Assembly (NCBI GenBank): GCA_022579005.1
Contig: MU401622.1
Span: 22,825 to 86,824, forward strand
Length of the DNA stretch: 64,000 nucleotides
Source: Poronia punctata
Lineage: Eukaryota > Ascomycota > Sordariomycetes > Xylariales > Xylariaceae
Reading direction: 5' to 3'
In this document: positions 1 through 64,000 of the stretch, piece after piece
Layout: every line of letters begins with the position of its first letter
Position numbering within the stretch: the first letter of the stretch is position 1
Notes under the pieces: model-generated
The model's database searches: none
What the model was told of the DNA's origin: nothing
The model's input: the letters and a program-made list of their open reading frames with translations, nothing else
Program-made: the position numbers and the translations under genes

Positions 1-878
1 GTCCTGTACGGGTTTTATGAATGGTTGGAGAGACATGGGAGTGAGACGGTGGTTTTGAGTTTTCAGTATGAGGGGTCGACGGTCCTGGGGGCGGAGAACG
101 ATGAGAAGGTTCAGAGGGAGTTGTTCGAGATTCTGACGTCGGAAGTTGCCGGGAGGTTTGTCTATCAGGGGAGGGGGGTTGTTCCGACGCTTGGGGAGGC
201 GAGGGGGAAGATTTTGTTGTTTAGACGGTTTGATCTCGATGCGTTGGTGCCTGAGGAACGGTTTGAGGGGATGATGCCCGGGTTGCATATGTCGCCGAAG
301 AAATGGATGGATAATGATTCGGAAGGGTTCGAGTTGGTGTATAATGTCTCGACGAACGGGACGGCGCACGTGGAGGATTTTTATCATCCTTCTACGCATC
401 TGAGTGTGAAGGGGAATATTGAGGCCAAGTTTGAGGCGGCGGTGAATCATCTCGAGAAGGCGGCGGAGGGGGAGTATGAGAAGTTGTTTGTTACTTTTAC
501 TTCGGGGGTGCAGTAAGTTTTTTTTTTTCTTTTTTTTTTCCCCATTCTTTTTCCTATTTTTTGATCCCTTCTTCTGCCTCATAACAAGGTCGAGGAATAT
601 CATATCGACTTTGACCCAAAACTAACACGAAAACCAGCGTCGAGATAATACCTCCCGTCTACCCCGAAATCATGGCCCTTGGTCCCAAACCGGCATCCAC
701 ATTCTGGTCCGAGTCCGAGTCCGAGTCATCTCACGTACAGTACGCAGAAGCTGTAGAGGGAGTGAATTACCAGTTGCACGACTTTCTCAAGGGTATGAGA
801 GGGAAGAGACTGGGTATTGTGGTCATGGATTTCTTTGAAGAGCCTGAAGGTTTGATTGATTTACTCCTTGACTTTTAG
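1..878 (+). CDS. PI-PLC-like phosphodiesterase, 3' part (5' end outside window)
   Basis: The open frame enters from base 1. Exons are <1-512 and 638-878, with intron 513-637 (GTAAGT donor, CTAAC branch site near 622, CAG acceptor). The TAA met at 514 lies inside the intron, so the apparent early stop is not real. Joined, the frame gives FYEWLERHGSETVVLSF, RGKILLFRRFDLD and, in exon 2, GKRLGIVVMDFFEEPEGLID. This is the pattern of the C-terminal half of the bacterial-type PI-PLC X-domain family in fungi, enzymes that cleave phosphatidylinositol or its glycosyl form. The catalytic His residues expected near the N terminus lie upstream of the window, so activity and signal peptide cannot be judged. 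The family is confident; the substrate is inferred. Confidence 0.8.
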
Positions 879-3800
879 TGTCTCGAAGATGAAGATGGAG
901 GAGAGGCCTAGGTTATTTAGTAAGTTCCGTCACCGTGGGAAGAGTTTTAGTGTATAGGACATGTCAGAATGGAATTATGACATCTTGACCTTAGGAACAA
1001 GGTACTTCTTGTCTTCCGTGTCTGTTTGTACGCTTCGCTTGTTCTTGGCTCATTAGGTGATAGGATCCCTAAATGCGAACAATGACCACGTTTTGTCGCG
1101 TTCCATTCATCAGTGTCTTCTGTCCATATACAGCAGTAATTAACCCAAGTTAGGTAGTCATATACTCTCTCTGGCCTTGTCCTTGGGCTGTTGGCAACGG
1201 ATTATACCTCGTTCTACGACGAATAGTTCCATCCTTTTCTTTCGTTTCAGTTCCTACCTAAGCCTAGTGGCTATTAGATAGACGACAAACCATCTGTCCA
1301 TATCTAGGAGTCAACTGTCACCGCGATGAATAAGCTAAAGTCTGCATCAGTTTAACATCTCTTTCTTCCGTCAGACGCGATACGAATGAAATGTGCGAGA
1401 GGCCTTTTCCCCGAATCCCGCCCTATGGACAATGATATGATACGATAAAGGAGTTGCAAGTCTAAGCAGACGATAATCAGGAATCACACATAACCATATA
1501 AGCAACGCCCGCTCTCATTGTCGGTAATACCTAATGTTGGTAGCTTTTGCATCCCATCTTATGCTTTTTTTTCTTGAAAAAGTGACGGACGAGGCATTCA
1601 TTGGTAGAGACCTGACCAATGCGGCCGCACCGGGTGGTATTCCGGCAGGGGGATCTAGTCCGGCAAACTAGGTTGATAGGTAAAGTAGGCAGGCCCCAGT
1701 CTCGGCCATAGGTCAAAGGACAAGTCCCAGCGAAGAAAAGATGTTGAAAACATAGGGCATTGACACATAACACTCGCCCGCTATTGGAACCACGTACAAG
1801 GGGCGGGCTGTAGGGAAATTCAACCCTTCTTTTTCGTCGCCGAACTCGCAGCCGCAGGGCCCAGGAAGGTCTAAGACAATGAAAGCCCTGTCTTCCACAT
1901 CACTTCGTAGCAGCGTGTGATGAAAACTAAAATCCGAGTAGCGGGGGTTCGTCAATTACACGGCAGTAATTTTGTCCGTTGATATATTACGAGGCTGTCT
2001 GCAAGGGGGGCTTGTTGAATGTTCCATAGTGAACCTCTTTAATGGCCCGGGGCGGTGTGACGTTGTCACTTACGTTGCGATCGCCAACCAACGTTGAGAA
2101 CCAGTGTTCTGAGCGAAACCCCTGTACAAATGAGAAGGGGGGAGAGCACCCCCGCTCTTCATCTTTCAGTTTCCGCGCTCAAGTTTTAACTGCGACACCG
2201 TGGCCTGTTTGTGTATGAATCTTGGTTGTCATATGGCTTGTAGGACTCATCAACTCAAAGTCCGAGTCCGTAGGAGATGCGGACGGGGAAGGAAATTCTG
2301 GCGAGTGCAACTTACCACACTGATCCAACATCCGAAAAGATTGTAGAGGGGTTTAGATTAGCGATTATGCAAATCTAAGACAATATGTGGGATACCAAGT
2401 GAACAAGAACACTTTCGGGGGTCATCGACGGGGGGTATCCTTGGAACCAAGACATGTTTCGTTATACGACCTCAGTCTTTTGACCCTCTCCGGGTCGATG
2501 TTTGCCAATACAAACATAATAGAGCTTCTTGGTAACAAGCAGCGTGATGCATCTTTCAATGGTTCAGGGGCGACAGAGTTTGCAATACCAACCCTATCAT
2601 TATTATCAATCGTGTGGTGGGCTTTACAAAGACTGGTTCTGGTTGAGAGCTGAACATGTTACGGATGACGCCGTGGCTTGACTAGGCAGCTAGACTAAAC
2701 AACTGGGCGTCGTTCCGATGGGCTGGATACATGCCGACTAGATGCTATGTACGTTGCGCACCTACCAGAAGACCGACATACGTAGAATCCGGGGACAAGG
2801 TACACGACAGTGAAACAGTCTACCGGGCCTGCCCGTCAGCCTACTTTGAAGTAGATAGTTTGGTTCTCGTCGACCTGCCTAAGGAAGTCTCGTCTTGAGT
2901 CCGACGTTTAGGTTATAGAGCCTTGTAAGCAGCATTAAAAGCGGAAACAAAGCCGGTGCTGTGCGACCAGCACAACATGGTTGCGTACACGCAATTCCGA
3001 ATGCCTGCCAACCGAATTTTGCTTGTAAAATGTGGCTTTTGGTTACAACCCCCTCCCCCTTGATCAGGGACAAAAGGGGGGTGGGTGAGGATGAGATGGT
3101 AGGCCGATGAAACGACGAAACAGGAGGCCGGTGGGTCAAGAAGCATTACTAACCGCGCGTGAAAGTGAAAGAGACAAGGAGGAGGCATGGGTCCACAGGA
3201 GAGAAAAATATTTTCACCAAGTCAGCCAAATGGTTTTGTCGCGGTTTTGCCTGCCAGCGGATTCTTCCATATCCAGACCACCGCCATCTTGTATCTTCCC
3301 CCCAAGTACCTAACCTACGTTATCCCACTGCGGGGTTATGTAGAATTGTCGGGCCACGAATGGGTGATCAAGTCATGTAAGTAGGCAGTGGCGGCGGTCG
3401 ATAGTGGTGGCTGTGGTCACTTGGGGACTAGGCTGGTGACCTGATGATTAATGCGAACTTCGAGGTACAATTAAAGGCACATGTGTGTATTGGTAGTTCC
3501 TTCCATGACACCGGGCAGCGAAAGACATGGCAAAAACAGGAAACAACAGGGCACAGCATATACGTACATTACATACCTCATTGCAGGTGATGCGACATTC
3601 GGCTCCAAGTTGGCGTTGAGGGTCTTTGTGAGACGTTTTGTGATCTATCTCATCCCTATAGAGCGGGACCTAGCATGAAATTAAAAGCCCGACAAGACCG
3701 GGCATGGTCGAGCGTGACAACCTTTTGGCTCGCATCGGTCGCATCTGATGGTTTAGTACTCGTAGAAAAGCATGTAGGTACTAGGGTAGTTTAGGTACCT

Positions 3801-4150
3801 GGAGTAATGAACCACCATCCCAACGCACCTGCTTCATGTGGGCAAGGCTTTATCTACCTTGCCTCTATTAGATCTTCTACGGAAAAAAGGCCGGTTCCAG
3901 ACGTTATTCCTATGATATTTTATCGAGAAGAAACAAAAAGATTTAATCAAGTATGAAAATGAAGGACCGAAAAGAAGAGGCACGGGTGTTGAGATGAACT
4001 GATTGATGTTGTACCCACAAACGGATATAGGAAACATATGAAATCCTGACGGAAAGCCGAGGCAGATGCCTTTCTTGTCCATGGTATCATGTATCGTCAA
4101 CACCTGCGCCGGAATCTCCGCCCCTTCCTTCAAAATCATGTTTACTTTGC
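879..4150. other. intergenic, no gene recognised
   Basis: About 3.3 kb without a convincing gene. Open frames are short, overlap on both strands and have no family resemblance. The first part is the 3' flank of the PI-PLC-like gene. The stretch is rich in TAGGTA/TACCTA words, as elsewhere between genes here. Confidence 0.5.
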
Positions 4151-4984
4151 TAAGGGCGTGTTTGGTCTGTTGTTTATTGCTTATTAAAGTAGGGAGAAGC
4201 AAAAAGCATAAACAGTGTGTTTAGTAAACTACTTTTAACTTATCTCTACTTTTAGCACACTAAAATTTGTTTATCCCTGTTTTTTTTACTTAGCTAATTA
4301 GGCAGGATTATTTTGCTTTTATTTTTAGCATTTTTGTTAACAACTTTTTGTTGTTTATTTTTGCTTATATGCTAAATTTAGTTAGTTATAGTAGCTAACC
4401 CTTTTATAATTATAAGTATATAGGTTAGAACATGTACTCTAAGTACTAGTTAGAATTAGCTGCGAAGGTATATTAAAATTAACTGCGCAAGTATGTTAAA
4501 ATTGAATTAACTGCAAAGGTATGTTAAAATTCAATTAACTGCAAAGGTATATTAAAATTTAAATGACTGCAAAGGTATGTTGGAAATGACTGCAAAGGTA
4601 TGTTAAAAATGACTGCGAAGGTATGTTGGAAATGACTGCAAAGGTATGTTGAAAATAACTGCAAAGGTATGTTGGAAATGACTGCAAAGGTATGTTGGAA
4701 TTAACTGCGTAAGGCTATATTTAAGTGCTAAATACAGTAGCAACGCATAATTTATAGTGTTAATACCTCTGCTATATAGGCTGCTATAGCCCTATAATAA
4801 TAAGCAAAAAGCAATAATTCTACAACCAAACACAAATTAACTTATTTGTCCTAAAAAGAACTGCAGTTGTCGCTGATTAGCTGCAGCTTTAGCCTATAAA
4901 CAACCTACTTATCGCTTTACTTATAACAAGGATGTCACGGGCCATAAGTAAAAGCAATAAACAAGCAGACCAAACACGCCCTAA
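4151..4984. mobile_element. PIF/Harbinger-type inverted-repeat element (MITE-like), non-coding
   Basis: The element spans 4154-4981 (828 bases). The left end begins GGGCGTGTTTGGTCTG and the right end is its exact inverse complement. Beyond 16 bases the match continues with one indel as far as the TTGTTTATTGCTT part. TAA occurs directly outside both ends (4151-4153 and 4982-4984), a 3-base target duplication of the TWA type. Ends starting GGGC plus a TWA duplication are the known signature of PIF/Harbinger (Tourist-like) elements. The interior is AT-rich with no transposase frame and holds a tandem array at 4451-4715. It is therefore non-autonomous and would need a transposase from elsewhere. 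Its sharp ends suggest it is not very old. Confidence 0.8.
4451..4715. repeat. minisatellite inside the inverted-repeat element
   Basis: About eleven degenerate units share the core CTGCAAAGGTATGTT, followed by AAAATT or GGAAATGA spacers. Unit length varies from about 22 to 29 bases. The right-hand units are shorter and more alike than the left-hand ones. Confidence 0.85.
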
Positions 4985-7900
4985 GTCGGTGTGGCATTGA
5001 CCTCGATTTATTTATTTCACGGCCATGCAATGAGGACAGAAGATCCGAAAGTTGCAGTTCCCAAGTCGTACCATTTAAATACCAATCGATCACCCGGTGA
5101 GGCTGCACCAGGGCGCGAGATCGACGACGGCAGATCAACAAGTCGGAATTTATTAGTGTCCGTAGTGGGTGGTGCAGACCTACTGTGCGTACTCGTACTT
5201 ACCTAGTGGTAGGCACTAATTCAGTCTAGAATGCTACCGTGGGTCCCCGTACTATCACCAAGCAGTGCCGGCGTTACCTCGCTAGCGACCCCTCTCAAAA
5301 ACGACGGCTCAGGTACGCGTGTCCCGCCGGCCCCCGGCCAAACCCTTTTTTTTAGCTTGTTTCACGACGCTCTCTCGACTTGAAAGTTGAACTTGCTGCT
5401 GTACCACTATTCCACACGCTATCGACGACCCCGGCCTTTTGAAGAGAGTGTCTCCTCACAACGACTCCCAGTAGCTAAAGCAATAATTCTTTTAGAGCTT
5501 GCATGGTCAGGGTTTCGGTCGGTTCGGAAGCACCGTCTATGTTCGAAACGATTGTTCTAGTCTGCTCCCAACCTTCCAATTGCTGATTCAACATGGCGAC
5601 AGTGGAGAATCAGGAATTTCCTAGGAATGAGGGGTCTCAGCCTTTCAGGTAATGAATTCGCTAGTCACTAAAATAGGTTTGTTCGACCAGGATCTGTCTC
5701 TTCGTATGCTGTGGTGTTTTATTCCAAAGATGGGAACTGACAGGCCTCCGATGCACGACATCTTGTTGTCTACCTCTCACCTTCCTATAATCTTTCCATG
5801 GAGAGATGTCGGGAGCATTTGACCAGAGCCGGGTTGGAAGCTGTGCCGTCGGACAAGGCTTTTAATCTCTTAATCAAAGCCGAATATAACATACCTACCT
5901 TGGTCCTTAGGTATGTCATTAGTTAAAAGGCCGTCAAATGACACCAAGCACTTAAAAGAGAAGGAGAAAGTAAATATCGGCCATGGAGCACAAGGTATGT
6001 GGCTATTTTTATGAAGGACGTTTAATTATCACTCATCCCTCGTGGGAGAGTTGCTTACTTGGATAGGAAGCTCATTCGGATTGCTTTGAAGAAATCCCCG
6101 GGTGTTCGTTAGAAGTGGATAGTGGATCCATCGCTTTGCGACTCGTCAGTCAGCAGAAGAATTCAACCTCATGAGAGAATCCATGCACGGGTAGTATTCA
6201 AGATCACGTCGTAGCCCCCCAGCACTAGGCAATGGCAATGCTGTGCCATATGGCGCGCAGTTGTGTTTTCTTTCCTTCCGCTTGCTTGGATGAACTCGCA
6301 TCTGCCTAGGTTGGGGGCTGGGGCTGGGGCTGGGTACACGCATTTTGTAGGGTCTTCTGTCTGTCCATCGAAAGTGCAGGCATTCTACTACAAACAGAAT
6401 GAAGATGTCGACGAAAGGATATTTGACCACCTCAAGGTTTCAACTTACCAAGGGGGTGCTACAAGTACATTGCAGCTGAGAAGCCCTTTACCGCCGTCGC
6501 GTCAGTGTAATGCTGTAAACCAAAGAAACGAAACGATAGGGCGCATTGATTGGGTCTGCTCGCTTCGAGAGTGTTTCATGTGTTGCCAACCAAAAGTCCT
6601 CGGTTTGTACCCAACCGGCGCCATCGGGGAATAGGTAGATGTTTCATTGGCCAAGGCTTGCAGTGAACAGCTCTTCAGTTCTTCTCTCCCCCCTCCTCCT
6701 CTTCCCCGATAGGTAAGGTGATATTCTTACCTATTTGTTGTCAGTAAAATTACACATCCGTCCTATTGGTAAGTTTGCTTGGTGAATCAGGAATCAAAAT
6801 TGACGCCTCTGTCTTATGCGACACGTAGCTGGCGCTTGCTCTCTTAATCATCAGCTTATACTTGAACGATCTGATGAATCGTTTACTTGGAAGTATCTTA
6901 CATGCCCGACGTGCCAACCCACGTGTTTGGACTACCGTGACTCCAGACCTTGTACACGTACGTGTACGATGCATGTGTATTGATTGATTGATGGTGTTTA
7001 AGCACTATAATACAGTGAAATATACATTCTTTGTCTACCTGCCTAAACTTGAAGTGTTTTAGCTCGCCTGCCGTAATAGGTAAGTTCTTTAAACAAATTG
7101 TCGGTTAGCTCCGGATTGTCCAGATGGTCCCGATTTACCGAACAAGCATTTCCCACTGCTAGCCTGTATTCACTTCGACCACTTCCACATATCTAAAGTA
7201 GGTACATGATGTATTCGGTTTTCTTGCACAGAAAGACGAGGCACTCGGTTATTTAGATTTAGAAGGTTGTCGACTTCTGATCTTGCGCCACTACCAAGAT
7301 CCATATTCCCCTTGCGCCTCGCGCTATCGAGTCATGTCATTGCCTGGTTCTTTAGGTGAGGTTCATCCTGTACACATAAGGAGAGAATGTTGAAGATAAG
7401 GGAATTGAAAGAGAGTCGCATAGCACCTATCAAGTTGCCGAGCAAGCTCAACCAACAAACGCCTGACTGACAGTTTTGTCCCTTTTCCGAGACCGAGATG
7501 CTCTTCGCAAATATCCATATAGCTGTTACCCACCCTTGAAACTGGCTGCTTGTAGTCCTTTGTTCCCGAATTTCCGGCGTTGAGCAAGATGGTCGATTTT
7601 CCTGGCGTCCCCTGGCGTTCCTGACGAATGACCGCTTTCTTCTTTACTACAAACACAATAGGTAAAGTACGGACTGCACAACAAAGCGCCGAGCGGTACC
7701 TGTTGCAGAATATGATGTATACCTAAAATATATTTATAATAGTTTGGGTCGAATGTGAGTCTGGCCCAAAAAGTCTGGGTCCTCTGTCCCACCCGGACTG
7801 CCACCTCATGGGCGAAGCAAGCCCACCTGCCTCCCCACCCCTGCATCTTACCCAACATACATGCCTCACATTCAACCAACGTTGGTCGACATGCGCGCGC

Positions 7901-8596
7901 GCAAAGGGGAGGAGTCTTTTTTTTTTTTTTTTACCGTCAGACTGGGGTTACCCATTACCTACCGCCGAAAGGGCCATCCTTGTCTAGTTTTCGAGAGCGC
8001 TTGTTTCGTGGCCCGGCTACGTCCCCTGGGCTCGGCACTAGTCAGCATCGTCCGTACTGTCATACCTTCTTACCAGCCTTCGATATAATATTGTTCGGAT
8101 GTTCCTCACACCATTTGGCTTTATTTTTTTCTTTTTCTTTTCTCTCTCTCTCTCTCTCTCTTCTACTCCAGCCCCCATTCTTCAAGACTCTTTGTGTCTA
8201 CAGGCCGTGTCGCCTCTTACAGTCCTTACCCTGCTCCATATTCTGCCGGCTCAGTCCTACACTCCTTTAGGCTCGTCACTTATCCAAGTACTCTTTGTTG
8301 TACATTCTTTATCGTGGCCAGCCACTCCTGAACAAACATTCAAATTCTTCATTTTATGCCCAGCCATAACTTGGAGATTCTGATCTGATCTTGTTTGTCA
8401 CATACCTACCTTCATTCCTTCCCATCCACCGCTGTTCCGGCATCAGCGTGTACCTAGAAGAACAAGCATCTTCTATACTTTCCTTCAAACACTTTGTTTT
8501 CAAACGTTGCCTTTTCTTCTTTCACGGCATCGTTACCAAACGTCAACAGAACACCAACGCCTACACGGACCACACAACACAAAGAACAAACTAAAA
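4985..8596. other. intergenic and promoter region of the DUF1996 gene
   Basis: About 3.6 kb without a recognisable gene. There is a small GGGGCT-like triplication near 6307-6332 and a T run at 7917-7932. The last few hundred bases are pyrimidine-rich and read as the promoter and 5' UTR of the gene that starts at 8597. Confidence 0.5.
8118..8170 (+). promoter_or_regulatory. CT-rich core promoter tract
   Basis: A T/C-only tract with a CTCTCTCT run lies about 430-480 bases before the start codon at 8597. CT-rich blocks just upstream of transcription starts are common in highly expressed genes of filamentous ascomycetes. The link to this gene is inferred from position. Confidence 0.45.
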
Positions 8597-10207
8597 ATGA
8601 AGTTTACCACTACCGCTGCGTTGGCCGCCTTGGCTTCGCTCGCCTCGGCCAAGGATGACCGCACCTTTGCTGTCCTCCGCTTTGACGGCGATCAGTTCTT
8701 GACCGAGGGTCCCATAGACCCCATCGTCAGCCCTGGCCAAGAGTCCTCCCACTACCACACCATCATGGGAGGAAGCAACTTCGCCGCCACTGTCGACGGC
8801 GGCATCTTGATCGATTCTGAATGCACAACTGCCAAGATTAAGAACGACAAGAGCAACTACTGGGTCCCCGGCCTCTTCTTCCAGGATCCATCGACTGGCC
8901 AGTTCCAGAAGGTCCCGCTTTACTACATGAACGTATACTACTTCTTCGAACCCACGGATGACGAGATCAAGGCTTTCCCTCTCGGCTTGAAGATGGTAGC
9001 TGGTGACGCTCTGACGAGATCTCCCCCTGCTTCGGGAGGTGCCCTGAACCTCGACCCCGATAACGGGACCCCCATTAACTCGGCGCAGTGGACTTGCCCT
9101 CGCCAGAGCTACGACCCCCCATCGTACCCTACGGATTCGGACGGAACCATGGGTGGACAGGTAGACCCCACCAACCAGGGCGCCGGTACGGGTTTCCCTT
9201 ACCAGAAATGCGACGGTACCTACTCGCCCCTGCGGATGGACATCCACTTCCCTTCGTGCTACAACCCCGAAGCCGGCCTGGACGACCACAGGAACAACAT
9301 GAGATTCCCCTCGGTCACCAACTTCCGCGAGAACTGCCCCGAGGGTTGGATCCACGTGCCGCATCTCTTCTACGAGATTTACTGGAACACCCCCCTATTC
9401 GACGATCTCTGGACAGCCGATGGCACGACGCAGCCTTTTGTTCTCGCGACTGGTGATGCGACGGGCTACTCCTCGCACGGCGACTTCATCTCCGGCTGGG
9501 ACGAGGAGACTCTACAGACCATCGTTGACACCTGCAACGCCGGCACCACCGGCATGGATCAATGCCCCCAGATTCCTGGTGGTCTGAACGACAATGGCAA
9601 CTGCAAGATCGACCCCGTCTTCGGCAGCGTCCTTCCCCTAGGAGAATTCATCAGCGAGCTTCCTGTTGTCGGCACCAATGTCACTGGCTGGGGTAAGGGT
9701 GGCAATTCCCCTTCTCCGTCGTACCCGCACCACTCTTCTTCTTCTTCTTCTTCTTCGACTTCCAAGTACTCGACGGCAACCCCCACGGAGATCTCGAGCA
9801 CATCATACAAGGCCAGCAGCACATCCGAGATCAGCAGCACATACGAAGCCAGCAGCACATCCGAGGCTACCAGCAGCACATACAAGGCCAGCAGTACATC
9901 CGAGGGAGCAGCCAAGCCCGCAGCCACCAGCAACGGCCACAACAAAGTCGTCGTCGGCGGACCCGGCATCAAAGCCCAAGCACCCTCATCCGCATCCGCA
10001 TCCGCACCTACCGATGTCCCCTCTTCACCACCAGCTAACGATGCTTCCACCATCTACGACTTCGTCACTGTTACCGTGACTGCCACAATCGCACCGGCAA
10101 CGGAAACGGAAACATCACAACCACTCGTGCACCGCCATGCTCCTAGACATTCCCACGGACATCATCACAGACATCTGGGAGGAAGTTTCGCCGCTCGTCG
10201 TCGCTAG
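8597..10207 (+). CDS. secreted DUF1996 protein with Ser/Thr-rich tail
   Basis: A single exon encodes 536 residues. The start at 8597 is chosen because it opens directly with a signal peptide (basic MKF, then an Ala/Leu-rich core to about residue 18); an upstream extension of the frame is not signal-like. Residues about 30-285 fit the DUF1996 family, including HYHTIMGGSNF, YWVPGLFF, the DIHFPSC block and GWIHVPHLFYEIYW. Cysteines are spread as in a disulphide-bonded secreted domain. A low-complexity Ser/Thr segment (about 375-455) has repeated SSTSE/SSTYE-like units and is probably O-glycosylated. The end is His/Arg-rich (HRHAPRHSHGHHHRH). There is no C-terminal hydrophobic segment, so no GPI anchor. 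The molecular function of DUF1996 is unknown; a cell-surface or extracellular site is inferred. Confidence 0.88.
   Translation: MKFTTTAALAALASLASAKDDRTFAVLRFDGDQFLTEGPIDPIVSPGQESSHYHTIMGGSNFAATVDGGILIDSECTTAKIKNDKSNYWVPGLFFQDPSTGQFQKVPLYYMNVYYFFEPTDDEIKAFPLGLKMVAGDALTRSPPASGGALNLDPDNGTPINSAQWTCPRQSYDPPSYPTDSDGTMGGQVDPTNQGAGTGFPYQKCDGTYSPLRMDIHFPSCYNPEAGLDDHRNNMRFPSVTNFRENCPEGWIHVPHLFYEIYWNTPLFDDLWTADGTTQPFVLATGDATGYSSHGDFISGWDEETLQTIVDTCNAGTTGMDQCPQIPGGLNDNGNCKIDPVFGSVLPLGEFISELPVVGTNVTGWGKGGNSPSPSYPHHSSSSSSSSTSKYSTATPTEISSTSYKASSTSEISSTYEASSTSEATSSTYKASSTSEGAAKPAATSNGHNKVVVGGPGIKAQAPSSASASAPTDVPSSPPANDASTIYDFVTVTVTATIAPATETETSQPLVHRHAPRHSHGHHHRHLGGSFAARRR
9735..9910 (+). repeat. Ser/Thr-rich coding repeat
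   Basis: A TCT-repeat run encodes poly-Ser. It is followed by imperfect repeats of about 27 bases encoding AGCAGCACATCC-type units (SSTSE). It lies inside the DUF1996 gene and is likely to vary in length between strains. Confidence 0.8.
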
Positions 10208-11077
10208 AAAAGTGATGACGGTTTTTTTATCTTCCATTCCTTGTCCTTTTTATAAGAAACAGCAACGACAGCGACGGTGACGGGCGATAGAGAACCCGTG
10301 TATGCATGCGTGCATGCATATACGAACGATAACGTCTTTTTGAGGGAAAAAAAAAGAAATGATTGAGCGAAGAGTTGATTGATTTTTTCTATTCTTCTTG
10401 TTCATCTTTTTCTATGATGACAACTTTTTTTTGATATACCATATATAAAACCTTGCTTTTTCGATAGTAGCAATGGGTTTACTTCGATTCTTACTGTATA
10501 TATTTTTACACTTTTATACCGACACCTACCTTTGAGATGAAAAGAGATGAGAAGAGAACGCGGAAATAAAAAGTTGGTGGATATTTCCGAAAATCTTTTC
10601 GGTTAGAATTGCAGATTCTGGTGACATGAAGCGACCTGACAGTATTTGAGGTTTCGTCTCTCTACCTATTGAAACGTTGTGTGAAAACAAATGATTTAAC
10701 CAAGGTACTTCCAATGTAGTAGTTTAAATCTTGTTCTGGTATGCAGGTAGTAGTCGGCGCAGTATGAAGAGTGTGGTCTGGATTGTCTTGATAACAAGCC
10801 TCTTTCTGTAAAGCAAGCAAGTGACTGACTTCAATGGGCCGGGATTTTCGACGTCATGTACTACGTCTTATGAGATATAAGCATATTCTTTCTCATCACA
10901 GGGTATCCTACTCTAGTTCTAGTAGTCTTGACTAAGGTAGGTACTTACTTATATAGACAGACAGGTGTGACGAGATAATCAAGGCTGGGGTGCGAAGACG
11001 TTGTCAAGATAATATTTCTTCTTCTCTTCTCTCACCCCCAAAACAACAGGGCCGTCACTATATCTTGATAGTCTTGC
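10208..11077. other. convergent 3' flanks
   Basis: This lies between the DUF1996 gene and the oppositely oriented methyltransferase gene. It is T-rich after the first stop (10226 onward, and 10384-10450), as expected for 3' UTR sequence. No gene was seen. Confidence 0.5.
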
Positions 11078-12787
11078 TCAGTCGTCAAATCCACCCCACT
11101 CATCCGCATCAGAGCCATCCACGTCCTCACTCCCCAGGATATTTCCATCTTCCTCCTGCCGGCTACTCTTATTCTCATTCTTAGTCTTGGAAACCGACAG
11201 TTGTCTCTGCACCACATATTGTTCATTATTATCAACATCTCTCACAAACCCGGCCACAAAAAACCCCATCACACCCCGACCATCATCCTGATGCGACCTG
11301 ATACAACCCTCAGCAACAACCTCATCACCCTCCGCCGCATCTACAGACCCGCGGACCGGCCACTGCCGCAACCCGCGAACCTGCTGATCGCGCTTTAGGA
11401 TGCGCCAACCTCTTTTTACCGCGACATCTGATTCCAGCGCTCGCAACACCACTTTCTCGTTCTCTTCCGCGTGGATCGAACACGTCGAATACGTGACCCT
11501 ACGGGCTGCGGGAAAGGTGAATGCGTGCAGGAGGAGAGTCAGTTGGAAGGACGAGAGGGCTTCTAATCGGGCTTTCATCTCTTTCTCGGAGGATACGACT
11601 AGTTCCTGGCCGTCGTCGTCGACTAGGACTTGCTTCTTTTCGCTTTCTTCTTCGTCGTCGTTTTCGACCCTTTTGCGTTTCCGGTCTTTTTTACTATCAT
11701 CTTTGGTATCGGGGGCGGCAGGCCTCTTTTTGCCTACAGTACTAGTAGTAGTAGTAGTGGTACCACCAGGTCGTTCGGGGAGATGTATAGTAGGCATGAC
11801 GTCTCTCCCGACGATGCCGCTCCCAGAACAACTAGGATCTAAAAGTAATGCGCCGACATTTTTATACACGGGGGATTGCGGATCGACTTTGAGGAAATCC
11901 CGTCCGAGACTGAGAAGAGTCATGTCTTGAGCCCCTGCGAGATTGACCATCTTCTCCAACGTACGGCCGCGGTGGGGATCCTTTTCGAAAGCGAAGACTT
12001 TCCGAGGAGAAGACGGTTCGCCCTCGGCAACGTGTGATTTCACCAGGGCGGCCACGTGGGTTGTTTTGTTCCCCGGGGCGGCGCAAGAGTCTATGACGTC
12101 GCCGTTTTCGGGCCGTGGATCAAGTAAGTAGGCCGGGAAACAAGACGCTTTGTCTTGCAAGATGACGGCGCCAGACGTGTATGCTTGGGTCTTGGTGATT
12201 TCGAATAAAGGCGAGAGAGCGAGTAGATTCGGCACGTGCTCGTCTACATGGTATGATTTACCCGTAGACTTGACGACTTCCTGGACACTGTCCACCTGCG
12301 TGAAGTCCTTGAACGTGGTATCCAGCTGTTCTCGAACCGTCGTCTTGAGCGTATTAACCCGGACCCAACGGGGATACTCGCCCGCCGACTCGACGGCGAC
12401 AAGTTGTCGCAGGGCATCGAGAGATGTCGCTTTCCTCCGTAGCCGAGCCCTGGTCAGCTCCGCGGCGAGACGGGCTTTATGTCTCTCGATGGCCGTCCTC
12501 AAGCCATGCGTCGCCGGTAACGCGATTCCCTTCCGCGCCAGGAGAAAGTCATGGACGAGCAAGAGGGCGAGCAGAGGGGTGAGTTTGCGCTCGTGACGGA
12601 GTAGTTCCGAGTTTTCTATCACCTCCTTCAGGACGGAACTCCACTTGCACGTCTCCGAGGCGAGGGCGTAGATTGTTTGCGGGGGGGATTTTAACTTTCT
12701 GTCTTTGTTGAATATGCGGGTCTTTATGTTACCGCCGGCCGGCGACGATGCCGACAGGATGTCGGCTGTCTCATGGTATAGAGACAT
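11078..12787 (-). CDS. rcm1: 25S rRNA m5C methyltransferase, Rcm1/NSUN5 family
   Basis: A single exon encodes 569 residues. It is a NOL1/NOP2/Sun-family RNA cytosine-C5 methyltransferase. SAM-binding motif I is DSCAAPGNKT (233-242). Motif IV is DPSCSGSG with Cys320, and motif VI is YSTCSIH with Cys436. These two cysteines are the expected release and attack residues. The N-terminal 110 residues (ETCKWSSVLKEVIENSELL, LLALLLVHDFLLARKGI) match the NSUN5/Rcm1 branch, which methylates a single cytosine of large-subunit rRNA in the nucleolus. A charged insert at about 350-400 (KKDRKRKR, then acidic) sits between motifs IV and VI; it is probably a surface loop with a nuclear signal. The C terminus is Asp/Glu-rich. 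The exact rRNA target is inferred from the family. Confidence 0.92.
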   Translation of the reverse strand: MSLYHETADILSASSPAGGNIKTRIFNKDRKLKSPPQTIYALASETCKWSSVLKEVIENSELLRHERKLTPLLALLLVHDFLLARKGIALPATHGLRTAIERHKARLAAELTRARLRRKATSLDALRQLVAVESAGEYPRWVRVNTLKTTVREQLDTTFKDFTQVDSVQEVVKSTGKSYHVDEHVPNLLALSPLFEITKTQAYTSGAVILQDKASCFPAYLLDPRPENGDVIDSCAAPGNKTTHVAALVKSHVAEGEPSSPRKVFAFEKDPHRGRTLEKMVNLAGAQDMTLLSLGRDFLKVDPQSPVYKNVGALLLDPSCSGSGIVGRDVMPTIHLPERPGGTTTTTTSTVGKKRPAAPDTKDDSKKDRKRKRVENDDEEESEKKQVLVDDDGQELVVSSEKEMKARLEALSSFQLTLLLHAFTFPAARRVTYSTCSIHAEENEKVVLRALESDVAVKRGWRILKRDQQVRGLRQWPVRGSVDAAEGDEVVAEGCIRSHQDDGRGVMGFFVAGFVRDVDNNEQYVVQRQLSVSKTKNENKSSRQEEDGNILGSEDVDGSDADEWGGFDD

Positions 12788-15700
12788 GGGTCGATGAGTC
12801 CGGGCGCCGGTACATAATAATTAATACTCCTGTAACCTAAGATAGGTAGCCGTTTCGAAGAACGTGTGTCTGCTCAGATCGATCGTTCCATGAAAAACAA
12901 ATTTAGTCTAGTGGAATATTCACACTGGCTCCTAGATCTTAATCCGGCCCCACGTCGCGGACAGTCGATCCTGACTCCCCTGTGTTGAAGGTTATTGCCA
13001 ATTGGTATTATTACGGTAGTCTCGGTATAATTTTCATCTCACGATAAGATAGCATGCAGTGATATCCCGTTAACAACTTCAAATCTGTATTGAGAAGAAT
13101 CATGTGCAAGTTTACACACTGTGTCCGCTTGTCTGGACATGTGGATTTAGTACTGTCCTTGGCCGCTCATACAGTACTAACCCCCGAAATCTAAGATTAA
13201 GTAGGTACCTGGTCCGTGTATTATACACAGTAGTGCCAGCCCCGTGTTCATGATATCCCCGTGTTTACACTGTCCTGTGGGTTATATTTAGGTACCGCGC
13301 ATTGCTACTTTCCTATTTCAAGTGACATCATTGAGTGTGGATGCCAGTCTGCAAGTAGATATACATGCAGAACAATCTAAATCTACACGCACGTGTCAAT
13401 ATCATGAGAACCACCATCTTCATAAAAGAGATAACCTCAGATGTATAGATAAGTTCCTGGCGATCTCATTATTCAGCACTGTTTCTAGAAAATCGGACCT
13501 AACCGACTCGTTGCCGTGTTTAGCTTAAGCGGGTACAAGGTACTTACCTCATCTTAGTTCTTGCTGTGGGTTTTTAAGTTTTGGAGCAACTCAAGAGTCA
13601 AGACTCGGAGAATAAGGGGCATCGTACGTCTCTACACTCTACCTTTTAGATGCACAGAGGCTTGTTATGTCGTAGATACCTACCAGCCGGATAACGAGTG
13701 GGCTGACGTACAAGTAGAAGTGTAGCTTGCCTTGACATGTCACTCGTCCAAACTTGCAACCCTTTTTGCACCTCGCCGGCTGAGATAGCCTACAGGTCTA
13801 CGAGTATACACACGTACGTATTACATTCTCAAAAATGGACAGATACATCTGCCAAGTTTCCCGCCTTTCGATGCCACAGCCAAGAAAAGGCCAAGGCCCG
13901 GCCCAAAAATACACACGTATACTTTGACTGGTTGTTAATAGACCGCTTCCAAACCGCCTGGATAATAACAACAAACAAAAACACCATCGCCAAGAGGTGA
14001 TAGTCTTGGAAGAACAAGACAGCAGGGCCACTTCTGTGGCTGCAGCAACACCCGCGTACAGGCGCAGTTCTAATGTAAATATTCTTCCTGTGTTACTCCC
14101 CCTCGTTGACGTGCTCTCCCCTCTGGCATGAAAAGATAAATGGTGTCCCCGTTATTTAGGTTTATGTGGACGATGCTAGTCAGTCTACGGGGTTTGAAGT
14201 TTCGAAGCCAAGGATTATCGTTGTGCAGCCGGCGCTCTCTGCCCATCATGTTGACATGTTGCCATGACTTTCGGCCCGTCGCGTGGAACCGTCCAGATTC
14301 GATTTTAGAGCCTTCTTTGCTCGTGCAAGTGATGTCAACTGGATTATAGGGATCGTAAAGTGAAGTATCTCGTGCAGACCCGTGGCAGGGGTCCCATTGC
14401 ACCTGTCAAATCCCTTCTCTCGAAAACTGGCAAAGGCAGGATCATGGATTAATGGATAACTCGGCGAGTATAACAGACAGGGCCTTTGCCAGATTTTGAA
14501 TCATCGGTTTCTGAATCATGTATGAGGCATCGAACTTGTTGGTATGTCCAGGACTGGCCCCTTTCTCGAAAAACTCCGCCGTCGACCTCGGAGATCATGA
14601 TTTCCCATGGCCAGCCGTCTGGCTGCTTGGTGGGCAAAGGAGATATGCATGTGTTGATGCCTCTCCGGCCGAATCCCGAGCCGCCGGCGTGGCCGCTCTA
14701 GCTCTTGGCTTGCACACCCATCGGTGCGAAGTGTGCCGGTAGAGCCCACCTTGCATTTCCCGGTTATTTTATTACCTTAGCGTACCTGGTCTTGACTGCG
14801 ACTTTGCGTGCCGGTTCCCGGCAAAGTCCCCACAACTGGCTTGTTATGCAAATACTCGAAAACGTGCTTTGTCGTGGTTTTATGTTTTCCCTGCTTTGTT
14901 TTCCCCCATTGTCATAGGTAGTCCCATTGCTCGTTGGATGCGACAGACTTACAATGTGATTTCTCTAGATTGTATCAAGTTAGAATATCTTCGTCTTCGA
15001 TATCAAGCAGAGAAAAGTGAGACATGGATACGGATGTTTTAAGACACGACACCACCTGCATTTGGTCCAATGATGAGATCAACCAGGAAGATGCCAGCAA
15101 CAATAAGTACCTCCCAGAGGCGACCTTGAATGTTTCCACCTACCAAGGAGTGGGCAGCTTAGTCTACCTGCTAGTTGTCTTTCCCAACGATGTGCCCTCT
15201 ATGATCTCATTCGGCCGGGTATGTGGTACAGCTAGAGTCGTGACTTGTGGGAAGAGGGTGGATTGCAAAGAAGTACATATGGGCGCGAACTGAGCGTCGC
15301 ACCTTCTTACACGTACTGATTCCCCTGTATTATCTGACGAGCTCTTATCTGGCTTGGTAGCATATCTGTACTGGCCAGTTGATTAGAAGCATCTCTTCTT
15401 TTAGCCCGGCACGCCCGGTTACCCTAAGTACAGGAGATTGGCATCTACGTTAGTAGGCGCCAATGGCATACCACGTGTAGGTAACTCGAGACCCTCATAC
15501 CTCAGCCCACCTTCTGGAATAAAGAAAGAATGTACGACTAGACAGAAAATAAGGATAGAAGTGAAGCAGGGAGTACTATGTAAGGTAATTACGACTGACT
15601 CCTATTCTTGGTGTTATACATACGTGTGTGGCTGTGGCACAGCAAGTCACTTGCCCACCGGCCTATTCTAGGATGTACATGTACTGTGTACATGAAGCCT

Positions 15701-17323
15701 TGAAATCCAAAAATGTAAACAACGTGGACAATGTCTGCTTGTAGACAACGCAACAACTTTGTAAGGTATAACTGTAAGGAGATAAATATGGTCGATAAAA
15801 CCCCGCAATAAAAGAGAATATAGTGATGAAGGTTTAGAAAACGCTGGTCCATCTCAAGATTCTATCGATCATATACCTATCGTGCAGCGTGCCTCGATTC
15901 CCAGATCAGATACATTAGTAAAGTCCAGGCCAAGAGGAGCCTAGGTAGTTCCCACATCACTGAGTAGGTAGGGGCAGTTAAAGTTAAATGTAAAGGTGCT
16001 GCTGCATTCCAGGACTGTATTTCTATCTCGGCTGCTTCAGTTCCCAGTACCAGTACCTAAGTAGGTACTTTACATACCTCCTGTGTAGTACCTACATGTA
16101 GCCATCGCCCATGCACATTGTCCAGTGCCAAGACCTGAATGGCGTGATTCATTGGGTACACTGGGGATGTTTTTGCATTAGTGCTGAAAAAAACATGATA
16201 CCAAGTAGGGCTGCCCAGCGGTCCCTGAACTGTAGCCCAATTGGCAACACCTACTCCACATCTATAATTCCTTACAAGTACACGTACTCAGTACGTTCTT
16301 AACATGCTTTGGCATCCTTAGAGAAGTCTTATCAGGAAACCTCTACCTACACCTCTCTACTACACATATATGTATTGTGGTACACAAGTACTTTTGCAAG
16401 TAAATATAAAGAATCAAATACATCTTTATTGCATCCTTGTAGCTATTATAACTTGATAACGGCTGGAAGCATCTGTAGCTTTAAATCAGCTACCGTAATT
16501 ATATAGTAGTCTAGAGGACATTACACTTCAAGGTACCTGGATCTATCTCCGTATCTACTCTCACTACTTACAAGTAGAAAATGTACTTGCGCACAATACT
16601 CCAAAGGACTAGTACATGCAGATATATATAAGACTTGACCAGAAGATATGTACTGCCAACTTGACCACTACTTCAGTCCATATTACCTACATACTCCTGT
16701 CTGTAGGTGTTCTCCATCAACGCACAGAACTACGTACCTCTCTGGGTCCACCCCCTTTTCCTGCTTGCTATTGGACCACCTTCTTGTCGCTCGGGTATTA
16801 GACTAATACTATTTAGTGCCAAGCGGGTTGAAATAGGTATTGCAGATTCAAGGTGGACAGTCGAGGTACCTAGTTCGCACTCATAATACCCAGTAGCAGC
16901 CACGCCTACCAGAGGCCTACCAGTCACGCTGTCTCCATTGGTCTGCTTCCCCGTCTGCGCAGAACTTGGGTTCAACCTCTCAGGTTCCCATCGTTCTCAT
17001 TATCACCATAGTCGAACCATATCTGTCTCCGTCTTTAACATTCGAAGCCGATAACGATACTCACAATCGATATATTGCCGACACCAGCCTATTCGTCTCA
17101 CTTACTCCTAGCTAAGCGTGCTAGAGGCCTCCGTGTAGACATTGACGACCATTCCTAGCCGCAACACGTCGGACTCTTACGCCTCATCCGGAACCGCATC
17201 CGATAGCCTTCTCTTCCTCCAAAATGCGACAGGGGTCCAGGACTTCATACAAGTGATGCTTTGTAGTTGACAGATGCGAAGATAGCTTTGCGTCTCTCCA
17301 GGTTCTTCCGCTCGGACTGACCG
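12788..17323. other. intergenic, no gene recognised
   Basis: About 4.5 kb with only short, overlapping, non-conserved open frames. Palindromic words such as GTACATGTAC and many TAGGTACC-like words occur (13202, 15672-15690, 16060-16100). The last few hundred bases are the probable promoter and 5' UTR of the Zn2Cys6 gene. Confidence 0.5.
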
Positions 17324-20300
17324 ATGCTAAAAGACGATACTATTCCGATGTCCCCCTCTTCGCGCCCCTCACAGCCTCCGGCGGACCGTGCTACGCCAAA
17401 ATCGAGCAGGTCCCATGTTTCAACCCCGTCCAGTCCTGGACAGACCGAGGGACGAGATGGGAAATCCGTCCTAACACTCGGCTCCGCCTCGCCTGCGGGT
17501 GACAATGATCCGGATCAGGAAGACTCAGGTCATCCTTCCGACACCTCGCGCCCTGGGCCCTCGCTGCCCCCTCAACAACGGCGACGTGTGACGCGCGCTT
17601 GTGACGAGTGTCGCCGCAAAAAGATCAAGTGCGATGGCAAACAACCCTGCACCCATTGCCAGGTGTACAGCTATGGTAGACCTTGATTATCAGTCTCCTT
17701 TCTTAGGCCACAATCGCTTACCAATTGATTAGAATGTACTTACGACAAGCCTTCCAACAGGAGGAGAAACCCGGCGCCGCAGTATATCGAGGCTCTCGAG
17801 AACAAACTGTCGCGGGCCGAGACATTGCTCCGCAAGTTCATGCCCGACGTCGATCTGAACGACCCCAACTTGGATCCTAGCGTGCAGCAAGAATTTCGCA
17901 TGCGCGAACAAGCAAGACAGAAGGCTGCTGCGGCCCAAAAGAAGGATCAGGCGAAGGCGACGAGTTCCGATGGGCAACTGCAGTCCATGGTCTCCAGTGT
18001 AGGCCAGCTCGATCTCAGTGAGAGCGGTGACTATGACTTCCATGGCACCTCATCTGGCTCCGTCTTCTTGAAACAGATGAAGAAGCACTTTCGGGCGTTG
18101 TTAGGAAAGGACTATCAGATACCGTTCCTGCCGCGCCCCCCTCGACCTTCGGGCATGTTAAGCCTCGATTCTCCGAGGCCATCTCCGTCATCCCCATGGG
18201 CCGCTACACCCGGTCCGGCTTACAGCCTGCCTCCGAAAGCACGAGCCATTGCACTCTGCTCCGAGTCCCTGGATAATGCTACTTGTCTGCTGCGAATTGT
18301 CCATAAACCTTCGTTCTATCACATGCTGGACACTTTGTACGACAAGTCCAGCGACGAATACGGCACCGAAGACAAGAGAAACTTGGCTCTGTTGTATTCG
18401 GCCATGGCCCTGGGGTGCATGTATAACGTTCCCGACGATCGCGCTACCGACCCGTCGCCTTATAAGATATCGATTGACGAAGCGTAATATATGCCTTTCC
18501 CATCCTCCTCGGGCAGATGGCTAACACCTTCATTATAGGTTGAACTACTACACGTCGGCCAAATCCTTGATACAGGATATTACAGACTGCCGGGATCTCA
18601 CCTCACTGCAGGCCTTGCTTTTCATGATCTTATTCCTACAGTCCATCTCGAACTTGAGTGCCTGCTATGGCTTCGTGGGTATTGCTCTGCGGTCCGCGTT
18701 GAGAATGGGCCTGCACCGCCATTTCCCACACCTAAAACTAGACCCAGTCGAGGCGGAAACGAGGCGGCGGGTATTTTATATATGTCGTCAGATGGACACC
18801 TACGTGTCGGCATTACTAGGTTTCCCGCTGCTACTGAATGACGACGATATAGACCAGTTGCTCCCGACTCCTGTGGACGACGACTTCATCACTAGAGAAG
18901 GAATCAACACGCCGCCTCCTGGTACCCCGTCGTACATTGAGGCCTTCAATGCCCACGTAAAGCTGATGGACATTTTGAGTAAAGTGGTCAAGCACATATA
19001 TCCCCTGAAGAGGGTAGATCCCAAGGCGGCGGACGCTGACGAGTCACAAAACGCCTCTTACATGGTCAGCTACGCGCGGATCAAGGAGATGGAGGAAGAG
19101 CTTCAACAGTGGAACGAACAGTTGCCATTTGCTTGGCGGCCAAACCCCGTCGGGACGGTCGAAGTTGTTCGGTAAGTAACCTCGAGATCTGCTCCTTTTC
19201 TCTTGTAGCCGGTCACTTATATATACCATGTACACTCTATTATGAAGCAACGAGACAAATACTGACTGGTAATTAGTATCCGTAATTTGCTCAGGTTCGC
19301 ATTTGCTCATGTTCAAATGGTCCTTTACAGACCCTTCCTACATTATGTTTCACCACGGTTTTGCGCCGGCAAGGATATCAGTGAGCGTGCCTATGCCTGC
19401 GGGGCTGCTTACATCACCGTCGCCCGGAATATCATCCACATCGGGACTGAGATGCGGAAGCAAGTCTCTCTTGTTGGGCCATATTGGTTCACGCTCTTCT
19501 CAGAGTTCTTTGCTATCATCTCCCTCGTTTTCTTCGTGTTGGAAAACCAAGATAAGGCAGGCGTCAAAGATATCTTGGCGGATGCCCTAGCAGGGAAGAA
19601 CATGATCGGCGAGCTTGCAGCAAAGAGCTCGGTTGCCGAGGGAATTTCGGGCGTTTTAGAAGTGAGTTCGCACCAGTCACGTGCATGATGATGTGCATGC
19701 ACAAACCATAAAACCACAGTACCGCTGACAGTTGTGTCTAGACGCTTTTCGACCAATTGCCAGCCAAACTCAAAGGTCTCGAAGTGCGGGCAGGTCCCAC
19801 AAAGAAGCGGCCGTTCTCAGTTTCCAAGGCGGAAAACGTACCTTCGGGTCCAAAAGCCGAGGCCCCGGGATCGTCACGACGCGCCTCCAAGGCCCCCACC
19901 TTGTCCAACCCCATATCAAAGATAGCGAAGCGCTCAGCTGCTGCGTCGATAACGCACGGCGGTTCTTTCAGCAACGATCAAGTTTCCAGTCCCGAATTCG
20001 ATACCCCTTTCGGCCCGTTTCAGTTTTCTCCTGTCGGTATCACAACAGCGCCGCTCGAGTCAATAGCACCGTCCACCCTGGGCGATGCTGGGCAAGCCAA
20101 GCTGCCACATGGCATGACGGGAGCGGCCCAACAGATCCACCGTCTCGACGCCATGATGTTCCCGTCGGATGATCCTTTAGCATACCCCAACGCGCCACGG
20201 GCTGACTTTGGCATGCACGGCACTGGGTTACACCATCCAAACCCCGGAGAGATGTTGCACCACGAGCCTTCCCCGTACTACGTACCAACCGCTTACGACG

Positions 20301-20557
20301 GTATCGAAGGCCATCTGCTCGGGCCTCTTCCACCATATTTAATGCACTCACAGGGCAACCCGGGGATCCACTTCCCGGGGCAGATGTATTTGGACCCGAT
20401 GCTGCCATCTCAGCACATACACGCACAACACGGTCGAGCCCACGGGCAGAGATTACAGCCGGACCATGAACAGCTACGGCAGCAGTCGAGGGAATACAGC
20501 GACATGCTTGCTAATACATCTTGGCAAGGCATGTTTCCACAGCATGGGATGGACTAA
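17324..20557 (+). CDS. Zn2Cys6 transcription factor with fungal-specific regulatory domain
   Basis: Five exons: 17324-17675, 17733-18483, 18539-19171, 19295-19661 and 19742-20557 (972 residues). The binuclear cluster has Cys93, 96, 103, 109, 112 and 119 with canonical CX2CX6CX5CX2CX6C spacing. The sixth Cys comes from exon 2, which confirms the first splice. A linker ([18 protein letters not shown]) and a short coiled coil ([12 protein letters not shown]) follow. Residues about 300-560 fit the fungal-specific transcription factor domain ([51 protein letters not shown]). The C-terminal 300 residues are low-complexity and rich in Pro, His and Gln, as in activation regions. It acts in the nucleus. 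The family resembles a conserved Pezizomycotina regulator, but I cannot name the ortholog or its targets. Confidence 0.9.
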
Positions 20558-22232
20558 GGCGTCCGAGTTGCTTGACGCGTCTTACGGTTTTTAAAAGGGA
20601 TAACGGTACAAAAGAAGAAGAATAAAAGATACCCACTGTATGGTTCAGATTATACCCCCCGGATGTCGGGTTGCGGGGGACAAGGATTGCATTTTTTTTG
20701 GCGAGGAAGGACAGCTTTCCGGGATGATTTAAGTTTACTCTTATGCGACGAAATTATCCGCCACGAAGCATAAAAAGGCTCAGAGCCATTCAGCGACGAC
20801 CTAGCGTGATTGCTCATTTTCCCTCTTTCCCATTCATCTTTTGTCATTTGTGCCTCCTTTGCTATTTCAAGCCCATGTACGAATTATACTGATATACAGA
20901 GGTGTCGAAGAATGGACATCGCAACAGTACATGTCGACTAGCGTTGTTGTCATTTGTACTACAGACAATAATATTGATATCGGCAGGTTGGGGTGATGGC
21001 AGTGCAACAAATGTCAACCTAGCATTTTGTCCAGTACGTATCTACACGTACTCGAAGAAAGATCAAAATCTGCCCAAAAAAAACTGGAAATGCATACGCG
21101 TCAAGGCGTAGATCTGTTAACGTTACATATGACCACTTTGAGGATGATCTGCGGTCGAGGTGAATGACTTGAGATCAGCCGTGTTCAGGGTTCCGCTCAC
21201 TTACGGGCAGATCTTCCAGAGGTGTAAGTCTAGTTACTTAGGTGTCTGTGGACAATTTTAAGTCTGGTGTTTTGGGAAGGGTCCACGCATTTATAGAGTT
21301 TGCATACGGCAGACTACGAGGAGATGTATGATTCAAGATATAGTAGTTCTTGTAGATAGTGCGGCTAGACCAGACGGGCTAGACGACAGTGTCCCCAGTT
21401 GCTAATAAAAGGGTTTGTTGTGCCTGAATGGCAAGGATAAAGTGTCTTATACGGTCCCGTCTTGACTCTTGACTGAGTCGTCTTGGACTTGGAGAGGACA
21501 TGTACATGTACACATGCCGCAGGACATTTACAAGATGAATAGATATAGGTACCTCCTACATACGTCACGTACTGCACCTACGATCGTGTATTATATCTCC
21601 TACAAGAAGATCACAAGATTATCGAGCATCGGTTTCAAATAAAAGACATTGTACTATATGCAAAAACAATTCTAATATAATATTGCAAAAATTGTATAGA
21701 GCAGCGACTTGGTTTTCACAAAACTGAAAATATCATAGCTGCCCTACTATACCTTAGTACTAACCAGATTGGAAATATGTACCTATTTATGCACGCATTA
21801 TAGCAGATCTCTACGAGATGTACCTACTAGTACATTTTAGAGGATGTGCCTGAGGCAGATGGCTACATTGTAAGTGATTACCTAAGCTGCGGTAAGAGGT
21901 ACATGGACTTTGAGTGCATGAATGTGGGGATGTACAGCCCACCTCTGCCAACAACCATGACCAACTCGACGCCCGGGCTAACACCAACACCGCCTTATTA
22001 CATGTTAATATAGGTATCTTCATGATTTGTTAGGTTATACTCATCGACTATCTACAGTTTTAGACTATATCGAACAAACCGGCGATACTACCGACCTTGG
22101 TCATTATAACCAGCCATCGGCCTGGAACCACCTAAAGTTCCGTTGTCTCTCTACCTTACCTTGACCAACGTTCGAGTGTGGAGTCGGCCCTCATTTCAGT
22201 CTAAAAGGGTGATTCAGGGGGAAATAGGAACG
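20558..22232. other. intergenic, no gene recognised
   Basis: About 1.7 kb. It begins with the 3' flank of the transcription factor gene (AATAAAAGA near 20622) and ends with the promoter of the peptidase gene. No coding or RNA gene signal was found. Confidence 0.5.
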
Positions 22233-24495
22233 ATGGAGGCCTTCGACATCGAGCATAGACTCGTTATTGAAAACGAGTTTGACGCATTGTGGGTGATCTC
22301 ATCTTAAGACACAGTCAAAACTCACGTCTATCTTTGTGTCTAATCTCGGCCTGTCTGTCGTCGCACAGCTCCATCGAGGTCAAATCGCCGGATCCGCTTC
22401 AAGGGGTCACTAAGAAATATCCCGGTGGGTAACTCCTAATGGTGTCATGATACAATTCCCATCCGAATAAGTTACGGTCTGTAGTTTGGATGGCTTTCTC
22501 TTAGCGTCACTTCGACCGAGGGAAGAACGAGGGGAAGGGGGAGGAAAGGTCCGAGAATCAAGCGCCCGGCCATGCCTCATCTCTCTCTTTCCCCTGCTTA
22601 AAGATTTCACCTGATGCATATATCAACTTGACTCGAGTAAAGAGAGCTGACGGGGCCTCTAGCCAAGCTTCATGCGAGAAAGGTAGCTAAGGCGCTGGGT
22701 GCCCGTGAGGGCCTCATATATCTCCCAGGTCAATGGGAAGCCAATTGGGAGGATTCAGACCAGGGGCCACCATTCCGTCAGCGTCGGTAGTAAGTACTAG
22801 CTATTGTTCCCTCATGAACCCGACTCTGGCTCTGACTGTGATGCTTCACAGCTTCTACTACCTCACGGGAGCCAACTTCCCGGGATGCAGTGTCACTTAT
22901 GACATAGAAGCGGACAAGCTGACGCTCTGGATCCCATATACCCCACCGGCCACGATACTGTGGTTTGGAAAGACGCCAACCCCGGAAGACTGTCTCGCCA
23001 GATTTGACGTCCACGATGTGAAGCACATGGACTCGCTCGCAGATTACTTGTCGTCGCGACTATCCAGAGTCCGTACACTTTATGTGCTGCGTGCGTCTCA
23101 GCTGCCAAAGTTCGATGGTCTAGACAGCCTCAAGCCCCGTCTACACATCGACACCACATCACTCCGGCCTGTCATGGACGAGGCGCGAGTGATCAAGTCG
23201 GACTACGAGATTGCCATGATTCGGAAGGCGAACGCCGTGTCTTCCGAAGCGCACAGACAGGTAGCTCTGTCGATGCATGCCATGGCTAACGAGTGTCAAC
23301 TCGAGGCTACTTTCGTCGGCTCGTGTACGGCGCAGAACGCCCATGCGCAGGCCTATCCCGTCATCGCCGGGTCCGGCGTCAACGCCTCTACTCTACATTA
23401 CGACGCTAATAATGAGGACTTGGCCGGCCGTCAACTGGTCGTCCTCGATGCCGGCGCCGAATGGGATTGTTACGCGAGCGATGTGACGCGCACCTTACCC
23501 ATCGGTCCGACCTTTACATCCGAGGCCAAGGCCATTTACGACATTGTTCACCGCATGCAAGAAGAATGCATTGAGCGCGTCCGCCCCGGCGTCTTCTTCC
23601 GCGACCTACAACTGCACGCCACCTTTGTGGCCGTCGAAGGTCTTTTGCGCCTCGGCATGTAAGTATAATTCGTTATATTCTGGATCTGTCCCATTCCTCC
23701 GGTTAGTGAAGAAGACCCATACTGATCCTTTTTTGCCCGTTTTAAACCAAAGTCTACATAACGGGACGGCCGAAGAGATTTTCAAGAATGGCACGGGTGC
23801 AGCGTTTTTCCCACACGGCCTAGGTCATCATGTCGGTCTCGACGTTCACGAGTAAGCTTTTTTGTCTTTTCCAGTATCGTCTTGTCCTTGGCCTCCCCTT
23901 CTTTTCTTCACATCCCCCTTTCCCCCTTTAATCGCAAAAGCAATCCTATCCTTCTTCACCTTGACCTCATAGACCGCTGGGAAAATCTTGAACTGTTTGT
24001 CCCCGCCCATGTCCTCATATATATTAACCTATGTTTCCAAAACAAAAAAAAAACAGCGTCCTCAGCAAAGAACTCCTACGCCCCGCAGGCGAAAGCATGT
24101 GGGGGAAAAGACGACCCATTGGACCACATTCCCTCCGCGCCATGATCAAACAAGCAGCAACAGCAACAACAACCTCCTCCTCCTCCTCTTCCTCGTCCAA
24201 TTCCTCTCCCAAACAGGGAAATAATCATCACGCCCTCCGACCAAACATGATAGTCACCGTAGAACCGGGCCTATACTTCTGCCGTCCCTACATAGAGGCG
24301 TATTTCCTCCGCAACGACCAGCACAAGAATTACATAAACAGCGCCGTGCTAGACAAGTATTGGGATGTCGGCGGTGTCAGGATCGAGGATTGTATCCTGG
24401 TCACCGAGGATGGGTATGAGAATTTGACGACGGCGCCGAAAGGGGAGGAGTTGCTTAGGATTGTCGGGGTTGATGCGAGGTTTCTTTCTACTTGA
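22233..24495 (+). CDS. M24 Xaa-Pro aminopeptidase/dipeptidase (prolidase family)
   Basis: Six exons: 22233-22288, 22369-22424, 22663-22789, 22852-23658, 23753-23851 and 24057-24495 (527 residues). The N-terminal creatinase/prolidase fold shows [21 protein letters not shown] and, across the exon 3/4 join, [17 protein letters not shown]. The catalytic M24 domain carries the two-metal ligands: Asp in [19 protein letters not shown] (about 278 and 289), His in [11 protein letters not shown] (about 374-382), Glu in VTVEPGLY (about 449) and Glu in VRIEDC (about 490). Enzymes of this family cleave N-terminal or dipeptide Xaa-Pro bonds, usually with Mn2+, in the cytosol. No signal peptide is seen. A poly-Ser/Thr stretch (about 405-430) is inserted in the catalytic domain. 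It is convergent with the next gene. Aminopeptidase against dipeptidase cannot be decided from sequence. Confidence 0.9.
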
Positions 24496-25105
24496 GGTGA
24501 GATGAGATGAGATGAGGCGAGACGAGATGGATGAGTTGATTTCCCCCTTTTTTGCCTGTTTATGATCCTGGGGTTTTTCTTTCTATTTTTGATATGTATC
24601 GTGGTTGACAGTAGATAACGTATCGTATTAGAGAGCCATGTGTATAAGCAGATCAGACAATCTCATTACCCGCATGTTTCTCAAGTCAGTCAAAATAGTA
24701 GTAAAGTTAATGCCCGGCCATTTTAGCATCTACAATTTGACGCTTTCTTTAAATGTGTATACTCGTACTTAATTCACGTATCCTCATAACCTAGCCAACT
24801 CTAGGTACTTTCTGGGTATATAGCAGTTCTAGTAGGCCTTCTTTTTCTCAGCAGAGCAAAACGAAAACAACCAGACAAAAACATGACATAAAATAGAAAA
24901 ATCGTGATCCATAAAAACCCCCCGGGTCATGCCATTTTCCGGTCGTTTTATACAAATGATAACCGTATATCTCTTTTCCTCCCTGTCTCACCTCCGCCGT
25001 CGTAAATATTGGTTTTACGCCTTTTGTTTCCCGACCGTCTTGGCCTTTGAACGTTACCCCTTTAATCAACCAGTCCCGAACATGGCCCCGCAATTGATCA
25101 TCAGC
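24496..25105. other. convergent 3' flanks
   Basis: This is the 3' flanks of two converging genes. A purine-rich GATGA/GAGAC repeat follows the stop at 24496-24532. No gene was seen. Confidence 0.5.
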
Positions 25106-25753
25106 TCATAGATACTTCTTCGGTAGCGTCTTCTTGCGCTCGTAAAATATGTAGCCGGCCACCAATATGAACTGGCTGCCGATGATGACAAATATGAGCT
25201 TTCCGTGGCCCGGCGCGGCTGTAACCCCGTGGGAGGCCACGTGCTGGAGCATGGAACCATGGTTGGCGCTCATGGCCTTCTTCATCATGTTCTCCGATTG
25301 GCTGAGCCTGTTGTTGATGTCGTTCTTGGCAGCCTGGAGGTCGCGTTGTAACTTGGTGACCTCATTGGTGACAGACTCAAGCTTGTCCAGCTTCGACATG
25401 GCCTGCTTGAGCTCGTCTATCAGTTGTGACGTCTCCTCGTGTCGCTTGTCGGCCTGCTTGCCCAAGTTGGCGGCCTGTCGGAAGATGGTGGATAGATGGT
25501 GGTTCACGCTTTGGAGGCGGTTGTGAAGATCGGCAAACTGTGCTCTGGAGCTGGTGTACGTATCGGGCGAGGCATCGGGCACATCGTCTTCTTCGAACTC
25601 GGTCTCTATCGGGGCGGCGTTCTGGTTCCGGTTCTGGTTCTGGTTCTGGTTCTGCTGGCTACGCCCATAGCTCGTCTGGGCCCTGGCTTGATTTTGCTCC
25701 TGGTTCTGGTTTACATCTCGTGCCTGGTAGCGCTGCTTCTGCGGGCTCGACTC

Positions 25754-25787
<34 letters not shown>

Positions 25788-26612
25788 CCGCTAGCTTTCG
25801 TACCAAGGTCCTGCGTCATGACTGCCAACTTAAAAAGCTCGAAGGAATCGGGGTTGTCGGCCGACGCAGCAGTGATGCCGAATTGGTTTCCAGGAGGGAT
25901 GGTGATCTGGTCGCTCTCGAAACACAGACGACCGTCTATCTCAACCTTGAAAGTTTTGGCTGTTTGACGAAGCTTCAGCTGCGATGGACGGCCGAGGTTG
26001 CGGTAAGCATAGTTGCAATTGGCAAAGGCGAGACTGTCGACGCTGTGGTGTGTTCGGAAGTCGATTGTGCCGTCGTTCAAAAAGCCCCGGATCATACCAC
26101 CAGTCCCACCATGCTGGTCAATGACGAGAGCAAGACCATCGAAAGTGCCGACGCTGTAGATGCTAGAAGACCCAACATCTTGGTTACCCTGCCGTGCAAG
26201 CCAGATGTTGAGATTGCCCCCTCCCCTTTCCGGCCCGTTCACGCGGAAATCGAGGTCGGCGACCCATTCGCTATACTGGTTGGGCTGGTCGGCCCAAGCG
26301 GCGCTACGAGTGTTTCCGGGTGCGGGAGGCGTGAGTATGATTCTGTTTGAGAGAACCTCGGGTGCGTTTGGAACGCCCTGGATGGAAAAGCCCGGGACGC
26401 TTGCCTCTCCACGATCGTTTATCCTGTTTGAGAAAATGTACATGTCAGGAGAGTCTCGCCTCGGGTGTTACTATGGTAGTACGCTCAAGGTTGGATACGT
26501 ACCTTCCAGTATGGCCAAAACTCAGCTCGCTAACAAGGAATTGTCCCTGTGCAGCAACGGCGCCGAAATTAGCAAGGCCAAAGGCAAAGATGGACGATTG
26601 CGAGAACCGCAT
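25106..26612 (-). CDS. L-type lectin cargo receptor, Emp47/ERGIC-53-like
   Basis: Two exons: 26612-26503 and 26423-25106 (475 residues). The start at 26612 is chosen because it gives a signal peptide (MRFSQSSIFAFGLANFGAVAA) leading into FLVSELSFGHTGR, joined to INDRGEASVPGF. Residues about 28-245 form the leguminous-type lectin domain (WAVDLDFR-like strand, GGNLNIWL, DGLALVIDQHGG). A Gln/Asn-rich linker follows (CAA repeat at 25755-25790), then a coiled coil (about 330-415), one membrane segment near the C terminus (LIFVIIGSQFILVAGYIF) and a cytosolic tail ending KKYL. KKxx at the C terminus is the COPI retrieval signal, so the protein should cycle between ER and Golgi carrying glycoproteins. 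Its divergent neighbour ALG8 builds the N-glycans that such lectins recognise, but a link is only suggested by proximity. Confidence 0.9.
25755..25791. repeat. CAA/TTG microsatellite in coding sequence
   Basis: A pure trinucleotide run encodes poly-Gln in the linker of the Emp47-like protein. A second degenerate tract encoding NQNQNQ lies at 25620-25660. Confidence 0.9.
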
Positions 26613-28030
26613 CTTGTGTCGCCAGGTCTTGACCCTTTTGTCTCGAGGGCACTTCTATCAAAAGAGGCCGGAGGCACCAAGGTTGCGAAGAGACAGCAGG
26701 CAATACAAAGTACAAGCAAGTATCTAGGTTAGGTTGTGTAGGTACGACTTGGGAAGAAGATGGGTATGACCAACGCAGGGTCGGACGTCGCGGGTCGGAA
26801 AGGGGAAGCTTTTATTGAATCATATATTCCTTTTTTAACCTTGCTTCAACGGATGGTCCCTTACTGGATTGCATTTGCCAGCCTGTTCCAACTTTGAGCC
26901 TGTTTTAAGTTTGGGTGAGGTTTGGAGAGCTGAGAGGACACTTTGCAGCAATGGATAAAGCAGGTCAAAAGTGTGGAGTTTGTGGATTCTGCTAGACCAA
27001 CTACAGTATGCGGCCCTGAAGCTCTAGACAAGAATTTCCCCATTAGGAACCACTAGGCTAGATCGGTTTCTGTCCCGTCACTTCTAAATGCATTGAATTT
27101 ATTGGTTCCTGCCCCTTGCCTAGCACACTTTTGCAAGTACCTACTCGTACCTACAGGTGCCAAATCCATATTTACTCGTAAAGAGATACATAGTGTAACC
27201 CTGTAGGCAATTACTATGTTGAAGTATGACTTGTGGCGTAGAGTACATACTTATAGCTGTGTTCTACACCAAATGCACAAATATATCAGGTAGCCAGGCA
27301 CTCAGGGTGGTGCTGATGTCAGTTGATCTGATTGCTGGATCATAAAGACATTGACCTAAAAAGGAAACCTGGAGAAAGTACAGTTGGTCGTGGTCAGGAT
27401 TAAACCAACAACTCCGGGTGCCAGATGAGTTAACGATTACACCAGACGCCCTTTTAAGTGTGGTAAAAATGAATAATAATATATAACTAACGCACAGAGG
27501 TCCAAAATGTAGGTACAGTGCAGTCTGTTGCTTTGTACCCAAGATTGGGCAGGCAGGCAGGTAGGTACTCTGCGTACAGAATTTGGAGAGATCTGTTACC
27601 TTTTCACCTTTGTTCGGTAGATCGGTAGCGCTTTCTTTTGGGGAATGGGGGGAAGGGCAGCTGAAACATCGGGACACGTTGTTAGCGTGCCGTTTCAACA
27701 AGAACCCCACATCACACCTAACAAGTTACAACAACAGGGGGGTGCATTATCTTATCGAAATTCCCTGGCGTGTCTGGTCTGGGGGCTCTGTTGGTGGGCT
27801 GCAGACAATTGGCCAATCTCTCTCCGTTGACACTTCTGTGACATTGTGCTGTGGGCATTGTCACCGCCCATAACCAAATCAGCCTCCCTATTGCCTACAA
27901 GACTGTATGTATCTAGTCTAGGTGGTCTGTACTAGCAAACTCCTTGCATAACTTCAGTTTTGTTGCTTTTGTCTTGTTCGGCTTTCTGCAAACCTTGACT
28001 AGCGATGAAATCACCGGTGCAGTCAATGCG
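26613..28030. other. divergent promoter region of the Emp47-like and ALG8 genes
   Basis: About 1.4 kb between two head-to-head genes. It holds a tRNA-like relic (27385-27451) and a short upstream open frame just before ALG8 (28005-28034). No other coding signal was seen. Confidence 0.55.
27385..27451 (-). pseudogene. tRNA-like relic with pol III A and B box matches
   Basis: On the minus strand TGGTGTAATCG (27444-27434) fits the internal A box consensus of tRNA genes. GGTTTAATCC (27406-27397) is the B box with one base missing. The 7 bases before the A box (GGGCGTC) find no pairing partner after the B box, and the T stem does not close. It is therefore a decayed tRNA or tRNA-derived element, not a working tRNA. 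Confidence 0.35.
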
Positions 28031-28034
28031 ATGA
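28005..28034 (+). promoter_or_regulatory. upstream open reading frame overlapping the ALG8 start
   Basis: ATG at 28005 opens a 9-codon frame that ends TGA at 28032-28034. It overlaps the ALG8 start codon (28031) in the arrangement ATGA. If it lies in the mRNA, ALG8 translation would need leaky scanning or termination-reinitiation. Confidence 0.4.
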
Positions 28035-29838
28035 GCGAGATATATCCCACCATTGCGCAATGCGCTGTTGTTGCGACCGCCTTCAAGATCCTCCTCTTTC
28101 CGGCTTAGTACGTGTGTGCTGTATTCAATTCTGTATTTTGCGCCCACATCTTTGAGGTTTGCGACATCGCCGACCCCTTGGTGGTTTGTGCACTTGGTGT
28201 CTTCGAAGCTAGACCAGTCCTTTCAAATGGATTAGTCCTGAGGCTAACCTCTGGCTACCGCCTGTGCTACAGTAAATCAACCGATTTTGAAGTCCACCGG
28301 AATTGGTTGGCCATTACCAATAGCCTCTCTCCCTGGGAGTGGTATTACGAGAAGACATCAGAATGGACCCTCGACTACCCTCCCTTCTTTGCCTACTTCG
28401 AATGGCTTCTTTCGCAACCGGCCAAATTGGCTGACCCAGCCATGCTCCGTATATACAATTTGGAGTACGACAGCTGGAGAACCGTCTTCTTCCAGAGATC
28501 AACCGTCATCGTATCCGAGCTCATCCTGGTCTACGCTCTGCTACGGTATGGCATCCCGCTTCCGCTATACTCGTACCCATTCTTCACGCGTCTTCTCTTG
28601 GACATGCCGGTTGACTCCATTTACGCCACAGATTCGTCGAGTCCCACGTGATAGGCAAGAGGGAAGCACATGCGGCTGCTATCTCGGTCCTACTTTCCCC
28701 GGGTCTTCTCATCATCGACCACATCCACTTCCAATACAATGGTGCCATGTACGGTGTCTTGCTGCTCTCCCTGGTCCTGGCACGCCAGAAGACCACGGTT
28801 CTCTACAGCGGGCTGCTTTTTGCCGCTCTTTTGTGCATGAAACATATATACCTGTATCTCGCCCCCGCCTACTTCGTCTTCCTTTTGAGGACCTACTGCC
28901 TCTCGCCCAAGTCCATATTCCGGATTCAACTAGGTAACTGCTTCAAACTTGGCCTAGGCATTATAGGTGTTTTCGCCGCTGCCTTTGGCCCCTTTGCCCT
29001 GAAGGGTCAGATCCCTCAAATCCTGAGTCGACTGTTCCCCTTTTCACGGGGTCTCTGCCATGCATACTGGGCACCTAATGTGTGGGCGCTGTATTCCCTC
29101 GCGGATCGGCTCCTTATCTTTCGTAAGTTAGGTCTTCTGCATATCCACTGATGGCACGTAGCTTACAGCCGGCAAGTGGCCCCCCGCATAGGTTTACCAG
29201 TCAAAGCCGAGGCTATCAATAGCGTGACAAGAGGCCTCGTCGGGGATACCGCCTTTGCCGTACTTCCCGACGTTACGCCTAGGCTCTGTTTTGCCTTGAC
29301 GGTTCTGTTCCAATTTATACCGCTTGTGAGACTTTTTGCCCGTCCCAGTTGGGATGCCTTTGTTGGGGCCGTCACGCTCTGCGGCTACGCTTCATTCTTG
29401 TTCGGTTGGCATGTACACGAGAAGGCCATCCTTCTCGTCCTCATCCCCTTCAGTCTCATCGCCCTCAAGGACCGACGCCACCTCAGTGCATTCCGGCCAC
29501 TGGTGGTATCAGGTCACGTATCTTTGTTCCCGCTGCTCTTCACGCCGGCCGAGTTCCCCATCAAGACTGTATACACAGTCTTCTGGCTTATCGCCTTCAT
29601 GGTAGTGTTTGATCGCCTGGCACCCGCGTCTAGACGGCCACGCTTCTTCCTCTTTGACAGGCTCACCATCCCATATATTGCGGTTAGTATCCCGTTGATA
29701 CTGTACTGCTCTCTACTACACCAGGCCGTATTTGGTAGTATGTACGAATTCCTTCCACTCATGTTGATGAGTTCGTATTCGGCGGTAGGAGTGGTTGTAA
29801 GCTGGGTGGGGTACATGTTTGTGTATTTCACATCATAA
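28031..29838 (+). CDS. alg8: dolichyl-P-Glc:Glc1Man9GlcNAc2-PP-dolichol glucosyltransferase ALG8
   Basis: Four exons: 28031-28107, 28273-28545, 28632-29122 and 29177-29838 (500 residues). Joins restore family motifs: [40 protein letters not shown] and [18 protein letters not shown]. The acceptor of the last intron is CAAG. The ALG6/ALG8 (GT57) signature is present as [17 protein letters not shown] and, later, DHIHFQYNG. The protein has many hydrophobic membrane segments, as expected of an ER multispanning enzyme. ALG8 adds the second glucose to the lipid-linked N-glycan precursor in the ER lumen. ALG8 is chosen over ALG6 from the N-terminal [24 protein letters not shown] block. A short upstream frame overlaps its start. 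Confidence 0.92.
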
Positions 29839-32800
29839 CAGATCATCTATCAATTGATCTGAGGAATACGCCACGGACAAAGCACATTGTTTAGAATATA
29901 AGCAGAGATGAAAGCGAAAATGGGAGCGTTTTTTTAATAGATTTCATCTGGCCCAGCTGGTTGTGGTTTTTTCATGTTAAAGGGATGTATCATAATTCCA
30001 CCAAGTTGAAACAAGTCGGTAACTGCTAACAGAGAACAGGCATGTGGACCAATCAAAATGCGTTATCATCCCACCGCCTTCCTATTACAGTAGATGTCTC
30101 ACCCCTCCATATCCCATCTTGACTACACCCCGCAATTATCATTCCTTGAACACACTGGGTTTTAGAGGGCCTGCTTTAAAACCTACCTGGTAGCCTGTAG
30201 GTAGTCTGAAATTTGGTCATTACCTCTTCTTGTCTACCTACATACGGACGTCGTCGAGGATAGAGTGCCTACTAAAATACATGATATCTCATACAAAGGC
30301 TCCAGATCAAGTCAAGAGAATTTAATGCCATAAATCTTGGCTGTGTAACACTGGTAATAATGCGCATGCCTTACATGTACGTGTAGTAGGTAGACTAGCC
30401 TGTTTACTTATCAGGCTCCTACACGCAACTCCTTTAAGATTGCTAGCAACAGGACGCAAAGGGGAAGCCGTAAATCCCTTTATAAGATGTTTTTACATAT
30501 CGATAAACCTACTATTGGACAGCTCGAGTTGTGCAAGATAGAAGAGAGCCGCTGGTCTATAGCAGGCTTGACAGATTAGGGATTTCTTCCACTTATCATT
30601 TCCACACTTACCAATGATTTAGAACAAGTCAAGACGGGGATTCTGCATTCACTTATGTTCGATGGACTAGGTAGATAGATACTGGTATCTGGCTCTTAGC
30701 GGAGTTGGAGTTTGAGCCATCAGTGTTTGTAACAGCACCACTGAATTGCACTTCACCAGGAAAGCAGTAGTTACAGCAATTATCAGCCCAGGCACCAAAA
30801 TGCTTCGGTGCTATAATCAAGTAACTGTCTGTGGCTTTGTGAGCCGGGGATATGGGTCTTCTCAGGCCGGGGTTACGATTTGGTGCTATCACGCAAGCTC
30901 ATCGCGTTAACACACGAATCTATTTCCAAAGACACTATCTAGAACGTGTGTGTTTAGAGGCATTCCCGGCGATCCCTCATCGATCCCGAAGGCCCAGGGA
31001 TGGTTAAAGCCCCTAACCTAGGCAATATTTGTAACACCATGATTAAGTAGGCGTATAGGCAGATATATCATTGTTACAGGGTGAAATAGAAGCCCATTAT
31101 GATAGATACGAGACTAATACCAATCCATTGGGTATCGTTGTATTCTGGTTCCAACAACACGATTTCGCTGTCTGCTGTACTATTGTGGGCATTCCATGAG
31201 ATAGCCAAGCAAGCTTCCTGAATGTGCAGCCGTATCTACCACGAGAAAGGTGAGTAAAATGCAGCTTGCTAGTTGACCTAAATGAAACCAGATATGCTAG
31301 GCAGAATGTGGTTGGTGGTGGCCGGAAAGAAATTTTAGAGCCCTACGTGTACACGTACAGTGGTTGGCTGGGTCCTCTCTATACGAGTCCACGTACCTAG
31401 TCTTACCCGTGGTTCATTTGATTACCTAAGTACATAAAGTAGGTACCGATAGCATCATGGCCCGATCGACTGACGGAACTACAAAGCGTCAAATATATAA
31501 AACAACCCATACAGCTAGAAACATATTTCAAGATTCAATTGCACGCGTGGAAATGGAGCTGTTGCTGTTTTGCCTTGGGCCCCTTGATTTGCCGCTAAAA
31601 CGACTTACACGTGAAGAGGTTAGATTAAGATTAGAGACAAGAATAAAGCATGCACATGATATTTTGATGACCGAAAAACGAAAATTCGCAAAAGAAGAAG
31701 CAATCTCCTACTTTATTCCAGATGAGATCAAGTGCTGCAAAGGTCGATCCCATATCGCGGTGGAACATGCGGTGGGCGACGTCTGTTGATGTCGAGGCGG
31801 CTCTAGCTCGAAGACCTAGGACCGAAGCAAAGACTTAAGGGTGTTGTTAAAAGGGTGATAAACGTCCTAAAAAGTTGCAGACTAACAAGTCCAGGTGCTC
31901 TATCTGTTGCCCTTGATCTGGCGATCAGAATGAGTATAAGAATGTGTATCCGAGGCGCGATACCGGCCGGGTAGAGGTAGAGAATCAAGATGATGGGGTA
32001 GGTAGGGCAGCCGGTGGTGGCAGTTGTTCAGTCTTGTCGCGCGGGTGCAGGTGGATAGACTTGGACCCATGCTAAATCGAAATAAGCGATTCGCCCCACA
32101 TTCGGAAGTTGAAGCTGGCCAGTCACCAGCCAGAGCGGCGCCGTCATCCCCGGCCCTGGCTTCTTTTCATGTGGGTCCTGCAACAAGGTTAGTCAAGGTT
32201 CCCGCAACTTGACTATTTACATAGTGTAGTGACCTGAACACCCTGAGCTGTTGTTTCCCTTCTTTCCACACGTACGGGCAAAGTACCTACATGCCCTACC
32301 TGGCCTACCTGGCCTACATGTACTACTTACCGCATAAACCCACCTTAGCTTGAGTACGGGTGGTCTTGGGTAGGGTGTCAAGAGTGTGTACTCGGTAGGT
32401 ATTCTTTCCATCTTTAATTAGTCCACTTCTCTTGCTCCTACCTACCTTTACCTACTTTCTGCTCTGCTCCTCCTCAGGGACTCCTCTCTTAAAATTCCAC
32501 CTTCCACCTTTTCCTCCTCCTTTCCTTAGACCGACCTGTGTTTGTTCACCCTCCCGCGTCTCGTCCCCCTCTGGGCTCACCGCGCACTTTCAACCACGAC
32601 TGCAACCGCCACAACATAATCCGAGCTTAATTATAAACTTGCATATACTACTAGTCCCACATCGAATGCTTAGAAGATCCATGTCTTCAACGCGTCCACC
32701 TAGGCTGACCGCGTCTCGGGTATAAAATTTGTAACTCTACATCTGTACGTAGCCTGTAGACGGACCTGCCCTTTGACCGACGAACAACGCGCCGACTGGT

Positions 32801-33085
32801 TATACCGCAATTGGGCCGCTCTGCAATCTTTTCCCATTTCCCTCTTTCGTTCGCCTATCTCGAACATTTACTATCACACTTCTATCCACACCACGCTCGG
32901 TCCTTCAGACACTATACAGGAAACATCTATCTCTCCCCGTCAGCTCGACCACTCGGGGCTCAAATAGTTCCTACAAGGGTTAGCTGAAAGTGACTAACTA
33001 ATCTTCAGCCCTCCCCGGCCCCAGGTTCTTTGCCTTCCCAGGAGCAATACAGTTTTGCGCCTATAGAGAGATTGCTATCGCCGAC
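29839..33085. other. intergenic with one doubtful small frame; promoter of the Itc1-like gene
   Basis: About 3.2 kb. It holds a 110-codon frame (31457-31789) of uncertain status. There is a pyrimidine-rich stretch at about 32420-32560, and a CTAAC...CTTCAG signal near 32995-33008 that may end a 5' UTR intron of the Itc1-like gene. Nothing else is recognised. Confidence 0.5.
31457..31789 (+). CDS. hypothetical small protein (doubtful)
   Basis: A 110-codon frame. The middle is charged and helix-like (LTREEVRLRLETRIKHAHDIL, KRKFAKEEAI), which is more protein-like than the other short frames nearby. No family is recognised and no signal peptide or membrane segment is seen. It stands alone in an intergenic region with no clear intron signals. 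It could be a small gene, a gene remnant or a chance frame. Confidence 0.25.
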   Translation: MARSTDGTTKRQIYKTTHTARNIFQDSIARVEMELLLFCLGPLDLPLKRLTREEVRLRLETRIKHAHDILMTEKRKFAKEEAISYFIPDEIKCCKGRSHIAVEHAVGDVC

Positions 33086-36000
33086 ATGGTAAGCGGCTCA
33101 TCCTTGACAGGGAATCGGGTATGTTGAAAGCGCAATGGCTGACTTTAATAGGTGCTGTTCAAGCGCAAACCAGTGCAGTTTCTGCAGCTACCCCAGATAG
33201 ACGATGAATCCTTAGAGGTAACGTCCACCTTGCGTAGCTATCCGGCCAACTTCCTGGATCCTAACTCTCTACCTTAGGTTTGGCATATTCCTCAGACGGG
33301 CGAGGTGTTCTCCAGTTACGATGCCTACTTGGCCAGGTAGGTTTGTAAACACTCTGCGCTTGTGATGATCGTATTCTAAGAATTCTCTACCTGTTTCCAG
33401 GATCGACTTCTATAACCAGGTTCGTGCCCTTTTTTGCAGAGCCACCGCTTCCGTTCACCTCCAGCAGACTGCCCTTTTCGATAAATCCTTTATTAACGTC
33501 TCCTCCAGCCGCGATTCATCTGTCAGATAACCGGGCATTCTGGTCTGACATTTTTCGAGGCTCTCAAAAGCGAGGTATGTACGATGGCGAGACTGACTGG
33601 CTGACTGTAAAAACCCCGGACCCAGCCGGTTTCTAATTATGTTTTCTTAGCTCGCCGGCGCGCAAGAGGTCGAACAATCATTTCCAGAAGCCCTCAAGGG
33701 CCCAATCCTCCGCAGGGTACAATTCCAAACCATATCGCGAATCGATACGTTGGTCGATACGATTTACGACGAATTCAAATCCGAGTACTACCCCGGAGAA
33801 GCTGTGACGATACAACTCGCGACAGGGGAGCGCCTGACGGGTGTTGTGCGGGACAAAGCCCGGCTGTCTTGCAAGGTGTTGCCAGACGGGACCATGACGC
33901 AGCCCAACACGCGCTACTTCACCAGTATCGACGGCCGGCCGAACGAGGAAGCCGTGGTTGACGGTGAACACATATACCGTGATAGGAAGATCTTCACCAA
34001 ATCTGTACTGCGATCATTTATCAAGAAAACTGTCACTCGGGAGTCATGGAACGGTGCGCCTTGGCTTGTCAAGCACGATGTCGCCGCGCAGTATCATATA
34101 GACACCCGGGTCCCCCCGCATCTCCGACACGATAATAAGCTACTGGAGCGCAAGCAGCAGCAGGCACAGAGGCGGTCCCTACAGCCGCAGAACGGCCTGC
34201 ACGATGTTAATGGTGCTAACGGCGTAGCTGGCCATGGCATGGCTAACGCGTTCCACAATGGCGGCCCTGCCCGACTGCCCGAACTCAAACCGGCGCCGAA
34301 GATGCCAAAGCCACACCAAGCGCAACAACTCGACCCCTCCGAGCCCTATGTAAGGGGCAGACCCAATATGTACGTCGAGCATCACCATGAACTACTACCG
34401 CCCGTTCCCGGCGACAATCCTTTCCACTTTCCCGTCCCTTTTCGACAAACGGCCGCTCCGCCAGTGGTATTTGCCCAGCCTGATCCTCCGCCGCCCCCGC
34501 CGCCTCCTAAATACCCTATTGAGGACCTACAGCTGGAGCCTCGCGACGACTACGTCCGGCCGCCGCTGAAATTTCTCTGTCATGATCCGCCCGAAGGTGT
34601 TATCGACAATGGTGGACAAAACGAAAAGATCGATATGAAATCTGTTGGGCCTCTATTGGAGACATGGGATACACTGAATGTGTACTGCGAGATATTCAAA
34701 CTGGACTCCTTTACCTTTGACGATTTCGTACAGGCCCTGGAAATCACGAGCAAGGATATACCGTGCGAGTTATTTACCGAAATCCACTGTGCAGTACTAA
34801 AGCAGATCGTGAGCTCTGAGGAAGATGGTGGCAAGCTCCAAGTAAATCTGCCCGAGCTAGACGAAGACGACGAGGAAGACGAGGAGGACAGCAGTGCGAC
34901 GCCGACGCCAGAGCCGGAACCAGAGCCGAAACCGGCCGGACGTGCCACCAGGAGCAGCCTTGCCAAGTTGGAGGCAGAACGGTTGAGGGCCGAGGCAGAA
35001 GCGGCTGAGAGGGAAAAGACGCCCGAGGTGACAGTCAAACACCGTGCCGCCGAGTTGCTCGCCGATTTCAACTGGATCGACGAGCTGCAGAAGCGCAAAT
35101 TCCAAGACGGTGGTTGGGAGATGATCATGGTCGGGCTTTTACATCAGCTTTCCAAGAATCCGCGGCAGACAGCGGTCTGCGAGGAACTGCTGGGCAAGTT
35201 GGTTCCGCCGGATGAGGAGCCCAGCCGGGAATTAGTCCGCGACCACTACTCGGCACTCGATTTCAATCTGCGGGTATCGGCCCTGCAGATCATCTGCATG
35301 CTGACGATGGACTCCAAGGCTGTGCGCGGATACATGGAGGACTGTGCTGAGACAATGACTGCCTATCGAAAGGAGAAGATAGAGCATCAGCGCAACAGGA
35401 GACAAGCGTGAGTGATATGATTCCCTGCTGATCCCCTACGAATGGATGGGTGTTGCAAAAGTAGGTTCAAAGTACGGGGCCGTATACTAACGAGCTCTGC
35501 AGGATGGAGGACTTGAAACTCCTCAACGATCAGCGGAAAATTCTTCTACCGGACAATATGCCGCCTGAACCGACGGATGATGCCGAAGCCGCCAAAGCCA
35601 ACGGCGACGCGAAGACGGGCGCAAGCGAAGAGTCGCCCGAAGAAAGGAGCGAAGTCGCGGACGAAAGCGATGAGGATGGGCAAGGCAGACGCGGACTTCG
35701 GCGTGGTGGCGGTAGGGCGGCAGAGCGACAACGAAAGCGCGAGCAAACGGAGCGGAAAAGGGAGGCAGAACTGGCAGCCAAGGTCCCGAAGCAGTCAAAG
35801 GAGTTCCTAAAGGTTCTCAAGGACATTCGGAAGAAGGAGGAAACGATCAAGAAATTAGAGGATGAGATTGCCATCCTCGATAACGACCTACGCGAAGCGG
35901 ACTGCGGAAGGACAAGGGTGCTTGGCAGGGATCGGTTCTGGAATCGCTACTACTGGTTTGAGCGGAACGGCATGCCTTACGCCGGCTTACCGGTCAGTTC

Positions 36001-36559
36001 GACGGCCCACGCTGGCTATGCCAACGGCTGTATTTGGGTCCAAGGGCCGGACGAGATGGAGCGCGAGGGCTATATCGATCTCCCCTCTCCGCTGCAGGAC
36101 GAGTACGCGGCCAAGTTCAAGATGACGGTGCCCCAGCGAAAGAAGATGGAAGAAGGGCGGACGAGCCTGTTTAACGCCTGGCAGTGGGGCTTTTACTCGG
36201 AACCCGACCAGCTTGATTCCCTCTTGAACTGGCTAGATCCTCGGGGGTTCAATGAGGTCAAGCTGCGCAAAGAGATACTCCTGTACAAAGACAAGATGGT
36301 GACCAACATGGAGAATAGGAAGCTTTACCTGGGCGTGCCCGATGAGGCTGACGCAGAGAAGGAAGCGGAAAAGAACGAGAGCCCGAAAGATTCCAAGCGC
36401 ATGAGCACACGGGCGAAAGCTCAGGCAAGCCCAGAACCCAGCCGCTTCCGCTGTCTCGAGTGGACCAACAGCATGGCCATGGACGAGATGGGCCACCTTC
36501 ACAGCGAGCCACCACCGCCGCCCAAACCGCGAAAGGGTACCAGAAAGAGTCGCGGCTAG
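33086..36559 (+). CDS. itc1: Itc1/Acf1-like subunit of an ISWI chromatin-remodelling complex
   Basis: Seven coding exons: 33086-33088 (ATG only), 33152-33217, 33278-33336, 33401-33419, 33509-33574, 33651-35407 and 35503-36559 (1008 residues). The joined N terminus reads VLFKRKPV, VWHIPQTGEVFSSYDAYLARIDFYNQ, RFICQITGHSGLTFFEAL and EAVEQSFPEAL-like sequence. This is the WAC (WSTF/Acf1/Cbp146) DNA-binding domain. A DDT domain is near 390-450 (WDTLNVYCEIFKLDSFTFDD). An acidic run is near 475-490, and WHIM modules are near 535-575 (LLADFNWIDELQKRKF), 793-812 (GRDRFWNRYYWFERNG) and 885-910. This order is that of Itc1, the partner of the Isw2 ATPase in nucleosome spacing and repression. Basic stretches and an RKGTRKSRG end suit a nuclear protein. 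The exon joins keep frame throughout; the tiny exons carry the main uncertainty. Confidence 0.9.
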
Positions 36560-38446
36560 TATCGAGACTAGCAGCCGTCTGGATCAAAGGGTGGCATTCT
36601 TCGGTCTTGAGGCTTTTATGGGTTGTGACCACACTGCCATGTCATTGCACTGTGGCAGGCCCTTTTGCCAGGCCATCGGCATGGATGTATCACCGGCAGC
36701 ACCATCCTCCTGTCGTCTACCCAGAACATTGCAAGGCGCTCAGCTCTATATCCCATGGGCATTATGGCTTCGGGGTAGTATAGTGTCCCATGACAAGGGA
36801 AGCAGCAATACATCTACCGAGTTCGCCTTCTCACCAACGCAGAAAACCGACATGGATCGACCGGCTGCGGCGTCTAGTCTACCTGCGCTGGCTCTTTTAT
36901 AAGTCGGGTAGACTATGTGGAAATAACGAATCTGGCGGATGGATTATGAAACAAAACTTCGTCAATCATGGTCCTTATTTTAGGCCTCTTCCATCATAAC
37001 AAAGGAGTATGGCGTACAAATAGAGAGTTGGCATGGGTTGGCATACTTGTTCATAGAAAAGGGGAAGGAAACACGGGTGGGAACCTATGACTAGCATATT
37101 CTTGTTGTTCAATCAGGACAAATGAGAAAAGCGAGAAAGGAGACGTCAAAAGGAAGGACAGGGTGTGATTTGATAGAGCCAACATAATCCCGCAATAGGT
37201 CAGGTCATCATCCATCAATGTCTTTTTGTTTGGCGGGGGGCGATACGACGCGGTTGGTCGTGATGTAAGATACCGAACCTAACTACCTAACCTACCTAAC
37301 CTACCTTACGTACATTATCTGAGTTATGAATTTCTATAAGATGAATGTTTGAAACATTTGACATTTATCCAAGACGATGCCTAAGTACCTAGCCAGTGTT
37401 GCTCTTTCTCTGCTCTGCCCTCTCTAAACCCCCTTTATCAACGCCTTCTAGTAAAAGGAAGTTGTGATTGAATATAAAAAATATGATAACAAATCTAAAC
37501 AAAACACGACAAAATAAGACAAGACAAGACAAGAGAAGATGAGACAAAAAGTGCGCATAATTATACGGTAGTATATCCATTTATCCGATACGGTATATCA
37601 CACTTACACAGCCCCTTTTATTGCTTCACAATATCAGAATTATAATTATAAGACAGACAATATATGAGGGTACACCAGAGAGCTCTGGGGCTCTTGAGCC
37701 CCCCCAAAGCGGTTTTTATTGTTTCTTATCTAGACGTGCCTTGTAGATACAACACTTTTGTCCGTACTGCTAGCAAACTCCAGCGCGCCGTCCTAGCCAG
37801 GTTAAAGCACCTATTAGTCTGCCCTCAAAGAGATTGATCAGTCTAAGCCTGCACTCACTACAACAGTCTGAACTGATAGACCGTCTCTATAAAACCACCT
37901 GCGACCACCTGTGACAACCGTCGCGGTTTCCTATTAACTTCTGCCTCACCACAAGTTGCAAACTGCATGGTTATTAAATGTCCGTCTCCGTTCCAGCTAC
38001 TGGCTGGCCAGAGTTCTCATATGTTCCGTCCCCTTTCGTGTCGTGGATTGGAATCCGCCGAGTGAACTACAGCCCAAATGATCGGGCAACGCGAGAACTG
38101 TCCCGGTTCATCCCGGGTCGGAGGCCGGGGGTTTGGATTTTAGTTTCTTTTTTACTTTTTTTTTCTTCTTCTTCTTCTTCTTCTTCGTCTCTTCCTTTTG
38201 TCATGGGAGGCGACGCTGACTCTTATTACTAGTGGCCACTCGATGTGAAAATGACAGCCATCAACTGGTGGCGTAGCCCGGATGCAAAACTGCAATACCC
38301 CGGGACCGGCATAATCATCTTTCAAAAGGCACTACGGTGTTAGCCATCCCACACAGCCAAAGGGAAGTTGATTACAGGGTTTGATTGAGAAAGAATTGCC
38401 CCGGGAGTAGCAAGCTCGGTTATTCTCATCGTGCTGTGATGTTGCC
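36560..38446. other. convergent 3' flanks and spacer
   Basis: About 1.9 kb between the converging Itc1-like and poly(A) polymerase genes. It holds a CCTAACCTA-like tandem stretch (37277-37305), an AAGAC repeat (37513-37536) and a CTT microsatellite (38163-38187). No gene was seen. Confidence 0.5.
38163..38187. repeat. CTT microsatellite
   Basis: A run of about eight CTT units after a T tract, in the 3' spacer downstream of poly(A) polymerase. Confidence 0.85.
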
Positions 38447-40793
38447 TCAGCCGGCGGCAGTTGCCGACGACTGCTGTCGTTTTGTCGGCGGCAGGGTGCC
38501 CTATGATGCAGTTAGCCAGTTTCGTCTCAGATCGGACCGGGTCGGACGTCGGTTGTCTGATGGTATTCGGTAGTCTCAGAATCCCATAATTCGTCACCAT
38601 ACATACTTCGGTTGGTGCAGTGCGCTTTTTCTGAGCTGGCGGGGTCGTTGTCCCGTTTGCGTTTGCGTTTGCATTTGCGGTCGAATTCGAGTCCGCCCTG
38701 GTCTTTGTCGTTGCCGGTGCCACGCCGTTCCCGGCCGCCCTCTTAAGCGGTCTGGCAGGCTTGACCTCGCCCGGTTCAAAGACGTCGTCGGGAAGATTGG
38801 TACTATACGTAATGTAACTGACTAAGCAGTCTATTCGTCCAGTCGTGGCCGCGGGGGTCCGGCTTACCTCTTGACGTGTTGGATACTGAGGAAGTTCATG
38901 TCCGGTCTGTACTTCTCCCAATCGGCACACATGGCCTTGAATCCATTGACCTGATAAGATAGGTCCAGAGATTTGGCGCCTGGTAGGTTGAATGGTGTTA
39001 GGTTTAGACTCATGGTTTAGTAGCAAGACCAGTAACGTTTCATGCCTTCCCTTCCCCTTATTCTCGCCAAGAGGGGATACGAAAAGGAGAAAGAGAAACA
39101 AATCGGGAAGAACGGCGGGGCCAAGACTGGTTAGAGCACCTACCTTCGGCAAGCTCGAGGCCTATATAGTGAGTTGTCGTGTATAACCTTCTAGTACGCG
39201 ACTCGTCTTCTTTCGCCTCGGTCTCTTGATCCTGATTACTCGACGACTTGTCAGTTTCAGTCCCTTCATTCTCCACCTGGGCGGCTTCAGCGGGTGCCTG
39301 GTTGTCCCCGTCATCTGCTTCATCCTTGGTCAAATAGGCTAGGCTGCCATTCTGAACCTCTTCTGTCTCCTGGTCGTTCTTGGTCGAATGTTGGCGCTCG
39401 TAGCCCTTATTGAATGGTCGAGCCAGCGAGACCGAACTGTGACGTTCCAGGTCGCCTACCAAAAGGCGGACCTTGGATTCCACATAGCCCGACCAGATTT
39501 TGTGTGCTTCCTTGGTAGTGCTTGTGGTGATGATGGCGAGATAATATTTATGATCCCGCGTGAAAAAAGTATGCTTCGTGAACAACGCTTTCCACGGTAG
39601 TTTCGAATTCAGAATTTTCTCCGTGAGTTCAACACCGCGCTCGAGTTCGCGCTGAATTATGGTCTTGGTAGATTGAGTGACGTTGAAAGTAGCACACATC
39701 TGGGGGTAGGCAGGGGTGATAACCGGCATCAAATGATAACTATCGGCCTTGTATATCTAAGACAGGACCGATCGCGCCGTTAGCAGAACACCGAGGCAAA
39801 CCTTGAAACAGAGGGGGGCAAAGCAACCCACCTTTGGATTCCACACACGGACGTTAAGAGGGCCATCCTCCATCTGCTTCAGCTGGACGGGGATAGGCCA
39901 CGGCCAGCCCTTCATCACCAGAAAAAATTTGGCCACAATGGTAGAGCTCGTCGCCTTTGGATAGAGCTGGCAGACACGGGCCACCATCATGGCCCAGACG
40001 ACACCACCGGGGAAGCCGATAATGTTGGCGTAGATGGCGCGACGCTGAGCCCATAGCTTGATGGCTCGCAACGCGGTGCGGAAGGTGCTCTGCTCCGGGA
40101 CGAGGTTGAGGATTTCCCTAGTGACACGTGTGCCGTTAAGCGATCTCAGCTCACGGTCGTCAAGACCGCGCAGGTACTCGTTGTTCGTCAGCTGCAGCTG
40201 GTGGCGGGGCGGGAACTGTGTTAACGTGGCAATCCTCGAGAAGATTAGGTCGATGCTGATGCCCCAGTACTCGAACTTGATGATAGGGACAAATGCGTCC
40301 TCGACGGCGGTCAAGTTGGTGATGGCACCCGGTGGCGCCATTTCCCTCAGGAGATCTGGGAAGTATTTGAAGTAGTCATCTCGCGAGACATATCGGGGGG
40401 CGGTGACAAGCGTATCGATATCGGATCCGGGGCCGTAGACACCCAAGCAGAAACTCCCATACGTGAAAATCTCGCCTCGTGCATCTCGGATCAGTACCTC
40501 GTTGTGCGGTTCCTTGGCCCTAGCCACCTTGCGAACAAATTCGTTGGCGATGCGCTGAAGGTCGTCGATGACTTTCTCTCTGTCATGCCACGGGGGCCCG
40601 AGTTAGCGCGTCTACGGGAGTCGAAACTTATCATCAGCATGCTTGCAAACCTCTTCTTGGTTTCTGACGCCGACTCGAATGTGTTCTGACGCCTCAACTC
40701 CTCGAGGAGTTGATTTGTAGCCTGCGTCTCGGTGGCGGTCGGTGGAGCTGTAGATATGGGCTTTGTCAAGCCCCACATCTTCTCTGTCGCCAT
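38447..40793 (-). CDS. pap1: nuclear poly(A) polymerase
   Basis: Six exons: 40793-40651, 40579-39832, 39756-39144, 38979-38868, 38802-38607 and 38500-38447 (621 residues). The start gives MATEKMWGLTKPIS, the usual family N terminus. The nucleotidyltransferase active site is GPGSDIDTL with Asp101 and Asp103, plus Asp158 in GISIDLIF. The central domain (TALRAIKLWAQRRAIY, GFPGGVVWAMMVARVCQLYP, VWNPK|IYKADSYHLMPVITPAYPQ) and the RNA-binding C-terminal domain (YLAIITTS, GYVESKVRLLV) follow in family order. Within the latter, an acidic polar insert (about 395-440) is rich in Glu, Asp and Gln. The tail is Lys/Ala/Asn-rich and ends in a basic nuclear-signal-like stretch. The first donor is GTTTGC, unusual but it restores frame. 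The enzyme adds poly(A) tails to cleaved pre-mRNA in the nucleus. Confidence 0.93.
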
Positions 40794-41832
40794 TGGAAGA
40801 GTTTGGGCCTTATGGTATCGTCGGACGTTGACGTCGGGTGGTGATGCCGGGTATGTCGAACGATGGCGTAGGTCGGCCGTGTCCGGACAAATCCTGATAC
40901 AGGAATGCAATGTTGCTTCTGTTGACGGGAATGAAATCGTTGGTGGTATCAACCAGAGTGGACGATGGCGAGGAAAGCCGTCTTTTGCTGATTGTGGTGT
41001 ACGCGTCTGGTCACAAATCAAGCCATGGTATCGCCAAAGGCTAGATATAGTAAGTGAGCAGTTCAGGTAGAACTGTCAGTGGTTTCACCTGACAAAGAGA
41101 TCTGATGACAAGCCAAGGCGGAAGTCTGCTCAACACCTTCTAGCAGATGGGGGAGGGATGTATAATTATGGTTGTTGACAACAAAAGTCAGCCGGGAATT
41201 GGATGTGAATGTGAAATTAAGCCCCGGCTTCCAAGGCCTTTTGTTTGAATTTGATAAAGATCGCGTGGTGGTAATACCGAAGAAATGGAAAATAACATGG
41301 ATAGCTGGTAGGTGACGGCCGTCAATCAAAGTCCTGATACGTCAGGACAGCACTTCGCACTGTACATGCCCACCTACTCGTAGTGTAATGCATGTACTTT
41401 ATGCTTACGCATGGGTACATACTGGCACAAGTAGATATACGTACGAGTACACGTAGCCGCAGGCCAACTAAGAAGTTTACAAGTACTTTTCAAGCAGAAG
41501 TAAAGACCGGGTGTTTGTACTAGGTACATAACATATAATGAGAAGTATACTTACAAACTTCCAAGGTTGTAGTAAGTTTATATTATGGTTTAAATCCAAT
41601 TTCACTGGCGTTTTACTAGGGAGAAATAATATATGTATATAAACTTGCTTATAATGTTTTTGACTTTCTTTATTTACTTCTCGGGTGGGATAGCAACAAA
41701 AGAATCCTAACCTTTACAGACGTATAAAAGTCCATCGGCAAGTACATGCAAAGGGTTTGGCGTCATTGTACATACTTTACTCGGTCTCATAGTCACTGGA
41801 ATGGGACGTCAACCGGACAATATACGAGTACT
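40794..41832. other. intergenic between two minus-strand genes
   Basis: About 1 kb. It contains the poly(A) polymerase promoter and the 3' flank of the GTPase gene. No gene was seen. Confidence 0.5.
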
Positions 41833-43979
41833 CTACCGTCTCCACTCCACTGGCCATGCGTGCTGTGATATCCAAACCAAGAAGCCGGCAACGCCCAACG
41901 TTCCGACCACTTCCAACGCCACCCAGCCTTTAATCGCCTTAAAATCTGCTGCTAGTTGAAGCAACCCCAACGGGTCCTGGTGTTTCTGTGTCCTGGACCG
42001 CCCACCTCTTCCTTTTCTCTCCTCTTGCATACTCTTGTCTGTTGTTCTCCTCACCGCGACCAAGGTGCCATCTTGCATGAATTTGAGTCTTTCGGTAAGC
42101 CAAGCTGCTTGCTCGGCACGAAGTAGAGATTCGTACCGTCGTCTCTCGGCTCGTTGGCTCCGCTGTAGGTCAGCGGCCCAATCCACCAGGTACAGCCGTG
42201 CTCCAGTATCGCTGCCGTTGCCGCCTTGTCTAGAAACCCTGGCAAGTGCTAGAGACGCGGGGGCTAGGGCCGAAGAATCATACGGCTCCGCTAAGGCAAG
42301 CGGCCTGTAAAGATGGCGAGCTCCTGGTGGCGTCCGTTCCCGCCACTGCATGAATTTCTTAGCCGCAGAATGTCGAAGCCAGGATGCGCCGTCGGGGCTG
42401 AATAGCTTTTCTACGAGGAAGGCGAGCTCGGTGGGCATCAAAGGTTGGACGTAATCCGAGCTCATGAGTAAACTAGCATCCATAATGTCGTAGTCGGAGC
42501 CCGTTGCACTAGATACGGTATAAGGTATTGAGGGCTTTGAGTTCATGTCGTCTTCTTGGGCCCCCGGCGGCGTAAAGGTAAATGGTTGGATGCCAGCTTT
42601 CTGGAGCTCCCTCACGATGGCTTGTTTGCAGGCCGTTGTTTCCGTCTCCGAGAGTAGCTCTGCGTGGGCTATCGTAGGAATGACGTTGGTTAGTGGTACA
42701 AGGCGACGGATGTACTCCAAATCCGCCGGCTTAAGTCCTTCTTTTCACTGTCAGATAGGTTGTCTGTTTAAATGGGGGCGCTACACTTACTGTGCGATAT
42801 CAGGTAAAGGACCACGTCGACTTGGGAGCCCCCGCTGCCACCGAGCATACCCATCAAATCAGAGTCGCTCAAGTCGCCAGCCACGACTTTGTTGAAAAGG
42901 GATTCGATATAGTTCACACAGGGCATGATCGCCTCCATCACCTAGATAGGTCAGTCCCGATTCTTGTAACTACTGACAACACGTACCGTCGAGTCATAGC
43001 GGTAACCGGGAGTATCGACGAAGCAAACGTTCCGATCTAGTACACTATCTCCTAGGCTCTTCCGTCTGTGCGAGGCTCGAGGCGCCTCTAGCTCTTGCCA
43101 CCAGTCGGGGTAAGGCTTCGTACTGGCGTACACTTCGGCGATGGCCTTAGTAGGCGGGGACTCCCTCGTTGAAGGTCCGGCAATGGCATCTGACTGTGAG
43201 ACATTCGTTGCCCGGTTCCGCGAGGGGAAAATAGGGTCTACATGGACTATGTGGTCACATGTCTGCACGATAGCTTTGAGCAAAGAGGTTTTGCCGACGC
43301 CTGAAAGGCAGGAGAATGTTAGAAGGCCGGTCAACTCTTCCAGTTGGGAACTATCCATACCTGCTTGCCCAGCTAGAAGGATCTTCAACCGTCCAAAGTT
43401 CTTCCCAGTCTGGGTAAAGGGACGGCGGCTTGGCATCCTGATGCTCGGCATGATGAGCTGTGGAAAGCCACCACCTCCGGTCATGGTCGAGAGAAGGTTG
43501 CTGCCGGGTTGCTGGCCATCAGAAGCTTGATCATTGATCATATCGTGACCTGAAGACGAGCTAGCGAAAGAATGCCTTCTCGATGATGAATCACTACCGG
43601 GCGAACCTAAGCAAGAAGGCCCAAGCATGATTGGTGTAATGGGCCGTGACACCAGAGGCTGCGTTTGTGACGTAAGTGATGCCGGGCTGTAGGAGAACGG
43701 CGATGCTCGCGAAAACGGAGAGGAAGGAGGCGCGTCATCTCGAGTGTGTTCTTTGCCGTCCTTGCGGGACGACTCGGCGTTCTTCCGAGAGTCTCTCGGG
43801 TGACTTGAAATACTCGGCTGCTCGAGATACGAATCAAGCGTTGCCTCGTCGGCGACAAAGAAAGACATATGATTGTTCGGTGCTGGTTGAACGTTCTGGG
43901 GTGTGTTTTGGTCACCGTGCCTCGAAGCACGCGCACGCTGTCGGCCTATCCAGCTATCATCCGTGTGAAGCGGCCTCAT
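41833..43979 (-). CDS. septin-like P-loop GTPase with C-terminal membrane anchor
   Basis: Four exons: 43979-43361, 43300-42987, 42941-42791 and 42737-41833 (662 residues). The first ATG of the frame is at 43979. The N-terminal 190 residues are low-complexity and Ser/Pro-rich. The P-loop is assembled across the first intron as GQA|GVGKTS (204-212). Switch II has CFVDTPGY (DxxG). The segment VLYLISHRLKPADLEYIRRL resembles the septin block H(S/G)LKPxDIEFM, and VPLTNVIPTIAHAE resembles the septin NVVPVIAKAD motif (G4). The C-terminal part has an Arg/Glu-rich helix and one membrane segment near the end (WVALEVVGTLGVAGFLVWI). It therefore looks like a membrane-tethered septin-type GTPase peculiar to filamentous fungi rather than a core septin. 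The acceptor of the last intron is AAG. Role unknown. Confidence 0.8.
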
Positions 43980-46475
<2,496 letters not shown>

Positions 46476-47230
46476 AATTATCCTTGAACGGCCATTATAT
46501 CCTCGTGGCCTATGGAGTAGCCCAGTATGCCGTAAACAACCAGCAAACCCATATAAGACGTCACTCTCGATACTACAAACAGCATTGGCGTCGGCGCTGA
46601 CGCTTACACTCACGCCTATCCGTCTAGATAGAGAGAGGAGAAGCGAGCGCGGGAACGTATATTTACTACAGGCCTCTTTGTGATTGCTATTTTGAGTGGG
46701 GTTTTGGTTTCTGCTTTTTGCTTTGACTTTGTCTTCCTTTTCCTTTTCCTTTTCCTTTTCCAAAGCGTGGGTTATGCATAGAACGGATAGGTTGGCCTTT
46801 GCTTCGACCGGGAAGTAGATAGGACATGAGGGAGGCGTCTGGAGTCAACTAGGCATGTCGTGTCGTTCTACCCGTATGCATTTATTAAGTCCCACGGGGG
46901 GCAACGGTTTTCGATTAAATTTAAGCAAGAGTGAATCCTTCCATGCGCCTTTATACCATTAAAGCGTGGACCTCGTATGATTAGGCACACTTGATACTTC
47001 TAGAGACTGTTGTGCGACCATCAAGCAACCCTCAAGTCGTACTAGAGGTGATATTGTAAGAAGTAGTCGGGGCTGATAAAAGGGGTAGAGAAAGCTTGAG
47101 AAGGAAAGACAGGCAGGCGTTCATGAAGGCAAGCTACACTTTCTAACACATCGTTTGTCACGCCGGTCTTACAACGCGCGCACCTCACCATATCACAGGT
47201 TACTCTCGAAATATCTATGATGGCTTCTCG
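46476..47230. other. convergent 3' flanks
   Basis: This lies between Pho85 and tafazzin. It includes a CCTTTT hexamer repeat (about 46735-46761). No gene was seen. Confidence 0.5.
46735..46761. repeat. TTTTCC hexanucleotide microsatellite
   Basis: Four to five near-perfect copies of TTTTCC, in the likely 3' UTR region of the Pho85 gene. Confidence 0.85.
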
Positions 47231-48191
47231 TCATTGTCTCTTGTTCACTAAGCTATCATCGACATTGCTCTTGTACTTGATTTTACCAGGTTCCCTAGCC
47301 CACGTCTCGGCCAGGTCAAATCCCGGCGGTTCCTCGTCAGGGTACCCGAGGCTTCTGCGGACCTTCAGCACCTCCTCGCGTACCCTCCTCGCAACCTCGA
47401 TCCTGATCTTCACAGCCCGCTCCCCGTACTTGAGCTCTTCCGGCAATTCACCCAATATGGCCGGGACCTGCTGCTGCTGCTTCTGTTGTTGCTGTTCCAC
47501 CAGCTCCTGCCATTGCGCACGGAGATCGCCAAAGACTTTTTCGGTATCTACTCGCTCGCCGAAAGCCATCCTGAACTCGACGCCGAATCGAGGTAGGAAC
47601 CGCGGGAAACCCCTGTCTTCTGACATGATGCGTTGCGTGCCGTCGATGAAGATGGGCACGACGTCGGGCATCGGCTCGCTCTCTAATATCATGCGGGCCA
47701 CGCCCCATTTGAAGTAACGCATGAACATCTTGGGATGCTGGTGCACACATGCTTCCGGGAAGACGTGAACCCAGCTGTGTCGATTCTGCTCATAGAGAGT
47801 GAAAGGGTTTGGCTTGATCGTTCCGCTGTCTGTCAAGGTAGAAGAAGGAGGCTCGGCGAGCGGCCTTGACGACAACAGCCTGATTGCTTGCGGCACGGTG
47901 GGTTGAAAGAGGCCGCCGTCAGGTGAGTGTTGGAGGCGATGAGTTGGGAGGACCTGGCCGGCGGTAAAGAACGTGCTCAGGAGACTGCCAGTCACGGGGA
48001 GAGATGAGATGAGTTCGAGGCGAACTAGGGGGGGGGGGGGGGGGGGGTCAAGAGTAAAAAACACACCCATTTTGGAAACATAAAACGTGAGCGCCTATAC
48101 CCCAACGATGGTTAGAGGGGTTTAAGGCGTGCCCCAATGGCAGCACACCCCCCATTAGGGGAACAACAATTCTGTNNNNNNNNNNCCCCCG

Positions 48192-48281
<90 letters not shown>

Positions 48282-48841
48282 GAGTAAATCACTCACCCAT
48301 TTTGGAAACAGATATCGTGAGCGCCTAGACCCCATCGATGGTTAGAGGGGTTGAAGGCGTGCCCGAATGGCAGCACTCCCCACATTAGGGGATCATCAAG
48401 TCTGTTGCACACAAACAGAAAAGCCTTCGTCAGAAATAGAAGTCCTACATGAACAAGGCGTGTAATTGGTACGAGACCGTCAAACGTACATGCTAATATG
48501 ATTACAAACTGAGGAATTTGAAAAAGATCAGTAATTGCAGGGTTTTACCATGGTTAAGCTAGTACATGATGAACGACCGAGTCCTTCATGGGGCAATCGT
48601 TTCAATACTTACCGGTGATCAAGCCTCTCTGTCGTTTCTCAACGTCTTTTCGTTGTTCAAGCAAAGCCAGAAATCTATCCAGGCCCTTAACCTCGACGGT
48701 ATTGAGGCCATATAAGAAAACACGTGAAAGAGAGGCCGTCAAGCCCATGATCAGGGACGACGTCATGCGCCAGGGCAAGGTGGGCTGCTGCCGAGACGGG
48801 CTATCATTGGCCCAAGGGGACGTTGGTGACATGATGCCCAT
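47231..48841 (-). CDS. taz1: tafazzin, phospholipid-lysophospholipid transacylase
   Basis: Four exons: 48841-48613, 48508-48490 (19 bases), 48401-48297 and 47984-47231 (368 residues, frame kept). The join across the small exon gives GLIT|VCNHISI|LDDPLMWGVLP, which restores the acyltransferase HX4D motif (His80-Asp85). Exon 3 continues AFNPSNHRWGLGAHDICFQN, and exon 4 GLLSTFFTAGQVLPTHR, WVHVFPEACVHQHP, YFKWGVARMILE and VPIFIDGTQ. All are family hallmarks. Tafazzin remodels cardiolipin acyl chains on mitochondrial membranes. The intron between exons 3 and 4 contains the assembly gap and a corrupted duplicate of exon 3, so its length is unreliable, but coding exons are intact. It is head to head with the NOSIP-like gene. 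Confidence 0.9.
48028..48297. other. assembly fault: G run, corrupted duplicate, gap of 10 N, long C run
   Basis: There is a G run at 48028-48047, then 48048-48175, which is a noisy copy of 48280-48405 (tafazzin exon 3 and flanks) with many mismatches. Ten N follow at 48176-48185 and a C run interrupted by one G at 48186-48279. This pattern is what two poor reads flanking a homopolymer gap produce. It should not be read as a gene duplication or as poly-Pro/poly-Gly coding sequence. Confidence 0.9.
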
Positions 48842-49497
48842 AACAAGATGAAAGGCTATAAGCCTAATATTATGGCCGGGGCTTTCACTTTTCCCCCTTA
48901 CAGACTTTCTTTCGCGGTAGTTAAGAGGGAAAAGAACGGCATAACCTTATAATACACGCTGAAGAGAGCGAAATGTGGAAAAACTTCCAAAAAGAGAAAA
49001 AGGTAGATACCGCAAGAAGTATTATTACATGTCGCTCTTGGGAGTCGGAGAAAAAGTCGTACGCTTGCTGCGGCTGCAGTTCAGTAAGAATTCTTTGAAG
49101 ATGGCGCAAATGGCCATTTGTAACAACAAATTGTTTGGTCCTTAAAATTACATGTGAACAAACAAACACCAGTGATGCAGGAACAAGTCGAATTCATATC
49201 TCGCCAAGACCTCTAGTTTCGGCGATTAAAAAGTACCGCTGTGGGGCAAGATATGTACCGTGTACTTGTGCCTACGAGTACATGTAGACCGTTCCTACAA
49301 GTGCATCATATCAAAGGTAGGTAATTCTGCAACAACACTACCGACGTACACGGCACTACGCAGTAGACCTACCAGACGCAATTGGCTCTTTTACCTTGGC
49401 TAATCTTCCGCCTTGATACCGTTCCCTATAATTCATAGTACGAGTATAGCTCAAGTTAGGGGCTATTCTCGTGGACTTTCCACCGCCCTTTCTCATC
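48842..49497. other. divergent promoter region of tafazzin and NOSIP-like genes
   Basis: 656 bases between two head-to-head genes, presumably sharing a bidirectional promoter. No other feature was recognised. Confidence 0.55.
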
Positions 49498-50637
49498 ATG
49501 TCTCATAGTATGTCACTGCCGGTTGGTCACGGCCAAGACGAAGAAACCTCGAATACCCTTATCTGACAAAAGTCCCTAGGCAAACGCAACACCTCACGCG
49601 CCGTTTTCACGTCCTACGAGCGCGATCTCGCCCGCAAGGCCTGGACATCGACATCAGCCCGTCTCGGCCGCGAGAGCTTCCTAGCCTTCTCCGCATGCCG
49701 GCTCTGTCTCGAGACCGCCGTCGACCCCGTGTCCTGCACCCATGGCGACATCTTCTGCCGCGAGTGCGCGCTCAGCAACATCCTGGCCCAGAAGAAGGAG
49801 ATCAGGCGGTTAGAGAAGCTGAAGGAGCAGGAGGAGCGCGATGCGAGGGAACGTCAGGAACTGCTCGATGCCGAGGCGCGCGAGCGAGCCATACGCGACT
49901 TCGAGATGACGCAGAATGGGCTCGACGTTCGTTCGCGGAGTAATTCTACAAAGCCGGTCCCGAATCAGGCACAGCAAGAAAATGACGAAAACGCCAACGA
50001 GAGTAGTAGGAAACGGAAATTCGAAATGGACGACGAAGAATTACAGCGCATCGCCGCCGAGGACCGCGCCAAGGCCCGAAAGGCCATCGACGATGAAAAG
50101 GCCGCGACGCCCAAGCTTCCCTCGTTCTGGGTCCCTGCTGTTACGCCTTCTAGCAATACCCAGAATACTCTGCACGAGGTGGCCAAGAAGACCAAGACGA
50201 GTCCCACTTGTCCCGCGTCACCTGAAGACAAGCCGCATACGTACTCTCTTCACTCGCTGGTTGGCGTACGCTTCACCGAGGACACCGACGAGAAGAGCAA
50301 GAAGACGGTGCGAATATGTCCCTCGTGCAAGAAAGTGCTAGGAAATTCGTCCAAGGCCCGGCTGGCGAAACCGTGTGGTCATGTCCTGTGTGGGAACTGC
50401 GTTGAGAAGTTCATGAAGCCGGATAAGCACGATCCTCATGCGAGTCAACCGGATGCGCTACGGTGCTATGTCTGTGATACCGATCTAACAGACCACGGTG
50501 ATCGGCAGAAAGGGCAGAAGAAGGATAAGGACAGGATCCGGCCCGGCCTAGTTGAGCTAAGGAGCGAGGGCACCGGCTACTCAGCTGGCGGCGCCAACCA
50601 GGTACGGAAACACGGCGTTGGTGGGTTTCAATGTTAG
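49498..50637 (+). CDS. NOSIP-like RING/U-box E3 ubiquitin ligase
   Basis: Two exons: 49498-49507 (10 bases) and 49580-50637 (355 residues). The short first exon supplies MSH and the first base of Ser, giving MSHSKRNTSRAVFTSYE, the conserved fungal N terminus. A NOSIP-type first half RING follows (CRLCLETAVDPVSCTHGDIFCREC, then ALSNILAQKKEIRRLE). A long charged coiled-coil region comes next (KLKEQEERDARERQELLDAEAR). A second cysteine-rich module has CPSCKK, CGHVLCGNC and CYVCDTDL. NOSIP homologs are E3 ligases also found with spliceosomes. The nuclear site is inferred. No cysteine of either module seems missing. Confidence 0.9.
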
Positions 50638-50975
50638 ATCCTAAGGGCGATTCTGTATGAAATTTACGGAACCCGGACCCCCAAGACAGGGCGCACCGAC
50701 TACATGAGCTGATTATATTTACCTTGGGCACTGGAGCAGAGGCAGGTGAGCGACGATGCGATGATACTCAATAACAATGCTATTGCGGGCCCAGTCCGAC
50801 CGGGCTTCCTTGTACGCCTGTTTCCCGGCCAACTATTTATACATGACAGATGCGCCTGTTGTTACAGCCCCAAAATCATCCAAAGGGGCAAATCCAGCCA
50901 AAACCGTGCTCCGAAATATGCCAAAGCCAAAAATTACAACCCACCAAACATAATCAAGTCGACAAAATATTGAGT
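50638..50975. other. convergent 3' flanks
   Basis: 338 bases between two converging genes; A-rich near 50870-50970. No gene was seen. Confidence 0.5.
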
Positions 50976-52670
50976 CTACCTTTTCCTGAAAGGTCTCTGT
51001 GTCCCGTCGATGAGGTTCGCAACAACGTTTGTTGTATAATCTGGCATCTTCCGGGTTGTCTTACCGCTGCGTAGGCTCGCATTTATGCGGTATTGCAACG
51101 CGCGGGGCAACATTTGCGATTCAGCCGTGGTCGTCGACAACCGCCGTCTTCGGAGCTCGGCAAGGATGCCTACGACCACAAGATATAGTTTAAATAAGAG
51201 CTTGTGTACAATGTCTTTGGCCACCATGGTGGTGCCATGACTGAAGAAACCCTTGAGCAGCTCGGCGCCGACGCCATCGTACAAAGAAGCGATGCCTTCG
51301 GACCGGACAATATGGGCCACAGTGCCAAAGACGCTTTTCCGGGCAACGTTTTTCACGGTGCGGAGCGCCTTAGGCTGGGTTCCGGTTTCTTCGGCGGTGC
51401 CTTCCCGCTTTTCGTCGGAGTCGTCACTTCCATTTTTAGCACCTGTGTCCACCGGCACACCGGATTGCATCCTAGTTTTGGCTGTTTGGAACGGGTATGT
51501 GACAAAACTGGACATTGCCTTGCTGGTGGCAGCAAATAGGAAGGTCAGGCGGGAACCCGGATCATCGTATCGCGTATCGGCAAAGGTGCTCTTCAAGAAC
51601 TCCTGGAGGAAGAATGTGAGGCTGGGGTTCAGCGTCAGCAAAAGGGTTGCCGAGTATCCTGCCCAGAAGCCGGCGATGCCTTTCTCCTCGCGTATACTAC
51701 GCACGATGTCGCCGACGGAGGCAGGTCTCTCTGCATCAAGCAGCGTCGCCGTCTGCTTGCGAGTGACGATATTGCTTATGGGCGTTGTGAAGCTGCGCGA
51801 GCACGCACCAGCGGCCATACCAACCGCAATTTCCTCCATCATACCGAGTCCCCTGCCCTGACCCCGGGCGGATCTTCGCCGTGACCTGAGCCGCAAACTA
51901 CGAAACCACTCATAAAAGAGAAAGAAGAGGAAAGAGTCCAAGACAGACTTGGGAGCATCTGTATAGATAAAAAGTACATTGTTAGTACGGCGGATTACTT
52001 TGATAGTTATAAGCGTCCCTTGCATTTGTTTACACAGGTGGAAAATACGACAAGTCAATAGTAAATGAGGGGAGAGGGTTTATCTACCTTGAGCCAGGCC
52101 AGTATAGAACGCTTTCAGCCCGCCATTCCCACTTGAATTCCAGATCTGCGAAAAGGCGTCTAATATTCCAGCGTACTCCGACGGACGTTGCGGGGATGGA
52201 TTCTGCTTTTGTCGGTCCTGTTCTTGTGCTGGCCGGGGGCTGGCTTGGCTGACTCTGTTGGTTTGGTCGTGAATCCCCTGTTCCACGGGATCTCGCCGTT
52301 CGTCGTGATCGCCTAGTGGTAGCTGTTCCCTTAGTGTCGACTGTTCTTCTGGTGTGAGACGTTCCCCTGGATGTTGATGTTCCTCTGGAGCTAGATGTTT
52401 CCCTGATGGTGGAGGGGTAGACGCTCGAGCAGTAGTGGTTCGAGCAGTAGAAGCTGGAGCATGAGCAGGAGGTGCAGGAGCTGGCGCTGACGACTGAGCC
52501 GGGGCTAAACGGCCCTCGCGCCGAAGCTGGCTCTGCACCTGCAGACGGGCGATAACTAGGGAGAGGGGATACAGAGTGCATGTTGAGACAAGTGTACCGA
52601 GAGATCCCGAAAAGGCGTGGTGCAAGGCTGGCAAGACGCTATGAGAGCTGGTGTCGTGAGACGGTGACAT
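50976..52670 (-). CDS. mitochondrial-carrier-family transporter, peroxisomal adenine nucleotide type
   Basis: Two exons: 52670-52088 and 51958-50976 (521 residues). The join gives FYTGLAQ|DAPKSVLDSFLFFLFYEWFR. Three carrier repeats can be followed: HAFSGSLGTLVSTCTLYPLSLVIARLQVQ, GMAAGACSRSFTTPISNIVTRKQ and FLFAATSKAMSSFVTYPFQTAKTRMQ. Each holds a PxSxx/PxxxxxxR type motif. The SVLDSFLFFLFYEWFR and GFWAGYSATLLLTLNPSLTFF blocks resemble the PMP47/Ant1 branch, which exchanges ATP for AMP across the peroxisome membrane to fuel fatty-acid activation. The first repeat is split by a polar Pro/Ala/Thr/Glu-rich insert of about 110 residues (55-165), and a second insert (about 350-385) is acidic. Both are unusual in length. 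Peroxisomal site is inferred. Confidence 0.82.
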
Positions 52671-54045
52671 GGTGAAAGAAGAAGGCTAGAATCGCGGGGA
52701 CTGGATGGAGGTCAACTTATAGCTCTGATCAAATGCAGAGCATAGGATGCAGGGGAAATCTAGGGGCGAAGCCCAATAAGCCACTCTGTTTGCTGACTTC
52801 GGGGCAGTGGCAAACACCAACGAACCAAATGAGCGGAAGCAGATAGTGATAGCGACGGCAACCAGCAGTTACCAGCAAAGCAAAGCATCCAACGTTGTTG
52901 TCCACCAGTCTCGTTCGGTTGCCCGGCTAATGGAAACAAGCCAACCACTCAGGTAAGCAGATGGACAACTCCGCCAGTTTCGGTATATCTGCAACTGGTT
53001 GCTATATCATTCGTCCGTTAGAACGCTTCCACCTGCTTCGCCTCGTAAAGAGATACCCTTTTGGTTCAGCTGGCAGTGAGGGTAACGTGGTTGGCTAATG
53101 GCGCCGGCGGATGGGTGGGGGAAGAATGGTAGGTTGTAGATAGGTCCGGTGACAAGCTAGATCAAGCGTCGTCGTGCTGTGTATGCGCGCTTGTATGCGC
53201 TGTGTTGTCTATTTACTTTACCACTCCCCCTTCCTCCTAAGTAAGTGAGAAAAGAGGAAGACGGACAGAATCCGGTCGTAAGTGTGTATACCAGTGTATG
53301 TGAGTGGTGGGCGTTTGCGTGCTGCGTCCCCGATCGCTGTCCCCAGCGATTTATCGTTGCGTAATTGGATATTCGTGGTGATGTATAACAATTCAGGTAC
53401 ATGTAGTTGGGCATAGGTTTTGGGCCGGGTTGGGGGGAGTCTTTCGAGGCAGATTATTCGTCTTAGGCCAACTGGTCGGTCACCTTGACTTCATAAATAA
53501 AATAAAACATGAAAACGGTAAGTTTTCCTTCGAATTAGATATATACCCAGGTCTGCTCATAAATCTTTACAATGCATGTGTTACTGCATTCTATTTGCAC
53601 TCTGTGCAGAAGAGAAACCGAGGCTAATGTCTCACGATGGGCAGCGGATATGTGATAGAATATCGCAAAGAGCATAGGACGACGTCATTGCTCTCTGTCT
53701 ACATGTATTTCTTGGGGAACGGTTGTACATTTGCTGGGTACTTGCAGCAGGAGGTATGTACACCATAGGTACAGTACCTTCGAAGCTCTAGCGTCTGGTT
53801 AAGTAACTTCCATGTTATGGGGTTTGGTACTTGAACTTTGGTTTGGGGGTTTATCAACACCTGCTAATCTACAACTACAAGTACCTATAAATTACGTGAC
53901 AGACTACGACCGAGGTACTTACATGGGTAGAGAAGGATATGTATATTTTTGTACTTTCTGCCCGATACATACCAATTCGGCATTGACACGCCAGTGACGC
54001 CCTACTTTACATCCCGTGTTGAACCCCCACCTGGCACCTTGGGCT

Positions 54046-54447
54046 AGCCCACCTACGTCTACCTTGAAAAATTCCTACATCCAAGGAGTTTCTCTACTTA
54101 GTGCACGCTAGCGCCCTTCCTTTGAATGTTTCTATGGTACAGCGCCTTAGCATGTACCTTTAAGATTAATGACTTCTGATTGATATAGGTAGTACCTACG
54201 CTTAAAGCAGGTATGTATACATGTTTAAAAATAACATAAAGGTAAAGTATAGGCGCAGGCGAGCAGGTATGGCAGGTATGGCAGGTATAGCAGGTATGGC
54301 AGTATGGCAGGTCATGTTATTTTTCTTTTGAATACTTACCTAGGCAAAAGACGCTGCGTTGCGATCTGCATGCTGGCGTTGAGTATAGGGACCTAAGTGG
54401 GGAACTCCTTGGATGTAGGAATTTTTCAAGGTAGACGTAGGTGGGCT
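54046..54447. repeat. fold-back inverted repeat with 45-base perfect arms
   Basis: The arm 54046-54090 is the exact inverse complement of 54403-54447. The match continues imperfectly inwards for about another 11 bases (TCTCTACTTAG against CCCCACTTAG). The loop is 312 bases and non-coding. It could be a solo inverted-repeat element or a MITE relic; clear target duplications are not seen. Confidence 0.85.
54262..54313. repeat. 9-base tandem array in the fold-back loop
   Basis: Five to six copies of GCAGGTATG with one base change and one deletion. Confidence 0.85.
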
Positions 54448-55700
54448 ACCTTGGGCATTGGGCATCCACCTACCCTAAAGGTCAACATCACCTACGATGC
54501 CCTGTGTAAGAACTTGGAAGTAATCAACGCATCTAACCTTGTGTCTTGTATTCTTCTGGACCAACTCAGGTATTCATGCCAACATGTAGAAATCTCTCTT
54601 GTTTGAGATAGGTTAGATATATTATTGCTCTCCCTCTCTTCCCGCTATACCGTCTACGGATTTGTTTTCAACTTGAAATCATACTCGTAGACCGGATGGA
54701 GAATATACTCGTACCCGAGCCAGTGGTACAAAATCTCCGATATAAAAGACATATGTAACCTGGACCTCTCTCACTGACAACGCAACTCAACCCAGCCCCC
54801 TTTATGTTATGTGCAACCAACAAAACGACGAAAAAAGAGGAGAATCCCGACTGGCTTCTGACCCGCATGCAGTTTCTCTATTTATCCCCGTCGATGCTGG
54901 GTTCCGTTCAATGCATTTTGTTAACTGGCTGGATGGGTTGATATCAAGTTGACTATACCCATCAGGTACGAGTTACAACGTCGCTGCCAGGCGGGCCGCA
55001 ACACGTGTGCGCTGTACCTTGCGTCCGGTTCTTTTCTTTTTCGTGCCTGGGATTGACCCGGAACTGGTACAAGCTCTACAAGGAGACACATATTCAAGGC
55101 TTCGAGCGGCCCCCTTGCGGTTTGGTCTGCATACCATCCAAGTGTTCAACTGGATGTGTGCCTGCGCACCTGCGCGCGCTACTAAGGTACATAGTAAGAT
55201 AGTGTATAAAGTAAGGGGGAAATCTCCAGTTTGAACCGATCAATCCATAGCTTCCCAGAAACAGCGAAGGCTGACCCGCTCGCTCGCTTGTTTCAGACTA
55301 CAAGGTACCGAAACCAGAACGCCAGAAACACCCCTACCATTCGGTTCCAATCAGTGAATCATGATAAGTTTAGTACCCCCGAAACGCCGCGCCGAATGTG
55401 AAGTTTTTGCCCAATAATACCGTCTTCCATCCACCTCCCGTCTTATATGATGCAGTTTGTTTCCACAGGAGGAAATGGTGAACCCTTGTTATCACGTTCA
55501 ATGATGGCCCCACTAGTCCAACAATAGGTCATCTAGCACCATAGTTATAGAAGGCCGGGAATCCCGTTCCACAGCCGTCAATAACTGGCATCTTACACCA
55601 AAGTCGAAGAGGACCGGGAGCTGTGCCTCCCTATCGTAACTGATGACTCATCCTCCAAAGCCGGCGAACCCTGGCTGATATCCCCATGTGTTGCCGACTC

Positions 55701-57352
<1,652 letters not shown>

Positions 57353-57839
57353 CCTTGGGTGGTCGTGCTTCTTATATGGCAACTTAATGTAAGAACCATA
57401 TATATACGTGTCCCTGAGGGAGGGAACAGTTTGACCGCAGTGGATTTAATAGGTGCCTGTTTGCAACTCACTCTTGTTGCATGTTTAACATCATGGACTG
57501 CGACACAACTCAAAGTCCATGGGAGGTATGGAGGTACATTAGGTTGCGGTGCAAAGAGACCCGCACCTACAATGTACCTATATAGCCGTACGCGTTACAT
57601 AATAAAGAAGTTACGTATTATGGACATACCTATTGAAATACACATAACACAGGATATGTACATAAATTATAAGGCACTGGAATATCGAATTATACGAGTA
57701 CCATGTCAGGAACAACAAACTACACGTAAAGCATTAGTCCTCAATAATCGGAAAGCTTGCTTTCTTATAACTACAATTTTAAAACCTAAAAGCTTGCTTA
57801 GTCTTAGGATTAAGGTTGTAAGAGAGCAAGCTTGATTTT
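57353..57839. other. Sgf73 promoter and transition to AT-rich DNA
   Basis: Ordinary base composition up to about 57830, with repeated AAGCTTGCT/GCAAGCTT words near 57750-57835. No gene was seen. Confidence 0.5.
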
Positions 57840-60800
57840 AATTTTTATATATAAGTAAGTATAAGGGGGAGGTTAATAAAATTTTCAAACTTTTAGCGTT
57901 GTTTTTATTTAGTCTTTTAGTTAGTTAAAACAAATAGCGCAAACCTTTTATTAGTTAAATAAAAAAGTAATAATAATAATAAATACTATTTAACTACACT
58001 ATTATATAACTATTTTATAACTAAGCTTTTTAACTTTAATAGTAACTATTAAACTTTAAATATAAAATTTTTAAAGCTTATAATAAGCAAAAGAAGGTTT
58101 AAAAGGTTTTTTTTAATAAAAACAAAATTAAAGTTAAAGTATAAAAATTAAAAATAAACAATAGCTAATAACTTTTTATTATATTTAACTTTTTTACTTA
58201 TATATTTAAATTTAATTAGTATACTAATTTGTTTTAATAGCTATATTTTAAAATGTTTTTTATGCTTTTTTTTACTTATACTAGCTATTAGCCCCTTTTA
58301 AATAACTTACTTTTTAATTTGCTTAACTAGGGTTTTAATTTAATTACTACTATAATTTATATTAAATACTGCTAATTTTTCTTATTATAGCACTTTATTA
58401 GTATTTATATTAATAAAAAAGTCTTTATATACTAAAAATACTATAATAAAGCGTTTTAATATTTAGCTTTAGTTGTTTGCTTTTTACTAGTTAAGCGTAT
58501 ACTTAGTACTGCTTAGCTTTTTTTTTAATGCTAAAAATTTCTAGCTTTTAGTTTTGCTTAAATAAAAGCTTTTTTTATAGCTAACAAAACACTTTTAGCT
58601 TTTTTAATAAACTAGTTTTTAAATATAAACTTTTATTAATAAAAATTTTATAGTTTTAATACGCTTTTTTATTATAGCTAATTAAGCTTAGATTTATTAT
58701 ATACTATAATAGCTTAATATAACTAAGCTGCTATTTTTTATTAGCATTATTAAAAAAAGCGTGCTAGTTATAATTTATTTATAACTTTTACTTTAAATTA
58801 GCTATGCTATAAGCTTAATATAAGCTTGCTACAAAGTTTAAGTTGCTTTTTAAGCTAAAATAAAAGTTTTATAAGCTTTTTTATAAGCTTAAACATATTT
58901 TATAATTTAAAAAGCAACTTTTTTAGCTTTATACTTACTAGTTTTTAAAATCCTTTTTTTAGCTTTTAAAGTTTTTTTTTAGCTTTTAAAATTTTAGTAG
59001 CTTTTAAAATTTTCTTTTAAGCTTTTAAGATTTTTTTAAAAGCTTTTAAAACTTATTTAAAAGCTTATAAAGCTTAATAAATTAAAAATAACTATATATT
59101 ACTTAGCTTTTTATTGCTTTAAACTAATTTGCTATATAACTTATAAAAAAGCTTTATATTACTAACTTTTTTTAAAATAATAAGCTAAAAGTAAACGCTG
59201 CTACGTAAATAAATTAGTTTATAATTTATAATATTAATATATAACTTTTTTAAAACTTTTATACTACTTTTGCTTTATATACTATAAAAAAATATTTATA
59301 CTATTATAAGCATTAGTTTAATATAAATATTTACTTAAGTTTATATAAGCTTTATATAAGTAAAAATATTAGTTTTAAAAACTAAGTGCTTTTTTTAGTG
59401 CTAAAAACTTTATAAACTTTAATAATATTTTTAATTATTTTTTTACTTTTATATAAACTAAGTAAATGCTAATTATATAAGTATATATTTATATTAAAGT
59501 TTATTAAATTAAAAGCGCTTTATACTAATACTATAGTTATATTTACTACTTTTTTTAAAATGTTACTAAAATATAAAATTAACTTTTTTTGCTTTTTATA
59601 AAGCTTAATTATATAGTTATTAAAATACGCAACGCTTGCTTTTAATAATAAATTATTTATAATTTTTATATTTAGCGTTAAGCTATTTATACTTAGCTTA
59701 TTTTTTTAAAGCAAAACTACTTTAGTTATTAAAATATTTTACTTAATTATAAGTAGCTAAATTGTTTTTTTAATAATAATAACGTTTTTAATTAACTTAG
59801 CAACGTTATAAACGTTAAAAATAATATAAGCTTAAATAATAATATTACTAATAAAAAGCTTGCTAAGCTTATAAATAAAGTTAACATTAGTGCTATATTA
59901 AATTTTATAGCTTAAAAAGTAAAATTTAACGTTTTTTAAAATAAAGTTTAAAGCAATAAAGCTTTTTAGCGTTACTTAGATTTTTTTTTTATTTAATTTA
60001 CTTTTATTAATAAATTTAGCTATACTAAGCTTTTACTTTTAGTTATATTTTTTACTTTTTTTTTTATAGCATAGCTAAGTTTATTTAAAGTTGCTTTTAT
60101 AGTATTAAGTTTAAAGTTTAAGTTAACTATACTTTTAAATAGTATAATAAGCGCTTTACTTAATATTTAAAATTTGCTTTTATTTATTATAATATAATAA
60201 TATATAAGCAAGTTACTTTTTAAAGCTTTTTTTTTATTAATTGCTAGCTTAAAAAAAATTAAGCTTTAATTGCTATAAAGCTTAAAGCTATATTTAAATT
60301 TAAGCTTTTAAAAGTATAGTTTATTTTAAACTTTATTGTTTATTATATTAAAAACTTTTAAAGTACTTGCTTTTTTTAAAGTAATAAAAAAAAAAACTTA
60401 AAAGTATATTATAATATATTAAGTTGCTTATTTTTTTATTACTTTTTTTATAGCTAATTATTATTAGTATAATTTTTATAAGCATATGCTTATATTTAAA
60501 TAATAGCAAAATGTTTTTTTTAAAGCTAATAAGCTTTATATTATTATAAAAAGCGTTAAAAATAATTTATATATTGCTATATACTAGTTTTATATTTAGT
60601 TTAATACTTTTATAAAAAAAGTTATTATATTTAAGTTTTATATTAAAAACTATTAAAATTACTATAAATAGTAAAGCTGCAAATTTTTTTATAATTATAA
60701 ATTTATTTAGTTAAAAGGCATTTTTAATATTAATATATTTTTTAAATTTTTAAAATTTTAGTTTAAAGCTTTTTAAAAAAAGCATATTTTAGCTTTAAAT

Positions 60801-63800
60801 ATAAACTTTTTTTAAAAGCTTAATTTTGCTATTAACTTTTTTGCTTTACTTTTTAAAAAATAAGTTTTTATATTTAACTATTTATTATAGCTTTTAATAC
60901 GTTTTTAAATTTATATTTATATACTTGCTTATTATTTTTATAAAAAAAAAAGCGCGCAAATTAAAATAAGCTAGGTTTTTTAGCTAACCTTTTTACTAAA
61001 GCTTAAATTTATATAATTAATATATACTTTATTAAAAGTAGCAAGCTTATTTTAGCTAATGCTAGTTTTGCTACTTTGCGTTGCTTGTTAAAAGCTTATA
61101 CTTTTTTTATAAACTTGCATTATTACTTTTACTTTTTTTGTTAATTTTAAAATTGTGCTTATATTAATAAATTAATAAACTTTAATTATTAAGCGTTTAT
61201 TTTTTACTATAATAATTGTTGCTTTAATATTTATAATATTGCTATTACTTTTAAGTAAGTTGCTAATATAAATATATTGCTTTATTATAATTATTTTATA
61301 GTAGTTAACTATATAATTAAGTACTACTTAAAAGCAAAAACTATGTTTTAGTTTTATTAAAACTTAGTTTATAAAATATTGCTATAAATTAGTAAAAAAG
61401 CCTTTTTACTATTATTAGTTATATATATAATAAATAAGTTAGTTAGTAAGCATAACGTTTTTTTTAAAAAAATTATATATTTACTTTTTAACTTTTTATT
61501 TTAATAGTTTTTATATATTATATAGTATATTAACTATTGCAATAAAGCCTTTTAGCTATATTAGTTTATTATAAAAAGCAAAAAAGTTAATTAAAAAGCA
61601 ACTATGCTTAAAAAGTATAAAAAAAGCTACTTTATATTGCTAGCTTTAATTAAGTTACTTATTTTTAGTAGCTAACTAAATAAAGTTAAAATTTAAATCT
61701 TTTTTACTTTTGCTTATAAGCTTTTAACTATATTTTAATTTATTATTTTAAGTTTAAGCTTAATATATATGTTAAAAACTTTGCTTATATTAAAATAATA
61801 TTTTATTATTTATTTAATATAAAAAGTATTATTTTTACTAAAATTATAAATAGCTATTAATATAATACTTATACTAAAGTATACTTTACTTGCTAAAAAC
61901 TTTATATTAATAAAAAAACATTAGCTAGTATAATAATAATTACTATTATATTAATTAAAGCATTATTTTTAATAATAAGTTTAAAAATAAAAAGTATAAG
62001 CTTAAAAGTAACTTTAGTAGTTAAAATAAGCTTACTTACTACTTTTTAAAACGTAGTTTAAATAATAATAATTTTTTTAAGCAGCTTAAAGTATATAAAC
62101 TTAATTTTACTTTTAACTAAAGTTTTTAAGTTAGCAAATATTTTAATTATAGTAATTTTAATAACTAAAACTATTTATTTTTTTTATAAAGCTATGCTAA
62201 GTTTAATAATATTACTAAAAATATACTTTTAAATATTTAAAATACTTTTAATACTAAGCAGCGTTGCTTTTATAACTTTTTTATTAACTACTACTAATTT
62301 ATATTATAAAAAAAAACTTTAAGCTAATTTTATTAAACTATAATAGTTTTATAAGCACTAGTAAATTATTTATGCTTAAAGTTTTTTATATTTATTTAGC
62401 ATATATAGCTTTTAAAGCTAAAGTTTAAAACTTTGTTTTATATTATATGCTTACTAGCATTGTTATTAACAATATTATAAGCTATACTATATATTTACTT
62501 TTTTTATTACTAGTTAAAAGCGCTTTTTTAATTTTTATAAGCATTGCTTTAGCTAAATTATAATAGGCGTTTAATAAAAAAAATACGTTTTTTTTAATAA
62601 AAAATTTATAATTAGCTTTAAAGTACTTAGCTAAGTTAATAACTGCTTTTAATAAGCTATTTTAAATTTTAATAATAAAGCTTTTAAGCATATAATAAGT
62701 AGCTTTAGCTATATTTTGTTTAATAACTTTTGCTAGCTTTTTTTTATTACTGCTTACTTTTTATTTAGCTATACTTTTAAAATAAATTTTATATAAATAT
62801 TAAATAAATATGTTTATATATTTTTTAATAAAACTATTTACTTTTAATTTATTATATATTAAAAAAGCAATGCTTAAGCTAGCTTTTATACTATATTAAA
62901 TAAATTATAGCAATATTAAGTTTTTTAAAAGCACTAGAAATTATTTAATACTTGCTATTTATATAATTTTTTTGCTAATATTATTGCTTTTTTTAATTTT
63001 GCTTTATATATTTTTATTTAATATAAATAAGTTAATTAATATAATTATAAACATATAACCTAATTAAAGTAGCTTACTTTTTATATAAAAGCTATAAAGT
63101 ATAGCTTTTTATAAGATTAAGCGCTTTTTTATAATATTAGTAACTATAACGATTAGTAAGGCATAATAGCTATATATTAATGCTATATAAAAGATTTTAA
63201 GTTAAAGAAAAAAAAAAGAGACTAGCTGCGCTAAAATCTATTTTTTTGCTACTTATATATAAATACCTAGCTAAAAATATAAGTATATAACTAATTAAAT
63301 TATTTTATTAAGTAAGTTTAGCTAAGCAAAGGTAGTATTTAGTACTACTTTAAACCTACTTTATAATAACGTATATAGTTTATAAGTTATATAATTATTT
63401 TTTTAATTACGTAACCTTAAACTAATAAGCATAGCTATTATACTACCTTTTTTTAAAACTAAAGCTAAGGTATAAAGTGCTTAAGCTAAGGTCTTTTTTA
63501 TTATAAAAGTTACTAAAAGTGCTGCTTAAAAGCTAACACTTTTTTTTTATTTAAAGCTAATACTTTTTTTTTTTTTAATATTAATATAAAAGATATTTTT
63601 AACAACTTGCTACGCTTATATACCTTATAATAAGTTTTTTTTATAAACATATACTTAGTTAACCTTTTTTTATTTTAATAAAAATATTAAATTATAAGTT
63701 AGTTTAGTTAAGTTATAATATAAATAATTTATTAAATATAGTATAACTAAATATAAACCTTTATTTTTATATTTTTAACCTAAGTAAAGCTAGTAAGTAA

Positions 63801-64000
63801 ATAAAAGCTAAAAGTTTATAAAGCATTAAAGCTTAAATATAGCGTTTTATAATAAGTTGCTTGCTTTTATAAACAGCTTTAAAGTTATTTAAGTAGTTTT
63901 TTAGCACTATATTTGCTACTATAGCGTATAGCTATTTATTAAAACGTATTAAAAGTTTAAAAGCTAAAAAGTAGCTATTATAAAAGTTTTTTAAAGCTAT
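57840..64000. other. AT-rich, hypermutated gene-free block (continues beyond window)
   Basis: At least 6.1 kb in which G+C falls to roughly 10-15 per cent by eye. No open frame of any length survives on either strand. The remaining G and C sit mainly in AGCT, AAGCTT, TTGCT and AGCG words. In 59041-59940 and 61801-62520 I find no TpC, GpA, CpC or GpG at all, while CpG, GpC, ApC, GpT and some CpA/TpG persist. It looks like old repeats or centromere/heterochromatin-type DNA eroded by context-dependent C-to-T change. No transposon family is recognisable. Confidence 0.85.

Follow-up and report, generated by a model that had tools for sequence, protein, structure and literature searches.

The window, as we call the whole stretch of 64,000 nucleotides analysed from the dung fungus Poronia punctata (contig MU401622.1, positions 22,825 to 86,824), ends in an AT-rich block. 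Alignment with other copies identified most of this block as a single copy of a ~6.9 kb repeat (57745..63149, no strand assigned) that is C-to-T mutated on both strands. Relatives of the repeat lie on 12 other contigs. Their alignments start at 57742–57789 and no longer match the window from 63149, or from a point slightly short of it; at 63149 the window copy is interrupted and the other copies run on. A different AT-rich, YpC-poor sequence (63150..64000, no strand assigned) extends from there to the contig end, and the repeat assignment is limited to 57745–63149. The drop in GC content falls at 57841, the repeat's own start lying earlier, at ~57745. Seven frames of at least 70 aa are listed for the least mutated copy of the element (L013), three of them (77–94 aa) within the element and four beyond its left end.

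Dinucleotide counts for 59041–59940 gave no TpC (33.0 expected), GpA (24.9), CpC (6.2) or GpG (4.1), with 10 CpG and 18 CpA+TpG retained; all four were likewise at zero in 61801–62520. The initial annotation, which had reported both absences along with about 10 CpG and about 17 CpA/TpG in the first interval, was accurate in these respects. Over 57841–64000 as a whole, TpC, GpA, CpC and GpG occur 10, 13, 17 and 16 times, and with both strands counted, 56 of 994 cytosines follow a pyrimidine, as compared to 14,744 of 28,464 in 1–57000. Two stretches stand out as the longest that lack all four dinucleotides, one of 949 bases (59030..59979) and one of 867 bases (61699..62566), neither with a strand assigned; outside the block no such run exceeds 92 bases. 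CpA is depleted in the block as well (59 observed against 196 expected; ratio 0.30), as is TpG (ratio 0.42), and therefore the 3' base matters too. By the thresholds given in PMC7296669, the block qualifies as RIP-affected on one of two standard indices: (CpA+TpG)/(ApC+GpT) is 0.36, under the threshold of 0.7, whereas TpA/ApT, at 1.64, stays below its threshold of 2 and counts against RIP.

Aligned copies of five repeat families, found through homology rather than drawn at random, provided the substitution spectrum directly. Among the reverse-transcriptase matches, 12 of 32 were taken together with two long-frame ones, a selected and not a random set; loci L055, L060 and L069 were left out of all counting alignments. 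In a Gypsy-type family represented by one GC-normal and six AT-rich copies, 4287 of 4291 differing positions were C>T/G>A. The mutated fraction was 0.95 after a 5' T, 0.89 after C, 0.37 after A and 0.18 after G, and 0.82 before a 3' A, 0.72 before G, 0.50 before T and 0.41 before C, with extremes of 297/297 for TCA and 14/640 for GCC. Across 1187 sites, the 5' base alone accounted for most of the site-to-site variance (R2 0.634), the 3' base alone for far less (R2 0.149), and both together for 0.807, the best of 500 label shuffles reaching 0.014. The 3' effect was smaller where the 5' base was a pyrimidine.

Four further families repeated the 5' ranking, with T or C first, A next and G last; in their tables, context was read from the C-bearing copy (as in the border and −2 analysis of the DDE_1 family) and columns with states beyond C/T (or G/A) or with too few rows were excluded. 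CpA was the highest 3' context in every family table; the remaining 3' order varied, CpC (21 columns) standing above CpT in the window family, and CpG and CpT being nearly equal in the DDE_1 family. A pyrimidine at −2 gave an extra lift, though in the DDE_1 family this amounted to little (odds ratio 1.21). The window-family alignment comprised 16 rows, with loci L001–L005 and the short matches L022–L035 left out. Summed by hand over 15 rows, 3764 of 4062 differences from the window copy were C/T or A/G, and in the most distant row (L021) C/T or G/A changes made up just 92 of 143 differences, pointing to other divergence there. The aligned copies of all five families thus bear out near-saturating C-to-T change on both strands, with a 5' pyrimidine chiefly deciding, as proposed from the window; no CpA-to-TpA change independent of the 5' base emerged when mutated copies were set against less mutated ones. 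The further claim that cytosine after a purine is kept was too strong. ApCpA was mutated in 271 of 310 cells of the Gypsy-type family (0.87), ApCpG at 0.53 and GpCpA at 0.47, and a rule making purine-C immune is rejected on the ApCpA value.

These spectra leave ordinary causes barely credible. YpC is the dipyrimidine context of UV damage, but the high ApCpA value, at a site lacking any dipyrimidine, rules this source out. Decay of 5-methyl-C at CpG is ruled out since CpG (0.72) was mutated less than CpA (0.82), GCG stood at 0.27 against 0.91 for TCT, and the non-CpG context TCA was as fully mutated as TCG (605/611). An origin as AT-rich foreign DNA fails because the aligned copies descend by C-to-T change from GC-normal DNA. 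The mutated zone, moreover, tracks element borders, which again speaks against ordinary causes.

Mutation was restricted to repeats in the loci examined. At three DDE_1 loci, the mutated zone lay inside the element and followed its borders, and the window copy, at its left border, agrees with such confinement. Low GC alone does not yield the pattern, because an AT-rich flank bin of one locus (L053; GC 0.29) keeps a normal YpC share of 0.46.

Regarding candidate enzymes, a search for RID/DIM-2-type methyltransferases, suggested by the initial annotation, recovered two RID-type genes, one DIM-2-like gene and one Dnmt5-like gene in the P. punctata genome. Both RID-type genes carry the PPCQ and EQT motifs, and they fall in two clades. 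Two matches from a search designated C220 are labelled ‘RIP defective’ by their source; NCBIfam gives all four of these methyltransferases no narrower name than C-5 methyltransferase, and two score below its cut-off. The genome further contains eight PF00383 loci, which we take, from their printed frames and motifs, to resemble housekeeping deaminases. The PF08210 profile gave no match in the genome, but control genomes were silent too, so this does not demonstrate absence.

To our knowledge, whether RIP proceeds via a methyltransferase or a deaminase is still an open question, on which the full context rule bears. An AID/APOBEC-type cytidine deaminase with a YTCA-like preference, acting on exposed repeat DNA in place of a methyltransferase, would fit the pyrimidines at −2 and −1 and the A favoured at +1, which resemble the APOBEC3A motif YTCA. 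Given the housekeeping look of the PF00383 loci, as judged on their motifs, we regard such an agent as very improbable. Of the YpC-preferring deamination proposed in the initial annotation, the YpC preference was upheld by the aligned copies, while a separate cytidine deaminase received no positive support from what was a weak search.

In P. punctata, repeat-confined RIP-like mutation combines a dominant 5'-pyrimidine rule with the ordinary CpA preference. Since the change is almost purely C-to-T, stays within repeats in the examined loci and obeys the context rule, and since the genome encodes RID-type enzymes, we consider it highly probable that the block consists of repeats on which a repeat-directed, neighbour-dependent process of RIP type has acted, with a RID-family cytosine methyltransferase as the most likely agent. 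The process converts C to T on both strands inside repeats, to near saturation and presumably during the sexual cycle. It follows a dominant 5' rule (T and C well ahead of A, which in turn exceeds G) and a secondary 3' rule (A > G > T and C), with a further lift from a −2 pyrimidine, so that its target can be abbreviated to 5'-YYCR. One of the two RID paralogues may set this rule.

Alternatively, two independent processes may have added up, one RID paralogue (or DIM-2) supplying CpA-type mutation and the other RID paralogue the YpC component. The presence of two RID-type genes in two clades next to a DIM-2-like gene would suit this scheme, as would the weaker 3' effect behind a 5' pyrimidine. 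Against it, the per-copy context profiles of the six AT-rich Gypsy-type copies are alike, and a multiplicative model fitted better than an additive one although it uses one parameter less (negative log-likelihood 2366.0 vs 2415.2; saturated 2281.7), a result that only leans one way as the cells are not independent. Two added processes seem to us improbable.

A strong 5' effect might also be general in ascomycete RIP and have been overlooked by tools and indices that consider only the 3' base, which would make P. punctata ordinary. The available portions of the sources lend this some support: the authors of RIPCAL state that it was not meant for detecting trinucleotide bias (PMC2621366), surveys tabulate CpN only (PMC4352252, PMC12543289), and the 3' order found here resembles that of Trichoderma reesei RIP, given as CpA~CpG, then CpT>CpC (PMC5496416). 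On grounds of plausibility, however, a difference of ~65-fold between TCT and GCT, as calculated from the Gypsy-type mutated fractions, would be difficult to miss in experimental RIP data, and we think this explanation unlikely, if less so than two added processes. In those parts of the literature on RIP context, Xylariales and RID paralogues that were accessible, no case of RIP governed mainly by the 5' base was found for an ascomycete.

The upstream base decides most in P. punctata, whereas RIP is described, indexed and searched by the base after C. Should the 5' rule hold, genomes of this sort are misread by dinucleotide indices, and two paralogues in one genome, with a clean natural spectrum as read-out, make it possible to test which sequences RID-type enzymes prefer. 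More tentatively, and with doubt outweighing belief, RIP in Xylariaceae may have been re-tuned to 5'-YYCR via a second RID paralogue common to the group, repeats being destroyed according to the upstream base; dead transposons would then lose YpC almost wholly and be nearly devoid of TGA stops.

As to known systems, APOBEC3A has the motif YTCA, and P. punctata likewise favours a pyrimidine at −1 and −2 and A at +1; its mutation, unlike that of APOBEC3A, is confined to repeats, and no such gene was found in a limited search (PF00383, PF08210). Much closer is the RID-dependent RIP of Neurospora crassa, with which P. punctata shares C-to-T change only, on both strands and confined to repeats in the examined loci, CpA as the best context, and RID-family genes. 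The view of the pattern as opposed to RIP was not supported, given the CpA preference, one positive RIP index, repeat confinement and the RID-type genes. Published descriptions of RIP, as far as these were available, go by the 3' base, whereas the 5' base is the main one in P. punctata; because the 3' base is not the main determinant, we file the process as a variant rather than as the canonical Neurospora-type spectrum. The only other RIP-like process we met with a stated 5' base is the hypermutation of Pucciniomycotina, whose TpCpG target requires both the 5' T and the 3' G (PMC5381629), these fungi being basidiomycetes, described as without RID (PMC4352252). P. punctata differs from it in accepting a 5' C too and in mutating C before all four 3' bases, from TCA (297/297) to CCC (416/522).

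Counting bears out the reported loss of C after a pyrimidine (YpC) in the AT-rich block at 57840..64000. In 59041-59940, TpC, GpA, CpC and GpG are absent, as the initial annotation had noted, with base composition predicting 33.0, 24.9, 6.2 and 4.1 occurrences, respectively, and 61801-62520 likewise contains none of the four. The longest stretch free of all four dinucleotides spans 949 bases in the block and 92 bases outside it. Considering both strands, C follows a pyrimidine in 56 of 994 cases in 57841-64000 as opposed to 14,744 of 28,464 in 1-57000, and the remaining 57 kb of the window, taken whole, has normal ratios (TC 1.01, GA 1.05). While the earlier counts held, the loss of CpA and TpG had been understated, as these occur at 0.30 and 0.42 of expectation in 57841-64000. 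A milder stretch of the same sign at 4201-5000 (GC 0.25-0.38; 66 YpC versus 179 C after a purine) may be a repeat that is older or has mutated less; a run of 10 Ns lies at 48176-48185.

The fungus, Poronia punctata, is a coprophilous species of the family Xylariaceae, and its assembly comprises 45.05 Mb in 573 contigs; the window belongs to contig C169, and its end is the contig end. Positions ~57745-63149 hold a copy of a ~6.9-kb repeat, cut at 63149, where other AT-rich sequence follows. Relatives are spread over 12 other contigs, most of them with an identity of 90-94%, one with 84%. In a 16-row alignment, the window copy showed 4062 differences from the other 15 rows, 3764 of them (summed by hand) C/T or A/G; for L021, the most divergent row, the figure was 92 out of 143. 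Among the columns used, those fixed as C numbered 0/123 for TpC, 0/130 for CpC, 70/494 for ApC and 191/634 for GpC, and the T-state fraction by 5' base was 0.85 (T), 0.81 (C), 0.41 (A) and 0.28 (G). Immediately beyond one copy's left end, GC-normal frames (L013:7246-7799) resemble, judging by a motif, a cytochrome P450 gene.

A search for reverse transcriptases (RTs) returned 32 matches, three without internal stops. The 29 interrupted ones carried 130 TAA, 44 TAG and a single TGA, a scarcity of TGA predicted from the loss of GpA. Two RT matches sit in long stop-free frames, G000:C12:122567-123046 (1353 aa) and G000:C178:21187-21663 (1461 aa), in contrast to the genome's other copies, which are mostly heavily mutated. 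The GC-normal stretch L056 (GC 0.546) encodes protease, RT, RNase H and integrase domains, presumably the order of a Gypsy element, and has six AT-rich relatives, L061-L066 (GC 0.21-0.24). All seven align over 13,006 bases, and the pairwise matches required no gaps. With L056 as reference, this comparison of mutated with less mutated copies, which had been proposed for reading the spectrum directly, revealed almost purely C>T or G>A changes (4287/4291), with four other substitutions.

The mutated fraction in this family depended mainly on the 5' base (T 0.954, C 0.890, A 0.373, G 0.178) and also on the 3' base (A 0.819, G 0.716, T 0.497, C 0.407). By trinucleotide, the mutated share of the total was 297/297 for TCA, 605/611 for TCG, 286/316 for TCT and 353/392 for TCC; 349/350 for CCA, 566/590 for CCG, 482/574 for CCT and 416/522 for CCC; 271/310 for ACA, 215/403 for ACG, 50/364 for ACT and 46/482 for ACC; and 177/378 for GCA, 145/533 for GCG, 15/423 for GCT and 14/640 for GCC. 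Over 1187 sites, the fraction of variance explained was 0.634 for the 5' base, 0.149 for the 3' base and 0.807 for both; the best of 500 shufflings of the 5' labels reached 0.014. The 5'-base order held for every 3' base at sites with both neighbours unchanged in the mutated copy, a subset in which TCC rests on 13 cells and CCC on 22.

The process is most likely repeat-induced point mutation (RIP) under a context rule that takes in both neighbours and gives most weight to the 5' base. Across 7185 cells, the negative log-likelihood fell from 4845.2 (null) to 4443.0 (3' only), 2961.0 (5' only), 2415.2 (additive), 2366.0 (multiplicative) and 2281.7 (saturated). As cells are not independent, the multiplicative fit only leans towards one process sensing both neighbours. 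About 60% (0.597) of C:G pairs were lost in L061-L066 beside the four other substitutions, implying change that was fast relative to ordinary substitution.

The claim that the pattern is general draws on five families, all identified through homology, together with the composition of three further AT-rich loci (L034, L035, L060), where YpC is also scarce. Polymorphic C by 5' base (T, C, A, G) stood at 0.83, 0.65, 0.33 and 0.20 in the three copies of a DDE_1 transposon family (GC 0.29-0.37), with 0.64, 0.46, 0.44 and 0.23 by 3' base (A, G, T, C). The corresponding 5' values were 0.94, 0.85, 0.46 and 0.29 in an RT family with three copies, and 0.78, 0.81, 0.30 and 0.22 in one with two. All five families share the 5' order T and C > A > G, and in all five CpA is the highest 3' context, the order of the other three differing. 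Mantel-Haenszel odds ratios, given without confidence intervals, were 2.0 (Gypsy-type), 1.2 (DDE_1) and 2.9 (window family) for a pyrimidine at -2, with a weak rise for a purine at +2 (1.46, 1.07 and 1.28). At all three DDE_1 loci, the zone poor in GC and YpC is contained within the element, tapering towards the element's edges. The YpC share is normal (0.46) in one AT-rich flank bin of L053 (GC 0.29), indicating that low GC by itself is insufficient for the pattern.

The methyltransferase search suggested in the initial annotation yielded C-5 methyltransferase domains at four loci, two of them RID-type (C220 and C53), with two C220 matches carrying the source name 'RIP defective'. PPCQ and EQT motifs are conserved in both proteins, and PPCQ is missing from FL0641_b, a long-branched row. 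In a tree of 42 hand-chosen rows, the two fall into separate clades, each with other Xylariales (C53, 15 rows, SH-aLRT 94; C220, 19 rows, SH-aLRT 98), the age of the split being uncertain as the root is only a midpoint. The second clade, that of C53 (L038), is retained alongside the first (C220, L036) in several Xylariales: both are represented in seven species (Poronia punctata, Xylaria acuta, X. castorea, Ustulina deusta, Biscogniauxia marginata, Anthostomella pinea and Parahypoxylon ruwenzoriense) and three strains (AK1471, FL1651, FL0641). The C43 locus combines DUF7893, BAH and methyltransferase domains, which we take to be the set of DIM-2, and C61 matches PDB entry 7r76, 'DNA repair protein Rad8', presumably Dnmt5. 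The cytidine deaminase search proposed alongside found the PF00383 domain at eight loci, which, judging by their motifs, are probably housekeeping enzymes; a PF08210 search of the genome gave no match, and neither did its control.

Passages in published accounts describe RIP by the 3' base (PMC4352252, PMC5496416, PMC12543289, PMC2621366), whereas P. punctata repeats are keyed mainly to the 5' base. One of these accounts states that its own tool was not designed for detecting trinucleotide bias (PMC2621366), and the 5' effect may be general in RIP and so far unmeasured. The sole 5' rule met in the literature searched, as far as the accessible text goes, is the TpCpG rule of Pucciniomycotina (PMC5381629); the search, with limited coverage of subscription papers, returned no ascomycete RIP with a dominant 5' rule. 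Against the literature covered, the P. punctata pattern counts as a previously undescribed form of RIP.
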